A program made the translations under genes and the position numbers. A stretch of 61,525 nt of DNA from Thermotoga sp. (GTDB lineage: Bacteria > Thermotogota > Thermotogae > Mesoaciditogales > Mesoaciditogaceae), in NCBI GenBank assembly GCA_020722015.1, contig DYLQ01000007.1, positions 9,454-70,978 on the forward strand, in the 5' to 3' direction. Positions 1 through 61,525 of the stretch are shown here, piece by piece. Within the stretch, counting starts at the first letter, position 1. Every line of letters begins with the position of its first letter. Under the pieces are notes generated by a model that made no database searches, was not told the DNA's origin, and was given only the letters and a program-made list of their open reading frames with translations.

Positions 1-40
1 CGTTTGCAACATGTATCAAGAAATCATGGAGGTGTTAAGT

Positions 41-1705
41 ATGTTTTGCTATCAATGTCAAGAAACTCTCAACGGTAAAGGCTGTACGACCGTTGGCGTA
101 TGTGGAAAGAAAGACGATGTTGCAAATCTTCAAGATTTACTCATATATGTTTTAAAAGGCATATCAACATGGGCGGTGAAGGCGAGAAAGATAAATCTCA
201 AAGATGAGCAAGCCGACATTTCTATCGTTAAAGGACTTTTTGCAACGGTTACGAATGTGAATTTCGATCCTCAGAGATTCGTCGAATATATAAAAGAGGA
301 TATCAAAATAAGAAACGAATTGAAAGACAGATTTTTGAGCGCTTACAGGCAAAAGTACTCAAAAGACTTCAACGAAAAAATGCATGACTGTGCAACGTGG
401 ATGCCATCTGATTTTTCGATGGAAACGTTGCTCAAAAAAGACGTTGGCATCATGTCGGATAAGATCGACGAAGACGTGAGATCTCTTAGGGAATTCATGA
501 TAATAAGCCTAAAAGGAATGGCCGCTTACATGGATCATGCTTACATACTTGGTTTTAAAGATGACGAACTTTTTGCTTTTGTCGAAGAAGCCCTTGATGT
601 AAGTGTAAGGATAAAGAATGTAGACGAAATGCTCGATTACGTTATGAAAACTGGGAAAATAGGATTAAGGGCAATGGAATTACTTGATAAGGCAAATACA
701 TCACATTACGGAAACCCAGAACCAACCATGGTTAACATAGGTGTCAAACCGGGACCTGCTATACTCATAAGTGGACACGATCTTAGAGACCTTGAAGAAT
801 TACTCGATCAAACAAAAGGAACGAGTGTCAACGTTTACACCCACGGAGAGATGCTTCCTGCCAATGCATATCCGTATTTCAAAAAATATCCAAATCTCGT
901 CGGAAACTATGGCAACTCATGGTGGATGCAAAATAAAGAATTCTTAAGTTTCAACGGTCCTATTGTTATGACAACCAATTGTTTAACACCGCCGTCAGAA
1001 AGCTACAAAAACAGGGTTTTCACAACAGGCCTTGTTGGATGGCCTGGTGTCAAACATATCGGCGATAGGGTAAGCGGAAAGCCGAAAGATTTTTCAAAGG
1101 TTATAGAGATGGCACTTGAAATTGGTAAAACACCAACACAAATCGAAAGCGGTACAATTCCAATAGGATACGCAAGAAATTCAGTTTTAAGTGCAGCCGA
1201 TACGATAACCGAGATGGTAAAGAGTGGGAAAATAAAGAGATTTTTCGTGCTTTCCGGATGTGATGGCAGATTTAAATCACGCGAATATTACACAAATCTT
1301 GCCCTTAAACTCCCGAAAGACACGATCATTCTGACTTCTGGTTGTGCGAAATACAGGTATAACAAGCTCAACCTTGGAAATATAGATGACTTGCCAAGGA
1401 TTTTAGATGCAGGTCAATGTAACGATTCTTACACATGGATAGCAACTGCTGCTAAACTGTCTGAAATTTTCGGAGTTGAAAGTGTCAATGACCTTCCCAT
1501 ATCGTTTGATCTTGCGTGGTATGAACAAAAAGCGGCTTTTATACTTAACGTTCTACTCTCTTTAGGAGTCAAAAATATAAGACTTGGTCCGACATTACCA
1601 GCTTTTGTCTCTCCAAATGTCTTAAAGGTACTTGTTGACAAATTCAACATAAAACCAAACGGTAAGGTTGAAGAAGATCTTGAAATGATGTTGCAAGGAA
1701 AATAA
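41..1705 (+). CDS. hcp: Hydroxylamine reductase (hybrid cluster protein)
   Basis: Hybrid cluster protein, known to reduce hydroxylamine and to act on NO-derived species in the anaerobe cytoplasm. The 554-residue product opens MFCYQCQET and carries Cys3, Cys6, Cys15 and Cys21 (C-x2-C-x8-C-x5-C), which bind the N-terminal cubane cluster. Hybrid-cluster ligands appear in [33 protein letters not shown] and DAGQCNDSY. The ATG at 41 is preferred over an in-frame ATG at 11 because GGAGGTG (28-34) lies 6 bases upstream and family members begin MFCYQC. A good terminator follows, so this is the last gene of its transcript. Upstream context is cut by the window edge. Confidence 0.97.
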
Positions 1706-1727
1706 TTCACCGAATAAAAGTCATTTT

Positions 1728-1753
1728 TTCCGGCTTAAGAGCCGGAATTTTTA
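1728..1753 (+). terminator. Rho-independent terminator after hcp
   Basis: Perfect 8-bp stem TTCCGGCT/AGCCGGAA (1728-1735 and 1740-1747) with loop TAAG, followed by TTTTTATTT. It separates hcp from the surface-protein operon. Confidence 0.9.
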
Positions 1754-1770
1754 TTTGACAACGACATGTA

Positions 1771-1779
1771 TGGTATAAT
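1771..1779 (+). promoter_or_regulatory. Extended -10 promoter of the surface-protein operon
   Basis: TGGTATAAT is a perfect extended -10 element (TGn plus TATAAT at 1774-1779). A TTGACA lies at 1755-1760, but its 13-bp spacer is too short, so the extended -10 probably carries the promoter. Transcription would begin near 1786, leaving about 30 bases of leader that contain the ribosome site AAAGGGGG (about 1803-1810) before the GTG at 1818. Confidence 0.6.
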
Positions 1780-1817
1780 ATTAAATTGTAATAAAGTTTT
1801 GTAAAGGGGGTAAGATT

Positions 1818-4800
1818 GTGAAAAAGGTAATCTTTTTGTCGATTCTTTTGATTGCCGTGGCCGGCTTGTTCGCAAGCGCGCAGGTCATCCAAATGCAAGT
1901 GCAGGTGTATCCTCAACAAGTACTTGCCAATGCCCCATTTAGGGTACTTGTAAGTGCCTATTCGACTTCAGGAGAACCTATATCGTACATAACCACAACT
2001 TTTAATGGAACAACTTTCAAAGCCACTGGATCGACTGCCGCTTTTGATCTCGTCGCTCCCTCTGTAATTCAATCATCACAGGACTTTCCTTTAACCATAA
2101 CGGCTGTAACGCAAAGTGGAGAAAGTTTTAGCAAACAGACAAATGTCGTTGTTTCAATAAACGCAAATCCCGTCATAGAGATAGGTGAATTAATACCGTC
2201 CAGAAATTCTTACATAGGTAATGTCAAAGAAGTAACGGTGCCTGTAAAAGTTTACGGTGGACTTGGGCTTTCAAAAATCGAATTTATGGTGGACACTCAA
2301 ATTGCATCCGTTATAAATGTAAGTCCTTCGGCGACAGTTTACCTTTCTAAATCTTTTAGTCTTGAAATCTCACACCTCAAAAACGGATGGCATATTTTTT
2401 CGGTTAAAGCCGTCAACGTGGCCGGAGAAATTTTCTCATCTATAGCGGCATACGTTGTTGACACCCATCCTCCGGTTTTGCAATTCTCAGAGGTAAAACC
2501 ATGTCTTCCAGCAAATTCAAAAGTTCAGATAAAGGTCACGGCTATTTCAACTACAAGTGGAATTGCAACCGTGGTTATCAACGACATCAACGCAAAACTA
2601 CTTTATAATTCGACATGGGGTGCCACAATTTTAGTACCTTCAAAATCAGGGCCATTTGACATAATCGCCGCTGCGACAGATGGCGCTGGCAACCAATCTT
2701 CGTCAACGATCAGAGTGATATCGGATGGAATGTCACCTTATCTTGACATAACGAACGACGCATCGATGATAAGAAATAAAACCCTGTGGGGTAAATACGA
2801 TCTTCCATCTTTAACACTTATTGCCACGACATTTTGTAATGATATGGCGCCGCAAATTTCAATTAACGTGAACGGCAAAAAGATAACGGATATATCTCAG
2901 ACCGATGTTAAAGGATATGCTGCAAAGATGGCTACTCTGAGTTTCAACAACTCTGGAATTCACGACGTTAACATCGTTGCCGCAGACACGATAAGTGGCT
3001 TAACAACGGTCATATCTACCACTCTTAGCGTTAAGACGGATAACCAACCCCCTCATATCTTAAAAGTTTCATATGATCAAAACGTTGGACCAAACGTACC
3101 TATGAAAGTTTCTGTCATGGCAACAGATGACAAAGGGATAGGTGTGAGTGAAGTCATGATTGGCGATAAAATAGCCTCGAAAATCAACGATGATACATGG
3201 GAAGCAACTCTGCTAACTACCAGACCCGCTTCCAGCGGTTACGAAAACTTCTCGGTAAAAGCTATTGACTATCTTGGAAATGAATCATCTTTGGTCCAAA
3301 AATATTTCGTTGATATAAATCCGCCTCTCGTAAATATAATTTCAATTGCTTCCACTTGCATCGATGGGACTTATTGGAGTGAGGGTAACAAAGCCATTAA
3401 AATAGAAATAAGTGCCACTACGGATTCAGGTGTTGCTCCACAAACAGAGGTTATAGTCAATGAAGATCCAATTGTTTACCGTGGCAGTAATTCTATATCA
3501 ATCGATTTGCATTCGTCCGGGGTTTACAAAATAACCGTTGTTTCCACGAATCCGATCAACGGTCTTTCGACAAGAAAGGTAAAAACCTACAAATTGGCTT
3601 TCGATACCGTTCCACCCGAAATTGAAAAAATAACTTTACCGGCAACGACTTCTCCAATGAATTCTTTCACAGTCACGGCAGAAATCAACGATAAGTATGG
3701 ACCTGGCATTAAGTATGCAACGGTAAACGATGTTAAGGCCGTCAATTCAACCGGTACAACATGGATCGCAACGCTTACAAGTCCTGAAGTTGCAACGAGT
3801 ACTTATGTCCAGGTAAAAGTAAAAGCGTACGACAAACTCAACCTTTCGAATTCAACTTCCACACGGTATTTCGTGGATGCCAAACCACCTTATGTTGAAA
3901 TCACACCAGTTGCACAGATGATAAAAGATGGGCAATACTGGAGCTTGGAACTTCCTGCTTACATAGAGGTATCGGCGACAACCGATTCGAAGGTCATGCC
4001 TGATACAACTGTAAATCTCAACGGAAAAGTCTTCAAATTATCCGGAGAGTCAACCAAGATCGAGATAAATAGCACAGGGTTTTACTCCATTAGTCTAACT
4101 TCGACAAACGAAATAAATGGTTTTAAGACTGAAATGTCAACAAACCTCTATTTTGCTTTCGATTTTTCAAATCCACAGATTGTCAATGCAACTTACCCAG
4201 CGACATTAGGTCCGAATTTGCCTTTTAAAACAACGATACAAGCCAACGATGAAATGGGCATAGGAATAAAGGAAGTAAAAGTCAACGGTGTAAATGCTTT
4301 GAAGGTAAGCGATTCTACGTGGATCGCCACGATGACAAGTGCAAATTCTGGCGGTGAACACACACTCGAAATCAACGCGATGGATTACCTTGGAAAGAAA
4401 GCAACACCGGTTGTAAAGAGATATTTTGTCGATACACAACCTCCCGTTATCGAAGTTGATTTGAACGGTCGAAAAATTGAAAACGGATCTGAATTCTACA
4501 CTTTTGATAAGGCAACGCCAACGATATTCGTTAATGGAACCACATCTGGAAAGATGAAACCAGAATTTCAGATCATGCTAAACGGCAAAAATGTTGGTAA
4601 TCAGGAATTCAACGTGTCTGGCATCAACAGTCTAAATGTCTTGGCGACAAATCCGGCCAATGGTAAAACAAGCACATTCAATGCCAGACTTGCGATATTC
4701 GTTGATCCATCCGCGCCGCAGATAGATCTTTCAATCCCAGCAACAATCGGGATGAGATCAGATGCCACGTTCACGTTAAATGTGGAAGGTAAAGATCTCA

Positions 4801-5264
4801 GATATGCATCTTTAAGTACCGATCTTGACGGTAAACCTTTGTACTTCAAAATCTATTCGTCAAACGGGCAATACTCTGAATCTCTCAGAAAAGCCCTTGC
4901 AAAAATCGATGGAAAGTACGTTACGGTTAGCCTGAAGGCAGTCGACATGGCAGGAAACGTCTCGTCGAAAAATGGAACTGTTTACGTTGATACCGTTGGC
5001 CCTATGATAAGAGATGTTAAACTCTCAAACGGAATTCTTGCAATCTACTTTAACAAAGAAATTGAAGGCACACCTACCGTGAGTTTGGAAGATCTTAACG
5101 GCAATATCATCAAGCTTGGAACCGCAACGATAAACGTTGATGTCATCAACATCAGTATAAAGCATGTTCAAGTTCCTTACGGTCCTTACATGGTAAATGT
5201 TAATGGAATAACGGATATGATCGGAAATGTTTTGATGAACAACGGATCAATCTGGGAGTTCTAA
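1818..5264 (+). CDS. Exported giant Ig-like repeat protein
   Basis: Predicted secreted surface protein of 1148 residues; no enzymatic motif seen. GTG start behind AAAGGGGG; signal peptide MKKVIFLSILLIAVAGLFASAQ. The body is a chain of beta-rich Ig-like modules whose boundaries are marked by recurring (Y/A)(F/V)(V/F)D-x2-PP/NP motifs near nt 2460, 2730, 3040, 3310, 3600, 3870, 4160, 4427, 4701 and 4986. Two module types alternate: type A has a variant of P-F-x-T-x-x-A-x-D, then TW-x-AT; type B has G-x-YW, ATTDS and STNxING. The last module (LSNGILAIYFNKEIEG) resembles SbsA/Big_5-type Ig domains of S-layer and adhesion proteins. It leads a four-gene set of exported products; the next start is 3 bases after its stop. 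Role as adhesin or sheath component is inference. Confidence 0.8.
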   Translation: MKKVIFLSILLIAVAGLFASAQVIQMQVQVYPQQVLANAPFRVLVSAYSTSGEPISYITTTFNGTTFKATGSTAAFDLVAPSVIQSSQDFPLTITAVTQSGESFSKQTNVVVSINANPVIEIGELIPSRNSYIGNVKEVTVPVKVYGGLGLSKIEFMVDTQIASVINVSPSATVYLSKSFSLEISHLKNGWHIFSVKAVNVAGEIFSSIAAYVVDTHPPVLQFSEVKPCLPANSKVQIKVTAISTTSGIATVVINDINAKLLYNSTWGATILVPSKSGPFDIIAAATDGAGNQSSSTIRVISDGMSPYLDITNDASMIRNKTLWGKYDLPSLTLIATTFCNDMAPQISINVNGKKITDISQTDVKGYAAKMATLSFNNSGIHDVNIVAADTISGLTTVISTTLSVKTDNQPPHILKVSYDQNVGPNVPMKVSVMATDDKGIGVSEVMIGDKIASKINDDTWEATLLTTRPASSGYENFSVKAIDYLGNESSLVQKYFVDINPPLVNIISIASTCIDGTYWSEGNKAIKIEISATTDSGVAPQTEVIVNEDPIVYRGSNSISIDLHSSGVYKITVVSTNPINGLSTRKVKTYKLAFDTVPPEIEKITLPATTSPMNSFTVTAEINDKYGPGIKYATVNDVKAVNSTGTTWIATLTSPEVATSTYVQVKVKAYDKLNLSNSTSTRYFVDAKPPYVEITPVAQMIKDGQYWSLELPAYIEVSATTDSKVMPDTTVNLNGKVFKLSGESTKIEINSTGFYSISLTSTNEINGFKTEMSTNLYFAFDFSNPQIVNATYPATLGPNLPFKTTIQANDEMGIGIKEVKVNGVNALKVSDSTWIATMTSANSGGEHTLEINAMDYLGKKATPVVKRYFVDTQPPVIEVDLNGRKIENGSEFYTFDKATPTIFVNGTTSGKMKPEFQIMLNGKNVGNQEFNVSGINSLNVLATNPANGKTSTFNARLAIFVDPSAPQIDLSIPATIGMRSDATFTLNVEGKDLRYASLSTDLDGKPLYFKIYSSNGQYSESLRKALAKIDGKYVTVSLKAVDMAGNVSSKNGTVYVDTVGPMIRDVKLSNGILAIYFNKEIEGTPTVSLEDLNGNIIKLGTATINVDVINISIKHVQVPYGPYMVNVNGITDMIGNVLMNNGSIWEF

Positions 5265-5267
5265 ATC

Positions 5268-6260
5268 ATGTCGAAAGCGCTTGTCTTGATTCTGTCTGTT
5301 CTTTTGACATGCTTTGTAATGGCAGAGGGTGTTGTCCGCTCCGTAGGGAGCGGACCTTCCTTCGAAATATCACCGGCCATAGTTTTTGCCAATGAGAATG
5401 GCACCTTTCAAATAGGTGGATTTTCTGAAAATGGCATGCCCATGACACTCGATGTGTATTTCAACGGAGGTGTAAGAAACTTTTTCGATCGACAATGGAC
5501 TTTTAATGCCACGTTACCATCAACGAGTCTATACTCTTATGTGGTCTTCAAAGGTAAAAGTGGATATCTCACATCAGTTGCAACTGCCCTTGTTGTTTCA
5601 AACAAAATCATGACAAGTATTGAAAAAGGAATTGGGATCTCCTATTTCCCTAATTACATCAATTACCTGAAAGGTACAGAAAATGTTTTTGCGATAGTTG
5701 CACCTGGATACGGCAGGAAAAATGTTAAAATCACCTTTGGTGGGCATGAACTTTTAGATCAACCAATTTCTATTTTCGACAATTCGCCAAAAATCTTTGA
5801 GGTCGCCTTCAACACTCGTATGTTTAAAGACGGTTTTTATACACTTTCTGCTCAAGCGAACCTCATTACAGGTGAGTCTTTGGTAATTCAAAAAGAAATG
5901 GGTATCGACAACAATGGCCCAAAAGTGGTATCATTTTCGGGGAATGAGTTGTTCTTAAGTGGAAGATATGATATAACTGTTGAAGCAACAGATTTAACAG
6001 GGCTTAAAGATGCTGAAATATACGTCAAAAATGCCGATGGAACCCTTAGTTTTATAGAAAAAAGTGGTTTTGTTAACGGAAATGCGAATTTCATGATCGG
6101 AGATTTTACAGGCTCAAGAACGTTCGTTGTAATGGTTACAGATACTTTGAACTCTACTTCGAACTATGAGTTCACAGTTACAAACAATCAATCTTTGATA
6201 ATACCATTAATAGTACTTGCAGTGTCAATTGGTGTTATTCTACTTACGTTTGTCAAATAA
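5268..6260 (+). CDS. Exported protein with C-terminal membrane anchor
   Basis: I do not recognise a named family. The 330-residue product has a signal peptide (SKALVLILSVLLTCFVMAEG), a beta-rich body with Ig-like features (for example GFYTLSAQANLITGE and the DNNGPKVVSFSGNELFLSGRY region) and a hydrophobic C-terminal helix (SLIIPLIVLAVSIGVILLTF) ending in VK, so it is probably held in the inner membrane with its body outside. GGGAG lies 9 bases before the ATG, and the gene begins 3 bases after the giant repeat protein, indicating co-translation. It may anchor or help assemble the surface protein; that is inference from context. Confidence 0.7.
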   Translation: MSKALVLILSVLLTCFVMAEGVVRSVGSGPSFEISPAIVFANENGTFQIGGFSENGMPMTLDVYFNGGVRNFFDRQWTFNATLPSTSLYSYVVFKGKSGYLTSVATALVVSNKIMTSIEKGIGISYFPNYINYLKGTENVFAIVAPGYGRKNVKITFGGHELLDQPISIFDNSPKIFEVAFNTRMFKDGFYTLSAQANLITGESLVIQKEMGIDNNGPKVVSFSGNELFLSGRYDITVEATDLTGLKDAEIYVKNADGTLSFIEKSGFVNGNANFMIGDFTGSRTFVVMVTDTLNSTSNYEFTVTNNQSLIIPLIVLAVSIGVILLTFVK

Positions 6261-6273
6261 AGGAGGGAGATTC

Positions 6274-6756
6274 ATGAAATTTTTTGTCTTGATTTTAATT
6301 CTAACAATGCTTTTAGCAGTTTCCTCGTTTGCAGTAATGTCAGTAAACGCAAGTATGGGAATTACCTCATCTCCGATGAATTACGCAGTTGGTTTAACCG
6401 TTAAATCCATAGATATGTTGGGATTTGAACTTACAGTTGAAGGCACGGTAAGCAACATTTTAGATCTAACTCAACTTGGGAATGTAAGTTCATGGAGTCT
6501 TTTTCCAACTTTACTCATATCTTTGCCAACTGGAAATATAAGACCGTACTTGGGTGTTGGTCTTGAAACGCAATTTTCATTCAAAAATGGATTCAGTCTA
6601 GCTGCCTTTAATCCCCTTTATCTTTATTATCACATAGGGGCAGATCTTTTCTTGGGCAATTTCTCAGCTTTTGGAGAGGCACAAGGTAGTATAACCAATT
6701 TCACATCTTTTTCGGGAGTGAAAGAATGGAGATTTGGCCTTGGTCTCGATTTTTGA
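6274..6756 (+). CDS. Small exported beta-barrel-like protein
   Basis: A 160-residue product with signal peptide (MKFFVLILILTMLLAVSSFA) followed by alternating hydrophobic/polar strands (GFELTVEGTVSNIL, FPTLLISLPTGNIRPYLGVGLE) and a C-terminus RFGLGLDF. An aromatic last residue after an amphipathic strand is the classical outer-membrane barrel signature, so this is a candidate outer-envelope barrel of about eight strands. The ATG at 6274 is chosen because AGGAGGGA (6261-6268) precedes it by 5 bases; an upstream in-frame start at 6217 lies inside the preceding gene. Specific function unknown. Confidence 0.65.
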   Translation: MKFFVLILILTMLLAVSSFAVMSVNASMGITSSPMNYAVGLTVKSIDMLGFELTVEGTVSNILDLTQLGNVSSWSLFPTLLISLPTGNIRPYLGVGLETQFSFKNGFSLAAFNPLYLYYHIGADLFLGNFSAFGEAQGSITNFTSFSGVKEWRFGLGLDF

Positions 6757-6760
6757 GTAA

Positions 6761-8167
6761 ATGAAAAAATTTATATTTGTATTTTCAATTTTGGTTTTGA
6801 TCTTGGTTTTATCCTCTTGCATGCTTGTGAGAGGTTCATCGAAACCGATGATTTTCGGTTTCACAAAATCTGCGACTCTTCTTTCAGGGCAAAACGTAAG
6901 TTTTTCTGCAAATGTTGTTGATCCGGACGGATTATCCGGAGTCGTTTTTGATCTTGATGGAGCTCCACTTCCAACGACTTTAATTGGAACTGCTTTGTAT
7001 ACAGCAAATTGGTTAGGTGTTTATGGGTATCATAAAGTAACACTTTTTGCTGTTGGAGCGGGCGGGAATGTGGCAACAAAAACTGATAGTTTTTTTGTCA
7101 AGGATTCAACTCCACCGATTGTCAAAGCCTTTTATCCTGATACGATATCTCAAAATGTCAGTTTTCCTGTTCACGTAGATGTTTACGATCAAGAAAGTGG
7201 CATTCAATCTGTATCTTTAAGTGTAGATGGTAGAAATATTCAACTTAACTCGGACACTTTTAACCTTTCCTTTGAAACGCTTGGAATTCATGATTTCACA
7301 GTAACTGCTTTAAACGGTCAGGGTTTAATATCAACACCTACTTTTTACATCGACGTTGTAAAACCGGTAGATGCGAAACCTTACATTCAGTTTACAGGTA
7401 TGCCTGAAATGATCTCCGCAGGACACGAATCTACTATAACCGTTTATGCTTATTCTCCAAACGGGATTGAAAATGTCAGTTTAAAAATTGGAAATTTAAG
7501 CGATCATTTAAGTGCAAATGCAAGTAACGTATATGTCTTCAATGTCAAGATCCCACCATCTCAAGCCATCGGCCTTTACGAAGCGACATGTACAGTCGTT
7601 GATGGCATCGGGCACTTTCAATCTGTAGAAAACGATGTTTTAATTGCACCTTCAAATGCGACAAATATCGCTTTAATTCCAACGATCAACGCTACATCTG
7701 TTGGAATGATAAAGATACCGTTCTTTGCCGCTTCAAGTTTAAAACGATTCAACATTTCAGCCTATGTCAATGGGGTACCGGTTCAGGTTTACGGAAACGC
7801 ACCTAATTTTTACGCGATGTGGTCTTCTCCATCTTACGGCGAAGATACCTTTACGGTCAGCATAAACAATTCAATTGTAGGTAAAACCAAATTCATGGTT
7901 AATCCGCAACCTTTGAAAGTTGAAAGCGTAACTTATACTTCTACGAACATCACCATCCAATTTTCTGGAGACGTTTATTATTACGCAAATCCTGTTTTTG
8001 AAATAAATAAAAATGCTTCAAGCGTTATTCTTGGCAAAAATGATATTTCCATACGTGGAAATAAAGTTTATCTGCCTTTACTTCTCATTTGGCATGGAGG
8101 ATATGTAAATATACTTGGATTAAAAGATCAAAATGGTCCGGTGCATCTTTCTTTTGAACTTCCATAG
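6761..8167 (+). CDS. Lipoprotein with Ig-like modules
   Basis: A 468-residue predicted lipoprotein: MKKFIFVFSILVLILVLSSC gives a lipobox ending at Cys20, the site for Lgt-dependent lipidation (lgt lies at 51465-52343). The body holds Ig-like modules with the same style as the 1148-residue neighbour (SFFVKDSTPPIVKAFYPDT, SVSLSVDGRNI), and the C-terminal module (SVTYTSTNITIQFSGDVYY to VNILGLKDQNGP) resembles that protein's last module. Last gene of the four-gene exported set, 4 bases after the barrel gene's stop. It could be the lipid-anchored partner of the surface structure; inference only. Confidence 0.72.
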   Translation: MKKFIFVFSILVLILVLSSCMLVRGSSKPMIFGFTKSATLLSGQNVSFSANVVDPDGLSGVVFDLDGAPLPTTLIGTALYTANWLGVYGYHKVTLFAVGAGGNVATKTDSFFVKDSTPPIVKAFYPDTISQNVSFPVHVDVYDQESGIQSVSLSVDGRNIQLNSDTFNLSFETLGIHDFTVTALNGQGLISTPTFYIDVVKPVDAKPYIQFTGMPEMISAGHESTITVYAYSPNGIENVSLKIGNLSDHLSANASNVYVFNVKIPPSQAIGLYEATCTVVDGIGHFQSVENDVLIAPSNATNIALIPTINATSVGMIKIPFFAASSLKRFNISAYVNGVPVQVYGNAPNFYAMWSSPSYGEDTFTVSINNSIVGKTKFMVNPQPLKVESVTYTSTNITIQFSGDVYYYANPVFEINKNASSVILGKNDISIRGNKVYLPLLLIWHGGYVNILGLKDQNGPVHLSFELP

Positions 8168-8175
8168 TCATACTA

Positions 8176-8201
8176 AATCAACTTTAAAAATGAAGTCATT
8201 T
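8176..8201 (+). repeat. 26-bp dispersed intergenic repeat, copy 1
   Basis: Identical to the reverse complement of 34810-34835. It begins AATCAACTTTAAAAATG and ends AAGTCATTT; a related AAGTCATTTGACTT lies at about 22570-22583. It lies just after the lipoprotein stop, in a 184-base gap that otherwise holds only the promoter of the PilZ gene. Confidence 0.7.
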
Positions 8202-8272
8202 AACTGCGGAGATCACTTGCAAGGCAATCGCTCTTCGTCAAATTTAAATTATATTTCAGTTTTGAAAGAATT

Positions 8273-8281
8273 TGGTATACT
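8273..8281 (+). promoter_or_regulatory. Extended -10 promoter of the PilZ gene
   Basis: TGGTATACT matches an extended -10 (TGn plus TATACT at 8276-8281), about 70 bases before the PilZ start. No good -35 at standard spacing. Same TGGTATA pattern as before 1818 and before gpmA. Confidence 0.45.
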
Positions 8282-8351
8282 TTTAAAGCTTACCCATAGT
8301 GTTTTCAAATAATCATATAGAAGATCGGATTTTCGAAGTGGGGTGATCATC

Positions 8352-8981
8352 ATGGTTTACTTTTCAGAAGAAGTTGGAATTGATAAGATAAAACCAGGTT
8401 TGACGATGAAAATAGAGGTTAATTCCAACAAAGAATTTGGCGGTGAATTAAAATCAACCACAACAGATGTGGATTTAGATACAGTAAAGGCCGAACTTTC
8501 TTCAAAGGTAAATTTACCTATGGAAGAAATAGTCAGATTATCGGTGATAGATCAGGGATCGGTGTATGTCTTTTACGCCGTGCCAATTGCAAATGTTGAG
8601 GAAGGCGGAATGCAAAGAATCACTTTTAAACTAAAAAGTAGTATAAGGCAAATGCAAAGAAGAAGGTTTTTAAGAACCGAATTTGTTACAACCGGCACTT
8701 TTAAAATTCTCGGACGAAAAGATGTTTTCGATTTAATGACAAAGGACATAAGTGCTGGCGGTTTGAGATTCTTAACAAGTGGTTGTGTCGATCTTGGACA
8801 AATAATCATTCTAAACTTGTCTTTAAATGAAAATTTGAGATTTTTGGATCAACAAGCTCAAATCGTACGTAAGGTAGAAATTGAATTGTCTAATTTAAAC
8901 GAATATGGAGCAACATTTTTGAATTTAAACTCTTCCATTGAAGAAAGCATAAAAAGATTTGTTTCTGAAATGGTGAAATGA
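8352..8981 (+). CDS. PilZ domain protein (YcgR-like)
   Basis: Probable cyclic-di-GMP receptor. The C-terminal half carries the PilZ signature: an arginine cluster QRRRFLRTE followed about 35 residues later by DISAGGLRF, matching RxxxR and (D/N)xSxxG. The N-terminal half (PGLTMKIEVNSN to YAVPI) fits a YcgR-type N-terminal domain, giving a flagellar-brake-like layout in 209 residues. The ATG at 8352 is preferred over an in-frame GTG at 8343 because GGGGTGATC (8340-8348) pairs with the 16S 3' end at a suitable distance. It has its own promoter. What it controls cannot be told from neighbours. Confidence 0.85.
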   Translation: MVYFSEEVGIDKIKPGLTMKIEVNSNKEFGGELKSTTTDVDLDTVKAELSSKVNLPMEEIVRLSVIDQGSVYVFYAVPIANVEEGGMQRITFKLKSSIRQMQRRRFLRTEFVTTGTFKILGRKDVFDLMTKDISAGGLRFLTSGCVDLGQIIILNLSLNENLRFLDQQAQIVRKVEIELSNLNEYGATFLNLNSSIEESIKRFVSEMVK

Positions 8982-9148
8982 AGAGCAAAGTTAAGAGAAT
9001 TTTTTAAACTTAAAACAGTTGCAGAAAGTCTAATCGGTAAAGGAAAGGTGATAAATGTACGATAGATTTAGAGGAAATTGAAAATATCTCAAGTGTCTTA
9101 AAAATTAAAGGCGATAAAATCAATTTTTACTCGTCTGGTACCGTCGGA

Positions 9149-12106
9149 TTGGTTTCTACCATTGTTAATTTATTCAAATCTGGTAACGGTTCCGTTGTTG
9201 TGCTTCCCAACCACAGAATTGTGAGAGATGTTTACTCAAATCTGCTTGAACTTGGAATTGAAAGTACGATACTTTCAGATCTCAACCTTTTACCTTTTGA
9301 AACTGCTGAATCCATAAAAGATGAACTCGCATCAAGAGTAGAAGCACTTCACGATATCATAAGTGGGAAAATCGTCATAACCGATGTTATGGCTATTTTG
9401 AAAAAAACTGCCCCTAAAGATTTTATAAAAGACGGGTTGAATTTTTCTTTGGGTTCGAAAACACCTTCAAATGTCTCTGAAATACTTTTCAATTTTGGGT
9501 ATACAAAGGTTTTAACTGTCAGAAGTATTGGAGAATTTGCAACAAGAGGAGATATAATAGATGTCTTTTCGCCCGTCCAAAAAGCCGTAAGAATTGAAAC
9601 ATTCGATCGAGATATCGAGTCGATCAGAATTTTCGATCCCCAAACACAATTAAGCGTTACAAATGTCAAATCTGTGATGATACATCCTGCATGTGAGATC
9701 AAGAATGATGAAGAATCGCTTTTGCTTGCCAGAAAAAGACTTGAAAATTATCCCGAACTTCTGGAAAACGTCAGAAATTTATACGGGTTAACCGGGATCT
9801 TTTGGAAAAATTCTCAATGTGGATTGGACTTCATCCCAGAGGATGAATACATGATAGTTTATGAAATTGACGAATGCAAAAAATACGTTGAAGAGTATGA
9901 AAAGGAAATAATGGATCTCTACGATCCTGAATTGCTTTCCCTTTTTAGAGCTTTTGCTTACGCTGCTTTCGATAGAATAGATCACAAGAAGATAATTCAT
10001 GTTACACGACAACCGATCAAACAACCTTTAGATAACGTCCTCGAGCTTAAATCTGGAATGATATCATCTAAACTCATACCTTCAAAAAAGGAATCAAATT
10101 TCTATGATTACATTCAAGAGATAGAAATTGGTGTACCCGTTGTACATGAGGATCATGGAATAGGCATTTATAAGGGCACGGAAATAATAACAGATACAGA
10201 CGGCAGTCGTGAATATCTTAAGATAGAGTATAGAAATGGCTCTATTCTTTACACACCTATCGAGAAATTCGCAAAAGTCAGAAAATACGTAGGCTTTCCA
10301 GATGTCGTTCTTTCGGATATAAATGGGAAAGAATGGAAAAAAATCAAAGAACAAGCTAAATCTGATATAGAAGCAGAAGTAAGAGAACTCGTGAATTTAT
10401 ATGCTGTCCGTGAAAATACAAATGGGTTCGCTTTCATGCCACAGCGCGAACTCGAAGAGGCCTTTGCCAAAAGTTTCGGTTACCTTGAGACTCCCGATCA
10501 GATGAAGACCATCGAAGATGTCTTTGAAGACATGGAATCAATCCATCCCATGGATAGACTTGTTTGCGGGGATGCAGGCTTTGGGAAAACAGAGGTTGCT
10601 CTCAGGGCTGCTTTTAGAGCTGTAGTGAATGGTAAACAAGTAGCACTGCTCGCACCAACTCTTATTCTCGCAAGGCAACACTATGAAACCTTCAAAAAAA
10701 GAATGGAACCATTTGGAGTAAACGTTGCACTTATTTACTCTCAAACCACGCAATCTCAGAAGAAAAGTCTCATCGATTCTGTGGTAAAAGGAAAAACCGA
10801 TGTGATCATAGGCACACATTCTTTGTTATCGGGGACATTTTCTTTCAAAGACATAGGCCTTTTGATAATCGATGAAGAACAGCGCTTCGGTACAAAGCAA
10901 AAAGAATTTTTGAAATCTCTCAAAGTAAATATGGATGTACTTACACTTTCAGCCACGCCTATTCCGAGGACTCTTTACATGGCTCTTTCTGGCATAAGGG
11001 CGATGTCTGTGATAAGTACCCCACCCATTGGCAGGACTGCACCACGCATTTTTATAACAAAATGGAATGAAAAAATAGTCACAATGGCAATTCTAAAGGA
11101 AATAAACAGAGGGGGACAGGTCTTTTATCTTCATAACAGAATTGAAGACATGGACAAAGTTACCGATAAACTAAGATCGGTCCTTCCATCTGTTGTGATA
11201 GCCGAACTTCATGGAAGAATGTCAAAACGTGATTTTGAAGATACAGTTGACGGCTTTTACAAGGGTAAAATAGACGTGCTCGTCTCGACGAGTGTTATAG
11301 AGAATGGTGTTGATATTCCAAATGCCAACACTTTGATCGTCGACGACGTGGAAAGATACGGAATGGCCCAGTTATACCAGATAAAAGGTAGGGTTGGAAG
11401 ATCGGAAAGAAAGGCCTATATATATTTCATGTACACAAAAGAGCCATCGGAAACGGTCATGAAAAGGCTTAACGCGATAAATGAATTAAACGAACTTGGG
11501 AGTTCCATGAATTTAGCACTCAAAGATATGGAAATACGTGGTGTTGGTGAAGTTTTAGGTTTAAAACAGCATGGACATGTTGATGCCATAGGGCTTGAAA
11601 TGTACAGAGAAATTCTTGACAACACGATAAGAAAAATGCATGGAGAAAAGATCGAAGAAAAATTTTGTGATTCAGATCTTTCTTTGCCATCGGCAATTTT
11701 ACCGGAAAATTACGTGGAAGATACCATGGAAAGGATGAAAATATACAGAAGGTTAGCCAACGCTAAAACTGCCGAGGAAGTTGACGATGTAAAAAAAGAA
11801 ATGATCGATCGCTTTGGGAAAATGCCTGAATCTGCAGAAAATCTTTTCATTCATTCTAAGATAAGAGTTTTGGTATGCAATCTCAAGATTGTAAAGATAT
11901 CATCTCAAAGGAACAATATAGAACTTGTCTTTCATGACAAAGAAACTCTCGCTGATTTTTCTCAGTTTAAAAAAATTCATTCTGTAAATCTTCAAAAAAA
12001 TGTTATGATATTATTTGACGTGGTAAAAGATGGCAATCTTAAAGAACTTTTAAGATTACTTCTTGAATACAAAAAGCACGTCGATCAGAAGGAAGGAGTG
12101 GCTTAA
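9149..12106 (+). CDS. mfd: Transcription-repair coupling factor Mfd
   Basis: Superfamily 2 DNA translocase that removes RNA polymerase stalled at lesions and recruits UvrA. A UvrB-like N-terminal part is followed by the RNA-polymerase interaction domain (VVHEDHGIGIYKG), then helicase motifs: Walker A GDAGFGKTE, DEEQRFG, SATPIPRTLY, and GRVGRSERKAY, then the C-terminal TRCF domain. The open frame's only usable start is TTG at 9149, with no ribosome site, yet family-like sequence (IDLEEIENISSV to SSGTVG) continues upstream in the same frame to about 9059. A well-placed ATG at 9055 behind GGAAAGGTGAT is one base out of frame and stops at 9079-9081. The true N-terminus is therefore unresolved: an indel, a sequencing error or a shifted start. 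Confidence 0.93.
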   Translation: MVSTIVNLFKSGNGSVVVLPNHRIVRDVYSNLLELGIESTILSDLNLLPFETAESIKDELASRVEALHDIISGKIVITDVMAILKKTAPKDFIKDGLNFSLGSKTPSNVSEILFNFGYTKVLTVRSIGEFATRGDIIDVFSPVQKAVRIETFDRDIESIRIFDPQTQLSVTNVKSVMIHPACEIKNDEESLLLARKRLENYPELLENVRNLYGLTGIFWKNSQCGLDFIPEDEYMIVYEIDECKKYVEEYEKEIMDLYDPELLSLFRAFAYAAFDRIDHKKIIHVTRQPIKQPLDNVLELKSGMISSKLIPSKKESNFYDYIQEIEIGVPVVHEDHGIGIYKGTEIITDTDGSREYLKIEYRNGSILYTPIEKFAKVRKYVGFPDVVLSDINGKEWKKIKEQAKSDIEAEVRELVNLYAVRENTNGFAFMPQRELEEAFAKSFGYLETPDQMKTIEDVFEDMESIHPMDRLVCGDAGFGKTEVALRAAFRAVVNGKQVALLAPTLILARQHYETFKKRMEPFGVNVALIYSQTTQSQKKSLIDSVVKGKTDVIIGTHSLLSGTFSFKDIGLLIIDEEQRFGTKQKEFLKSLKVNMDVLTLSATPIPRTLYMALSGIRAMSVISTPPIGRTAPRIFITKWNEKIVTMAILKEINRGGQVFYLHNRIEDMDKVTDKLRSVLPSVVIAELHGRMSKRDFEDTVDGFYKGKIDVLVSTSVIENGVDIPNANTLIVDDVERYGMAQLYQIKGRVGRSERKAYIYFMYTKEPSETVMKRLNAINELNELGSSMNLALKDMEIRGVGEVLGLKQHGHVDAIGLEMYREILDNTIRKMHGEKIEEKFCDSDLSLPSAILPENYVEDTMERMKIYRRLANAKTAEEVDDVKKEMIDRFGKMPESAENLFIHSKIRVLVCNLKIVKISSQRNNIELVFHDKETLADFSQFKKIHSVNLQKNVMILFDVVKDGNLKELLRLLLEYKKHVDQKEGVA

Positions 12107-12110
12107 AGAT

Positions 12111-14141
12111 ATGAATTGGATGAGAAAACACACCGCAATAGTTATCTGGGTAATAGTTGCAGCATTTGGTGTTGGTGTTGTGTGGTGGAGTGTTGGAGCT
12201 TATATAGGAGGTCAAAGCGGTCCTGCGCAAAATGCAAGTCAGGCACCATCTCCCTCTCAGGCAATAGCACTTGTAACAAAAGGAGGAACGCCGCTTTCTT
12301 ACAATTATTGGATAATGCCAACAGATTTCAACAATTATATGCAAAATGTCAACTCAAATTACCAAAACACCTATGGGCAAAATCCAGACCCATTATTCGT
12401 TGAACCACAACTTGAATTAAACTCGATAAACACACTTGTCAATCAACAAGTGATAAATTATTTTGCCAAAAATGACAATATAACAGTCTCAAAAACAGAT
12501 GTGGATAGCCAGATCAATTCTATAGTAAACCAGTACAAATCGAATCCTCAAACACTTAATTACATAAACCAGCAATATGGTTCTCTTCAAAACTTTGAAA
12601 ATTTCATAAGACCGCAGGTCGAAGAAAGTTTAATCTCCCAAAGAGTTATGTCCTTGGTTGTCAATGTAACTCAAAGCGATGTTCAAAGCTATTACCAAAC
12701 AAACAAGGCTACAATAGAGAACACCTATAATCAAGCCAAAATTGCTCATATCTCTCTTTCTTCGCAAGCAACAGCTGACAAGGTTTTCAATCTCATAAAA
12801 TCAGGGAAATTAAGTTTCAGTCAAGCTGCAAAGGATTATTCTCTTGATACAACAACATCTGCCACAGGAGGAGAGATAGGATGGCTTACAATGCAACAAC
12901 TTGGATCGAATCTTGGAAACCAAATTTTCAGTGCAACTCCAGGTTCGATAATAGGGCCTATCCAGACCAGTTACAGTTGGGAAATAATAAATGTCGAGGC
13001 AAAAAAACTTTACGATAATTTTGACACAGTTGTTCAGGCAACGAGTGTTTACAATACGCTTGTCAACGATGTACAACAACAAAAATTCACCCAATGGTTG
13101 AACAATTACAAAAAGCAGAATGATTTTTCATATCAACTTGAAGGACAGGTACTTCCGTATTTCAAAGAATTTTATTCTATTCCATCTACTGACACGACAA
13201 AACTCGATCAATTCATACAGAACATGAAATCTTACATTTATCCTTCTGGACAGGCAACCGTCAACACTTCTGTAGATCCCAGGCTACTTGCGTTATTTGA
13301 AATGGCTCTTGAAAGTTACAAGGCAAATCTTAACAAACAATATTCAGCCATCCTCAGTTATCACGCAAATGCTGGCAGTTTCCCTGCAACTTACATCGGT
13401 GTACCTGTAAACACACTTCAGCAAAAACTCACTGAAGTTCAAAATGCACTTAACAGTGCGACCGGAACGAATTTCACGAAATTTTTCAATGAACAAACAA
13501 ATCTACAGACTGCCATAAACTTCAATAAGGCATTTGAAACGCTGAAAGCACAAGGTTATACAACCGATGCGCAGATAAATGCGCAGTATGATAAATACAA
13601 TACTCTTATTTCGCAAATCAACGATGAAATGAAACAGGTACTTACGGCCATATATCAACTTGTTCCATACTCGACAGTTGCCGTTTCCAAACTTTACAGT
13701 TTAGATCCGTCTAATCAGCAAGTTGCCCTTAGTTACTTCCAAGATCAGTACAACTTGCTTAAGCCTATAATCTCAAATCCACAGACATATCAAACTTACG
13801 CATCACAGGTAAATTCAATGCTTTCGTATGTGTTCTCAGGATTGCAAAGCCTTTCCTACACCGGACAATCGACTTCTATAAAACAAGGAGCACTTGTAAC
13901 CCTTATCAGCATGGCGCAGGATATGAACAGCCCCAAAGAAGAATTAACTTACTTAAAACAATTAAAGGCTGTAAATCCAAACTATCAAGGTATAGATCAG
14001 GTTATAGCGCAGGTTCAAACTGCTATAACGGCTTCATCTACAACTACCAGCGCAACTTCAACTTTCTCATCATCGTCATCTTCCACGCCCACGGCAACGC
14101 CGGCAATTCCGACGAATCAGGCGTCACAATTCAAACCGTAA
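12111..14141 (+). CDS. Membrane-anchored parvulin-type PPIase (SurA/PpiC-like)
   Basis: Extracytoplasmic peptidyl-prolyl isomerase and chaperone candidate. A single N-terminal membrane helix (about residues 8-30, AIVIWVIVAAFGVGVVWW) anchors it; a SurA-N-like helical region follows, then a rotamase domain at about 209-296 (KIAHISLSSQATADKVFNLI to IGPIQTSYSWEIINVEAKK) with the typical GGEIGWL segment. The C-terminal 380 residues are helical and end in a Ser/Thr-rich tail. The ATG at 12111 is chosen because GGAAGGAG (12091-12098) lies upstream; it starts 4 bases after mfd, so the two are probably co-transcribed. It may assist folding of the exported barrels and Ig proteins nearby; inference. Confidence 0.85.
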   Translation: MNWMRKHTAIVIWVIVAAFGVGVVWWSVGAYIGGQSGPAQNASQAPSPSQAIALVTKGGTPLSYNYWIMPTDFNNYMQNVNSNYQNTYGQNPDPLFVEPQLELNSINTLVNQQVINYFAKNDNITVSKTDVDSQINSIVNQYKSNPQTLNYINQQYGSLQNFENFIRPQVEESLISQRVMSLVVNVTQSDVQSYYQTNKATIENTYNQAKIAHISLSSQATADKVFNLIKSGKLSFSQAAKDYSLDTTTSATGGEIGWLTMQQLGSNLGNQIFSATPGSIIGPIQTSYSWEIINVEAKKLYDNFDTVVQATSVYNTLVNDVQQQKFTQWLNNYKKQNDFSYQLEGQVLPYFKEFYSIPSTDTTKLDQFIQNMKSYIYPSGQATVNTSVDPRLLALFEMALESYKANLNKQYSAILSYHANAGSFPATYIGVPVNTLQQKLTEVQNALNSATGTNFTKFFNEQTNLQTAINFNKAFETLKAQGYTTDAQINAQYDKYNTLISQINDEMKQVLTAIYQLVPYSTVAVSKLYSLDPSNQQVALSYFQDQYNLLKPIISNPQTYQTYASQVNSMLSYVFSGLQSLSYTGQSTSIKQGALVTLISMAQDMNSPKEELTYLKQLKAVNPNYQGIDQVIAQVQTAITASSTTTSATSTFSSSSSSTPTATPAIPTNQASQFKP

Positions 14142-14151
14142 ACAACTCAAT

Positions 14152-14184
14152 AAAAGGACGTGGCAATGACCACGTCCTTTTTTA
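14152..14184. terminator. Bidirectional terminator between PPIase gene and pyrG
   Basis: Perfect 12-bp stem AAAAGGACGTGG/CCACGTCCTTTT (14152-14163 and 14170-14181) with a 6-base loop and T-runs on both strands, placed between convergent genes and touching the pyrG stop. Confidence 0.92.
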
Positions 14185-16516
<2,332 letters not shown>

Positions 16517-16520
<4 letters not shown>

Positions 16521-17497
16521 GACATCCTCCATTTAAAAAATTCTGTTCCCAGAAATTGATTTTTGTCAGTCCATCCATTTTCTATAACACTTAAACTATC
16601 TATTATCGTACGCATTTTTGCATCTATCTCATCTGCAAAGTGCACAACAACGGCCTCTGGTATTTGGGGAACAACCGGAGAACCAAATTCCAGCGCACCA
16701 TGATGACTTGAGATCACATGAAGCAAAACCATCTCAAGATATTTAGGAAAATCCGGTATTTTATCCATTGCCCTTGTCAAAATTTTTATTCCTATGATGA
16801 TATGATTTTCAAGTTTTCCATCATCTGTATACTCGAAATCTGGGCCTGATGTGTAAGTGTAAATTTTTCCAATATCGTGTAAAAGTGCACCGGTTAAAAC
16901 CATATCTTTATCAACTTCAGGATAATTTGACGAGATGTCAAGAGCAAGTTTGGCAACGGAGATGGTGTGAAAAAAAAGGCCACCGACACCGACATGGTGA
17001 TTGTTGGAAGCAGCCGTCGCCTTTAAAAACAGTGCATATGTTTCTCCATTTTTGTCAAAAACCATTTTCAACAATTGCCTTAAATATTCTGAATTGATGC
17101 TTTCTATCATTGAATCCAAAACTTCGACGTATCCTGAAACATCGAAATTGGGCATCATAACTTCCAACAAATCGGGTCTTGAGTTCCCGTCGATAACACT
17201 TATGGGATTCAAAGAGAAAGATCTGTAATCTTTACTGTACTCATAGTCTGCGAAAAGCAAAGAACCGTTTTTTACTTCTCCCCATATTTTAGCTTTAATT
17301 CTCGAACTTTTATCTGACACCAGAGCATCCGAATATTTTGAACCAGTCCCCAATGATTTCTTAACGGTTGATGAGATGACGAGAAATACTCCAGGTTCCC
17401 CCAGATAATCAGAGGAATTTCTTTCGTTTTCTGGAACTTTAATTATGTCAGAAAGAGTGGGATAGTTTTTACCGGAAATTTCTATCAAAGAAACCAT
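16517..17497 (-). CDS. YhaM-like 3'-5' exoribonuclease (OB-fold plus HD domain)
   Basis: The N-terminal region resembles an OB-fold nucleic-acid-binding domain (VFLVISSTVKKSLGTGSKYSDALVSD and AKIWGEV), and the C-terminal half is an HD phosphohydrolase domain with FFHTISVAKLALDIS, the metal pair in GALLHDIGK, and VISSHHGALEFG. This domain order is that of YhaM/Cbf1 exoribonucleases. About 326 residues. The start is uncertain: GTG 17500 and ATG 17497 sit inside or too close to GAGAGGTGAT, while a TTG at 17488 is better spaced. Downstream genes are coupled by ATGA overlap. It lies 21 bases below the D-amino acid transaminase gene. Confidence 0.82.
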
Positions 17498-17518
17498 CAC
17501 CTCTCAAAAAATAGTTTG

Positions 17519-18373
17519 CTACTTCACTTCCAAATGCGAAGAAAGCAGATCTTTGAATGCAATGCCAAGTTTACTGGCAATTTCACCTTTTTTGAATTTG
17601 AAGTTTTCTACCTCGACGATCGGTAGCACTCTCGAGAGTGTGCTCAAAAGTATGATTTCTTTCATTTTCAACAATTCATCAAGGTAAACCCTTCGTTCTT
17701 CAACTTCTATACCCATCTCTTTGGCAAGCCCAAGCACTTTTATTCTTGTTATACCTGGAAGAATATTCTCTATCTTTGGGGCAATTATCTTTTTTCCATC
17801 GAAAAAGATGTAAGAAGAACTTGCGCCTTCCGTCACATATTTACCTCTTTCGTCTTCTCGAAACATCAAAGCCTCATAAGCTCCTTTTGATCTTGCATAT
17901 TTTTTGGCAAGTATGTTGGGCAATAAATCGGTAGTTTTGTGCTCACAAAATTGATGACGCAAATCAGGATGCAGCAAAACCTTAGCACCAACTTGCCATA
18001 TTTCGGGATTCATCTTTCTCACAGGTTGAACTATCTCAACGAAAGTTGGCTCATAATCATCATCAAAGATATGATCTCTTATTACATCTACGCCACGCGT
18101 GAGTTGGAGATAGAGTTCTCCTTCTTTCAAACCATTCATCGTGGCCAATTCTAAGCCTATTTCAAATATTTTTTCCAAATTGTAAGGAAATTTTATTCCA
18201 AAAAAATTAGCACTTTTTTTCATGCGCTCTATGTGATCGTCTAAAAAGATGAAATTCCCATCTTGAAATTTTATAACATCGTAAAGTCCATCTCCAAAAA
18301 CCATTCCCCTATCAAACACCTTGATGACCGGTGATTCAGAATCTAAGATCTTTCCATTTACAAAAATATGCAC
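17519..18373 (-). CDS. dat: D-amino acid transaminase (class IV, PLP)
   Basis: Fold-type IV PLP aminotransferase. DRGMVFGDGLYDVIKF, LQLTRGVDVIRDH, the PLP lysine in CEHKTTDLLPN, YEALMFR and TEGASSSYIF fit D-alanine/D-glutamate transaminase better than branched-chain enzymes. The GTG at 18373 gives 284 residues and the usual family start (VHIFVNGK); AAGGAG lies 11 bases upstream. An in-frame ATG at 18430 would add 19 residues but has no ribosome site. First gene of the minus-strand operon, divergent from an ABC operon that contains a murein-dipeptide epimerase. Substrate choice between D-Ala and other amino acids is inferred, not proven. Confidence 0.85.
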   Translation of the reverse strand: MHIFVNGKILDSESPVIKVFDRGMVFGDGLYDVIKFQDGNFIFLDDHIERMKKSANFFGIKFPYNLEKIFEIGLELATMNGLKEGELYLQLTRGVDVIRDHIFDDDYEPTFVEIVQPVRKMNPEIWQVGAKVLLHPDLRHQFCEHKTTDLLPNILAKKYARSKGAYEALMFREDERGKYVTEGASSSYIFFDGKKIIAPKIENILPGITRIKVLGLAKEMGIEVEERRVYLDELLKMKEIILLSTLSRVLPIVEVENFKFKKGEIASKLGIAFKDLLSSHLEVK

Positions 18374-18480
18374 TCTGTTTTCATCTCCTTTTTGGGATCC
18401 AACGGTTACAAAATGTATTTTATCACTCATTTGTTGCGTTAAAATTATGATGTAGAAAAGTATACAATGAATACTTTTTG

Positions 18481-18489
18481 TGATATGAT
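18481..18489 (+). promoter_or_regulatory. Candidate extended -10 for the ABC operon
   Basis: TGATATGAT fits TGn plus TATGAT, 39 bases before the GTG of the binding-protein gene. It lies in the 155-base divergent region between dat and the ABC operon. No convincing -35. Confidence 0.4.
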
Positions 18490-18528
18490 CAACAATAAGG
18501 AATGACAAAAGATAGAGGGGTGATATTT

Positions 18529-19794
18529 GTGAAGAAAGTTATGATCTTGACCGTTGGGATTTTCCTTATGGGTGTCTTTGCCTTTTCAACTCCCAAAATC
18601 GTACTTAACATGGTTCAGGTTTTTACAAGCCCAAGCAGAACGGAGATATTGCAAAACATAATAGATCAATTTGAAGCACTTCATCCGGATGTACATATAA
18701 ATCTTATATCTCCACCTTATTCAACAGCGTACCAAAAGATATACCTGATGCTCAGCACAGAGCAACCTCTTGATATCGTTGAGGTTGGAGATTGGTCTTT
18801 GGAAGGTGTTGTAGAACTCGGAAAGCTTGTTAACCTTCAACCATACATCGCAACATGGGATGCTTCAAAGGACATAGTACCAGGATTGATGAAGGCCGTT
18901 AGCGTAACAGGAGGAATCCCCTACATAATACCAAATGGTGTTTATGCCAAGGCTTTGTTTTACAGACCGGATGTGCTTGCAAAGTATGGGATAACGACGC
19001 CTCCGAAAACCATGGATGAACTTTATGCCGATGCTCTAAAGATAACAAACCCCAAAAAGAATCAGTACGGATTTGATTTCAGAGGCACAGGCCTTCCCAC
19101 AAACTTCATAGATATAGTAACGACTTCTTATCTTAACGATGTTGATCCCAACAACATGTACAAACTCACAAATGGCCAACTTTGGTTTAAAGATCCACGA
19201 GCACTTGAAGGGTTAAAAATGTACGTAGACTTTTACAAATACACGGCTCCTAAAGATTCGATAAACTGGGGATTTGATGAGCAAGTTAACGCTTTTGTCT
19301 CTGGTACTACGCCGTTTTTGTTTCAAGATCCGGACACAACGGGTCTTTTGAGTACGATGCTTAAACCCGATCAATGGATGACAGCTCCTCTTCCAATTGG
19401 CCCTTCAGGGAAGGTTTATCCAAGTTATGGCTTCGGTGGATGGGGAATAACCACGTATTCAAAGCATAAGGATTTGGCATGGGAGTTCATAAAATTTTTC
19501 ACGACGCCCAAGATAGCTGCGTACTTTTGCAAAAATTACGGTGCTCTGCCTGTTCTCAAATCCGTTTACGATTCAGATCCTTATTTCAATCAAGGTGTCT
19601 TTAAAGCATGGCAATATATGTTTGACTACCCGGAAACTTACGTTTTTACCTCTTATCCACTCAACAACAAAAAGTGGACCGAATGGAATGAATATCAACA
19701 GGATACAATGCAGCAGGTTTTACTTGGCAACATGACTCCTCAAGAGGCTCTTAACAAATGGTACGACTTTTGGAAAGATGCGTTCTCCATGTGA
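18529..19794 (+). CDS. ABC transporter solute-binding protein (family 1)
   Basis: Extracytoplasmic substrate-binding protein of the carbohydrate uptake type. Signal peptide VKKVMILTVGIFLMGVFAFS, then family 1 landmarks: SPSRTEILQNIIDQFEALHPDVHINLI, LDIVEVGDWSLEGVVELGKLVNL, PPKTMDELYADALKIT, YPSYGFGGWGITTYSKHKDLAWEFIKFFTTP. The 421-residue product starts at GTG 18529 behind GAGGGGTGAT (18515-18524). No lipobox Cys is seen, so it is probably soluble or attached by an uncleaved helix. Followed by two permeases and a dipeptide epimerase. The ligand is uncertain: the fold suggests sugars, the neighbour suggests a murein-derived compound. Confidence 0.9.
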   Translation: MKKVMILTVGIFLMGVFAFSTPKIVLNMVQVFTSPSRTEILQNIIDQFEALHPDVHINLISPPYSTAYQKIYLMLSTEQPLDIVEVGDWSLEGVVELGKLVNLQPYIATWDASKDIVPGLMKAVSVTGGIPYIIPNGVYAKALFYRPDVLAKYGITTPPKTMDELYADALKITNPKKNQYGFDFRGTGLPTNFIDIVTTSYLNDVDPNNMYKLTNGQLWFKDPRALEGLKMYVDFYKYTAPKDSINWGFDEQVNAFVSGTTPFLFQDPDTTGLLSTMLKPDQWMTAPLPIGPSGKVYPSYGFGGWGITTYSKHKDLAWEFIKFFTTPKIAAYFCKNYGALPVLKSVYDSDPYFNQGVFKAWQYMFDYPETYVFTSYPLNNKKWTEWNEYQQDTMQQVLLGNMTPQEALNKWYDFWKDAFSM

Positions 19795-20684
19795 GAAAGG
19801 GGGTAAAATCTCCCCCTTTCTTTATCTTTTGGATGATCTTTCCAGTCATCTTAATCTTATCGATCTTCACATTTTATCCAACTGTCAATGGAATTATTCT
19901 TGCATTTGAAAATTATTCTGTTTTCAATTTTTCGAATATTCATTTTATCGGTCTGAAAAACTTCACCAAAATACTTTCAGATCCACTTTTTTGGACGGCT
20001 TTGTGGAACACGTTATGGTGGATAGTTTTATCTGTAAGTTTTCAATTTGTCCTTGGATTTGGCCTTGCACTTTTGATGAGAGAACCATTTAAGGGACGTG
20101 GTATATACGCAGGTCTTGTATTTTATCCATGGGCGTTGTCTGGTTTTGCCATAGGGATACTTTGGTCGTGGCTTTTGAATGCGCAATTTGGATTCATAAA
20201 TGATATTTTGATAAAACTTCATATCATATCCGAAGGTATAAATTTTTTATCGGTTCCATCATGGGCTTTTTTCTCAGTTGTCTTGGTTAACATATGGTAT
20301 GGAATACCCTTTTTTGCCATAATGTTGCTTGCGGCACTTCAATCTATCCCTCAAGAACTTTACGAATCTGCAGAAATAGATGGTGCAGGAATCTTTTCAA
20401 AATTCGTTCATGTGACAATTCCATATGTCAGTTCAACCATATTAGCGACCTTACTCTTGAGAGTTATATGGGTTATGAACTTTCCGGATGTGATATACGG
20501 CATGACACAGGGAGGGCCTGGTGGAACTACGAATATACTCGCGACGTACATGATAAACATCGTATATTACAAAAATAATTACAGTCTTTCTTCCGCAGTT
20601 GGAGTCTTTGTGATAACAATCCTTATGATTTACTCTGTCCTTTATCTCCAGTTTACCTCAAAACATGGAGCTGATGAATTTTGA
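19791..20684 (+). CDS. ABC transporter permease, MalF/UgpA-like
   Basis: Inner-membrane permease with about six helices and the cytoplasmic EAA-type loop ELYESAEIDGAGIFSKFVHVTIP that contacts the ATPase. 297 residues from the GTG at 19791, which overlaps the binding-protein stop as GTGA. The start is debatable: the first codons form a terminator-like hairpin (19795-19820), and an alternative ATG at 19833 would place that hairpin in front of the gene but remove the usual charged N-terminus. The next permease starts on this gene's stop codon. Confidence 0.88.
   Translation: MRKGVKSPPFFIFWMIFPVILILSIFTFYPTVNGIILAFENYSVFNFSNIHFIGLKNFTKILSDPLFWTALWNTLWWIVLSVSFQFVLGFGLALLMREPFKGRGIYAGLVFYPWALSGFAIGILWSWLLNAQFGFINDILIKLHIISEGINFLSVPSWAFFSVVLVNIWYGIPFFAIMLLAALQSIPQELYESAEIDGAGIFSKFVHVTIPYVSSTILATLLLRVIWVMNFPDVIYGMTQGGPGGTTNILATYMINIVYYKNNYSLSSAVGVFVITILMIYSVLYLQFTSKHGADEF
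19795..19830 (+). promoter_or_regulatory. Hairpin at binding-protein/permease junction (attenuating terminator?)
   Basis: Perfect 9-bp stem GAAAGGGGG/CCCCCTTTC (19795-19803 and 19812-19820) with an 8-base loop, followed by TTTATCTTTT. It begins at the base after the binding-protein stop. Such hairpins often stabilise the binding-protein message or partly stop transcription so that permease is made at lower level; here it overlaps the likely permease start. Confidence 0.65.
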
Positions 20685-21514
20685 TGAGAAAATCTAAAAA
20701 ATACAGGATATTCAGAGCGATCATGCTTTCAATATATCTGGTTGCAGCCATCGTACCAATTTATTGGATAGTCTTGACATCATTTAAAGTCCCGACCGAT
20801 CTTTACGCTTATCCGATAGTTTATTTCCCAAAAGTTCTAACGTTTTCAAATTATTCTTATCTTTTCAGTTTTGCTCATTTTCTAACCTACTTTAAAAACA
20901 GCATTCTAATTTCATTTATTTCGTCTGTTATATCCACGACGATTTCCATACTAAGCGGTTATGTACTCGCGAGATACCAGTTTAGACTAAAAAATGTGAT
21001 CGTGGTCTTGTTGTTTTTTTCGCAGATGATACCGGCGTATCTTTTGATGGTTCCACAGTATTCGATGTTCTCACAATTGAATCTCATAAATAGTCTTATC
21101 GGTCTTGGAATTCTTTACGTCAACATAGCGGCTGCCTTCAGCACTATAATGGCACGTGGCTTTTTCGTTAGAATTCCAAGAAGCCTTGAAGAAGCGGCGA
21201 TGATCGATGGCTGTTCCAGAATCAACGCGTTGTTCAAAATAACCGTTCCACTTGCCATGCCAGGCATTGCGGCAATTTTCAGTTTTTCGTTCATAAATGA
21301 CTGGAACGAGCTGTTCACGGCTGCCTTGTTTTTGAACTCGGACGACAAGTACACGATACCAGTTGCACTTTATTCTTTCATTTCAAAAGTGGGCATACAA
21401 TGGGGTGTGTTAAGTGCGGGATTAGTGGTCGCCCTGGTACCTACGATTATCGTCTTTGCTTTCATGCAAAGATTCATAATATCCGGCCTAACGCAAGGGG
21501 CCTTAAAAGAATAG
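20684..21514 (+). CDS. ABC transporter permease, MalG-like
   Basis: Second permease of the importer; about six helices and a clear EAA motif (LEEAAMIDGCSRINALFKITVPLAMPG). 276 residues from ATG 20684, which shares one base with the preceding stop; a TTG at 20681 is an alternative, with GGAG (20667-20670) upstream of both. No ATPase gene is present in the operon, as is common where one MsiK-type ATPase serves several family 1 importers. Confidence 0.9.
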   Translation: MRKSKKYRIFRAIMLSIYLVAAIVPIYWIVLTSFKVPTDLYAYPIVYFPKVLTFSNYSYLFSFAHFLTYFKNSILISFISSVISTTISILSGYVLARYQFRLKNVIVVLLFFSQMIPAYLLMVPQYSMFSQLNLINSLIGLGILYVNIAAAFSTIMARGFFVRIPRSLEEAAMIDGCSRINALFKITVPLAMPGIAAIFSFSFINDWNELFTAALFLNSDDKYTIPVALYSFISKVGIQWGVLSAGLVVALVPTIIVFAFMQRFIISGLTQGALKE

Positions 21515-21523
21515 GAGAAAAAT

Positions 21524-22558
21524 ATGTACAGAATATCAGATGTGAAATTAGAGGTTAAAAGGTACGAGTATTACGAAACATTCCACATAACCGGAAGTTC
21601 AAGAGATAGCGCTGAAAACATAGAGATAAAGCTCTTGCTCGATGACGGTACGGAAGGCTTTGGAGAAGCATCACCATCTTACAGAGTTAACGGAGAGGTT
21701 GTCTCTGCACTTGTTGCGCTTGAACCAACTATCAAGGAGATGATCAAAGAATTTGATGTCAGAGAATACGCCAAAATATTCAAAATAATGGATGGTTTTT
21801 CAAGATCGTCTCCAAGCATCAAAGCTGCCGTTCAATATGCCACTTTGGACGCATTTTCTAATTCAATTGATCTTCCAGTTTACAAGATCTTGGGAGGATC
21901 AAAGGATGAGATCGAAACTGATAAGACCATTTCGATAGATCTTCTCGATAAAATGGTCCAAAAGGCAAAAGAAACATTTCATAAAGGGTTTCATACTTTG
22001 AAGATAAAAGTTGGAGAAAACCTCAAAGAAGATATGGAGAAGATCCTTGCCATATCGGATGCAACCAAGGGCGCCGAATACGTCGTTGATGCTAACCAGG
22101 GATACACGCCAAAAGAGGCCATACAATTCGCGAAATTCGTTCACGACAACAAAATAAACGTGAAGATCTTCGAGCAACCTGTGATATGGAATGATCTTGA
22201 GGGATTGAAACTCGTAAGGTATAACTCTCCAATACCCATTGCCGTAGATGAAGGAGTCAAGACAAAATATGACGCTTACAGATTGATAAAGGACGATTGC
22301 GTGGATTTCATAAACATAAAATTGATGAAGTCGGGTATTTCTGATGCACTTTCCATAATCGAAATGGCAAAAACGGCCAATGTTGGTCTTATGATAGGAT
22401 GCATGTCCGAATCAAGCCTTGGGATAACTCAAAGTGTTCATCTTGCAACAGGTACAGGAGCCTTTGCACACTGTGATCTTGACTCACATATGCTTATCAA
22501 AGAGGAAAAATTCAGAGGCAAATTCACACAAAGCGGATCTAAATTGATTGTACGTTAA
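21524..22558 (+). CDS. L-Ala-D/L-Glu dipeptide epimerase
   Basis: Enolase-superfamily enzyme that epimerises L-Ala-D-Glu from murein peptides to L-Ala-L-Glu. Catalytic lysine pair in LKIKVGEN, metal ligands in VVDANQGYT, IFEQP and AVDEG, second-face lysine in NIKLMKSGISDA, and C-terminal DLDSH, which holds the DxD that contacts the dipeptide. The sequence closely follows the remembered Thermotoga maritima epimerase (for example KRYEYYETFHITGS, IKVGENLKED, IGCMSESSLG). 344 residues; ATG 21524 behind AGGAG. It closes the ABC operon. Confidence 0.92.
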   Translation: MYRISDVKLEVKRYEYYETFHITGSSRDSAENIEIKLLLDDGTEGFGEASPSYRVNGEVVSALVALEPTIKEMIKEFDVREYAKIFKIMDGFSRSSPSIKAAVQYATLDAFSNSIDLPVYKILGGSKDEIETDKTISIDLLDKMVQKAKETFHKGFHTLKIKVGENLKEDMEKILAISDATKGAEYVVDANQGYTPKEAIQFAKFVHDNKINVKIFEQPVIWNDLEGLKLVRYNSPIPIAVDEGVKTKYDAYRLIKDDCVDFINIKLMKSGISDALSIIEMAKTANVGLMIGCMSESSLGITQSVHLATGTGAFAHCDLDSHMLIKEEKFRGKFTQSGSKLIVR

Positions 22559-22569
22559 AGTGTAAAATT

Positions 22570-22583
22570 AAGTCATTTGACTT
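22570..22583. repeat. Dyad AAGTCATTTGACTT, related to the dispersed repeat
   Basis: Shares 14 bases with the sequence around the 34810-34835 copy of the dispersed repeat. Forms a 6-bp dyad (AAGTCA/TGACTT). It lies 11 bases after the epimerase stop. Confidence 0.5.
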
Positions 22584-22595
22584 TATCAGATGGGG

Positions 22596-22616
22596 GTTCC
22601 CGATCAGGTCGGGAAC
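22596..22616. other. Intergenic hairpin without T-run
   Basis: Perfect 8-bp stem GTTCCCGA/TCGGGAAC with a 5-base loop, between the epimerase and gpmA. No T-run follows, so it is not a standard intrinsic terminator; it may protect the 3' end of the ABC transcript. Confidence 0.6.
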
Positions 22617-22631
22617 GATCGCATTTGATCT

Positions 22632-22661
22632 TTGTCAATTTTGAAAAAGGTCTGGTATAAT
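22632..22661 (+). promoter_or_regulatory. gpmA promoter
   Basis: TTGTCA (22632-22637), an 18-bp spacer and extended TGGTATAAT (TATAAT at 22656-22661). The expected transcription start near 22668 is only about 8 bases before the gpmA ATG. Confidence 0.75.
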
Positions 22662-22675
22662 ACAAAAGATTGGAG

Positions 22676-23431
22676 ATGACTTTTACGTATAAGATCGTTT
22701 TACTGCGCCATGGCGAGAGCACATGGAACAAAGAAAATAGATTCACCGGTTGGACAGACGTGGATCTTACTGAAAATGGCATTGAAGAGGCTAAACAAGC
22801 CGGGAAAATTTTAAAAGCCGAAGGGTATATTTTTGATTGTGCATTCACATCCGTTTTAAAAAGGGCAATAAGGACTTTATGGATTACCCTTGATGAGCTC
22901 GATCAAATGTGGATACCCGTTTATAAGTCATGGAGGCTTAACGAAAGACATTACGGAGCCCTTCAGGGTCTTAATAAAGCTGAAACGGCCGACAAATTTG
23001 GAGAGGAACAGGTAAAAAAATGGAGAAGGAGCGCCGATGTTCGTCCGCCGGCACTTGAAACTGATGATCCAAGGTATCCAGGCTTAGATCCGAAGTACGC
23101 CTCTTTAAGTGAAAAAGAACTTCCTAAGACGGAAGATCTGCTTGACACCGTTGAAAGGGTTATCCCATACTGGCAAAGTACCTTAGCACCCGAGATAAAA
23201 TCCGAGAAAAAGATACTTATCGTTGCGCACGGCAACAGCATAAGGGCTATTGTAAAATATCTCGATAACATTTCAAATAAAGACATAATAGATTTAAATA
23301 TACCAACAGGAGTTCCTCTTGTTTACGAACTGAATGAAGATCTTAAACCTATAAAACATTATTATCTGGGAAATGCCGAAGAAATAAATGCAAGAGAAAA
23401 AGCGGTTGAAGATCAAGGAAAGAAAAGATGA
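22676..23431 (+). CDS. gpmA: 2,3-bisphosphoglycerate-dependent phosphoglycerate mutase
   Basis: Interconverts 3- and 2-phosphoglycerate in glycolysis. The phosphohistidine motif is [28 protein letters not shown], the proton donor region and [14 protein letters not shown] are typical of the cofactor-dependent family. 251 residues from ATG 22676, the usual family start; a TTG at 22670 would add two residues. GGAG directly abuts the ATG and cannot work as its ribosome site, and the promoter is very close, so translation may be near-leaderless. Confidence 0.96.
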
Positions 23432-23558
23432 ATTCAAACCCTTATGATGTAATAGCAACTGCCGTACTTGACAAAAGCTAACCTGCCTCATCATTCGATG
23501 ATAATAAACGTACAAGGTAAAAGTTCGTATTTTCGAATTTAATTACTTCTGAACATAA

Positions 23559-23590
23559 TTGACAGAATAACATTTTTCATAAGTTATGAT
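23559..23590 (+). promoter_or_regulatory. Weak candidate promoter for oadB
   Basis: A perfect TTGACA (23559-23564) precedes TATGAT (23585-23590), but the 20-bp spacer is long. It lies in the 258-base gap between gpmA and oadB, in which no gene was found apart from a possible 17-codon fragment at 23428. Confidence 0.3.
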
Positions 23591-23689
23591 AAAATAAAAC
23601 CATGATGTACTTTCCACAAATCGTAAATGGCATAAGGCAACAGCGTAGGTATTATGATCTAAAATTTAAAATTTTACACGGGGGTTTTT

Positions 23690-24886
23690 ATGTGGGTATT
23701 TATGCTTATACTTGGAATTGCTCTTATATTTTTATCTGTAAAATTCAAACTTGAACCTTTGCTTCTTGTCCCAATAGGATTTTTCATCTTTTTTTCCAAT
23801 ATTCCCGGAAACCCTTTGGTGGGTCAAGAAGGACTTTTGACCAATCTTTTTCATCTTTTAATAGGTTCTGAGTTGCTTCCATTGCTAATTTTCATATCAA
23901 TAGGGGCAATGATGGATTTCAACCTTCTTATATCCAATCCGTTTTACACGGTTATAGGGGCCTTCTCTCAGGTAGGGATTTTCCTAACCTTTCTTATGGC
24001 AAGTTATTTTGGCTTTGATATAAGATCCGCTGCATCGATAGCTTCCATAGGAACTGCCGATGGCCCGACTTCTATATACGTTACATCTATGCTTAAGCCA
24101 AGCCTCATAGCGCCTGTTTCTCTTGCTGCTTACACTTACGTTTCCATAATACCGCTTTTGATACCACCAATTTTGAAGATTTTTGTGACAAAAAAGGAAA
24201 TGGATTCAAATACAAAAGTAAATCAAAGCCTATCCAAAAACACCCTTATGATCTTTCCCTTTGTGCTTATCTTAATGGTAGGACTTATCGCACCGATGGC
24301 ACTTCCTTTAATAGGGTTTCTCATGTTTGGAAATTTTCTGAGGATAAACGGTCAAACTCAAAAGCTCAAGGAGACTGCTGAAAAAGAACTGGCAATGATT
24401 TCAACGATTTTCATAGCAATGCTCATAGGCGCAAACATGTCCGCAAATCTTTTTTTCAGATTTGATACTTTGATGATCTTTTCACTCGGCATAGTGGCTT
24501 TTATACTTAACCTTTCATTTGGCGTTTTGGCTGGAAAAGTTTTTCACATTTTTGACAAATCTTTCAACCCATCGATAGGGGCATCCGGAAACAGCGCATT
24601 CCCCATGGCATCGAGAGTGGTCCATAATTACGTTCAAAAGAAAAATCGTCATTCTTTTTTGCTTCCCGCAGCCTTATCGGCGAATGCCGCAGGACAGATA
24701 TCCTCTGCCGTTGCGGGTACATTTCTGCTTCAATCCGTCTTAACCGGAGGAACAAACGTTTACGACGTTGCTTTAAGCGCTTTTTGGAAATCAACACTTA
24801 TCATGATAGCTTTTGGAGTCACGCTTTTTGTTTTTGGAAAGTTCATGAAACGCAGGACGCCAAAAAGCGAGAATTCCGTGAATTAA
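23690..24886 (+). CDS. Sodium-pumping decarboxylase beta subunit, OadB-like
   Basis: Membrane subunit of the oxaloacetate/methylmalonyl-CoA decarboxylase family, which couples biotin decarboxylation to sodium export. 398 residues, mostly hydrophobic helices. Conserved sites are kept: Asp in ASIGTADGPTSIY, and NPSIGASGNSAFPMASR, in which Asn, Gly (+4), Ser (+9) and Arg (+16) match the sodium- and proton-handling residues of OadB. ATG 23690 behind GGGGG. No alpha (carboxyltransferase/biotin) or gamma subunit is nearby, so partners must be encoded elsewhere or the protein works alone. Confidence 0.88.
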   Translation: MWVFMLILGIALIFLSVKFKLEPLLLVPIGFFIFFSNIPGNPLVGQEGLLTNLFHLLIGSELLPLLIFISIGAMMDFNLLISNPFYTVIGAFSQVGIFLTFLMASYFGFDIRSAASIASIGTADGPTSIYVTSMLKPSLIAPVSLAAYTYVSIIPLLIPPILKIFVTKKEMDSNTKVNQSLSKNTLMIFPFVLILMVGLIAPMALPLIGFLMFGNFLRINGQTQKLKETAEKELAMISTIFIAMLIGANMSANLFFRFDTLMIFSLGIVAFILNLSFGVLAGKVFHIFDKSFNPSIGASGNSAFPMASRVVHNYVQKKNRHSFLLPAALSANAAGQISSAVAGTFLLQSVLTGGTNVYDVALSAFWKSTLIMIAFGVTLFVFGKFMKRRTPKSENSVN

Positions 24887-24898
24887 CTTAAAAGCAAA

Positions 24899-25261
24899 TC
24901 ACGCATCGTCAACTTTAAAAACAAATGAGAGTATTTTTTCAAGTCGATCATCTTTACCTGACAAAAAGAGATAGCCGATTACACTTTCAAGAGCTGTCGC
25001 TTTTCTGTAAAGAGGATCCTTGCTACGATAACCTTTAAGATTTCTGCCACGCATGGCAACTTCCCTTTCATCAACTTCAAGAAACGGTTCAACAAGATCA
25101 AAGATGAACGCCTGTGATTTCGCATTTACATGCTCTCGAACGATCTTACTGTGAAATGAAAATCGTACTCTACAGTAAAGCTCAAAAACAGCATCTCCAA
25201 CATATGCAAGATCTTTTGTTGAAACTTCTCTGAGATCCTGTTTAAATTCAAATTTCTTCAT
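24899..25261 (-). CDS. mrnC: Mini-ribonuclease III
   Basis: RNase III catalytic domain without a dsRNA-binding domain, the enzyme that matures 23S rRNA in Bacillus. 120 residues; the signature LAYVGDAVFELYCR carries catalytic acids, and RGRNLKGYRS and KATALESVIGYLFL (second acidic site) match the family. Its ATG overlaps the pth stop as ATGA, so translation is coupled. Last gene of the operon, convergent with oadB and only 12 bases from its stop. Confidence 0.93.
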   Translation of the reverse strand: MKKFEFKQDLREVSTKDLAYVGDAVFELYCRVRFSFHSKIVREHVNAKSQAFIFDLVEPFLEVDEREVAMRGRNLKGYRSKDPLYRKATALESVIGYLFLSGKDDRLEKILSFVFKVDDA

Positions 25262-25818
25262 TGAACTACCTTTAAAGAATTATATTTGTTCATTGCTGAT
25301 TCTATACCTTCTTTTAAAATCACAACCGTGGCCTCAATGCATATATCAATTACCTCATCGATGATCGCAAATTCTTTTGGCGTAAAATTACCAAGTACAT
25401 GATATATGGCATTCTCTTTTTTTGGCCCTATTCCTATTCTGATTCTCGGAAAGTCCTGGGTTCCGAGATATTGAATTACAGATTTGATGCCGTTATGTCC
25501 TCCGGCAGAGCCAGATGAACGTATCCTTAATTTCCCGATCTCAAGATCAAGATCATCGTAAACCACAATCGGAGGGTTTACAAGATATAGAGATTTGAAA
25601 ATGAGTCCACTTTCGTTCATAAAAGTCATGGGTTTTACCATGGAAAGTTCTATTTCATCAACATTCGTAGAATAAAGAATATAATCCACCTTTTTTGTAA
25701 CGCTAAAAGGTGGATATTTTTTCAAAAATTTTTCTACAAAAATGAAACCCACGTTATGTCTCGTCATGGAATATTTCCGGCCTGGATTTCCAAGGCCAAT
25801 GACGAAAAATTCTGACAA
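25258..25818 (-). CDS. pth: Peptidyl-tRNA hydrolase
   Basis: Releases tRNA from peptidyl-tRNA dropped by ribosomes. 186 residues with the family motifs VIGLGNPGRKYSMTRHNVGF (catalytic His), KPMTFMNESG (substrate Asn), VYDDLDLEIGKLRIR (catalytic Asp) and SAGGHNGIKSV. The start is TTG 25818, directly after the rplY stop, with GAGGAG spaced 6 bases upstream. It sits between rplY and mrnC, all ribosome-related. Confidence 0.96.
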   Translation of the reverse strand: MSEFFVIGLGNPGRKYSMTRHNVGFIFVEKFLKKYPPFSVTKKVDYILYSTNVDEIELSMVKPMTFMNESGLIFKSLYLVNPPIVVYDDLDLEIGKLRIRSSGSAGGHNGIKSVIQYLGTQDFPRIRIGIGPKKENAIYHVLGNFTPKEFAIIDEVIDICIEATVVILKEGIESAMNKYNSLKVVQ

Positions 25819-26472
25819 TTATTTCTCCTCTGTTTCTTCTTCTTCTTCTTTCTTACCTTTGGTCTTTATGGCTTCAGGTTCGGCAGTTTCAGCGACTTCT
25901 GCCGGGGCAGTTACTTCTTCGGCTCGAGGAGCTTTTATGATGGCCACGATATCTTCAGGATTTTGAAGTATTTTCACGTTTTCCGGGACCTTCAAATCTT
26001 TGACTTTCAAAGATTCTCCTATTTTCATCGAAGAAATATCGATTTTCATTTCTTCAATTACGTTTGATGGTAACGCTTCTCCCTCGATGTCTCTTAAAAG
26101 GATATCAAATATCCCACCTGATTTAACGCCTTCTGCTTCCCCAACAAACTCAACTGGTATTTTGAATCTCATATGCTTGTTAGGATCAGGCTCATAAAGA
26201 TCGACGTGCATTATCTTTCCACTTGCCTTGTGAAATTGAACTGACTTTACGAAAACATTCCTTTCCTCGACAGTCCCATTCAAATCGACCGTAACGTGAA
26301 CTGGTGTTGTCTCTTTTGCTTTAGAGATAAGAGATTCAATTTCACCTTCCACCAATTGAACTGTTAAATTGCCATGATTCGGTCCGTAAATGACCGCAGG
26401 TATTTTCCCATCTTTGATGAGATTTTTTGCTTTGCCGCTTTCTCTGATTTTGGCTTTAAGTTGAACAGCCAT
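25819..26472 (-). CDS. rplY: 50S ribosomal protein L25 (CTC family)
   Basis: Binds 5S rRNA. 217 residues: L25 domain (QLKAKIRESGKAKNLIKDGKIPAVIYGP) plus the TL5/CTC C-terminal domain (MRFKIPVEFVGEAEGVKSGGIFDILLRDIEGEALPSN), and an Ala/Glu/Lys-rich acidic tail. ATG behind AAGGAGG. Placed between prs and pth, a common bacterial order. Confidence 0.95.
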   Translation of the reverse strand: MAVQLKAKIRESGKAKNLIKDGKIPAVIYGPNHGNLTVQLVEGEIESLISKAKETTPVHVTVDLNGTVEERNVFVKSVQFHKASGKIMHVDLYEPDPNKHMRFKIPVEFVGEAEGVKSGGIFDILLRDIEGEALPSNVIEEMKIDISSMKIGESLKVKDLKVPENVKILQNPEDIVAIIKAPRAEEVTAPAEVAETAEPEAIKTKGKKEEEEETEEK

Positions 26473-26484
26473 TTAAATTCCTCC

Positions 26485-27426
26485 TTACTTAAACAATATG
26501 CTAATTGATAAACTTTTCTTTATCCTTATCATTGCTTCTCCAAAAAGGGGGGCAACTGAAACCAACTTTATCTTATTGGGTAATTCATAGTGTGCAATCG
26601 TATCGGTGACATAAATCTTATCTATTTGGGATTTATCAAGCATTTCAAGTGAATTTTGAGAGAATAATCCATGTGTTGCACACGCTATAACCTTCGTCGA
26701 ACCCTTTTGTTTTAAAAGTTTCGCTCCCTCGATCAAAGTTTTACCTGTATCTATCATATCATCAAACATAATGGAAGTCATGCCCTCCACATCTCCTATG
26801 ACATGAAGTATTTCCGCGACATTTTCCTTTGGTCTTCTTTTGTCAAGGATAGCAATGGGAAGACTCATTTTTTCGGCAAATTTCCTGGCACGTTTTACCG
26901 CTCCTATATCTGGAGCGACGACGACCGTTTTATCTCTATCGAGCCTTTCCTCCTTCTTTAAAATATCAACGAAAACAGGAAATGATTGAAGATTATCAAC
27001 AGGTATATCAAAAAAACCCTGAATTTGTTCACTGTGAAGATCCATCGTAAGTATTCTTGTTGCTCCGGCAGTCGTCAAAAGATTTGCCACGAGTTTGGCA
27101 CTTATAGGATCTCTTCCACGTGCTTTTCTGTCTTGCCTTGCATAGCCATAATAAGGTATTACTACGGCTATCGTATTTGCAGATGCCCTTTTCAAAGCAT
27201 CTATTATTATCAAAAGTTCCATAAGATTATCGTTAACCGGCGGAGATGTCGATTGAATGAGAAAAACGTCATGACCTCTGACTGTCTCTTCTATTCTCAT
27301 GTTTATTTCCCCATCGGCAAAATGAGAGATATCAACATGTATCTGATTCACATTCATGTAAGCACAAATCTTTTCCACTAAAGGTTGATTTGAAGAACCA
27401 CCAAGGATCTTCATTTCATTTTTCAT
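26485..27426 (-). CDS. prs: Ribose-phosphate pyrophosphokinase
   Basis: Makes PRPP from ribose 5-phosphate and ATP for nucleotide, His and Trp synthesis. 313 residues; signatures GGSSNQPL, FADGEINMRIEE, DVFLIQST, YYGYARQDRKARGRDPISAKL (catalytic loop), MDLHSEQIQGFFDIPVDNL and the PRPP-binding FDDMIDTGKT. ATG 27426 behind GAGAGG, overlapping the end of glmU by 11 bases, the usual glmU-prs pairing. Confidence 0.97.
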   Translation of the reverse strand: MKNEMKILGGSSNQPLVEKICAYMNVNQIHVDISHFADGEINMRIEETVRGHDVFLIQSTSPPVNDNLMELLIIIDALKRASANTIAVVIPYYGYARQDRKARGRDPISAKLVANLLTTAGATRILTMDLHSEQIQGFFDIPVDNLQSFPVFVDILKKEERLDRDKTVVVAPDIGAVKRARKFAEKMSLPIAILDKRRPKENVAEILHVIGDVEGMTSIMFDDMIDTGKTLIEGAKLLKQKGSTKVIACATHGLFSQNSLEMLDKSQIDKIYVTDTIAHYELPNKIKLVSVAPLFGEAMIRIKKSLSISILFK

Positions 27427-28771
27427 CTGAAATACCTCTCCTTTTTTTCAAAACCCATTCTTCTTTGTTTACCTGTCTTGCCCTTCCAAGAGCAAGAGCA
27501 TAAGCCGGTACATCATCCGTTATGGTAGAGCCGGCACCTATTAGAGCACCGTCTCCAACGGTTATAGGCGCAACAAGAGATGTATTAGAGCCAACAAATA
27601 CATTTTTGCCGATGAGAGTTTTGTTCTTCCTGACACCGTCGTAATTACATGTTATCGTTCCTGCCCCGATGTTTGTATCTTCTCCAATCGTTGCATCTCC
27701 AAGATAGGTAAGATGTTGAGCTTTTACACCTTTTGAAAGATGCGAATTCTTCACCTCAACGTAATTTCCAATCTTAACGTTGTCTTCTATAAAGGCCCCC
27801 GGCCTTAAACGAGAAAAAGGACCTATCGAACAATTATCACCTATAATGGCATTCGTGCAATCAGATTTGATCACAAGGCTGTTATTTCCGACAGTACAAT
27901 CGACTATCGTCGTTTGTGGTCCAATCACTGCATTTGACGAAACCTTACTTTTTCCGTAAATAAACGTAAAAGGCTTTAAAACGGCACCTGGCCTTATCAC
28001 AACATCCGGACCTATAAAAGTCGTCTCTGGATCTTCTATCGTTACACCTAAATCCATTAAAGCGTTATTTATATTTTCTTTAACATTTTTCATAAGTGCT
28101 GCAAGTTCTCTTTGAGTATTTACACCTATAACGCTTAACGGATTATCTGTCTCGACCGTTTTCACAACATATCCACCTTTTAAAAGTACTTCAACCGCAT
28201 CTGTAAGATAATATTCGCCTTTTTTGTTTTCGTTTCTTATTCTCTCAAGAGCATATATCAAAGATTGAGATTCAAAAGCGTATATACCACTGTTTATTTC
28301 CTTTATTTTTCTGATGTCATCAGTGGCATCATTTTCCTCAACAATCCTTACCACTTCACCATTTTCCCTGACGATTCTTCCATAACCGAAAGGTTCTTCA
28401 AAAGTAGCCGTTAAGATCGTCATATCGGCTTTCGACTCGAAGAGAGAAAGGATAGTTTTACTTGAAATTAAAGGTACATCACCATAAAGTATTACCACTT
28501 TACCATCCAAAAAGTCCTTCGCGGCTTTTACAGCATCCGCAGTACCGACTTGAGACTTTTGAATGAAAATTTTTACATCATTTGGAATCACAGGATAAAC
28601 CAAACCAGCGTTGTTCCCCAGAACAACTCCAATTTCATCAACCTTAGCTTCTCTTGCCGCATCTATTGTCCAATTTATAAGGGGTTTACCAAGCACCTCA
28701 TGAACAACCTTTGGCCTTGGCGAGTTCATTCGTTTTCCAAGTCCGCCGGCAAGTATCAAAACCTTTTTCAA
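27416..28771 (-). CDS. glmU: Bifunctional GlmU (UDP-GlcNAc synthesis)
   Basis: Acetylates glucosamine 1-phosphate and transfers UMP to give UDP-GlcNAc, the precursor of murein. N-terminal pyrophosphorylase (ILAGGLGKRM, VLYGDVPLIS, INSGIYAF) and C-terminal left-handed beta-helix of hexapeptide repeats with acetyltransferase residues in VEVKNSHL and HLTYLGDATIGEDTNIGAGTITCNYDG. 451 residues from TTG 28771 (MKKVLILAGG), which is better spaced from AAAGGGTGG than the GTG at 28780. Confidence 0.97.
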   Translation of the reverse strand: MKKVLILAGGLGKRMNSPRPKVVHEVLGKPLINWTIDAAREAKVDEIGVVLGNNAGLVYPVIPNDVKIFIQKSQVGTADAVKAAKDFLDGKVVILYGDVPLISSKTILSLFESKADMTILTATFEEPFGYGRIVRENGEVVRIVEENDATDDIRKIKEINSGIYAFESQSLIYALERIRNENKKGEYYLTDAVEVLLKGGYVVKTVETDNPLSVIGVNTQRELAALMKNVKENINNALMDLGVTIEDPETTFIGPDVVIRPGAVLKPFTFIYGKSKVSSNAVIGPQTTIVDCTVGNNSLVIKSDCTNAIIGDNCSIGPFSRLRPGAFIEDNVKIGNYVEVKNSHLSKGVKAQHLTYLGDATIGEDTNIGAGTITCNYDGVRKNKTLIGKNVFVGSNTSLVAPITVGDGALIGAGSTITDDVPAYALALGRARQVNKEEWVLKKRRGISDEK

Positions 28772-28821
28772 TTTGACCACCCTTTGAGATTATACAACTT
28801 TTCTTTCGAAAATTTTGTAAT

Positions 28822-29388
28822 TCACACTTTACTTACAATTGAAAGCGCAATTTTAACGATATCTTCAAGCTCTTTAGCTCCGGAATCAACCGCTTTTTTA
28901 ACGGCAAAAAATGCCTCATTACGGGAAAAACCAAGCGTTATAAGAGTTTCAACCGCTTCTCCAAGTTTTAAATCAGATCTGCCAACTTCTTTTATCTTTC
29001 CGGACAACTCTAATATCATTCTCTCAGCCGTTTTCCGTCCCACCCCAGGTAGAGAACTTAAAAATTTAACGTCCTTAGATTCCACAGAGGCTGAGAGTGT
29101 TTCAAGATCGACAAAGTTCATGATTTTAAGCGCATTTTTCATTCCTATTCCATTGATACTTACCAACATGTCATAAAGATACCTGTTTTCTTCGCTTAAA
29201 AAACCTATAAGTTCAACAGGTTCACCCTCTTTTGTACTCTCACGTATGTAAGCTAAAATTTCTTGGCCTTCTTTTAAATTCTCGATCTCTTTCAACGAAA
29301 AAAACACTTCGTAAATGATACTTCCGGTATCAACGGCAACGGAATTTATATTTTTTCTGATTATCGAACCACGCAATGCCCAAATCAC
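28822..29388 (-). CDS. ruvA: Holliday junction helicase subunit RuvA
   Basis: Binds four-way DNA junctions and loads RuvB. 188 residues: N-terminal OB fold (VIWALRGSIIRKNINSVAVD), two helix-hairpin-helix motifs (LVSINGIGMKNAL and LSSLPGVGRKTAERM), and the flexible C-terminal domain III (AVETLITLGFSRNEAFFAVKKAV). The GTG at 29388 overlaps the folC stop as GTGA with GAGG upstream; longer upstream frames are not family-like. ruvB is not next to it. Confidence 0.95.
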   Translation of the reverse strand: MIWALRGSIIRKNINSVAVDTGSIIYEVFFSLKEIENLKEGQEILAYIRESTKEGEPVELIGFLSEENRYLYDMLVSINGIGMKNALKIMNFVDLETLSASVESKDVKFLSSLPGVGRKTAERMILELSGKIKEVGRSDLKLGEAVETLITLGFSRNEAFFAVKKAVDSGAKELEDIVKIALSIVSKV

Positions 29389-30698
29389 TTTTCTGACCTC
29401 ACACCTCTGAGAAAACTTCTTGCAAATCCAACGGTATAAAATGATCCGGTTATAACGACAATTGAGTTTTCCTGTTTTGAAACGTCCATACAAACATCTG
29501 TTGCGTCTTCAATGTCTTTTATAAAACTGATGTTATCATGACCTCTAACGGCCCAATTGTAAATTGAAAACGGATCGCTTGCTCTTTCGTTTCTCGGCGA
29601 CGTTATGTAAATTCGCTTGAAAATTGGAGCCACGATATCGATCATGCGTTTGTAATCTTTATCATTTAAAATGCCAATCACAGCGTTGATCTCACGGTTT
29701 TGAAAATAAAGTTTCAAATTTTTCTTAAGCATTTCCATCGCCGGAGCATTATGGGCAACATCCAAAATAATTTTTAAATCCGATGGAAACCATTCAAATC
29801 TTCCTTCCCAAGAGTTGGTGAAAATCGTCTTGTAAATTTTTTCTTGGTTCATTTTCAAAAATTCAATTTCGTCAAGGTATTCAATAGCCGCTAAAGATAT
29901 CGCCATGTTGTTTATAGCTGCCAGTCCATTCATCCTTGTTTCAAGAGGTAAATTCCATTTCTTACCAACAAAGTCAAAAGCGTTCCTCGCAAATTCTACC
30001 CTTTTGATGATATACCTGAAGTCTTTGCCGATCCTTCTAACCTCAGAATTCATTTCTCTTGCTCTTGCCTCTATTATTTTGAGAGGTTCTTTCTTAAATT
30101 CACCCGTTATAACCGGTGAATGTTCTTTTATTATGCCAGATTTTTCAAAAGCTATTTGAGATAAAGTGCCACCAAGTACATTCATGTGATCGTAATCGAC
30201 GATTGTTATAACAGAACAAAGTGGATCGTCGACAACATTTGTGGCATCAAATCGACCACCCATTCCAACTTCAGAAACAACCACATCGACTTTTTGTAAT
30301 TTGAAATACAGAAAAGCCATGGCTGTCACTATTTCAAAGAAGGTAGGTTTCATGCCAGGAATCTTAGACATCTCTTCAGCTTCCCTTGAAACGATCTCAT
30401 ACATAGAAACACAATTTTCTTCTGATATGAAAAGATCGTCTATTCTTATTCTTTCTCTAAAAGATTCAAGATGAGGAGAAAAATAAGTACCGACTTTAAA
30501 ACCATGAGCAGTCAAAAGTCTACCGATGGTCCTTGTTACGGTGCCTTTCCCATTCGTACCCGTAACATGAATGTACTTGAAATCCTTTTGTGGATTCCCA
30601 AGTCTTTCGAGCAATTTTTCTATTCTTTCAAGACCCAATTTTATCTTATTTTCCGGATGAAAGGAAAACAATTTCTCCAACATTTCATCGTATTTCAC
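29385..30698 (-). CDS. folC: Folylpolyglutamate/dihydrofolate synthase
   Basis: Mur-ligase-family enzyme adding glutamate to folates, possibly also making dihydrofolate. 437 residues; P-loop VTGTNGKGTVTR, GTYFSPHLESFRERIRID, VSEVGMGGRFDATN and DYDHMNVLG are family motifs; C-terminal DVAHNAPAM matches the Mur-type signature. GTG start behind AAAGGA, 4 bases after valS. Operon order valS-folC is common in other bacteria. Confidence 0.95.
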   Translation of the reverse strand: MKYDEMLEKLFSFHPENKIKLGLERIEKLLERLGNPQKDFKYIHVTGTNGKGTVTRTIGRLLTAHGFKVGTYFSPHLESFRERIRIDDLFISEENCVSMYEIVSREAEEMSKIPGMKPTFFEIVTAMAFLYFKLQKVDVVVSEVGMGGRFDATNVVDDPLCSVITIVDYDHMNVLGGTLSQIAFEKSGIIKEHSPVITGEFKKEPLKIIEARAREMNSEVRRIGKDFRYIIKRVEFARNAFDFVGKKWNLPLETRMNGLAAINNMAISLAAIEYLDEIEFLKMNQEKIYKTIFTNSWEGRFEWFPSDLKIILDVAHNAPAMEMLKKNLKLYFQNREINAVIGILNDKDYKRMIDIVAPIFKRIYITSPRNERASDPFSIYNWAVRGHDNISFIKDIEDATDVCMDVSKQENSIVVITGSFYTVGFARSFLRGVRSEK

Positions 30699-30702
30699 AA
30701 AA

Positions 30703-33285
30703 TCATTCCTTTAACTTTCTTAGCATATTATCAAGCCTTTTGAGAGTTTTTTCTATCTCTGACTTTTCATTTTTATTCTTTTCTACAACATCCGTTGAAG
30801 CTTTTTTCAAAAATTCCTCATTTGAAAGACGCGTATCTAATTTTCTGTACTCTTCGGTAGCCTTAACTATTTTAGAATTCAACCGAACTATTTCATCGTT
30901 GAAATCAAAATGTTCATCCATGACCACGAATATTTCCACATCTGAATTTAGGGCTGCCGTCATGCCTTTTTTAGGTTTCATTCTTGATGTCTCAACGTTT
31001 TGAGCATTCACGAGTTTTGATATGTAAAGTTCAAACGGAGAATCTTTTGGCCAATTTGACTTGCCAACTATCACGATATTTATCTTGGAGGAAGGCAGTA
31101 GGTCAAGATCGGATCTCACATTTCTTATGCCTCTTATGGTTTCCATTAAAAAATCAAAATTATCATCTTGAAAATAAAATTCTGGTTTTCCAACCGGCCA
31201 GTTGGAGTTTATCAGAAAGCCGTCAAAAAAATTCGACCAAATTTCTTCCGATATGAATGGCATGAAAGGATGAAGAAGTTTCAAACTTTGTTGCAAAACG
31301 TGAAGAAGCACTTGCTGGGTATTTTCTCTGAGTTTTGGATCTTCAAGTTGTACCTTCGAAAGTTCTATGTACCAATCACAAAAATCTCCCCAAAAGAAAT
31401 CGTAAATTGCATGGGCCGCTATGTTGTAGTCGTAAGATTCAAAAGCGTTTGTGACTTTGTCTATAACCACGTTAAGCCTTGATAAAATCCACCTATCGGC
31501 CATGGTTAAACCTTGGACATCCTGAATTTTTACATTTGGTGTGTTCATTTCAACGAAGTGACTCGCATTCCATATCTTATTGGCAAAATGCATGTACGAT
31601 TCAAAAGCACGCTCATCAAGATTTATATCTCTTCCCTGCGCTGCGAGCATTGCAAGTGTCATTCTCATGGCATCGGCACCGTATTTTTGTATCACTTCGT
31701 TTGGATCTATTCCATTTCCCAAAGATTTTGACATTTTTCTCCCAAACTTATCGCGAACAAGTTGATGAATGTAAACGTCATGGAATGGTACCTCTTTCAT
31801 GAATTCAATTCCCATGACTATCATCCTTGCAACCCAAAAAAAGATTATGTCAAAGCCAGTCACGAGTAAGTCGGTAGGATAAAACTTTTTTAAATCTTCT
31901 GTGTTTTCAGGCCAGCCGAGGGTTGAAAACGGCCATAATGCAGAAGAAAACCATGTATCAAGCACATTCGGATCTTGATGTATATGAGTTGATCCACAAA
32001 GTTCACATCTATCCGGATCTGTTTCAGACACGGTAAGATGACCGCAATCATCGCAATACCAAACTGGAATTCTATGTCCCCACCAAAGTTGCCTTGATAT
32101 GCACCAATCGTGAACATCTTCCATCCAATTTAAATAAACCTTTTCCCATCGTTCGGGATGAAATTTAACTTTTTTGTCTTTAACCGCCTGTATCGCCGGC
32201 TCCGCAAGCGACTTCATACTGACGAACCACTGATCGGATATTTTAGGTTCTACAACGGTATGACATCTGTAACAATGACCAACGGAATGATCGTAGTTTT
32301 CAACTTTGACAAGGTATCCACCATTCTTGAGATCCGCAAGTACGGCTTTTCTGGCCTGTTCTCTGCTTAGTCCTTTGTAGGGTCCGTCAAAAGATATCTT
32401 CGCTTCATCATCGAGTACTTCTATTACTTCAAGTTTATGTTTTTTGCCAATCTCAAAATCGTTTGGATCATGCGCCGGAGTAATTTTCAAAGCACCCGTT
32501 CCAAAGGTCATATCCACATACTCGTCTGCTATTACCGGAATTACACGTCCTACAAGTGGAAGAATCGCATGCTTTCCGATGATGTCTTTATATCTTTCGT
32601 CCTTCGGATTAACGGCTATGGCCGTATCGCCAAGCATCGTTTCAGGCCTTGTTGTTGCGACGATAACCTCGTTACCTTCCTGAAGTGGATATCTTACATA
32701 GTAAAGTTCTGAATGTTCGTTTTCGTATTCTACCTCTTCGTTTGACAAGACGGTGCCACAACTTGGACACCAATTTATCATGTATTTACCTTTATATATA
32801 AGACCCTTTTTGTAAAGCGAGACAAACACCTTCCTTACGGCTTTGCTTAGCCCTTCATCGAGGGTAAACCTTTCTCTCGACCAATCACAGGACGCTCCCA
32901 TGGATTTGATCTGATCCTTTATCCTGTTTTTATAATCTTGAGCCCATTCCCATGTGATTTTAACGAATTCATCATAACCTATTTCTTCCTTGGTTTTTCC
33001 TTCTGAGTTAAGCCTTTTGACGATTATATTTTGGGTTGCGATACCGGCATGATCTTCTCCTGGAAGCCATAAAGTTTCTTTACCTTTCATTCTTTGATAT
33101 CTTATGGCAATATCTTGAAGCACTATGTTAAGTGCATGACCAACATGGAGTACATTTGTTATATTCGGGGGTGGGATAACCATGGAAAATTTTCCATTTC
33201 CTGAATGCGGAGCAAAAAAACCTCTTTCTTCCCATTGCTTATACCATTTTTTCTCACTTTCTTGAGGTGAATAAAACTTATCCAA
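30703..33285 (-). CDS. valS: Valyl-tRNA synthetase
   Basis: Class I aminoacyl-tRNA synthetase. 860 residues with HIGH-type LHVGHAL, zinc-binding Cys clusters (NWCPSCGT; CDDCGH), editing domain ATTRPETMLGDTAIAVNP, KMSKS in GRKMSKSLGNG, and a C-terminal coiled coil. The frame is open back to 33351, but that part is encoded by a Shine-Dalgarno site (AAGGGAGGGAG) and a hairpin and is not family-like. The first plausible start is TTG 33285 (LDKFYSPQESEKKW), which lies 22 bases beyond the Shine-Dalgarno site unless the hairpin folds and brings them together. Confidence 0.95.
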   Translation of the reverse strand: MDKFYSPQESEKKWYKQWEERGFFAPHSGNGKFSMVIPPPNITNVLHVGHALNIVLQDIAIRYQRMKGKETLWLPGEDHAGIATQNIIVKRLNSEGKTKEEIGYDEFVKITWEWAQDYKNRIKDQIKSMGASCDWSRERFTLDEGLSKAVRKVFVSLYKKGLIYKGKYMINWCPSCGTVLSNEEVEYENEHSELYYVRYPLQEGNEVIVATTRPETMLGDTAIAVNPKDERYKDIIGKHAILPLVGRVIPVIADEYVDMTFGTGALKITPAHDPNDFEIGKKHKLEVIEVLDDEAKISFDGPYKGLSREQARKAVLADLKNGGYLVKVENYDHSVGHCYRCHTVVEPKISDQWFVSMKSLAEPAIQAVKDKKVKFHPERWEKVYLNWMEDVHDWCISRQLWWGHRIPVWYCDDCGHLTVSETDPDRCELCGSTHIHQDPNVLDTWFSSALWPFSTLGWPENTEDLKKFYPTDLLVTGFDIIFFWVARMIVMGIEFMKEVPFHDVYIHQLVRDKFGRKMSKSLGNGIDPNEVIQKYGADAMRMTLAMLAAQGRDINLDERAFESYMHFANKIWNASHFVEMNTPNVKIQDVQGLTMADRWILSRLNVVIDKVTNAFESYDYNIAAHAIYDFFWGDFCDWYIELSKVQLEDPKLRENTQQVLLHVLQQSLKLLHPFMPFISEEIWSNFFDGFLINSNWPVGKPEFYFQDDNFDFLMETIRGIRNVRSDLDLLPSSKINIVIVGKSNWPKDSPFELYISKLVNAQNVETSRMKPKKGMTAALNSDVEIFVVMDEHFDFNDEIVRLNSKIVKATEEYRKLDTRLSNEEFLKKASTDVVEKNKNEKSEIEKTLKRLDNMLRKLKE

Positions 33286-33318
33286 AAAAATCGTGGTCGT
33301 TAGACCACTCCCTCCCTT
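33284..33318 (-). promoter_or_regulatory. Shine-Dalgarno, hairpin and T-run in front of valS
   Basis: On the minus strand AAGGGAGGGAG (33318-33308) is followed at once by a 6-bp hairpin GTGGTC-TAAC-GACCAC (33308-33293), then GA and seven T, running into the TTG at 33285. It looks like a short intrinsic terminator placed between ribosome site and start. It could be a termination or attenuation element after the MFS gene, or a structured translation start. Confidence 0.55.
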
Positions 33319-33347
33319 CAAAAAATGGAACACTGACAAATGATCTT

Positions 33348-34691
33348 TCAATGTATTTTATCATAATTTTTCTTGAGTGGCCAAATTGATTTGAGTTTTG
33401 TCATCATCTTTGTCATTTGACCATCTTTCGATCTGTAATTTGAAATCGGCATGGCCGTGTTTAATTTATGTATCAATCTTTCTCCCAAAAAGAGAACAAT
33501 TATTCCAGATGTAAAAGCAGTTACATATCCAAATTCAAGGGCCATGTATCCCGAAATGAAAGATGCCACTATTACGGCAAAATTTATGACGACGTTGAAT
33601 AATCCTATTATACGTCCACGATCTGTCGGAAGTGCAAGATTTGTAACGTGTACTGTCGTCGGTATGTAAAAAAAAGGCCATGTGAATCCAATTATCAAAA
33701 ATGCGACGATGGTTATCCAAACTCCAAATGGCATTATATAGCCTGAAACGGCTATTGAAGAAAACAAGAAAATTCTTGTCCATAGGGCAGTTCTCACAAG
33801 AATCGAATCTTTAACCTTGCTTGTAATTTTATTTGTCAAAAAATAAGCTGTATTTGTTAGAATGTTGTTAAAACCATATATCATAAAAATCGTACCGCTG
33901 CTTATTTTCAATATCTCGTTTAAATATATAGAGAATATAGAAAAAATCATATTTGCACCGAAAAAAATCATGAATATACTTAACATGTATTTCCCAGTCT
34001 CCACTTTAAAACCCTTAAAATTAAAGGGGGAAAAGATATTATGAGGTAAAGCGGCAACGTGATCGGCAAGGGAATGCATGTTAGGGAAAATCCTCTTGCT
34101 TTTAAAAGTTTTCAAAACTTTTTCCTTTTTTATGTATCCAGCAGAAAGAATGGTCGATACACCCAAAAGTAAAGACGCTATTATGAATATCCATCTCATT
34201 TTTTCGGCACTTTGTGTTATAAACGGGAAATATGAAAGCCAGAAACCACCTATAAACGTTCCTACCGTAACGCCGACACTGTTGAAGAGATTCATTGTGT
34301 TTATTCTTTTCCTGTAAAGATCCTCATCAAATTTCTTGTTCAAATATATCGTTATTGTAGGTCCCATCATGGCGGCGAAAATACCAAGTATCAAGGCAAA
34401 AATATAATAAAAATATATATTTCCAACGATTGTCATCAATATGGTCACAACCGCATCTGTAACGGCGCTTACGAAAACAACTTCAAAGAAATGTTGGTAT
34501 TTATCAAGAATAACGCCAACCATCATGGAACCAAAAAGGTTTCCGAGAGCGTAAAATGCAGAAGCAACACTACCGCTGGCGACATTTCCTCCCAATCCTA
34601 TCACAACGAAAAGACTTATGATAACACCTATGGCTCCAAAAGCGGCTCCTTGAAATCCAAAAGATATAAACAATTTTCTTAATTCATTCAA
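33348..34691 (-). CDS. Major facilitator superfamily transporter
   Basis: Inner-membrane secondary transporter of 447 residues with about 12 helices; the loop GVILDKYQH after helix 2 resembles the MFS motif (G-x-x-x-D-K/R). The protein is rich in aromatic helices with a cytoplasmic central loop (KTFKSKRIFPNMHS). TTG 34691 is 9 bases after AGGGAG. Substrate cannot be assigned. It lies directly upstream of valS on the same strand. Confidence 0.8.
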   Translation of the reverse strand: MNELRKLFISFGFQGAAFGAIGVIISLFVVIGLGGNVASGSVASAFYALGNLFGSMMVGVILDKYQHFFEVVFVSAVTDAVVTILMTIVGNIYFYYIFALILGIFAAMMGPTITIYLNKKFDEDLYRKRINTMNLFNSVGVTVGTFIGGFWLSYFPFITQSAEKMRWIFIIASLLLGVSTILSAGYIKKEKVLKTFKSKRIFPNMHSLADHVAALPHNIFSPFNFKGFKVETGKYMLSIFMIFFGANMIFSIFSIYLNEILKISSGTIFMIYGFNNILTNTAYFLTNKITSKVKDSILVRTALWTRIFLFSSIAVSGYIMPFGVWITIVAFLIIGFTWPFFYIPTTVHVTNLALPTDRGRIIGLFNVVINFAVIVASFISGYMALEFGYVTAFTSGIIVLFLGERLIHKLNTAMPISNYRSKDGQMTKMMTKLKSIWPLKKNYDKIH

Positions 34692-34809
34692 AATTTCTAT
34701 CTCCCTGAAAATCGATCGATCTATTCTATACTAAATCTTTTTCAAAATGAGATTTGACAAATGATGATTGTCTTACAGATAGTCTCCTTGCCAAAAGATA
34801 GTTCAAGTC

Positions 34810-34835
34810 AAATGACTTCATTTTTAAAGTTGATT
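34810..34835 (-). repeat. 26-bp dispersed intergenic repeat, copy 2
   Basis: Reverse complement of 8176-8201, exact over 26 bases; after one mismatch three more bases agree. On this copy the repeat continues to a TCATTTGACTT dyad. It sits in the 177-base gap between the MFS gene and threonine aldolase, where no gene or clear promoter was recognised. Confidence 0.7.
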
Positions 34836-34868
34836 CAGACATCACACCAAATGAACATCATTTCAAGA

Positions 34869-35903
34869 CTAAATTGGATCGATTTTAGTTTTCAAATACG
34901 TTTTCATCTGTTCGATCACGTACATGATATCCGTTCTGGATACATCCTTGTTGGTCACAAACCTGTATTCGCTGTTTTCCTTCGAATTTATCTTAATACC
35001 GTGCTTTAACATGTAAGAGACAAGATCATCGTCATTCAAACGATTTCTAAACCTGAAAAATACCATGTTTATATCAAGTCTGCCCTTAAAAACTTCTATT
35101 TCATTTAAAGAGTCAAGACCTTCCGCAAGTAAACGGGCATTTTCATGATCCTCACAGAGCCTTGGTATCATTTCTTTGAGTGCGACTATACCTGCGGCCG
35201 CAATTATACCAACCTGTCTCATGCCACCGCCCATTAATTTCCTTCCCTTTCTTGCTTTCTCAACGAATTCTTTTTTCCCCGCAAGAATTGATCCTATCGG
35301 AGCGGCAAGTCCTTTTGAAAGGCAAAACATCACACTATCGACATATTTTGCGATTTCCTTTGCATCCACGCAAAGGGCACATGCTGCGTTGAAAATCCTT
35401 GCTCCATCAAGATGGACAGGTATCTTGTGATGACTGGCAATTTCGTGAATACTTCTCATAGTGTCAACATCTATAACCGTTCCCATACCATGAGCGTTTT
35501 CCAAGCAGATAAGACCTGTCCTTGGAAAATGAATATTTTCTTCTCTTATGAGTTTTTCTACCTCGTGAATGTCAGGATGGCCATTTGTTGATCTGAAAGT
35601 TCTGAGTTGAACACCTGCTATTACGGCCGACGCACCAGCTTCGTGAATCAATATATGTGAGTTATCATCGACTATTACTTCATCACCACGCATGGTATGT
35701 GTAAGAAGGGCAAGTTCATTTCCAAAAGTTCCCGATGGAACAAAAATGGCAGCTTCCTTTCCAACTTTTTCGGCAGCCAACTTTTCAAGTTCGTTTACGG
35801 TTGGATCATCTCCGTAGACGTCATCACCAACTTCCGCTTTAAACATGGCTTCTCTCATTTTGAGAGTTGGTAACGTGACTGTATCACTTCTTATATCTAT
35901 CAT
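34869..35903 (-). CDS. ltaE: Low-specificity L-threonine aldolase
   Basis: PLP enzyme splitting L-threonine and L-allo-threonine to glycine and acetaldehyde. 344 residues; opening IDIRSDTVTLPT, then GDDVYGDDPTVNELE, FVPSGTFGNELAL, HLDGARIFNAA (PLP-binding Asp and Arg) and the PLP lysine in MFCLSKGLAAPIGS. Thermotoga has a well-studied homologue. It lies downstream of the csp terminator and upstream of the 34810 repeat, so it is probably a single-gene unit. Confidence 0.95.
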   Translation of the reverse strand: MIDIRSDTVTLPTLKMREAMFKAEVGDDVYGDDPTVNELEKLAAEKVGKEAAIFVPSGTFGNELALLTHTMRGDEVIVDDNSHILIHEAGASAVIAGVQLRTFRSTNGHPDIHEVEKLIREENIHFPRTGLICLENAHGMGTVIDVDTMRSIHEIASHHKIPVHLDGARIFNAACALCVDAKEIAKYVDSVMFCLSKGLAAPIGSILAGKKEFVEKARKGRKLMGGGMRQVGIIAAAGIVALKEMIPRLCEDHENARLLAEGLDSLNEIEVFKGRLDINMVFFRFRNRLNDDDLVSYMLKHGIKINSKENSEYRFVTNKDVSRTDIMYVIEQMKTYLKTKIDPI

Positions 35904-35921
35904 ACTTTCTCTCCTTTCATC

Positions 35922-35947
35922 AAAAAAGCCCGACGTAAATCGGGCTT
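35922..35947 (-). terminator. Terminator of the cold-shock gene
   Basis: On the minus strand AAGCCCGA, a 6-base loop, TCGGGCTT and then TTTT: a perfect 8-bp stem 20 bases after the csp stop. Confidence 0.9.
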
Positions 35948-35967
35948 CATATGATATTTGCCTGAAT

Positions 35968-36165
35968 TCAAGCCGATCTTACATTCGATGCCTGTTTACC
36001 TTTTGGTCCTTCTGTGATATCAAATACGACTGCTTGATTTTCTTTTAGACTCTTGTAGCCATCCATTTTAATGGCTGAGTAATGGACGAAAATATCATTT
36101 CCATCCTCCATCGTTATGAAACCAAAGCCTTTTTTGGCATCGAACCACTTGACAGTACCTTTCAT
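35968..36165 (-). CDS. csp: Cold-shock protein, RNA chaperone
   Basis: 65-residue OB-fold protein. RNP1 is KGFGFITM and RNP2 is [26 protein letters not shown] is the standard opening. Unlike most family members it ends [11 protein letters not shown] behind GGGAGG. Own promoter region upstream and own terminator, so it is monocistronic. It binds single-stranded RNA and helps transcription or translation; in thermophiles it is often strongly expressed. Confidence 0.97.
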
Positions 36166-36231
36166 CTATCTTGCCTCCCGAATAAAATTGGTTTTTTCAA
36201 ACCACGATCATATTTTAACACAAAGTGAAAA

Positions 36232-36259
36232 ATTATATACTCGTTCAACAGCGTTGAAC
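36232..36259 (-). promoter_or_regulatory. csp promoter region with dyad GTTCAAC-AGC-GTTGAAC
   Basis: A TATAAT on the minus strand (36237-36232) lies about 70 bases before csp, just downstream of a perfect 7-bp dyad at 36243-36259. The dyad covers the -35 zone and could be an operator. A second -10-like TGTTAAAAT lies closer to the gene. Confidence 0.4.
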
Positions 36260-36283
36260 TAACATAATCAAATGACTCTATTT

Positions 36284-37837
36284 TCAGTTGGTTTGGTATA
36301 CTACCTTCCAACTATTTTCGATTTTAGGCTCAATTATCTTTCGCTCTTTTATGTAATTTACAATCAAATCTGCAATTTGAACTTTAATTTCTTTTATCGG
36401 CTTTTTCCCAAGAAACATAACATATCCTCCATTTCCTCCAGCCTGATAACTGTTTACGGCTATGGTGTATTCCTTACCTTCATCAAGTGGCTTTCCATCT
36501 ATTTCAAGCCTTGCCGCTCTTTTTCCTCTTTCTTTTGTCAAGTCTATCGCATAGGAAATACCTTTGAATATGTTGTATTTGTATCCGGCAAGATCTCCTG
36601 AAGGGACAATCTTCCCATCTTTAAAGTCAAAATAAGATGCTGAATGTTCAATCATATTTCTTATATCAACACCCTTTAGCATGAAAACCTTAAGGGTGTT
36701 CGAAAAGATGTATACTCCCATAACATCCCTTCTGGTTATGATCCCCCTTTCCCAACCGTGGATTTCGGAAGAAAAAATGGCGGTCGCTGATATTTGAGCA
36801 TCAGAATAGTAAAGTTGAACATCATTTATAAGATTCAAAAGTGCCGTCTCGTGCGTTCTTGCATACATAACATCAGGTATAAAAAAATCTCCAGTTGCCT
36901 CTCCTATCGGCTCGTCAAGCCACTTTTGAACGGTAATTTGATATGCTTTTTCTATCCTTAACATTTCTTTGTCAGGTAAATCAAGCTTTAAGAGTTTAAC
37001 TTCACTTGATTCGGTGACCCAACTATCGTTGTATGATAATTTCAAGTCTATTTCTCCAAGCGCTTTTCCCCAGGATGAAGCCATCACAACCGGGATATTT
37101 TTTACCTTTGTGGCGAAAGATTTATGCTGGTGTCCAAAAATGTAGGCGGAAACACCTTCCAAAGTGTTTACCATTTCATATCCCTGATTCTCGCCGGTCA
37201 ATTCAGATATAATCTCCCCACTATCCGGATCTCTTTCAAATCCACCATGATATCCAACTATTATCACATCTACCCCTGAATTCTTCAAATCACGGATATA
37301 AACTTTGGCGGTTTCGATGGGATCTAAAAATTCGATATCTTCTATGTATTCAGGTTCTTCCCAAAACGGTATGTATTTAGTCGTAAGACACAGATAAGCC
37401 ACTTTAGGACCTTCATCGAAGTTAAAAAGTACGTAACCATTTCCAAAGACTGGTTTCCCATCTGATTTACGAACTAAATTTGCAGACGTGATCGGAAATG
37501 TAGCCTCAGAAATGGCCTTTTCAAGTATCTTCCTTCCAAAATTGAATTCATGATTTCCAACAGTCATAGCATCGCACTTCAGATAATTAAGCGCTTTTAT
37601 CGTTGGATCTTCATCAGAACTATCCACAGTTCCGTGGTAATACTCCAAAGGAGAACCTTGAATAGAGTCACCATTGTCTAAATAAAGTACATGACTTTTT
37701 GTCATTCTTACGTTTTTTATCACGGTAGAAATTCTTGCCAAGCCATAATCGGTTGGACGTTTGGTAATGTAATCTATTGAAAATATGTATCCGTGAATGT
37801 CAGTTGTTGTAAGAATTGTTAAATCAAAGTTTTTCAC
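36284..37837 (-). CDS. 5'-nucleotidase/cyclic phosphodiesterase family protein
   Basis: UshA-type two-domain metallophosphoesterase, 517 residues. Metal motifs are intact: TTDIHG, DNGDSIQGSP, TVGNHEFNFG, IVGYHGG and IFGHQHKS. The C-terminal 5'-nucleotidase domain carries the substrate-stacking region (NSYQAGGNGGYVMF). Unlike UshA there is no signal peptide, so it should act in the cytoplasm on nucleotides or related phosphoesters. The ATG lies 21 bases after the stop of the DedA fusion gene on the same strand. Exact substrate unknown. Confidence 0.9.
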   Translation of the reverse strand: MKNFDLTILTTTDIHGYIFSIDYITKRPTDYGLARISTVIKNVRMTKSHVLYLDNGDSIQGSPLEYYHGTVDSSDEDPTIKALNYLKCDAMTVGNHEFNFGRKILEKAISEATFPITSANLVRKSDGKPVFGNGYVLFNFDEGPKVAYLCLTTKYIPFWEEPEYIEDIEFLDPIETAKVYIRDLKNSGVDVIIVGYHGGFERDPDSGEIISELTGENQGYEMVNTLEGVSAYIFGHQHKSFATKVKNIPVVMASSWGKALGEIDLKLSYNDSWVTESSEVKLLKLDLPDKEMLRIEKAYQITVQKWLDEPIGEATGDFFIPDVMYARTHETALLNLINDVQLYYSDAQISATAIFSSEIHGWERGIITRRDVMGVYIFSNTLKVFMLKGVDIRNMIEHSASYFDFKDGKIVPSGDLAGYKYNIFKGISYAIDLTKERGKRAARLEIDGKPLDEGKEYTIAVNSYQAGGNGGYVMFLGKKPIKEIKVQIADLIVNYIKERKIIEPKIENSWKVVYQTN

Positions 37838-37857
37838 AAAAACACCTCGAAAATCTT

Positions 37858-39399
37858 TTATTTTTTCTCAATTTTAATGGTTATTTTGTATTTTTTCCAT
37901 AAAAACCAAATGATAAGGATGGCTATGATCACGATACCCAAAATCGGCCATTCCATAACCAAAAAAGTGTAAATATAAATGGATAAATTTTGCATGATTT
38001 GATTGAAATTGGATTTCAAAGACGGAAGTTCCTTTTGAACTACTGAAATAGAACTACCATCAACAGTTACAATCGCATAACTTCTACCACCAATCTCAAG
38101 ATTTGGGAACGGATGATTTGAATATCCTTTTATTTTTCCAGTTGATATAACAAGATCAACTCCGTTATTCTGCATTATCCGCTCAAGTTTCTGTGAATTC
38201 TGTTTGTCTAAACTTGTTCCACTTGCTTGTGTAGAATAAACCGGGAAGTGCATGAGAATTATCTTGTGGGCGTAGGTTGATGCCTGCGACAATCTATCGG
38301 ACAACCAATCAAGTTGTGATTGATTCAACTTACCGCTTGTAACATTTAAAGCCACAAAAAACGTGTTTCCAACATGAAATGTGTATTCATAATTTCCAAA
38401 TATCGAATAAAAATGAGCGTAACCGCCATCTGAAAACTCTCGAGGACCTGGTACGACAAGAAACGGCATTCTTATTTTTTTCAAATCGTTAAGTAGTATC
38501 TTATATTTAGAAAGGTCTCCAGAATAAACTATGTTTCCAAGATTAACGACAAAATCTTTCGAATTTGACGTTGCAGTTGCAGACGAAAAAGCATCGAAGA
38601 ATTCGATATTGTAAAAAGTATTCCCAACGATGTAAAATGAAAAATTGCCCTTTATTTTTTGAATTTTGGTAAGATTGACGTAGTTAAGATCATGTGTGTT
38701 CACAGGGAAATAAGCCTCATAAAGCGCGAAAGAGACAAAGAAGACCAGGAATGACCATAAAATGATGTTAACGAATATCGTGAAGAGTTTCACATATTTT
38801 TTCAAGGACCTATACCCAAAATAAATTCCAAAAGTAACTCCAACAAGGATAAAAACAACTATCCATATTATATCCATACTAACGCCCGAAAGACCGAGTT
38901 GGAAGCCAAAATACGTTAAGACAAGCGACCATATAAGACTTCCCAAAAAGGTATAAAGTATGTAACTCCAAATGTTCATCTTTGCAATTCCTGCAGGAAT
39001 TGCAACGAGCCCTCTTACGACAGGAAGCAATCTTGTTGTAAAAACGGTGAAATTACCGTACTTTTCAAACCAACCTTCCATCGCGTCAAGGTGTTTATCG
39101 GAGATCAGCACATATTTGCCCCACCGCTTTATAAAACCCCTTCCAAAAAACATCGATACATAATAAAGGGCTATTGAACCAATCGTTCCTCCTATTGACC
39201 CCATAAATACAACGCCAAGTACGTTAAGAGTACCCTTGGAAGCGATGTATCCGCCAAGGGGAAGTATGATCTCACTTGGTATCGGAATAGAAAAGCCTTC
39301 CAAGATCATCGTGAACAATATACCGAAATACCCTGCTGAATTTATTGCCCATATTGAAAAATTACTTAAAGAATTCAAAAAAAAGTGTATGACACTCAA
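37858..39399 (-). CDS. DedA membrane protein fused to inactive phosphoesterase domain
   Basis: 513 residues. Residues 1-200 are a DedA/VTT domain (EGFSIPIPSE at 34-43, TRLLPVVRGLVAIPAG at 122-137), a family tied to lipid scrambling and membrane potential. After a helix at about 205-228, residues 250-455 follow the calcineurin-like phosphoesterase layout, but the metal ligands are replaced: G-D becomes GN at 259-260 and 288-289, GNHD becomes GPRE at 318-321, GHxH becomes GKIK at 420-423; only His384 remains. A C-terminal helix (about 478-500) and basic tail close the protein. The domain is probably a binding module outside the membrane. The stop overlaps the start region: ATG 39399 is coupled to pfp by ATGA. 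Confidence 0.85.
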   Translation of the reverse strand: MSVIHFFLNSLSNFSIWAINSAGYFGILFTMILEGFSIPIPSEIILPLGGYIASKGTLNVLGVVFMGSIGGTIGSIALYYVSMFFGRGFIKRWGKYVLISDKHLDAMEGWFEKYGNFTVFTTRLLPVVRGLVAIPAGIAKMNIWSYILYTFLGSLIWSLVLTYFGFQLGLSGVSMDIIWIVVFILVGVTFGIYFGYRSLKKYVKLFTIFVNIILWSFLVFFVSFALYEAYFPVNTHDLNYVNLTKIQKIKGNFSFYIVGNTFYNIEFFDAFSSATATSNSKDFVVNLGNIVYSGDLSKYKILLNDLKKIRMPFLVVPGPREFSDGGYAHFYSIFGNYEYTFHVGNTFFVALNVTSGKLNQSQLDWLSDRLSQASTYAHKIILMHFPVYSTQASGTSLDKQNSQKLERIMQNNGVDLVISTGKIKGYSNHPFPNLEIGGRSYAIVTVDGSSISVVQKELPSLKSNFNQIMQNLSIYIYTFLVMEWPILGIVIIAILIIWFLWKKYKITIKIEKK

Positions 39400-40526
39400 A
39401 ACTTTCTCCTTGCGTATTTCGGTAATTCTCCAACTAATGGTTTCAGATATTCAATTAGCTTTTGAACGTTAAAATCTTCCGGAACAGTTTTTATCCTGTT
39501 TCCAATTCCTTCAATTGAGATGATCTTGGTTTTCGATGAATAAGAAGCATCTCCATTATTTCTTTCGATTGAAACAAAAAACGCATTTTTACCGTTCTCA
39601 AGGGCATCAACGGCATCAGCTCCCACCATTACAGCCTCTTTGAGGTCGACTTCGGAAACGACATGAGATGCGGATCTTTGGAGAAAAGATGGATTCACGA
39701 ATTTGGCTTTACCTATTTTTTCGATGATAGCGGCAATTTTTTCGCCAGCCCCACTTAATTTTGGATGGCCAAAAGCGTCTTTGATTTCCATGGCAGAGAA
39801 ATATTTTCCGTCCTTGTTTCTTATACCTTCAGAAACGGCCACAAGCACCATACCTTTTTTTGAAGAAACTTCATCAAGAACTTGATCTTCAGAAACCATC
39901 TTTTCTGGGATATAACTTATCACATTTAGACCATCGATGATCTCTTCAGATAATTTAACCGATTCAGTAAGCCAACCTGAATCTCTGCCCATTATTTCCA
40001 TAACACATATAGGCAGTTTTGAATAAGCCATTGAATCCATGACAAACTCGGATGCCAAAATGTTTATAAATTTCGCTGCACTTGGAAAACCAGGGCAGTG
40101 ATCCGTTTCAACAAGATCGTTATCTATGGTTTTGGGTATACCACCTGTAAGGAGAGGCAATTTTCTTCTGTTTACTTCGTTGGATATCTTTTCAACGGAA
40201 TCCATAGAATCATTACCACCTATGTAGAGGAAAGCGTCTATTTTGTTAGAATTGATCACATCAAAAAAACGATCGTAGATCTCGCTGGGAGGTTTAGGAA
40301 GGCTATATCTGCAAGATCCAAGGTATGCTCCCGGAGTTTTTTTCAAAAGTTGGATATTTTCATCCTCAATTTTTAAATTGACCAATTTCGATTCTAAAAT
40401 TCCTTCTATTCCGTAAAGGCCTCCAATTACATCATGATTAAGTTGTTTAGCCCTTTCAATTACACCTGAAAGAGAAGCATTTATTACGGCCGTTGGTCCA
40501 CCCGATTGTGCTACGAGAATTCTCAT
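39396..40526 (-). CDS. pfp: PPi-dependent 6-phosphofructokinase
   Basis: Phosphorylates fructose 6-phosphate, probably with pyrophosphate. 376 residues; AQSGGPTAVINASL, GGNDSM and GIPKTIDNDL. Asp in GGND and Lys in PKTIDND replace the two glycines found in ATP enzymes (GGDG and PGSIDND), the known determinants of PPi use. MEIMGRDSGW binds sugar phosphate. ATG 40526 overlaps the pepF stop (ATGA). It sits in one operon with pepF, pyk and an ATP-type pfkA, giving both reversible and committed routes. Confidence 0.92.
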   Translation of the reverse strand: MRILVAQSGGPTAVINASLSGVIERAKQLNHDVIGGLYGIEGILESKLVNLKIEDENIQLLKKTPGAYLGSCRYSLPKPPSEIYDRFFDVINSNKIDAFLYIGGNDSMDSVEKISNEVNRRKLPLLTGGIPKTIDNDLVETDHCPGFPSAAKFINILASEFVMDSMAYSKLPICVMEIMGRDSGWLTESVKLSEEIIDGLNVISYIPEKMVSEDQVLDEVSSKKGMVLVAVSEGIRNKDGKYFSAMEIKDAFGHPKLSGAGEKIAAIIEKIGKAKFVNPSFLQRSASHVVSEVDLKEAVMVGADAVDALENGKNAFFVSIERNNGDASYSSKTKIISIEGIGNRIKTVPEDFNVQKLIEYLKPLVGELPKYARRKF

Positions 40527-42289
40527 TTTATTTTATACTCCAATCTCTTCACAAGATTCCCTTCTATGTAATCAAATCCAGCTTGCCAGAAATTTGGATC
40601 TGAAAGTTTTATTCCGAACGGTTCTAAAAGTTTTTCTGGATTATCAGATCCTCCTGCCGAAAGTAGTTCGATATATCTTTTTTTGAAATCAGGCATGCCT
40701 TCCTTATATTTGGCATAAAGGGATATGACGAGTAATTGGGCAAAATCATAAGCATAACAATAAAAAGGCGTATGAAAAAAGTGCGGGACTGAAGACCATT
40801 CCCATTTGAATTCTGGATTGTATTCCACCGCATCACCGAACATGATATGAAGTTCTTCATCGTATATATCCGAAAGTTCATCGAAGGTTGCCCCGGCTTT
40901 GAATATCTTTTCATGTGCTCGCCTTTCGAACCTGGTAAACATGTTTTGTCTGTTCATCGTCGCAAAGAGATCCTCGAGCTTGGAGGCAATAAAAGGCACT
41001 ACTTCTTTCTTGGGAAGCGTTTCAAGAAAATGATCCATCAGAAGCATTTCAGCAAAGGTGGAAGAAGTTTCCGCCATGGTAAGTGGTGTGTGATACTGAA
41101 GGATATTTTGCTTTGAAGAAAGCACGGCATGAAGGCCGTGACCAAGTTCATGGCCAAGTGTCATGACGTCTTTTATCTGCCCGGTAAAGGTCAAAAGCAC
41201 GTAAGGATGAATGGTCGGTGTCGAATAGGAGCAAAATGCTCCGCCCTCTTTAGCGGGCATAGCGGCAGCATGAATCCAATTTTTGTTGAAAAAATCGTCA
41301 ACTATTTTTCCAAACGCTTCATCGAAATTATAAAAGGCTTTTCTTACGATTTCTTTTGCTTCTTTCCATTGGAAAAACTTCTGAACGTTGCCAACCGGTG
41401 CGTATATGTCGCTTAACTTCAATTTTGTCCCCATCAGTTTGGATTTCACTTTGTAGTATCGGTTGACAAGGGAATTATTTTTTGTCGTTACATCAATAAG
41501 AGTGTCGACAACTGAATCGCTAACTTCGTTATCGAGATTTCTCATGCTGTTTGGGGTAGTGTAACCTCTTAGAAATGCTTCATTGTCATAATCTTTTGCC
41601 ACGGCGTTGTAGACATTTTCTATCTCAAGTGCGTTCTTTTTGTACCTTTTAAATAGCTTTGAACTTGTCATTTCTCTTACCTTTGGATCTGGATGCATTC
41701 TGAGAGCTCGAAATTGACTGCTATTTAAGGTTTGCATTTTCCCATCCATTTTGACCCTGAATTTGTAGGTTGATACGAATTGAGTGTAAAATTTGACAAA
41801 CGCATCTGAACCGGTTGTATTTTTGTATACCACAATTTGTTCTTCTTTTTCGGAAAAAACGTGATCTTTGAATCTTCTCGATGATTCGATAAAATGTCTG
41901 TATTTTTCAAGCGACGGGATGAGTCTTTCAAAGATATCATCCGGCATTTTTGATATCGCTATGCTAAAAAAGATAAGGTTAGACTGAAATTCTTTTTCAA
42001 CATTCTCAAACCAAGCCATGATTTTTTTCGATTCATCGGAAATAGTATTTTCTGAGAATTTAAGTTGAACGTACTCAGACATTTTTCCAAAACGATTGTA
42101 AAGATCGGAAAGTGTCTCAATGGAAACCAATGTTGAATTGGGATCTCGAAAAATTTGATCCGTATTTGAATATCTTTGATGAAATTCACTACTTTTTTGA
42201 AGCAATTCTTCGGCATCTCTTTTGAGTTTCTCCTGAGAACTGTAAATATCTCCAAGATTCCACAAGACTTTTTCAGCACCAGTTTCCAT
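40523..42289 (-). CDS. pepF: Oligoendopeptidase F (M3B)
   Basis: Cytoplasmic zinc metallopeptidase cleaving medium-length peptides. 588 residues; zinc site TLGHELGHGLHAV with the third ligand Glu in MAETSSTFAEML, and the C-terminal substrate loop HFFHTPFYCYAYDFAQLL. ATG 42289 chosen for AAGGAGGTG 8 bases upstream; an in-frame GTG at 42298 overlaps that site. It lies between the two kinase genes pyk and pfp. Confidence 0.95.
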   Translation of the reverse strand: METGAEKVLWNLGDIYSSQEKLKRDAEELLQKSSEFHQRYSNTDQIFRDPNSTLVSIETLSDLYNRFGKMSEYVQLKFSENTISDESKKIMAWFENVEKEFQSNLIFFSIAISKMPDDIFERLIPSLEKYRHFIESSRRFKDHVFSEKEEQIVVYKNTTGSDAFVKFYTQFVSTYKFRVKMDGKMQTLNSSQFRALRMHPDPKVREMTSSKLFKRYKKNALEIENVYNAVAKDYDNEAFLRGYTTPNSMRNLDNEVSDSVVDTLIDVTTKNNSLVNRYYKVKSKLMGTKLKLSDIYAPVGNVQKFFQWKEAKEIVRKAFYNFDEAFGKIVDDFFNKNWIHAAAMPAKEGGAFCSYSTPTIHPYVLLTFTGQIKDVMTLGHELGHGLHAVLSSKQNILQYHTPLTMAETSSTFAEMLLMDHFLETLPKKEVVPFIASKLEDLFATMNRQNMFTRFERRAHEKIFKAGATFDELSDIYDEELHIMFGDAVEYNPEFKWEWSSVPHFFHTPFYCYAYDFAQLLVISLYAKYKEGMPDFKKRYIELLSAGGSDNPEKLLEPFGIKLSDPNFWQAGFDYIEGNLVKRLEYKIK

Positions 42290-42302
42290 CTGTAACACCT
42301 CC

Positions 42303-43718
42303 TTAAATTTTGTGAATTTGAATAAGATTTGTAGTTCCGGAAAATCCCCACGGGATTCCAGCCGTTATGACAACATTCTCACCTGGATTTGCAAGGCCCA
42401 TTCCAAGAAGTTCTTTTATCGAATTTTCTATCATTTCATCCGTGGATTCGACCCTATCTATGACAGTTGGAATAACTCCCCAAACAAGCGCCATTTGATG
42501 GTAAGAACTTTCCTTCGGAGTGGGAGCAAAGATAGCGGCTGACGGGCGAAATTTCGACACATGTCTTGCTGTGTATCCTGAAAATGTCGATGCTATTATG
42601 ATAGAAGTCCCCAGTTCAATGCTCAAATGCCACGCCGAGTAGGCTATGGCATTGCTTATATTTTGATTTTCATCAAAAGCGGATGCCCTTACACTTTCAG
42701 ATATTTCAAGATATTCCTCAGCCTTCATGGTTATCCTATCCATGAACTTTACGGCTTCAATCGGATAATTTCCTATTGTGGTTTCTTCCGAAAGCATAAC
42801 CGCATCTGTCCCATCGAGAACCGCATTTGCTATGTCCGTGATCTCCGCACGGGTTGGTCTTGGATTTGTGACCATAGATTCCAGCATCTGAGTTGCGGTT
42901 ATAACCGGTATGGCTCGTGCATTACAAAGTTTTATGATCCTTTTCTGAGCTATTGGCAGATCTTCTGAAGGTATTTCGGCTCCAAGATCTCCTCTGGCAA
43001 CCATGGCGCCGTCCGAAACGTCAAGAATGGATTCAAGGTTATCGAGAGCCTGTTTCGTTTCTATTTTTGAAATTATATGCGCGTCTTCAAAGCCTTTTTC
43101 TTTCAAAATTTGTCTCAAATCCGTTACGTCTTTTGGTTTTCTGACAAAGGATAAAGCAACGTATTCAGGCTTCAATTGTGATATCAATTCTATATCGTTT
43201 AAATCTTTTTCTGTAAGTGTCGGTACTCCAAGATCAACTCCGGGCACGTTTATTCCCCTGTTGTGAGTTATCCTTCCGCCATTTACAACCGCTGTGATGA
43301 TGTCTGTGCTTGTCGAAGATAAGACTTTGAGATTTATAAGTCCGTCGTTTAAAAAGATCGTATCGCCAGAACTAACGTCTTTGGGAAGCCCATTATAACT
43401 TACAGAAATTTTATTCTCATCTCCAAGCACGTCATCAACGGTTAAGACGAGCTTAGAACCTTTTTTAAGATCAACGTATTCCGTCTTTAATTTGCCGGTT
43501 CTCAATTTTGGCCCTTCTATATCCATAAGAATCGCAACAGGTAGGCCGAGTCTTTTTCTAATTTCTCTTATGTCTTGAACTGTTTGTGCTTTTTCTTCAT
43601 GTGTTCCATGAGACATGTTTAGTCTTGCCACATTCATTCCTGTTCTTACCAGGGATTCTAAAATCTCCTTTTTTAGGGTTACAGGCCCTATCGTACAAAC
43701 TATTTTGGTTTTCCGCAT
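42303..43718 (-). CDS. pyk: Pyruvate kinase
   Basis: Makes pyruvate and ATP from phosphoenolpyruvate. 471 residues: MRKTKIVCTIGPVT, RLNMSHG, MDIEGPKLRTG, active-site Lys in HIISKIETKQAL, ARGDLGAE, ATQMLESM and a C-terminal regulatory domain ending in the usual nucleotide-like region. No extra PEP-utilising domain. ATG 43718 lies behind AAGGAGG; a longer open frame to 43751 overlaps pfkA and lacks support. Confidence 0.97.
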   Translation of the reverse strand: MRKTKIVCTIGPVTLKKEILESLVRTGMNVARLNMSHGTHEEKAQTVQDIREIRKRLGLPVAILMDIEGPKLRTGKLKTEYVDLKKGSKLVLTVDDVLGDENKISVSYNGLPKDVSSGDTIFLNDGLINLKVLSSTSTDIITAVVNGGRITHNRGINVPGVDLGVPTLTEKDLNDIELISQLKPEYVALSFVRKPKDVTDLRQILKEKGFEDAHIISKIETKQALDNLESILDVSDGAMVARGDLGAEIPSEDLPIAQKRIIKLCNARAIPVITATQMLESMVTNPRPTRAEITDIANAVLDGTDAVMLSEETTIGNYPIEAVKFMDRITMKAEEYLEISESVRASAFDENQNISNAIAYSAWHLSIELGTSIIIASTFSGYTARHVSKFRPSAAIFAPTPKESSYHQMALVWGVIPTVIDRVESTDEMIENSIKELLGMGLANPGENVVITAGIPWGFSGTTNLIQIHKI

Positions 43719-43731
43719 CTTTATAACCTCC

Positions 43732-44691
43732 TTAGGATAGCGTGTTGGCAAGATCGTAAAGGCTCAGATCGAGTTCTTTTCTCTTTTGAAGCGCTTTGTT
43801 GAGATCAACAGGGACAAGGTTGTTTCCTTGAATTCCTATCATGACATTTGACTGGCCATCCATAAAAGCCTTAACTGCTGCCGCTCCCATGCGAGATGCA
43901 AGAAGTCTGTCCGCAACGGAAGGAGACCCTCCCCTTTGAATATGACCAAGGATGGTAACACGCGTTTCATATCCAGTTTTGTTTTCAAGGTGGCGTGCAA
44001 CGGTGTAGGCACTTGCCGCTCCCTCGGCAACGATAACGATAGAGTTTATCTTGCCACGCTTTTTGCCGGCAAGCATTTTATCAGCAAGAGCTTGATAATC
44101 AACTTTAACTTCCGGTATTAGTATTGCCTCAGCTCCCGTTGTCAATCCTGAAATCAGGGCTATATATCCACAATTTCTTCCCATGGTCTCGACTATGAAT
44201 GCCCTTTCGTGAGAAGAAGCCGTATCTTTAAGCTTTTGAACGTTTTCAACAACTGTGTTCAAACAGGTATCAACTCCTATGCACATATCCGTCTCGGATA
44301 TATCGTTGTCTATGCTGCCAGGTAATCCAATGACTTTGATATCGCTTTCAGCGGCAACAAGGGCGGCCCCATTTAAACTTCCATCACCGCCTATCACGAT
44401 AAGTCCTTTTATTTCACGATCTTTAAGGATCTTGTAAGCTTCCTGACGTCCCTTGTCAACTTTGAATTCCTGACATCTTGCGGTTCTGAGAATGGTACCT
44501 CCTTTTTCCATTATTCCCCCGACATCTGAAAAGCTGAGTAATCTCATATCATCTTCAAGAAGACCTGCGTACCCTCTCATTATACCGTACACTTCGAGTC
44601 CATTACTTACACCATACCTTACAACTGCTCTGATGGCCGCATTCATTCCTGGCGCGTCTCCACCACTTGTCATAACTGCTATTCTTTTCAT
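43732..44691 (-). CDS. pfkA: ATP-dependent 6-phosphofructokinase
   Basis: Committed step of glycolysis. 319 residues; [17 protein letters not shown]-type GGDGSLNGA and [10 protein letters not shown] with the two glycines of ATP enzymes, catalytic Asp in this motif, and [13 protein letters not shown]. Allosteric-site residues fit the PfkA tetramer. ATG 44691 behind GGAGG and overlapping the mutS stop (ATGA). pfkA-pyk is a classic pair. Confidence 0.97.
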
Positions 44692-47096
44692 CTTGATCCT
44701 CCTCTATTTTCGAAAAAACTGATTTGATTTTCATTTAGATTTTTAATCTTTTTCTTGATGTTTTCAACTTCTCCAGACGTTAAAAATCTCACACCTTTCT
44801 CTATATGACTCGCCGATGATATAGCCTGTGCGACTTCGTAAGCCCTATCGATAATCTCACCAGGAATTCCTGCAATCTTTGCAACTTCTATCCCATAACT
44901 TTTATCCGCAATCCCATGTATCACTTTATGAAGGAAAAGCACATTTTTACCTTTTTCCAAGACCTCTATCGTTAAATTATAAATATTCGAATATATCTTT
45001 TCAAGTTCTGAAAGTTCGTTGTAATGCGTTGCAAAAATTGTAAAAGCACCTACTTTCTGAGAAATATATTCTGAAACAGCCCATGCTATGCTCATCCCAT
45101 CAAATGTACTCGTTCCACGACCTATTTCGTCTAAAATGACGAAAGAATTCTTAGTTGCAAAGTTCAATATCGTAGAAACTTCTGACATCTCAACCAAAAA
45201 GGTACTTTTATTTGATGTAAGATCATCTCTTGCGCCTATTCTGGTGAAAATCCTGTCAAAAACTCTTAATTGAGCGCTTTGAGCAGGGACAAAAGAACCC
45301 ATTTGGGCCATGATCGCAATGAGTGCTATTTGACGGATAAACGTTGACTTTCCAGACATATTAGGACCTGTAAGAATAACAAAATTTTTTTCTTCGTCCA
45401 TATCAAGATCGTTTGAAATGAATTCATTCACCCTTTTTTCGACAATCGGATGACGTCCACCTTTTATTTTAACACTTAAACCAAAAGAAGGTCTAACGTA
45501 ATTCTCTTCAATGGCCATTAAAGAAAAAGCAGAAATCATATCCATAAAGGCTATTTTTGCGGCATTTTCGAGAATTTTATCTTTATTTTTAAGAATTTCA
45601 TTGCATACTTTTTCAAAACATTCTATTTCAAGATTTGTCACATTTTCATTTGCCTGAAGCACACGTTTTTCCATTTCGCTAAGTTCGGGAGTTGTGTAAC
45701 GTTCGGCGTTAACGAGTGTTTGCTTTCTAACATATTCTGGCGGAATTTCTCCTTTGTATCCCTTTGAAATCTCTATGTAATAGCCAAATACCGAACTGTA
45801 ACCGATTTTAACCTTGTTCCCGATCTTGTTTCTTTCCTTTTCTTCGTAACTTTTTATGTATCCGTCGATATCGTAAAGTATCGATCTGGCTTCATCGAGT
45901 GCTTCTGAAAATCCACTGACTATAACTTTACCAGTTCCGACATCGCCTTGAGGTTCTTCTGAAATTGCATTCTTCAGAAGTGAATAAAGATCATCAAGAG
46001 GATCCAAGAAATAATTTGAGAAGATGGGATTTACCTTTATCCAGTCGTTGATGTAACTAAAAGATCCTATACTTTCTCTCAAGGCTACAACATCAGAGGG
46101 AACGACAGCATTGTAAGCTATTCTTGAAATTATCCTTTCAACATCGTGTATTTTCGAGAGAATATTTCTCAAAGATTCTAACATATTCCGATGAAGCGTT
46201 AGAAATTCGACAAGGTTAAGTCTTTTTTCTATCTCATTTTGCTCTGAAAGAGGCGCAATTATCTCTCTTCTCAAGATTCTTTGACCCATGTTCGTAACGG
46301 TCCTATTCATGTGAGAATACAGTGATAAGCCTGTTGATTTCGTTATTTCAAGATTTGATATGGTAAGCACATCAAGAAAAATCCTTTCTTTCTCTCTCAA
46401 CTTAACCGGCCTTTTTACGTTGGCAAGAGCACGTTTTTGAGTTGTTTGGAGATATTTAAGGATTGCTGCTGCTGCAATTCTTTCTGTTTTTGTAAGTTCG
46501 AGAAAAGAGAGATCTTCAACATCAAATTGACCTTTAAGCACACCGTCTGCGTTTGGATCAAAATACCAATCTTCTACTCTTTCAACGAAAACGTTATTGA
46601 TTTCTTTGAGTTCCCCTTGATGTATGACATGTTTTGGATCGTACTTCTCTATCGCTTCCTCGGAGGAATCTACAAAGAAATCTCCCGTAGATATATCTAT
46701 AAGTGCAGTTACACCTTTGTAATAAGCGGCGATGTAGTTGTTTTCTTTCGTAAGCACATCATCTTCTATTACAGTACCTGGGGTGACAATTCTTGTGACA
46801 TCACGTTTGACAATTCCCTTAGCAAGGGCCGGATCTTCCAATTGGTCGCAAATTGCAACCTTGTTACCTTTTTCTATGAGTTTTTTTAGGTATAAATTTA
46901 GCGCATGATAAGGAATGCCTGCCATCGGATGATCGCTTCTGTGCGTCAAAACAAGTCCAAGTACTTTTGATACGTATCTTGCATCGTCATCAAAAGTTTC
47001 GTAAAAATCACCTAACCTGAAAAGCAGTATACAATCTGGATACTGTGCTTTAAGATTGGAATATTGAACCATCATCGGGGTAAGATCATTTGGCAA
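44688..47096 (-). CDS. mutS: DNA mismatch repair protein MutS
   Basis: Recognises mismatches and signals to MutL. 802 residues; mismatch-contacting FYE in [11 protein letters not shown], core and clamp domains, Walker [13 protein letters not shown], Walker [12 protein letters not shown], and the signature [11 protein letters not shown] region at the C-terminus. Its start overlaps the end of miaB by 11 bases. mutL is not in the window. Confidence 0.97.
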
Positions 47097-48366
47097 AGGC
47101 TGACACCTTCATTTGACCATACAATGTACCGGATTTGAATGCAGTCAATCTAACTTTTAAAATCTCACCCTCCGGTATCATTTCATCTATCAAAACCATT
47201 CTGTTATCGATAGTCCTTCCATAAGATCTGCGGTCGGAATTACTTTCGATTATAATCTCAACTTCCTGGCCTATGATTTCTTCATTAAGCGATCTTTCAA
47301 TGTCGTGTTGAAGTGATGTTAATTTTGCCATCCTTTTTTTCTTGATACTGTAAGTCACATCATCTGGATACAATTTTGAAGCAACAGTCCCATTTCTCGG
47401 AGAATAAGGAGCAACGTTCAAACGAATGTATTTTGCATCTCTAACAAGGGATAGAGTTTCTTCGAAGTCTTCATCCGTTTCCGTTGGAAATCCCACTATT
47501 ATATCACCGCCAATTGTTGCACCTGCGACTTTCGATCTTATTTTATTAACGATTTCTAAGTACTCTCGGTGACTGTACCTTCTGTTCATCTTTTTGAGTA
47601 TCCTATCGCTGCCCGATTGAGCTGGAATATGAAAATTTTTCGAAATTCTTGGATATTTAGCAACTGTATCGATCAGTTCGTCGGTTATATCAGACGGGTA
47701 CGAGGTTAAAAACCAAAATCTTTTTATACCATCTATTTCTTGAGAAAGTTCAAGTAATCTGGCGAGAGATGTGCCATCTTTGAGATCTTTTCCGTAAGAA
47801 TCGACGTTTTGACCTAAAAACGTCACTTGATTGTATCCATTCAACGCAAGTAACCTAACTTCATCGATGATATCTTCAATGGGTCTTGACAGTTCTCTTC
47901 CCCTCGTGTAAGGGACGATGCAATAAGTACAAAATTTATCGCATCCGGCTATTATATTTACCCATGCATGTTTTTTCTGATCCCTTAAAACCGGAGTCTT
48001 CGAGTTTACTTCACATATATGGTCTTCAAGATCGATCTCTTTCATTCCTTCGGCTGCCTGGGTTATGGATGTTATTGCTCTCGTTCCAATTATGAATTCA
48101 ACGTTATATTTTTTCAATTTATCAGACATGGCTTGTGCAACGCATCCGGTTACTCCAACTTTGTATCCATTCTTTTTAAGTCTTCCTATAAGACTATAAA
48201 CTTTGTTTTCGGATTTTCCCCTCACAGCACAGGTGTTGATCACCACAAGATCTGCCATTTTGAGTTCTGTAACAATCGCGTGTCCTGCATTTACCAGCAA
48301 TCCCTTCATTATCTCGGTATCGTGAACGTTCATTTGGCATCCATATGTTCTAAAAAAAACCTTCAT
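47086..48366 (-). CDS. miaB: tRNA methylthiotransferase MiaB
   Basis: Radical-SAM enzyme adding a methylthio group to i6A37 of tRNA. 426 residues: UPF0004 domain Cys in YGCQMN, NTCAVRGKSE and VTGCVAQ; radical-SAM motif CDKFCTYC; C-terminal TRAM domain. ATG 48366 (MKVFFRTYGCQMN) has AAGGGAG 7 bases upstream and overlaps the usp stop as ATGA; the longer frame to 48384 is not family-like. Confidence 0.95.
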   Translation of the reverse strand: MKVFFRTYGCQMNVHDTEIMKGLLVNAGHAIVTELKMADLVVINTCAVRGKSENKVYSLIGRLKKNGYKVGVTGCVAQAMSDKLKKYNVEFIIGTRAITSITQAAEGMKEIDLEDHICEVNSKTPVLRDQKKHAWVNIIAGCDKFCTYCIVPYTRGRELSRPIEDIIDEVRLLALNGYNQVTFLGQNVDSYGKDLKDGTSLARLLELSQEIDGIKRFWFLTSYPSDITDELIDTVAKYPRISKNFHIPAQSGSDRILKKMNRRYSHREYLEIVNKIRSKVAGATIGGDIIVGFPTETDEDFEETLSLVRDAKYIRLNVAPYSPRNGTVASKLYPDDVTYSIKKKRMAKLTSLQHDIERSLNEEIIGQEVEIIIESNSDRRSYGRTIDNRMVLIDEMIPEGEILKVRLTAFKSGTLYGQMKVSAFAK

Positions 48367-48824
48367 TCCTTTTCTCCCTTGCATTTTACGACAAGTACAT
48401 CTGTTTTTGCCATCTTTATGAGTTTTTCTGCCGTTGTTCCAAAAAGGAATTCAGAGACCCATCCACTTTTTCCGTAACTTCCCACAACAAGTAAATCCGC
48501 TTCCCATTTTTCAGCGTAAGCAATTATTTCCTTGTTGGGAATACCAGTTCTCACTTCTTCTTCAAACCCGTAATCACAGTATGCTTTTAAACTCGATGTG
48601 AATTTTCTCATTGCCGTTTCCTGATCTCTTAAAACTTGCGCTTGAACGTTTAAAAATGATGGATGTATCTCACTCGCTGTTGCCAAATTGTACATCATCG
48701 CTGTATCTACAACTGCTATGACAGCAGCTTGTGAACCTTCTCTTTTGGCTATCTCAATTCCTCTTTCAAAAACAAATTTTGAAATTTCCGAACCATCAAC
48801 GGCAATCAAAATTTTCTTGTACAT
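48363..48824 (-). CDS. Universal stress protein (UspA family)
   Basis: 153 residues; YKKILIAVDGSEISKF opens an ATP-binding-type Usp fold, and VVGSYGKSGWVSEFLFGTTAEKL gives the G-2x-G-n-G(S/T) nucleotide loop with one extra residue in the spacer. Starts 4 bases after polA (ATG 48824) and is coupled to miaB. Role in stress survival is known for the family; its place in a repair/replication operon is worth noting. Confidence 0.9.
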   Translation of the reverse strand: MYKKILIAVDGSEISKFVFERGIEIAKREGSQAAVIAVVDTAMMYNLATASEIHPSFLNVQAQVLRDQETAMRKFTSSLKAYCDYGFEEEVRTGIPNKEIIAYAEKWEADLLVVGSYGKSGWVSEFLFGTTAEKLIKMAKTDVLVVKCKGEKE

Positions 48825-48828
48825 TTTA

Positions 48829-51462
48829 TCACCAGCTTTCCCCAACCTCAATTTCCACTTTAAGTGGTACTTTCATGTTAAAAACATTTTCCATTGATTC
48901 TTCCACAATCTGTCTGAGTGTGTCAATTTCTTCTTCAGGCGCTTCAAAGACAAGTTCATCATGGACTTGAAGAATCATCATCGATCTCATTTTCTCTATC
49001 TTTCTGTCTATGTTTATCATGGCAAGTTTTATTATGTCCGCGGCACTTCCTTGGATGGGAGCGTTTATCGCCATCCTTTTTCCTTCTTCAACGATATTTT
49101 TGTTGGAACTTTTCAATTCTGGAATATCTCTTTTTCTTCCAAAGATCGTTTCAACATATCCATTTTTCATGGCAAATTCAATGGTCCTATCAAGATACGC
49201 TTTAACCTGCGGATAACTTGCGAAATAATGTTTTATGATCTCATCGGCACTTTGCGTCGGTATTTCAAGCCTTCTTGCAAGACCGTAAGCACTTATTCCA
49301 TAGGTTATGGCAAAATTAACCATTTTACCAACTCTGCGCATATCCGATGTCACCTGGTTTTGATCCACACCGTATATTTTGGAAGTCGTGATAGCATGAA
49401 TGTCTTGATTGTCTTTAAATGCTTCTGTAAGCGCCGGATCTCCGCTTACATGTGCAAGCACCCTTAACTCTATTTGGGAATAATCAGAACTTAATATCTT
49501 CCATCCAACTTTTTGGGCGCGTATTGCCTTTCTTATTTCAAGTCCTTCTTCATTTCTTGTGGGGATATTCTGCAAATTAGGTTCGCTGCTCGAAAGTCTA
49601 CCTGTTGAGGTACCTGTTTGATTAAAAGAAGTGTGAAGTCTTCCCGTTTTTGAGTTTATTAACTTCGGAAGTGCATCTATGTACGTCGATTTGAGTTTGA
49701 AATATTTCCTGTATTCAAGGAGCATCGAGATTATCGGATGTTCATCCTTCATCTCCTCAAGTACTTCTGCATCAGTCGAAAATGCCTTTGTGGAAGTTTT
49801 CTTTCGAGGTTTAAGCCCAAGCCTTGAGAAAAGTACCTCTGAAAGTTGTTTCGGAGAATTTATGTTGAATGGCATACCCCCCGAAAGATCATAAATCTTT
49901 TCTTCCATTTCTCTCAACTTTAAATCGTAATCTGTGGAGAGTTTTCTAAGAAAATCTTTATCCACATAAACACCGTTCATTTCCATTTTTGCAAGTACCT
50001 TGACAAGTGGCATTTCGATTTTGTAAAAAAGATCTATAAGATCCCGATCGTACAATTTTTTATTCAGTACATCGTAAAGTCTGTAAGTCATGTCCGCATC
50101 TTCCGCTGAATACTTTGTAGCATCTTCTACCGATACGTTTTCAAAATTTTTACCCTTGGTAACTTCTTTGTAAGAAATTCCGGCATAATTAAGATACCTC
50201 ATACCGAGATCTTCGAGTGAAAATCTTCTTTCATTTGGATTTAAGAGGTAAGCGGCTATCATAGTATCAAAATATGGGTTGAATTTTATTCCATGGTTCA
50301 TCATGACTTCAAGATCGTATTTCAAATTTTGACCGATTATTTTCGAATCTTGGTCTTCTAACAACGATTTTAAAGTTTCGAGTGCCCCCTGACCAACATT
50401 TTGTCCACTCTCGTGACCGACGGGAACGTAATAGCTGATCTGACCTTTTGAAAGAGAAAAGCCGACAAGCTTTGCCGCAAAAGGATCCAGCGAAGTTGTT
50501 TCTGTGTCAAAAGCAAACGGCTTTCTAAAAAAAGTTTCAGAGATTTTCCGGAATTCATCGATCGAACTAACGGCCAAGTAATTTGGCTCTGAACTCTGTC
50601 TATCGTAAAGATCGAATTCTGCTTTAAGAGAGTTAAATTGAAGTTCATCTAAAAGTTCAGAAAGTTTCTTCTTGTCCGGCCCTTCGTAAGGTACAATATC
50701 AAGGGATATTGGAACGTCCGAATATAAAGTTACAAGTTCTTTTGAGAGTTCCATGTTGGATTTTCCTTCGATGAGTAACTTTGAATATTTCTTTGAAATC
50801 TCATCAAGATGGTTGTATAAATTCTCAATATTTCCATATATATTCAGCAATTTCACAGCACTTTTTTCGCCTATGCCTTTAACGCCTGGAATGTTATCGG
50901 ATGCATCTCCAACGAGAGAAAGGTAATCTCCAATTTGCGATGGCTTGAGTTCGTATTTTTTAATCACCATTTGTTCGTCATACTCGACGAGATCTGAGAT
51001 ACCCAAAGAAGCAAATCTCAAAACCCTTATGTTGTCTCCAACAAGTTGAAGCAAGTCTTTGTCTCCCGTTATAATGTATATCAGATCAAAGCTTGAAGAA
51101 AATTTTTTGACAATTGTGGCTATGACATCATCAGCTTCGTATCCTGTTCCTTTCAGAAGCGGGATTTTAAGATCTTCTACCAATTTCTCTATATATGGCA
51201 ATTGAGCCAACATCATTTCAGGAGTCGGAATTCTGTTAGCCTTGTAAGCTTCAAACAGTGCATGCCTAAAAGTATGAACTTTTGAATCCATCACGAACAC
51301 AACGCTATCATTTTGTTTTACGCGCTCTCGTATGAATTTCAACAGCATTTTTGCGACGCCAAGAACTGCTCCCGTTGGTTTGCCATCGGATGTAGAAAGT
51401 GGCGGAAGCGCATAATATGCTCTGTAGACAAGAGCGGTACCATCAAAAATATAAAGTGACAA
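48829..51462 (-). CDS. polA: DNA polymerase I
   Basis: 877 residues. N-terminal 5'-3' exonuclease/flap domain (FDGTALVYRAYYA, TGYEADDVIATI, GDKDLLQL); 3'-5' exonuclease domain with metal ligands kept (FAFDTETTSLDPF, GQNLKYDLE, YSAEDADMTYRL), so proofreading should be active; polymerase motifs DYSQIELRVLAH (A), RRVGKMVNFAITYG (B) and QVHDELVFE (C). TTG 51462 with GGAGG upstream, directly after lgt. Confidence 0.97.
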   Translation of the reverse strand: MSLYIFDGTALVYRAYYALPPLSTSDGKPTGAVLGVAKMLLKFIRERVKQNDSVVFVMDSKVHTFRHALFEAYKANRIPTPEMMLAQLPYIEKLVEDLKIPLLKGTGYEADDVIATIVKKFSSSFDLIYIITGDKDLLQLVGDNIRVLRFASLGISDLVEYDEQMVIKKYELKPSQIGDYLSLVGDASDNIPGVKGIGEKSAVKLLNIYGNIENLYNHLDEISKKYSKLLIEGKSNMELSKELVTLYSDVPISLDIVPYEGPDKKKLSELLDELQFNSLKAEFDLYDRQSSEPNYLAVSSIDEFRKISETFFRKPFAFDTETTSLDPFAAKLVGFSLSKGQISYYVPVGHESGQNVGQGALETLKSLLEDQDSKIIGQNLKYDLEVMMNHGIKFNPYFDTMIAAYLLNPNERRFSLEDLGMRYLNYAGISYKEVTKGKNFENVSVEDATKYSAEDADMTYRLYDVLNKKLYDRDLIDLFYKIEMPLVKVLAKMEMNGVYVDKDFLRKLSTDYDLKLREMEEKIYDLSGGMPFNINSPKQLSEVLFSRLGLKPRKKTSTKAFSTDAEVLEEMKDEHPIISMLLEYRKYFKLKSTYIDALPKLINSKTGRLHTSFNQTGTSTGRLSSSEPNLQNIPTRNEEGLEIRKAIRAQKVGWKILSSDYSQIELRVLAHVSGDPALTEAFKDNQDIHAITTSKIYGVDQNQVTSDMRRVGKMVNFAITYGISAYGLARRLEIPTQSADEIIKHYFASYPQVKAYLDRTIEFAMKNGYVETIFGRKRDIPELKSSNKNIVEEGKRMAINAPIQGSAADIIKLAMINIDRKIEKMRSMMILQVHDELVFEAPEEEIDTLRQIVEESMENVFNMKVPLKVEIEVGESW

Positions 51463-51464
51463 CT

Positions 51465-52343
51465 TTAAGCCTCCTTGATTACCAGACCGTTGCGTTTAAT
51501 CCACGCAAATAAAAGGCCACCTGATATTATGAAGATAACTGGTACAACTTGATCTATTCTCAGAGAGTAGAACCAAAGGCTATCAAGTCTTAAAGCTTCG
51601 ACGAAAATCCTTAAAGTTGGGTAAAGCAAAAGATACAAAGCAAAAGTTTGACCATATTTTATCCTGTACTTCTTCGTAAATTCATAAAGAATGTAAAAGA
51701 TCAGGAAATCTCCGATTCCCTCGTATATGAAGGTTGGCGTGAAAAAAGCGAAATTACCGTACCCTGGCATTCTGTACATGGGGGGAACAAACATCTTCCA
51801 TGGCAGATCCGTAGGTACACCATATGCTTCGTGATTAAAAAAGTTTCCCCATCTACCCATACCCTGTGCAAAGGGGAGTACCATTCCAAGGGCATCCATT
51901 GCTTGAAGATACTTGAAAGATGCTCTCTTATTCAATTTTAGGTAAAGCCATCCTCCAAAAAACATTCCAATTAAGGCTCCAAAGATCGCCATCCCACCAG
52001 TCCAAGGTTCTAAAATTTGATTAACGTGATATTTGAAATATTCATTCCATGTGAAAGCAACATAAAATAACCTTCCTCCAACAACGGCAAATGGAATCGC
52101 CAAAACCATTGCTATTATGAACTCGTCTTCTTTTACACCCTCTCCAAGCAGTTGATTTCTTACAAGCAAGTAGGCTATTACGACAGATGAACCTATTATA
52201 ACGCCGTACCATTTGATATGTAAAAATGCATTATTTATAAGGTAAGGATCCAGTACAAGACTTCCCGAAAAGGTAATTTTTAAGAAGAAATAAATAGCTA
52301 TGATGACAGCTGTCACTATTGACCAAAAAAGCATTTTTTTCAA
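51465..52343 (-). CDS. lgt: Prolipoprotein diacylglyceryl transferase
   Basis: Membrane enzyme attaching diacylglycerol to lipobox cysteines. 292 residues, about seven helices; HIKWYGVIIG, GGRLFYV and the signature GMGRWGNFFNHEAYG (essential Arg and Asn). TTG 52343 has GGGAGG 7 bases upstream and overlaps the rarA stop as TTGA. The first helix makes it slightly longer than usual. It can serve the lipoprotein at 6761. Confidence 0.94.
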   Translation of the reverse strand: MKKMLFWSIVTAVIIAIYFFLKITFSGSLVLDPYLINNAFLHIKWYGVIIGSSVVIAYLLVRNQLLGEGVKEDEFIIAMVLAIPFAVVGGRLFYVAFTWNEYFKYHVNQILEPWTGGMAIFGALIGMFFGGWLYLKLNKRASFKYLQAMDALGMVLPFAQGMGRWGNFFNHEAYGVPTDLPWKMFVPPMYRMPGYGNFAFFTPTFIYEGIGDFLIFYILYEFTKKYRIKYGQTFALYLLLYPTLRIFVEALRLDSLWFYSLRIDQVVPVIFIISGGLLFAWIKRNGLVIKEA

Positions 52344-53635
52344 TTTTCTGCCTCCCTTTTTTTGAAATCTTTCCATAGAGTTTCAAGTCTTTCTTTGATT
52401 TTAGCCTCAACGCCTCTGTTTGATGGTGTATAAAAGACATGGCCTTTCAACCTTTCGGGAAGGTAATTTTCCATGAGAAATGCTCCCTCGACATCATGAG
52501 GATAAACATATCCTTGCGAATATCCCATTTCTTTCATGAGGTTAGTGGGTGCGTTTCTTATTTTTAAGGGTACCTCTTCAAATGGGTTATCTCGCGCCTC
52601 TTTTGCCGCGTTCAAATAAGCCAAATACGCAGAATTGCTTTTAGGGGCTACGGCGCAATATATAACAGCTTCTGCAAGAGCCGTAGTACATTCGGGCATT
52701 CCTATGAAATCGGAAGCCTGGTAGGCATCTATCGCTATACTTAGGGCTCTCGGATCTGCGAGACCGATATCTTCAGATGCAAATCTCACAACTCTTCTTG
52801 CTATGTAAAGAGGATTTTCACCAGATTCAAGCATTCTTGCAAGATAATAAACTGCGGCATCAGGATCACTTCCTCTCATGCTCTTGTGAAGGGCTGAGAT
52901 AAAATCGTAATGTTCATCCGCATGCTTTCTGTATCTTGGAATCGCTTTTTGCAAGAGCAATTCGATTTTATCGGATGAAACTGAACTTATGTCGTGTCTC
53001 CTTGCAAATTCGATCACTTCCTGAACCATGTTCAAAGCCATTCTTGCATCTCCACCGCTTAAGTTAGCGATGATGTCAATTGATAAATCATCAAAAGTTA
53101 TCTTTTCGAATTTCAAAGCTCTTACTATGATTTTCTTCACATCATCATTCGAAAGCGGCTTAAAGACAAAAACATGACATCTTGAAAGCAAGGCTGGATT
53201 TATCTCAAAACTCGGATTCTCGGTAGTTGCACCGATTAATATCACAGATCCGGACTCCACGAATTGCAAAAGCGTATCTTGTTGAGATTTGTTAAATCTA
53301 TGTATTTCATCCACAAATATGATCGTCTGCTTGCCAGTTTTTTTGAAAATTTCATAGGCCTTCTCCATTAGAGGTTTAAGTTCTCCAACACCCTCGTTTG
53401 CCGCGCTGAAATGTTTGAACTCTTTTTTCGTAAGATGCCTTATCACCTCTGCAAGAGAAGTCTTTCCACACCCTGGAGGTCCATAAAGAATGGCACTGTA
53501 AAGATCATCACTTTCTATAGCCTCCCTTAACGGCATTCTCGGCGATAAAAGATGATCTTGCCCGATGAATTCTTCAAAATTCCTTGGCCTTAGCTTTAAG
53601 GCTAAGGGTTCATCATTCCATAAATTCTCTTGCAA
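52340..53635 (-). CDS. rarA: Replication-associated recombination ATPase RarA/MgsA
   Basis: AAA+ clamp-loader-like ATPase acting at stalled forks. 431 residues; [20 protein letters not shown], Walker [12 protein letters not shown], Walker [17 protein letters not shown], sensor GATTENPSF and C-terminal tetramerisation region ([12 protein letters not shown]). The TTG at 53635 begins one base after the galE stop with GAGG upstream; the longer frame to 53686 lies inside galE. Confidence 0.95.
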
Positions 53636-53636
53636 T

Positions 53637-54569
53637 TCACTTTCCTCTTTCAAAATATGAAACTGTTTCTGAAATTCCTCTCTCAAAATCGTAGGAAGGT
53701 TCCCAATTAAGAATATTTTTGGCCTTCGAATTTTCCAAAATACTTTTTCTTAAATCGCCAGCTCTTGCCGGCCCATAAATTGGCTCAGGAGTGTAATTTA
53801 TTTTCGACTTTAAAGTTTGAAAAACATCATTTACACTCTTACCCATACCGGTACCGATATTTATACTTTCTCCATCTCCAATTTCAATGGCTTTGATATT
53901 CGCATTGACAACATCTTTGACGTAAACATAATCTCTTATATACTCACCGTCTCCGTTTATCGTCACTTGTTCTCCTCTAAGCATTCTCTTTGCAAATATG
54001 GCGATTACGCCGGCTTCACCATCAGGATTCTGCCTTGGACCGTAGACATTTCCGTATCTCAATGCGGTATACCTCAAACCAAATTCTTTTTCGTAAAATT
54101 TAAGATATTTCTCGCAAGACAACTTCGCTATTCCATAAGGAGAAAAAGGATCAGGGCACACACTTTCAGGGGTCGGATAGATTTTTGGATCCTCACCGTA
54201 CATGACCCCTCCGGATGAGGAAAATACAACTTTCTCAATGCCGTACTTTACACAAAGATCAAGCAAATTTATCATTCCCATGATGTTCACTTCTGCATCG
54301 TAAAAAGGTTCCCTTACAGATTTGGAAACAGATATCTGTGCGGCGGTATGAATTAAGTATCTTGGCCTTTCAGCTTGAAAAACTTTTTCGAGTTGTTCTT
54401 TATTTCTCACATCGCACTCATAAAATATGACATCTGAAGGAAGATTTGTTCTATTCCCAGTGGAAAGATCATCCACGACAATAGGATTTTCTCCCAATTT
54501 AATAAGTTCATCAACGATGTTTGAACCTATAAAACCGGCTCCACCTGTCACTAAAAATTTTTTTGACAT
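53637..54569 (-). CDS. galE: NAD-dependent epimerase, UDP-glucose 4-epimerase-like
   Basis: Short-chain dehydrogenase-fold sugar-nucleotide epimerase. 310 residues; Rossmann motif TGGAGFIGSNIVDEL, VDDLSTGNR, catalytic Ser in VFSSSGGVMYG and Tyr/Lys in SPYGIAKLSCEKY. ATG 54569 with GGAGG 7 bases upstream. Probably interconverts UDP-Glc and UDP-Gal (or the N-acetyl forms) for envelope sugars; the exact sugar is not fixed by sequence. First gene of the galE-rarA-lgt-polA-usp-miaB-mutS run. Confidence 0.88.
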   Translation of the reverse strand: MSKKFLVTGGAGFIGSNIVDELIKLGENPIVVDDLSTGNRTNLPSDVIFYECDVRNKEQLEKVFQAERPRYLIHTAAQISVSKSVREPFYDAEVNIMGMINLLDLCVKYGIEKVVFSSSGGVMYGEDPKIYPTPESVCPDPFSPYGIAKLSCEKYLKFYEKEFGLRYTALRYGNVYGPRQNPDGEAGVIAIFAKRMLRGEQVTINGDGEYIRDYVYVKDVVNANIKAIEIGDGESINIGTGMGKSVNDVFQTLKSKINYTPEPIYGPARAGDLRKSILENSKAKNILNWEPSYDFERGISETVSYFERGK

Positions 54570-54653
54570 TACTTTACCTCCATTTTTTGTCAAATACACT
54601 CAAAAAATACGATAAACACCGATCAAATCTGCCATCATCTTGCTACAATCTGC

Positions 54654-55715
54654 TTATATATGATCCTTGATGCTACGCCATTCATCGTTTGATCCAATCG
54701 AAGGTTTTTTCCTTGTAAAAGGTCTCACGGATCGTTCAAGAATTCTTGAGAATTTTGTGAACCACATTTCGTCCTTTGAAATCGGCTGAATTTTTATAGA
54801 ATAAAGACCTGCAAGATTTGCCATCAATATATCGGTAAAAAGTTGATCTCCTATAACTGCAACCTCTTTTTTTGATACGCCGTACATTTTAGTTATTCTC
54901 ATAATTTTTCTTGTTAAAGGCTTATGAGCATGTTTAAAAACTTTTATTCCGTTCTTGAGGATCACGTCAAGAGCAGGAGAATCACCATTTGACAAAATCA
55001 CAATTTTACTTTTTTGAGAAAGATTTTTAAGTAAACTTAAGGTTTTAACGTCAACTTGAACTGATCTCCATTTAGCTAAGGTACCATCCATATCAAAAAC
55101 GAAGAGTTTTATGCCATTTGAGATCAGGCGATCGTAATTGATCTCGAAAATATCATTTGCCCATTCATTAGGAGAAATCAATTCTCCAATTCTGAAAAGC
55201 CATCCAAAAGTATAGAAAATAAGGTAATAAGACATTTTCTCAAGTAAAACAAGCAAACTTAGGGCAATTCCCACTCCGGGATAAGGTTCAACCAGTATGG
55301 TATACATTCCCATTCTGTTTCCGGCAATTACATCGGTAAAGAAAAGATCCCCAACAAATACAACTTTAGTGGGAGGTAAATTTACGGTTTTGAGAGCCAA
55401 CTTTAAAACCTTTAATCCCGGTTTCCTTGCCCTTGCAAAAACCTTTATTTCCGGTAATTCACTTCTCAATTTCTTCGTTCTTTCATAAGATGCATTCGTC
55501 ACGATCACGATTTTGAAACCCATTTTGATAAGGTCTTTCAACAAATTTAGAACTTCATTTTGAATTTGATGCAAAAGTGGAGCTAAGGTGTTATCATAAT
55601 CGAATATTATAACCTCAAAACCCCACAATTTAAGCCTATCATAAGGTATTTCATCAAGAGACTTAAAATGCTCCCTTGGTATTGGTTTCCTAAAGAACTC
55701 CAAGACTCGGCCCAT
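54654..55715 (-). CDS. Tandem YqeG-like HAD phosphatase (two domains)
   Basis: 353 residues holding two YqeG/HAD-IIIA phosphatase domains in one chain. Domain 1 has FDYDNTLAPL (Asp39, Asp41) and VGDLFFTDVIAGNRMG; domain 2 has FDMDGTLAKW (Asp208, Asp210) and IGDQLFTDILMANLAG. Both active sites look intact. A strongly hydrophobic linker (about 147-174) joins them and could bind the membrane. YqeG proteins are normally about 170 residues with one domain. ATG 55715 overlaps the previous gene by 26 bases. Substrate unknown; phosphatidylglycerophosphate-type substrates are known for related enzymes. Confidence 0.85.
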   Translation of the reverse strand: MGRVLEFFRKPIPREHFKSLDEIPYDRLKLWGFEVIIFDYDNTLAPLLHQIQNEVLNLLKDLIKMGFKIVIVTNASYERTKKLRSELPEIKVFARARKPGLKVLKLALKTVNLPPTKVVFVGDLFFTDVIAGNRMGMYTILVEPYPGVGIALSLLVLLEKMSYYLIFYTFGWLFRIGELISPNEWANDIFEINYDRLISNGIKLFVFDMDGTLAKWRSVQVDVKTLSLLKNLSQKSKIVILSNGDSPALDVILKNGIKVFKHAHKPLTRKIMRITKMYGVSKKEVAVIGDQLFTDILMANLAGLYSIKIQPISKDEMWFTKFSRILERSVRPFTRKKPSIGSNDEWRSIKDHI

Positions 55716-55932
55716 ATTTCACCACTTCAAGATGAAGTTCATCTTTCAAATAATTTAACAATTTCAGCATATCTGGAAGATCTGTGTCCACAACGACTAT
55801 TTTTAAAAGATTTGATTTTGGATCGACATTTCTCACATTTAAAAGATTATCTTCTGCTTCTAACATGTAATTAACCATGTGAATGTCAGATTCATCGATT
55901 TTAACATAAAGATCGTATTCTAATGTACTCAA
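55690..55932 (-). CDS. DUF4911-like small protein
   Basis: 80 residues from TTG 55932, whose codon overlaps the barrel gene's stop (TTGA). The text YVKIDESDIHMVNYMLEAEDN and NVRNVDPKSNLLKIVV resembles the DUF4911 family, a short alpha/beta fold of unknown function. It overlaps the following double-HAD gene by 26 bases, so the two are almost certainly made together. Frames upstream of 55932 lie inside the barrel gene. Confidence 0.7.
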   Translation of the reverse strand: MSTLEYDLYVKIDESDIHMVNYMLEAEDNLLNVRNVDPKSNLLKIVVVDTDLPDMLKLLNYLKDELHLEVVKYGPSLGVL

Positions 55933-56999
55933 AAATTCACATCCATTCCGTAACGATATGAAGGCATTCCTCCATCTCCATAAATTCCAAACCAACCTTC
56001 AACATTCGTTGAAAGTAAATTCAAATTCGTCGAAGTGTAAAGATCAAAAAGATATGTACCGCTACTTTTTAATTTTACATCACCGCCAACGTTAAATTGC
56101 AAAAAACTAAATCCGAAAGGTGCGGAGCTGAAATTTGCATCAACCCAATAATTTTGTGCTGATTGAATTGAAAAACTTGCCCCTAAAATGCCTAAGGGAT
56201 TTCTGTAATTGGATCCAATCGAGTAAAGCGGCGTTGAAACAAGAGTCATTTTGGCGTAAAATGAGAAAATACTCGAATTCAGGCCGGCTGTAATCGTGGA
56301 AGTCGATTCTGTATCATATAAAACGTAAGGCATCACATCATCACCCATGTAAACAGCGTAAAATTTTGGTTTAAACTGCAACAAAGGTATAACGTAGCAT
56401 CCTCCGACGTTGAAAATGATATTCCCAATGTTAATTGGTAAATATGCACTTATCGACGCAGTCGATTGACTTGTCAAATCACCTTCGACGGAAAAGCCGC
56501 TGGGAAATGTAAATGAAATACTTGAACCTTTAGAATTCATAAAGCCAAGCGTTGAAATCGGCCCCATGTTAAAACCAAGAGAAAAATTAGACAATTGCGC
56601 TTGATTGTAGTTGTAATTCATCAATCCTGAGATAATTGGAGTTTCAAAATTTAGACCCATTTCACTTGAATTATCTACGGAAAAATTGTATTGACTTCTC
56701 TGAAAAGTTTTGCCGGGGAAATTTGTACCGTTAAAGGTTGAAAGTGCAAAATTATTCTTTGCAGATTGAAGCACTTGTAAGGAAGATATGGCAACAGCAG
56801 AAGATGGCTTTGATATTTTTTCAGAGACAAAGTTTTTAGGAAGCAAAAGTACATCGATACCAACATTTGTTGCCGCAAAAGTGCCGGTAAATTCAAGTGT
56901 GTGAGAGTAATAATTTGCATTTATCTCAAGATTTATAGGTATTGCGAAAATCAACGTACCCAGCCCAAATGTCAGAATAAAAAAATACAAAATTTTCAT
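55929..56999 (-). CDS. Exported beta-barrel-like envelope protein
   Basis: About 356 residues with signal peptide (MKILYFFILTFGLGTLIFA) and many short amphipathic strands rich in Asn, Ser, Gly and aromatic residues; the C-terminal strand ends YRYGMDVNF, the terminal Phe expected of outer-membrane barrels. No named family recognised. ATG 56999 follows GGTGA; a GTG at 57008 overlapping the TPR stop (GTGA) is an alternative start. It is coupled to the TPR gene and to the DUF4911-like gene. Probably sits in the outer envelope (toga); a cargo or pore function cannot be read from sequence. Confidence 0.7.
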   Translation of the reverse strand: MKILYFFILTFGLGTLIFAIPINLEINANYYSHTLEFTGTFAATNVGIDVLLLPKNFVSEKISKPSSAVAISSLQVLQSAKNNFALSTFNGTNFPGKTFQRSQYNFSVDNSSEMGLNFETPIISGLMNYNYNQAQLSNFSLGFNMGPISTLGFMNSKGSSISFTFPSGFSVEGDLTSQSTASISAYLPINIGNIIFNVGGCYVIPLLQFKPKFYAVYMGDDVMPYVLYDTESTSTITAGLNSSIFSFYAKMTLVSTPLYSIGSNYRNPLGILGASFSIQSAQNYWVDANFSSAPFGFSFLQFNVGGDVKLKSSGTYLFDLYTSTNLNLLSTNVEGWFGIYGDGGMPSYRYGMDVNF

Positions 57000-57004
57000 C
57001 GGTT

Positions 57005-59233
57005 TCACCGCTTTTCAAGCACAGAAAGCCTGGCTTGAGCCTTGGAAGAATAAGGTGAATTCGGAAATTTTGATATCAAAGAATTGTAAATCTGTACAGC
57101 ATTGCTCGCCTGACCAATATTTTCGTAAGAAAGACCTATATAGTAAAGAGCCTCCGGTACTCTTTGATCTGATGGGAAAAGAGAAACTAAGGCAAAGAAA
57201 GCATCTTTTGCATTTGAATAATCCTGCAAAGAATAGAACAGGTTTCCAAGATCGTAAGCGGCATTTGGAGCTACACTGCTTGATGGGTATAGCATGTAAA
57301 CATCTTTGAAATACTTTTCGGCATTCTTCATGTCATTTATGGATTGATAATATTTTGCATCTATGTAGAGTATGCCCCCTTTAGCATCATTCGAAATATT
57401 TTGACTTGAAAGAGAAGTAACTATGGAAAAAGCTTTTGAAAGATCATTTGTCTTCATGTAAGCATTTGCTTTGTAATATATCAGATCATTTTTCGTGGAT
57501 ATACTCGGATACGCTTGTAATATAGAATCAACGTAAGCGGGTATCTGTGCATAAAGGCCGAGCTTACCCATCGCGATGGTTTTAAGGACGTAAACAGATG
57601 ACCTGTAAATATCTTGAAAATCGTATTTTGCAATCCAATCGTAAGTTGCTATTGCCGAATTATAATCTTTTAAATTAACGTACGATTGACTAAGATAGTA
57701 AGCTGCGTTAAGAGCAGTGTTAGGGTCGATAGTTCTGTTGTTTATCACGTAAGAAAACTGGGTAATGGCATTTTTGTAATCCGAATTGTTGTAATACATC
57801 AAACCAAGGTTATATTCTGCAGAAAGTTTTGTCGTTTGATCACCAAAGTTTATGGCATTTCTGTAAGCATCTATTGCATTGGTGTATTGAGAAGCCTTAG
57901 CGTAAATATCGCCTTCTAACATGTAAGCACTTGCTTTTGTATCCGAACTTTGAGTTGTTTGTATGAGATTTGACAACGTTGAAACGGCAAGAGAATAATT
58001 GCTTTCAAGATTGTAAGTATATGCGAGCCAGTATGTCGCAGAATCTTTGAGAGGTTCCGAAAGTTTTGAAAGATTTGTGAATATCGTTATGGCTTGCTGA
58101 TAGTCCCCATCTTCAAGGTAAGTTTTCCCTTCTTCAAGATTTATCTGATTTACGTAAGATTGAAATTTAGTCTTCATCTGCTTGTAAAGGTCAACAGCAC
58201 TGCTGAAATTCTTGTTTTCTCTCAAAGTGCTGCCAGCACTGATTCCGGCGTTGAAAGCCAATTCCAAATTTGTAGAATTGTTGAGCACATTCTCCCAATC
58301 GGATATCGCCTGCGTGTAATTACCCATCTTATATTCAGCCCATGCTTTTGCATTTAAAGCATAATAGATTGAGGCACCATGTCCAATCTGTGAGGCGTTC
58401 TGAAATGTGGTTATTGCTTCCTTGTATTGACCATTTTCGTAATATGATTGACCAAGGATCATGTAGAGATCAAAAGTCCAACTCGTTGGTGAATATGATT
58501 TTATGGCATTAGAAGCGGTATTGATGGCATCTTGAATCTTACCTGAATTCAAATAAGAGTAAGATTGATAGTAGATGGATGGTTCCACGACGTTTAAGTC
58601 ATCGGAGTATTGCGGAATCTTTTGAAAATCAGAAATGGCTTGGGAATAATTGCCAAGATTGAAGTTAACCCTTCCGGTGTAATAATAAGCCCAGGCTTTC
58701 CATTGATTTGATTGAACTGTGCTCAAAACAGAGGTTGCTTGTGAATATTGGCCGAGGTTGAAATATATTCCACCTACAAGTACCTTAGTTTCATCACCGT
58801 AAGTTGAAGAAGTGTAAAGCTTTGAAAAGTACTTTATCGCGTTTGAACTGTCTCCATTTTCCATGTAAGAATAACCAAGAGAGTAAACCGAATACTCATA
58901 ATCTGGCGAATCTTTTGGAAGATATTGGACAGCCATACCATAAGATTTTATAGCCTCCGGATAATTTTTTAGAAGGTAATAGGCATCACCCAAAGTTTCA
59001 TAGGCCTGACCGATATATTGAGATGGTTCGGTATACTGAGAAAGAAAAAGGTTCATTTGTGCTATGGCTTGATTAATTCCGGACACATCTCCATACTCCT
59101 TGTACAGTTGAATGCTATTCTGAGCACCTATAAGCATGTTTATGCCATTTTGATCTACAGGCATTGCAAATGAAATTGACGAATAGACAAACAAACTTAA
59201 AAATGTAAAGAGGATGAAAATATTTTTTTTCAT
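57005..59233 (-). CDS. Exported TPR-repeat protein
   Basis: 742 residues: signal peptide MKKNIFILFTFLSLFVYSSISFA and then about 17 tetratricopeptide repeats over nearly the whole length (YLLKNYPEAIKSYGMAVQY, YENGQYKEAITTFQNASQ, YSLQDYSNAKDAFFALVSLFP, ENIGQASNAVQIYNSLISKFP). ATG 59233 behind AGGGAG. Periplasmic TPR proteins act as scaffolds, as BamD or YbgF do; coupling to the following barrel gene fits an envelope-assembly role, which is inference. Confidence 0.85.
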   Translation of the reverse strand: MKKNIFILFTFLSLFVYSSISFAMPVDQNGINMLIGAQNSIQLYKEYGDVSGINQAIAQMNLFLSQYTEPSQYIGQAYETLGDAYYLLKNYPEAIKSYGMAVQYLPKDSPDYEYSVYSLGYSYMENGDSSNAIKYFSKLYTSSTYGDETKVLVGGIYFNLGQYSQATSVLSTVQSNQWKAWAYYYTGRVNFNLGNYSQAISDFQKIPQYSDDLNVVEPSIYYQSYSYLNSGKIQDAINTASNAIKSYSPTSWTFDLYMILGQSYYENGQYKEAITTFQNASQIGHGASIYYALNAKAWAEYKMGNYTQAISDWENVLNNSTNLELAFNAGISAGSTLRENKNFSSAVDLYKQMKTKFQSYVNQINLEEGKTYLEDGDYQQAITIFTNLSKLSEPLKDSATYWLAYTYNLESNYSLAVSTLSNLIQTTQSSDTKASAYMLEGDIYAKASQYTNAIDAYRNAINFGDQTTKLSAEYNLGLMYYNNSDYKNAITQFSYVINNRTIDPNTALNAAYYLSQSYVNLKDYNSAIATYDWIAKYDFQDIYRSSVYVLKTIAMGKLGLYAQIPAYVDSILQAYPSISTKNDLIYYKANAYMKTNDLSKAFSIVTSLSSQNISNDAKGGILYIDAKYYQSINDMKNAEKYFKDVYMLYPSSSVAPNAAYDLGNLFYSLQDYSNAKDAFFALVSLFPSDQRVPEALYYIGLSYENIGQASNAVQIYNSLISKFPNSPYSSKAQARLSVLEKR

Positions 59234-59341
59234 AAATCAATTCTCCCTTCTCAAGCAATTGTATTTTCACAACATTTTGTTTATTACATAACCTAAAAGA
59301 CACAATCGATGTGTTATCATTTACCTGACAGTGGATACCCC

Positions 59342-60097
59342 CTATCCCCCCTCAACAGTTTTATGATGAGACCCGTGTTGGGTCTCATTTTCTATTCTGG
59401 CATATTTTATTAACCTTTTTATCTCTGAGTCTTTCAACATTCTGTATTCCCCTGTCTTAAGACGCTTATCCATTTCAATAGGCCCAAAGGAAAGCCTTTT
59501 AAGTGAAATGACGGAATGACCAAGAAACTTAAACGTTCTTCGTATTTCCCTTTTTTTCCCCTCTTTTATCTCTATTTTGATTTTAGTACTTTCGTTGCTA
59601 TAGGACAAAATTTCAATTCTCATCTTTGCCATATAACCGTAAGGAAGGAAAATCCCTTTTTCCAAATCTTTTGCTTCACCATCGCTAATTTCCGGAACAA
59701 TTACAGCCTCGTAGATTCTTGGAACTTCGTATCTTGGATGCAGCAGCTTTTGAGCAAGATCTCCGTCATTTGTCAAAAGTAACAAACCCTCGGTGTCAGT
59801 GTCAAGTCTTCCGATTGGAAAAACATCCGTTTCTATATTTAGAAGATCGAATACCGTTTTTCGACCTTGAGGATCCCTTTTGGTAGTTATATATCCTTTT
59901 GGCTTATTCAACATGTAGTATACTCTATTCTTAAAGGAAATCTTTTCCCCTTCAACTTGAACATTATCTGCCTCTGAAACATCGATGTAATCACGTATAA
60001 CAAATCCATTTACGCTGACCTTCCCGGCTTTAACAAGCGCTTCAGCTTTCCGGCGGGACGCTATTCCACACGTCCTCAGATATTTTTGTATTCTCAA
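59342..60097 (-). CDS. rluB: Ribosomal large-subunit pseudouridine synthase (RluB/RsuA family)
   Basis: 251 residues: S4 RNA-binding domain (RIQKYLRTCGIASRRKAEALVKAGKVSVNG) and catalytic domain with Asp in FPIGRLDTDTEGLLLLTNDG, NKPKGYITT and REIRRTFKFLGHSV. TTG 60097 has AAGGAGG 7 bases upstream, so the gene begins 56 bases inside scpB. The final residues (NETQHGSHHKTVEGG) are encoded through a 9-bp hairpin and are probably an added tail. Confidence 0.93.
   Translation of the reverse strand: MRIQKYLRTCGIASRRKAEALVKAGKVSVNGFVIRDYIDVSEADNVQVEGEKISFKNRVYYMLNKPKGYITTKRDPQGRKTVFDLLNIETDVFPIGRLDTDTEGLLLLTNDGDLAQKLLHPRYEVPRIYEAVIVPEISDGEAKDLEKGIFLPYGYMAKMRIEILSYSNESTKIKIEIKEGKKREIRRTFKFLGHSVISLKRLSFGPIEMDKRLKTGEYRMLKDSEIKRLIKYARIENETQHGSHHKTVEGG
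59366..59391. other. Hairpin inside the end of rluB
   Basis: Perfect 9-bp stem ATGAGACCC/GGGTCTCAT (59366-59374 and 59380-59388). Only the plus strand has a short T-run after it, although rluB and its neighbours run on the minus strand. Possible mRNA-end stabiliser. Confidence 0.5.
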
Positions 60098-60590
60098 CGA
60101 ATTCCTCCTTAAGATCTGATAAATCAGATATTCCAAGCGCTTTTAAAAAATTCTCAGTTGTCACGTAAATATATGGATTACCTTTTTTCGTTTTATCCCT
60201 TTTTCTTTTCATTAAACCCATGGATATAAGCTCTTTAATTTGATTTGCACAGACACTTCCTCTAAATTTCTCTATATCCTTGAGTGTTAACGGTTGATTG
60301 TAAGCAACTATTGCAAGTACTTGCATTTGAGAATTTGTGATCTCGCTTACGGATTTTTTTCTTATTTTGGAAACTAAGTCGAAATATTCTGATTTCGTGA
60401 AAAAGGAGTATTTACCGGCGATGTTTTTGAGTTCTACCCCGTGATTTACGTGTGAATATTCTTCTTGTATTCGATCCACAGTTTCAAGAATTTCATTCCT
60501 GTTTCTTTCAGATAATTTCATGATGTCCTGAATCGTAAGACCATGGCCACTCATTATCAAAGCCTCAACCTCAGCCATGATATTGTTCAT
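60042..60590 (-). CDS. scpB: Segregation and condensation protein B
   Basis: Winged-helix kleisin partner in the SMC-ScpAB condensin. 182 residues; EALIMSGHGLTIQDIM, the two winged-helix blocks (LAIVAYNQPLTLKDIEKFRG and GLMKRKRDK) and the conserved GNPYIYVTTENFLKALGISDLSDL. ATG 60590 (GGTGG upstream) overlaps scpA; an ATG at 60578 is possible. The last 18 codons overlap rluB and encode its Shine-Dalgarno site. Confidence 0.95.
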   Translation of the reverse strand: MNNIMAEVEALIMSGHGLTIQDIMKLSERNRNEILETVDRIQEEYSHVNHGVELKNIAGKYSFFTKSEYFDLVSKIRKKSVSEITNSQMQVLAIVAYNQPLTLKDIEKFRGSVCANQIKELISMGLMKRKRDKTKKGNPYIYVTTENFLKALGISDLSDLKEEFVENTKISEDVWNSVPPES

Positions 60591-61251
60591 TTATAACCAC
60601 CGTCTCTTCCGAATCGATGAATATGAAATTTAACCTTAAAAGTTCAAGAATTGTCACAAAAGTAACGACTGCTTCAAGTTTATCATCCGATGTTCCAATT
60701 ATGTCGCATATTCTCATCTTTCTGCTTTTGATGATCAACGATTTAACCATTTCAATTTTCTTTGAAAAAGAGTAAAGGTCTTTGGTTATTCTGTAAACTC
60801 TTTTTCTCAGGTTTATTTCCTGCTTAACCGAGTTGATTATTTTCATGAACACTTCAGGCAGTGAATCATTCATTTCACGGGAAAAAGATGGTAAAATTGA
60901 TATATCAAACTCTTTCATATGAAGTTCATAAAAATTCTCAACCTTCTCAGTCGTTGTTTTAAGGAGAGAATACTCATAGAGCTGTTTGGCAATTTCTTCT
61001 TGCCGTTCAATGACATCACGAGAGGGATTTAAAAGCATCTTGGATTTTATCTCCATCAAGGTTGAAGCCATCAGTATAAAATCCGAAGTTATTTCTATAT
61101 CTACTTTGTCCATTTTTTCAACATATTCAACAAATTCATCGGTTATCTCTGATATTCTAAGATCAAGTGGATTCATTTTATGCTTTTTGACGAGAAAAAG
61201 TAATAGATCAAAAGAACCCTCAAAACTTCCAGAATGAAAATTTATATCCAT
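60571..61251 (-). CDS. scpA: Segregation and condensation protein A (kleisin)
   Basis: Kleisin bridging SMC heads. 226 residues; SFEGSFDLLLFLVKKHKMNPLDLRISEITDEFVEYV is the typical N-terminal SMC-neck-binding region, and the C-terminal winged helix (VVTFVTILELLRLNFI) is present. ATG 61251 has no clear ribosome site: the sequence just upstream (about 61261-61308) belongs to the iscB element. scpA is therefore the first gene of the scpA-scpB-rluB unit in the window, and its native leader may have been lost. Confidence 0.95.
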   Translation of the reverse strand: MDINFHSGSFEGSFDLLLFLVKKHKMNPLDLRISEITDEFVEYVEKMDKVDIEITSDFILMASTLMEIKSKMLLNPSRDVIERQEEIAKQLYEYSLLKTTTEKVENFYELHMKEFDISILPSFSREMNDSLPEVFMKIINSVKQEINLRKRVYRITKDLYSFSKKIEMVKSLIIKSRKMRICDIIGTSDDKLEAVVTFVTILELLRLNFIFIDSEETVVINEQYHG

Positions 61252-61266
61252 TTATCACAAAAGGTT

Positions 61267-61308
61267 GGTGCTAGAAGCTATGCCGTTTTAACGGCAGAAG
61301 GCAGCACC
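61267..61308 (-). mobile_element. Right-end hairpin of IS200/IS605-type element
   Basis: Imperfect hairpin: outer arms GGTGCT (61267-61272) and AGCACC (61303-61308), inner perfect stem TGCCGTT (61281-61287)/AACGGCA (61290-61296). IS200/IS605 ends form such subterminal hairpins read by the TnpA transposase. It covers the last codons of the iscB remnant and lies 16 bases from the scpA start. Confidence 0.55.
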
Positions 61309-61412
61309 TCTTTTGTTTCCTCCTTTCGTCTCAATTTATCATACTGCCATCCATCTGCTCTTTTTTCTGTGCATGGCATTAACGCTTTGTGTTTGTCCAA
61401 CACAAATACCAA
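61278..61412 (-). pseudogene. iscB: Internally deleted iscB remnant
   Basis: A 44-codon frame on the minus strand opening (TTG) with MVFVLDKHKALMPCTEKRA, the N-terminal PLMP motif of IscB RNA-guided nucleases, and preceded by GGAGG. IscB should continue with a basic RLLLERGRA segment, the RuvC-HNH core and a PLMP/TID end of about 400 residues. Instead codon 20 onward reads DGWQYDKLRRKEE to KTA and stop, resembling the family's C-terminal RADGY-type tail. The gene seems to have lost its middle by a clean in-frame deletion at the RA dipeptide. No nuclease domain remains. Confidence 0.75.
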
Positions 61413-61525
61413 GTTAACTCCTCCTTTTGGAGTGCCCTTACGGGCCTTGTGACGCTGCTTTTACAGTCTCTCCTCGCCAATGTTATCCCAACTTTTTACG
61501 TCTGATACACTGCTCGCAACCACCG
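61413..61525 (-). ncRNA. HEARO / omega RNA, 3' part (cut by window edge)
   Basis: Directly upstream of the iscB remnant, where omega RNA always lies. On the minus strand the last bases hold compact hairpins: CTCC-AAAA-GGAG (61432-61421) and GCCC-GTAA-GGGC with a GNRA loop (61445-61434), preceded by GGCGAGGAGAGACTGTAAAAG and GCAGCGTC. This agrees with the conserved 3' half of HEARO RNA as I remember it. The 5' half, including the guide region and left end of the element, lies beyond 61525. Confidence 0.65.

What the first reader, a model, noticed from the sequence alone, without database searches (positions are those of the whole stretch)
61267..61525. Omega RNA kept while iscB is reduced to its two ends
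The minus strand carries the 3' part of a HEARO/omega RNA, an IscB N-terminus (PLMP motif, 19 residues) joined in frame to a short IscB-like C-terminus, and an end hairpin. Nuclease domains are missing. This looks like a non-autonomous mini-element mobilised in trans, or an omega RNA domesticated beside scpA. The clean in-frame junction at RA|DG suggests deletion between short repeats rather than random decay.
Basis: partly seen in the sequence, partly recalled or inferred. Interest (0 to 1): 0.78.

Follow-up and report, generated by a model that had tools for sequence, protein, structure and literature searches.

The report
Guide-RNA-keeping miniature IscB transposon
The end of this window holds part of a tiny mobile DNA element that has lost its IscB scissor protein but kept the DNA ends and, as far as can be read, the guide RNA; at least two copies with the identical deletion sit in this bacterium, and related species have independently made very similar miniature elements.

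Summary
The minus strand at 61525-61259 is the right part of an IscB/HEARO (ISC, OMEGA) element. It carries the omega-RNA 3' end, 19 IscB N-terminal codons fused in frame to about 25 C-terminal codons, and a right-end hairpin. It stops exactly 5' of a GTGA in the scpA ribosome-binding site. The window edge is the contig end. The left end lies on contig C30, next to trpS, so only about 80 nt are unassembled. Sister species have trpS-GTGA-scpA with no element, which argues against domestication. The genome holds about 11 such insertions. A second copy with the same deletion precedes a CoA-transferase gene, also at a GTGA that is empty in a sister species. So the deleted form moved, with transposase supplied in trans. 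Across 103 genomes of the class, 31 of 74 full-length HEARO RNAs lack an IscB N-terminal domain nearby. Omega-RNA-complete mini-elements recur in seven genomes besides this one, in 3 to 13 same-deletion copies in three of them (13 in Defluviitoga tunisiensis, which has no intact IscB and no Y1 transposase). These resemble PATEs (IS605 deletion derivatives) but keep the whole guide RNA. That IscB uses these RNAs in trans to retain the elements is inferred, not shown.

The parts
61462..61525 (-). 3' part of the omega (HEARO) RNA; cut by the end of contig C62
   Evidence: RF02033 positions 149-211, 5' truncated; complementary helices with left-end contigs C59/C36/C48
61356..61412 (-). IscB N-terminal remnant, 19 codons (TTG start, MVFVLDKHKALMPCTEKRA)
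   Evidence: local alignment to IscB of G085, 0/300 shuffles as good; NF040563 guided_IscB 1-20, E 0.062
61356..61363 (-). AAAGAGCA at the deletion junction, shared with the C-terminal side of the C56 copy; possible short direct repeat
   Evidence: C56 match begins at 61363; sequence of C56; N-terminal side inferred from the conserved EKRA motif
61278..61355 (-). IscB C-terminal remnant, 25 codons and stop, in frame with the N-terminal remnant
   Evidence: 25/27 identical to the C-terminus of the C56 IscB; same junction in C52
61267..61308 (-). right-end hairpin of the element
   Evidence: DNA fold, z -3.7; conserved in the right ends aligned
61259..61525 (-). all of the mini-element that lies in the window (267 nt of about 420 nt)
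   Evidence: right boundary set by the empty site in G001; left end on contig C30 next to trpS
61255..61258 (-). target / transposon-adjacent motif GTGA, part of the scpA Shine-Dalgarno region, present before insertion
   Evidence: empty site TTCTGAG^GTGATAAATG in G001
60571..61251 (-). scpA, the gene downstream of the insertion
   Evidence: ORF; orthologues in 12 relatives

Best explanation
This is a non-autonomous deletion derivative of an ISC (IscB/OMEGA, IS200/IS605-type) transposon, about 420 bp long. An in-frame deletion of about 1.2 kb removed RuvC, HNH and almost all of iscB. It left the left end with the omega RNA, 19+25 codons, and the right-end hairpin. The shortened element then moved to at least two places (upstream of scpA and upstream of a CoA-transferase gene), each time directly 5' of GTGA, using a transposase supplied in trans. 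Shown: anatomy, shared junction, empty sites, copy number. Inferred: that a Y1 TnpA did the moving. Inferred, about 40% likely: that the omega RNA, carrying the left flank as guide and RTGA as adjacent motif, is loaded by IscB made from a longer copy and helps keep the element by cutting the empty allele.
For: Same junction at C62 and C52, 92% identity, unrelated flanks. Sites empty in sister species: trpS-GAG^GTGATAAATG-scpA and AAG^GTGATCGAGATG for the CoA-transferase. The left end lies on C30 beside trpS, flank ...TTTCGAG. About 11 left and 11 right ends in the genome. A longer IscB copy with HNH on C56, and an intact IscB of another lineage on C151. Independent mini-elements with full HEARO RNA in G001, G030 (3 copies), G063, G066 (4), G084, G087 and G025 (13). 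31 of 74 full-length HEARO RNAs in the class lack RRXRR within 400 nt.
Against: The full element is not on one contig; about 80 nt between C30 and C62 are unassembled. No Y1 transposase was found in this genome, so present mobility is not shown. No full-length IscB of this family is assembled: C56 stops at the contig end within HNH. No RNA data.
Confidence: 0.82

Rival explanations
1. Plain decay: an ordinary ISC insertion at scpA lost its core after insertion and is now an inert scar; the second copy is coincidence or a duplication.
For: Many deletion scars exist in the class, including ones that also remove part of the omega RNA (C36, C88, C133, G085 L183-L185). No transposase found in the genome.
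Against: An identical junction at two loci with unrelated flanks, each with a sister-species empty site, is not expected from independent decay. Same-junction families of 3, 4 and 13 copies occur in other genomes.
Confidence: 0.1
2. Assembly artefact: the junction joins two unrelated repeat copies at a contig end.
For: Most copies lie at contig ends of a 166-contig assembly.
Against: Two contigs carry the same junction with independent substitutions on both sides. The same architecture exists in single-contig genomes (G030, G063, G025).
Confidence: 0.04
3. Domesticated omega RNA that regulates scpA, or a functional 44-residue peptide.
For: The insertion replaces the GAG half of the scpA Shine-Dalgarno; the frame keeps a good start region (AGGAGG upstream).
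Against: Site empty in three congeners. Flanks differ between copies. The peptide differs at several residues between C62 and C52. No sign of conservation at one locus.
Confidence: 0.04

Closest known systems
PATEs (palindrome-associated transposable elements) of Haloquadratum, deletion derivatives of IS605-type transposons (PMC3119063)
   Same: Transposase-free, no terminal inverted repeats, subterminal palindromes, no target duplication; some arose by repeat-mediated core deletion, some expanded as homogeneous multi-copy families, even where intact IS200 transposases are lacking
   Different: PATEs derive from TnpB/IS605 elements and some keep only fused ends; these derive from IscB elements and keep the complete 5' omega RNA
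ISC transposons / IscB OMEGA systems (Kapitonov et al., Altae-Tran et al.; from memory, papers not held)
   Same: Same ends, RNA, target motif and coding ends as full IscB elements of the class
   Different: Nuclease domains deleted
Standalone (IscB-less) omega RNA loci reported with IscB systems (Altae-Tran et al. 2021, recalled from memory, not verified here)
   Same: Omega RNA without an adjacent iscB, possibly used in trans
   Different: Here the locus is a miniature transposon with a defined deletion and a right end, and it is multi-copy
HEARO RNA, RF02033
   Same: Full-length matches of 102-162 bits in the relatives' mini-elements
   Different: The window itself contains only model positions 149-211

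Membership tests
ISC / IscB OMEGA element (autonomous nuclease-bearing form) | Intact IscB with RuvC and HNH | tested here: not met
   44-codon frame, no Pfam domain; 19+25 codons only
ISC / IscB OMEGA element (autonomous nuclease-bearing form) | HEARO/omega RNA upstream of iscB | tested here: met
   Partial match in the window; left half on other contigs; complementary helices. The complete RNA on one molecule was not seen
ISC / IscB OMEGA element (autonomous nuclease-bearing form) | Insertion next to a fixed short motif without target duplication | tested here: met
   GTGA at 10 of 11 right ends; empty sites; ATGA in relatives
ISC / IscB OMEGA element (autonomous nuclease-bearing form) | RNA-guided cleavage | not testable with these tools
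   Needs biochemistry
PATE-like non-autonomous IS200/IS605 derivative | Too short to encode a transposase; subterminal palindromes; no terminal inverted repeats or target duplication | tested here: met
PATE-like non-autonomous IS200/IS605 derivative | Multiple copies of the deleted form at different sites | tested here: met
   C62 and C52 here; 3, 4 and 13 copies in G030, G066, G025
PATE-like non-autonomous IS200/IS605 derivative | Mobilised by a Y1 (IS200-type) transposase in trans | tested here: inconclusive
   No PF01797 match in G000, G001, G025, G039; present in G030 and G085. G000 is an incomplete assembly
Domesticated omega RNA | Conserved at the same locus across species | tested here: not met
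   Empty in G001, G002, G003

The most novel reading that the evidence does not exclude
Mini-ISC elements that keep the whole omega RNA are RNA-guided parasites. The guide RNA itself, used by IscB from other copies, is what lets the deleted elements persist and multiply, so deletions that spare the omega RNA spread while those that damage it stay single. In the class, 4 of 12 RNA-complete deletion types are multi-copy against 0 of 13 RNA-truncated types (hand-classified after the fact, Fisher p about 0.04).
Probability: 0.3. Interest if true: 0.75.

Novelty: new variant of a known kind. Interest (0 to 1): 0.52.

Why it matters
Whether the guide RNA of an OMEGA transposon can serve elements that no longer make the nuclease is hard to test with intact transposons. 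These natural mini-elements separate the two: RNA, ends and target motif are present, the nuclease is gone. They recur in several genera, some with single-contig genomes, at a compact 332-346 nt in five families, which makes them ready substrates for trans-mobilisation and trans-guiding tests.

Tried and rejected
Gathering-threshold Rfam searches of the window and of the first loci found nothing, because every copy there is cut at contig ends or deleted; the evalue mode and left-end contigs resolved this.

Searches for non-autonomous IscB elements in the literature library gave no direct report. The key ISC/OMEGA/HEARO papers are not held.

Domestication was considered and rejected on the empty site in three congeners. 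A protein-coding role for the 208-codon remnant in the 13 G025 copies was rejected: the frame is open in only 8 of 13 copies, and changes fall almost evenly on codon positions (15/17/20). Stronger conservation of the omega RNA core than of that remnant (2.35 versus 6.45 changes per kb per copy) is only suggestive: copies are related, and the first 60 nt vary most.

Pairing C52 with its left-end contig failed.

A helix-length shuffle test of the left contigs against the window piece was not decisive by itself (the longest helix was reached by 11-21 of 500 shuffles, and that longest helix is not one the model predicts); the argument rests on two further helices lying where the model puts them.

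Full report
WHERE IT IS. The window is G000:C62:9454-70978 of a 166-contig, 1.93-Mb assembly (96% complete), and its last base is the last base of contig C62. The element is therefore cut by the assembly and cannot be read further in place. In the window it occupies 61525-61259 on the minus strand (267 nt). The next four bases, 61258-61255, are GTGA, just upstream of the scpA start at 61251.

WHAT IS IN THE WINDOW. The HEARO covariance model matches 61525-61462 at positions 149-211 only, 16.2 bits, truncated at the 5' side. That is weak alone. The 44-codon frame begins with 19 residues that align to IscB residues 1-20 (MVFVLDKH-KALMPCTEKRA against MVFVLDKNKKPLMPCSEKRA; 0 of 300 shuffles as good). 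The only NCBIfam hit is the start of guided_IscB. The last 27 residues are 25/27 identical to the C-terminus of another IscB copy in the same genome, on contig C56, which is open for at least 228 residues from the HNH domain on. Relative to a 440-residue relative the deletion spans residues 20 to 417. The hairpin at 61308-61267 folds better than 199 of 200 shuffles and is the same in the eight right ends aligned.

THE MISSING HALF. A left-end query finds 11 left ends in the genome, matching the 11 right ends; almost all sit at contig ends, as expected for a repeat. One left end (C59) matches HEARO 1-156 with 62.2 bits. The piece in the window forms with the left-end contigs the two long helices the model expects (GTTATCCCAAT/GTTGGGATAAC and CGTCTGATAT/GTATCAGACG). 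trpS, the neighbour of scpA in relatives, lies at the end of contig C30, whose last 80 bases are a left end. C30 and C62 are therefore very probably the two sides of one insertion, with about 80 nt missing and a total length near 420 nt (estimated from the C59 copy).

EMPTY SITES. In the closest relative, G001 (ScpA 88% identical), trpS runs into scpA as ...TTCTGAG GTGATAAATG; G002 and G003 are also empty. The element sits exactly 5' of that GTGA. The second copy with the same deletion, on C52, sits 5' of GTGA before a CoA-transferase gene, and G001 is empty there too (...GTAAG GTGATCGAGATG). GTGA follows 10 of the 11 right ends. No target duplication is seen. This argues against domestication as an old scpA regulator and shows that the deleted form was mobile.

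OTHER DELETIONS IN THIS GENOME. C36 is a complete short copy in which the omega RNA is cut at about position 160 and joined to the C-terminal end. C133 joins about 100 nt of omega RNA to the middle of iscB. C88 is a 240-nt derivative of the second ISC lineage. C151 holds an intact IscB of that lineage with a 161.9-bit HEARO RNA. So deletion of iscB is frequent, and the window's type is the one seen at two loci.

THE CLASS. In 103 genomes of the class, 74 HEARO RNAs exceed the Rfam cut-off and 31 of them have no RRXRR (IscB N-terminal) domain within 400 nt downstream; a few of these are cut by contig ends. Reading them shows miniature elements with the full RNA, a few codons or none of iscB, the right-end hairpin and ATGA: G001 (337 nt), G030 three copies (332-337 nt, 91-94% identical), G084 (346), G066 four copies (339-342 nt, 94-96%), G087 (345), G063 (393 nt, about 26 N-terminal codons kept, the closest in style to the window). 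Their RNAs score 102-162 bits. G025 has 13 copies of an 895-900 bp form (97.7-99.1% identical to the reference copy) with full RNA and the first half of iscB deleted. G025's chromosome length, 2,053,097 bp, equals that of Defluviitoga tunisiensis L3 (PMC5684752). It has no intact RRXRR protein and no Y1 transposase, so its elements are now stranded.

HOW IT PROBABLY WORKS. Shown: ends, motif, shared junctions, empty sites. Reported for the wider family (peel-and-paste by TnpA; nuclease-aided retention for TnpB; PMC11870625, PMC12477157): single-strand transposition and recovery of the lost copy by an RNA-guided cut. Inferred here: a Y1 transposase acted in trans on the hairpin ends, and omega RNAs from mini-elements, whose guide is the left flank and whose adjacent motif is RTGA, could be used by IscB from other copies. 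Against the last step: no RNA data, and no full IscB of the same family assembled. In favour: deletion types that keep the whole RNA include all the multi-copy ones (4 of 12, against 0 of 13 RNA-truncated types; p about 0.04, classified by hand after the fact, and detection by the RNA model favours complete RNAs).

WHAT IT IS CLOSE TO. PATEs of haloarchaea are the same kind of thing for IS605/TnpB elements, including core deletion between repeats and spread without intact IS200 transposases (PMC3119063). IscB-less omega RNA loci are, from memory, already reported. New here, as far as these tools can tell, is the recurrent, compact, RNA-complete mini-ISC as a transposon form. I call it a new variant of a known kind.

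Noticed in passing
G025 (Defluviitoga tunisiensis L3 by length), loci L105-L121: Thirteen nearly identical 895-900 bp ISC derivatives with full-length omega RNA in a finished genome that has no intact IscB and no Y1 transposase.
   Followed up: partly
L013 (G000:C139) 1311-1550: A group II intron (RF02005, 154 bits) lies in or directly beside a HEARO RNA left end of the second ISC lineage.
   Followed up: partly
L125 (G030:C1:1317400-1319300): A 335-nt mini-ISC sits just downstream of a cobalamin riboswitch (93 bits, cut by the locus edge) and immediately before the ATGA start of the next gene, so it may uncouple the riboswitch from it.
   Followed up: no
L016 (G000:C151) and L124 (G001:C66): The same left-flank gene end (...GAACTCAAAGAAGTG) precedes an intact IscB element in one species and a 337-nt mini-element in the other, but the right flanks differ; possible recombination between ISC copies.
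   Followed up: no
mini-elements of G001, G030, G066, G084, G087: Independent mini-ISC families converge on 332-346 nt, as if this were the minimum that keeps the RNA and both ends.
   Followed up: partly
L007 (G000:C111) 56-129: A right end alone, fused to the end of an unrelated gene, with no left end.
   Followed up: no
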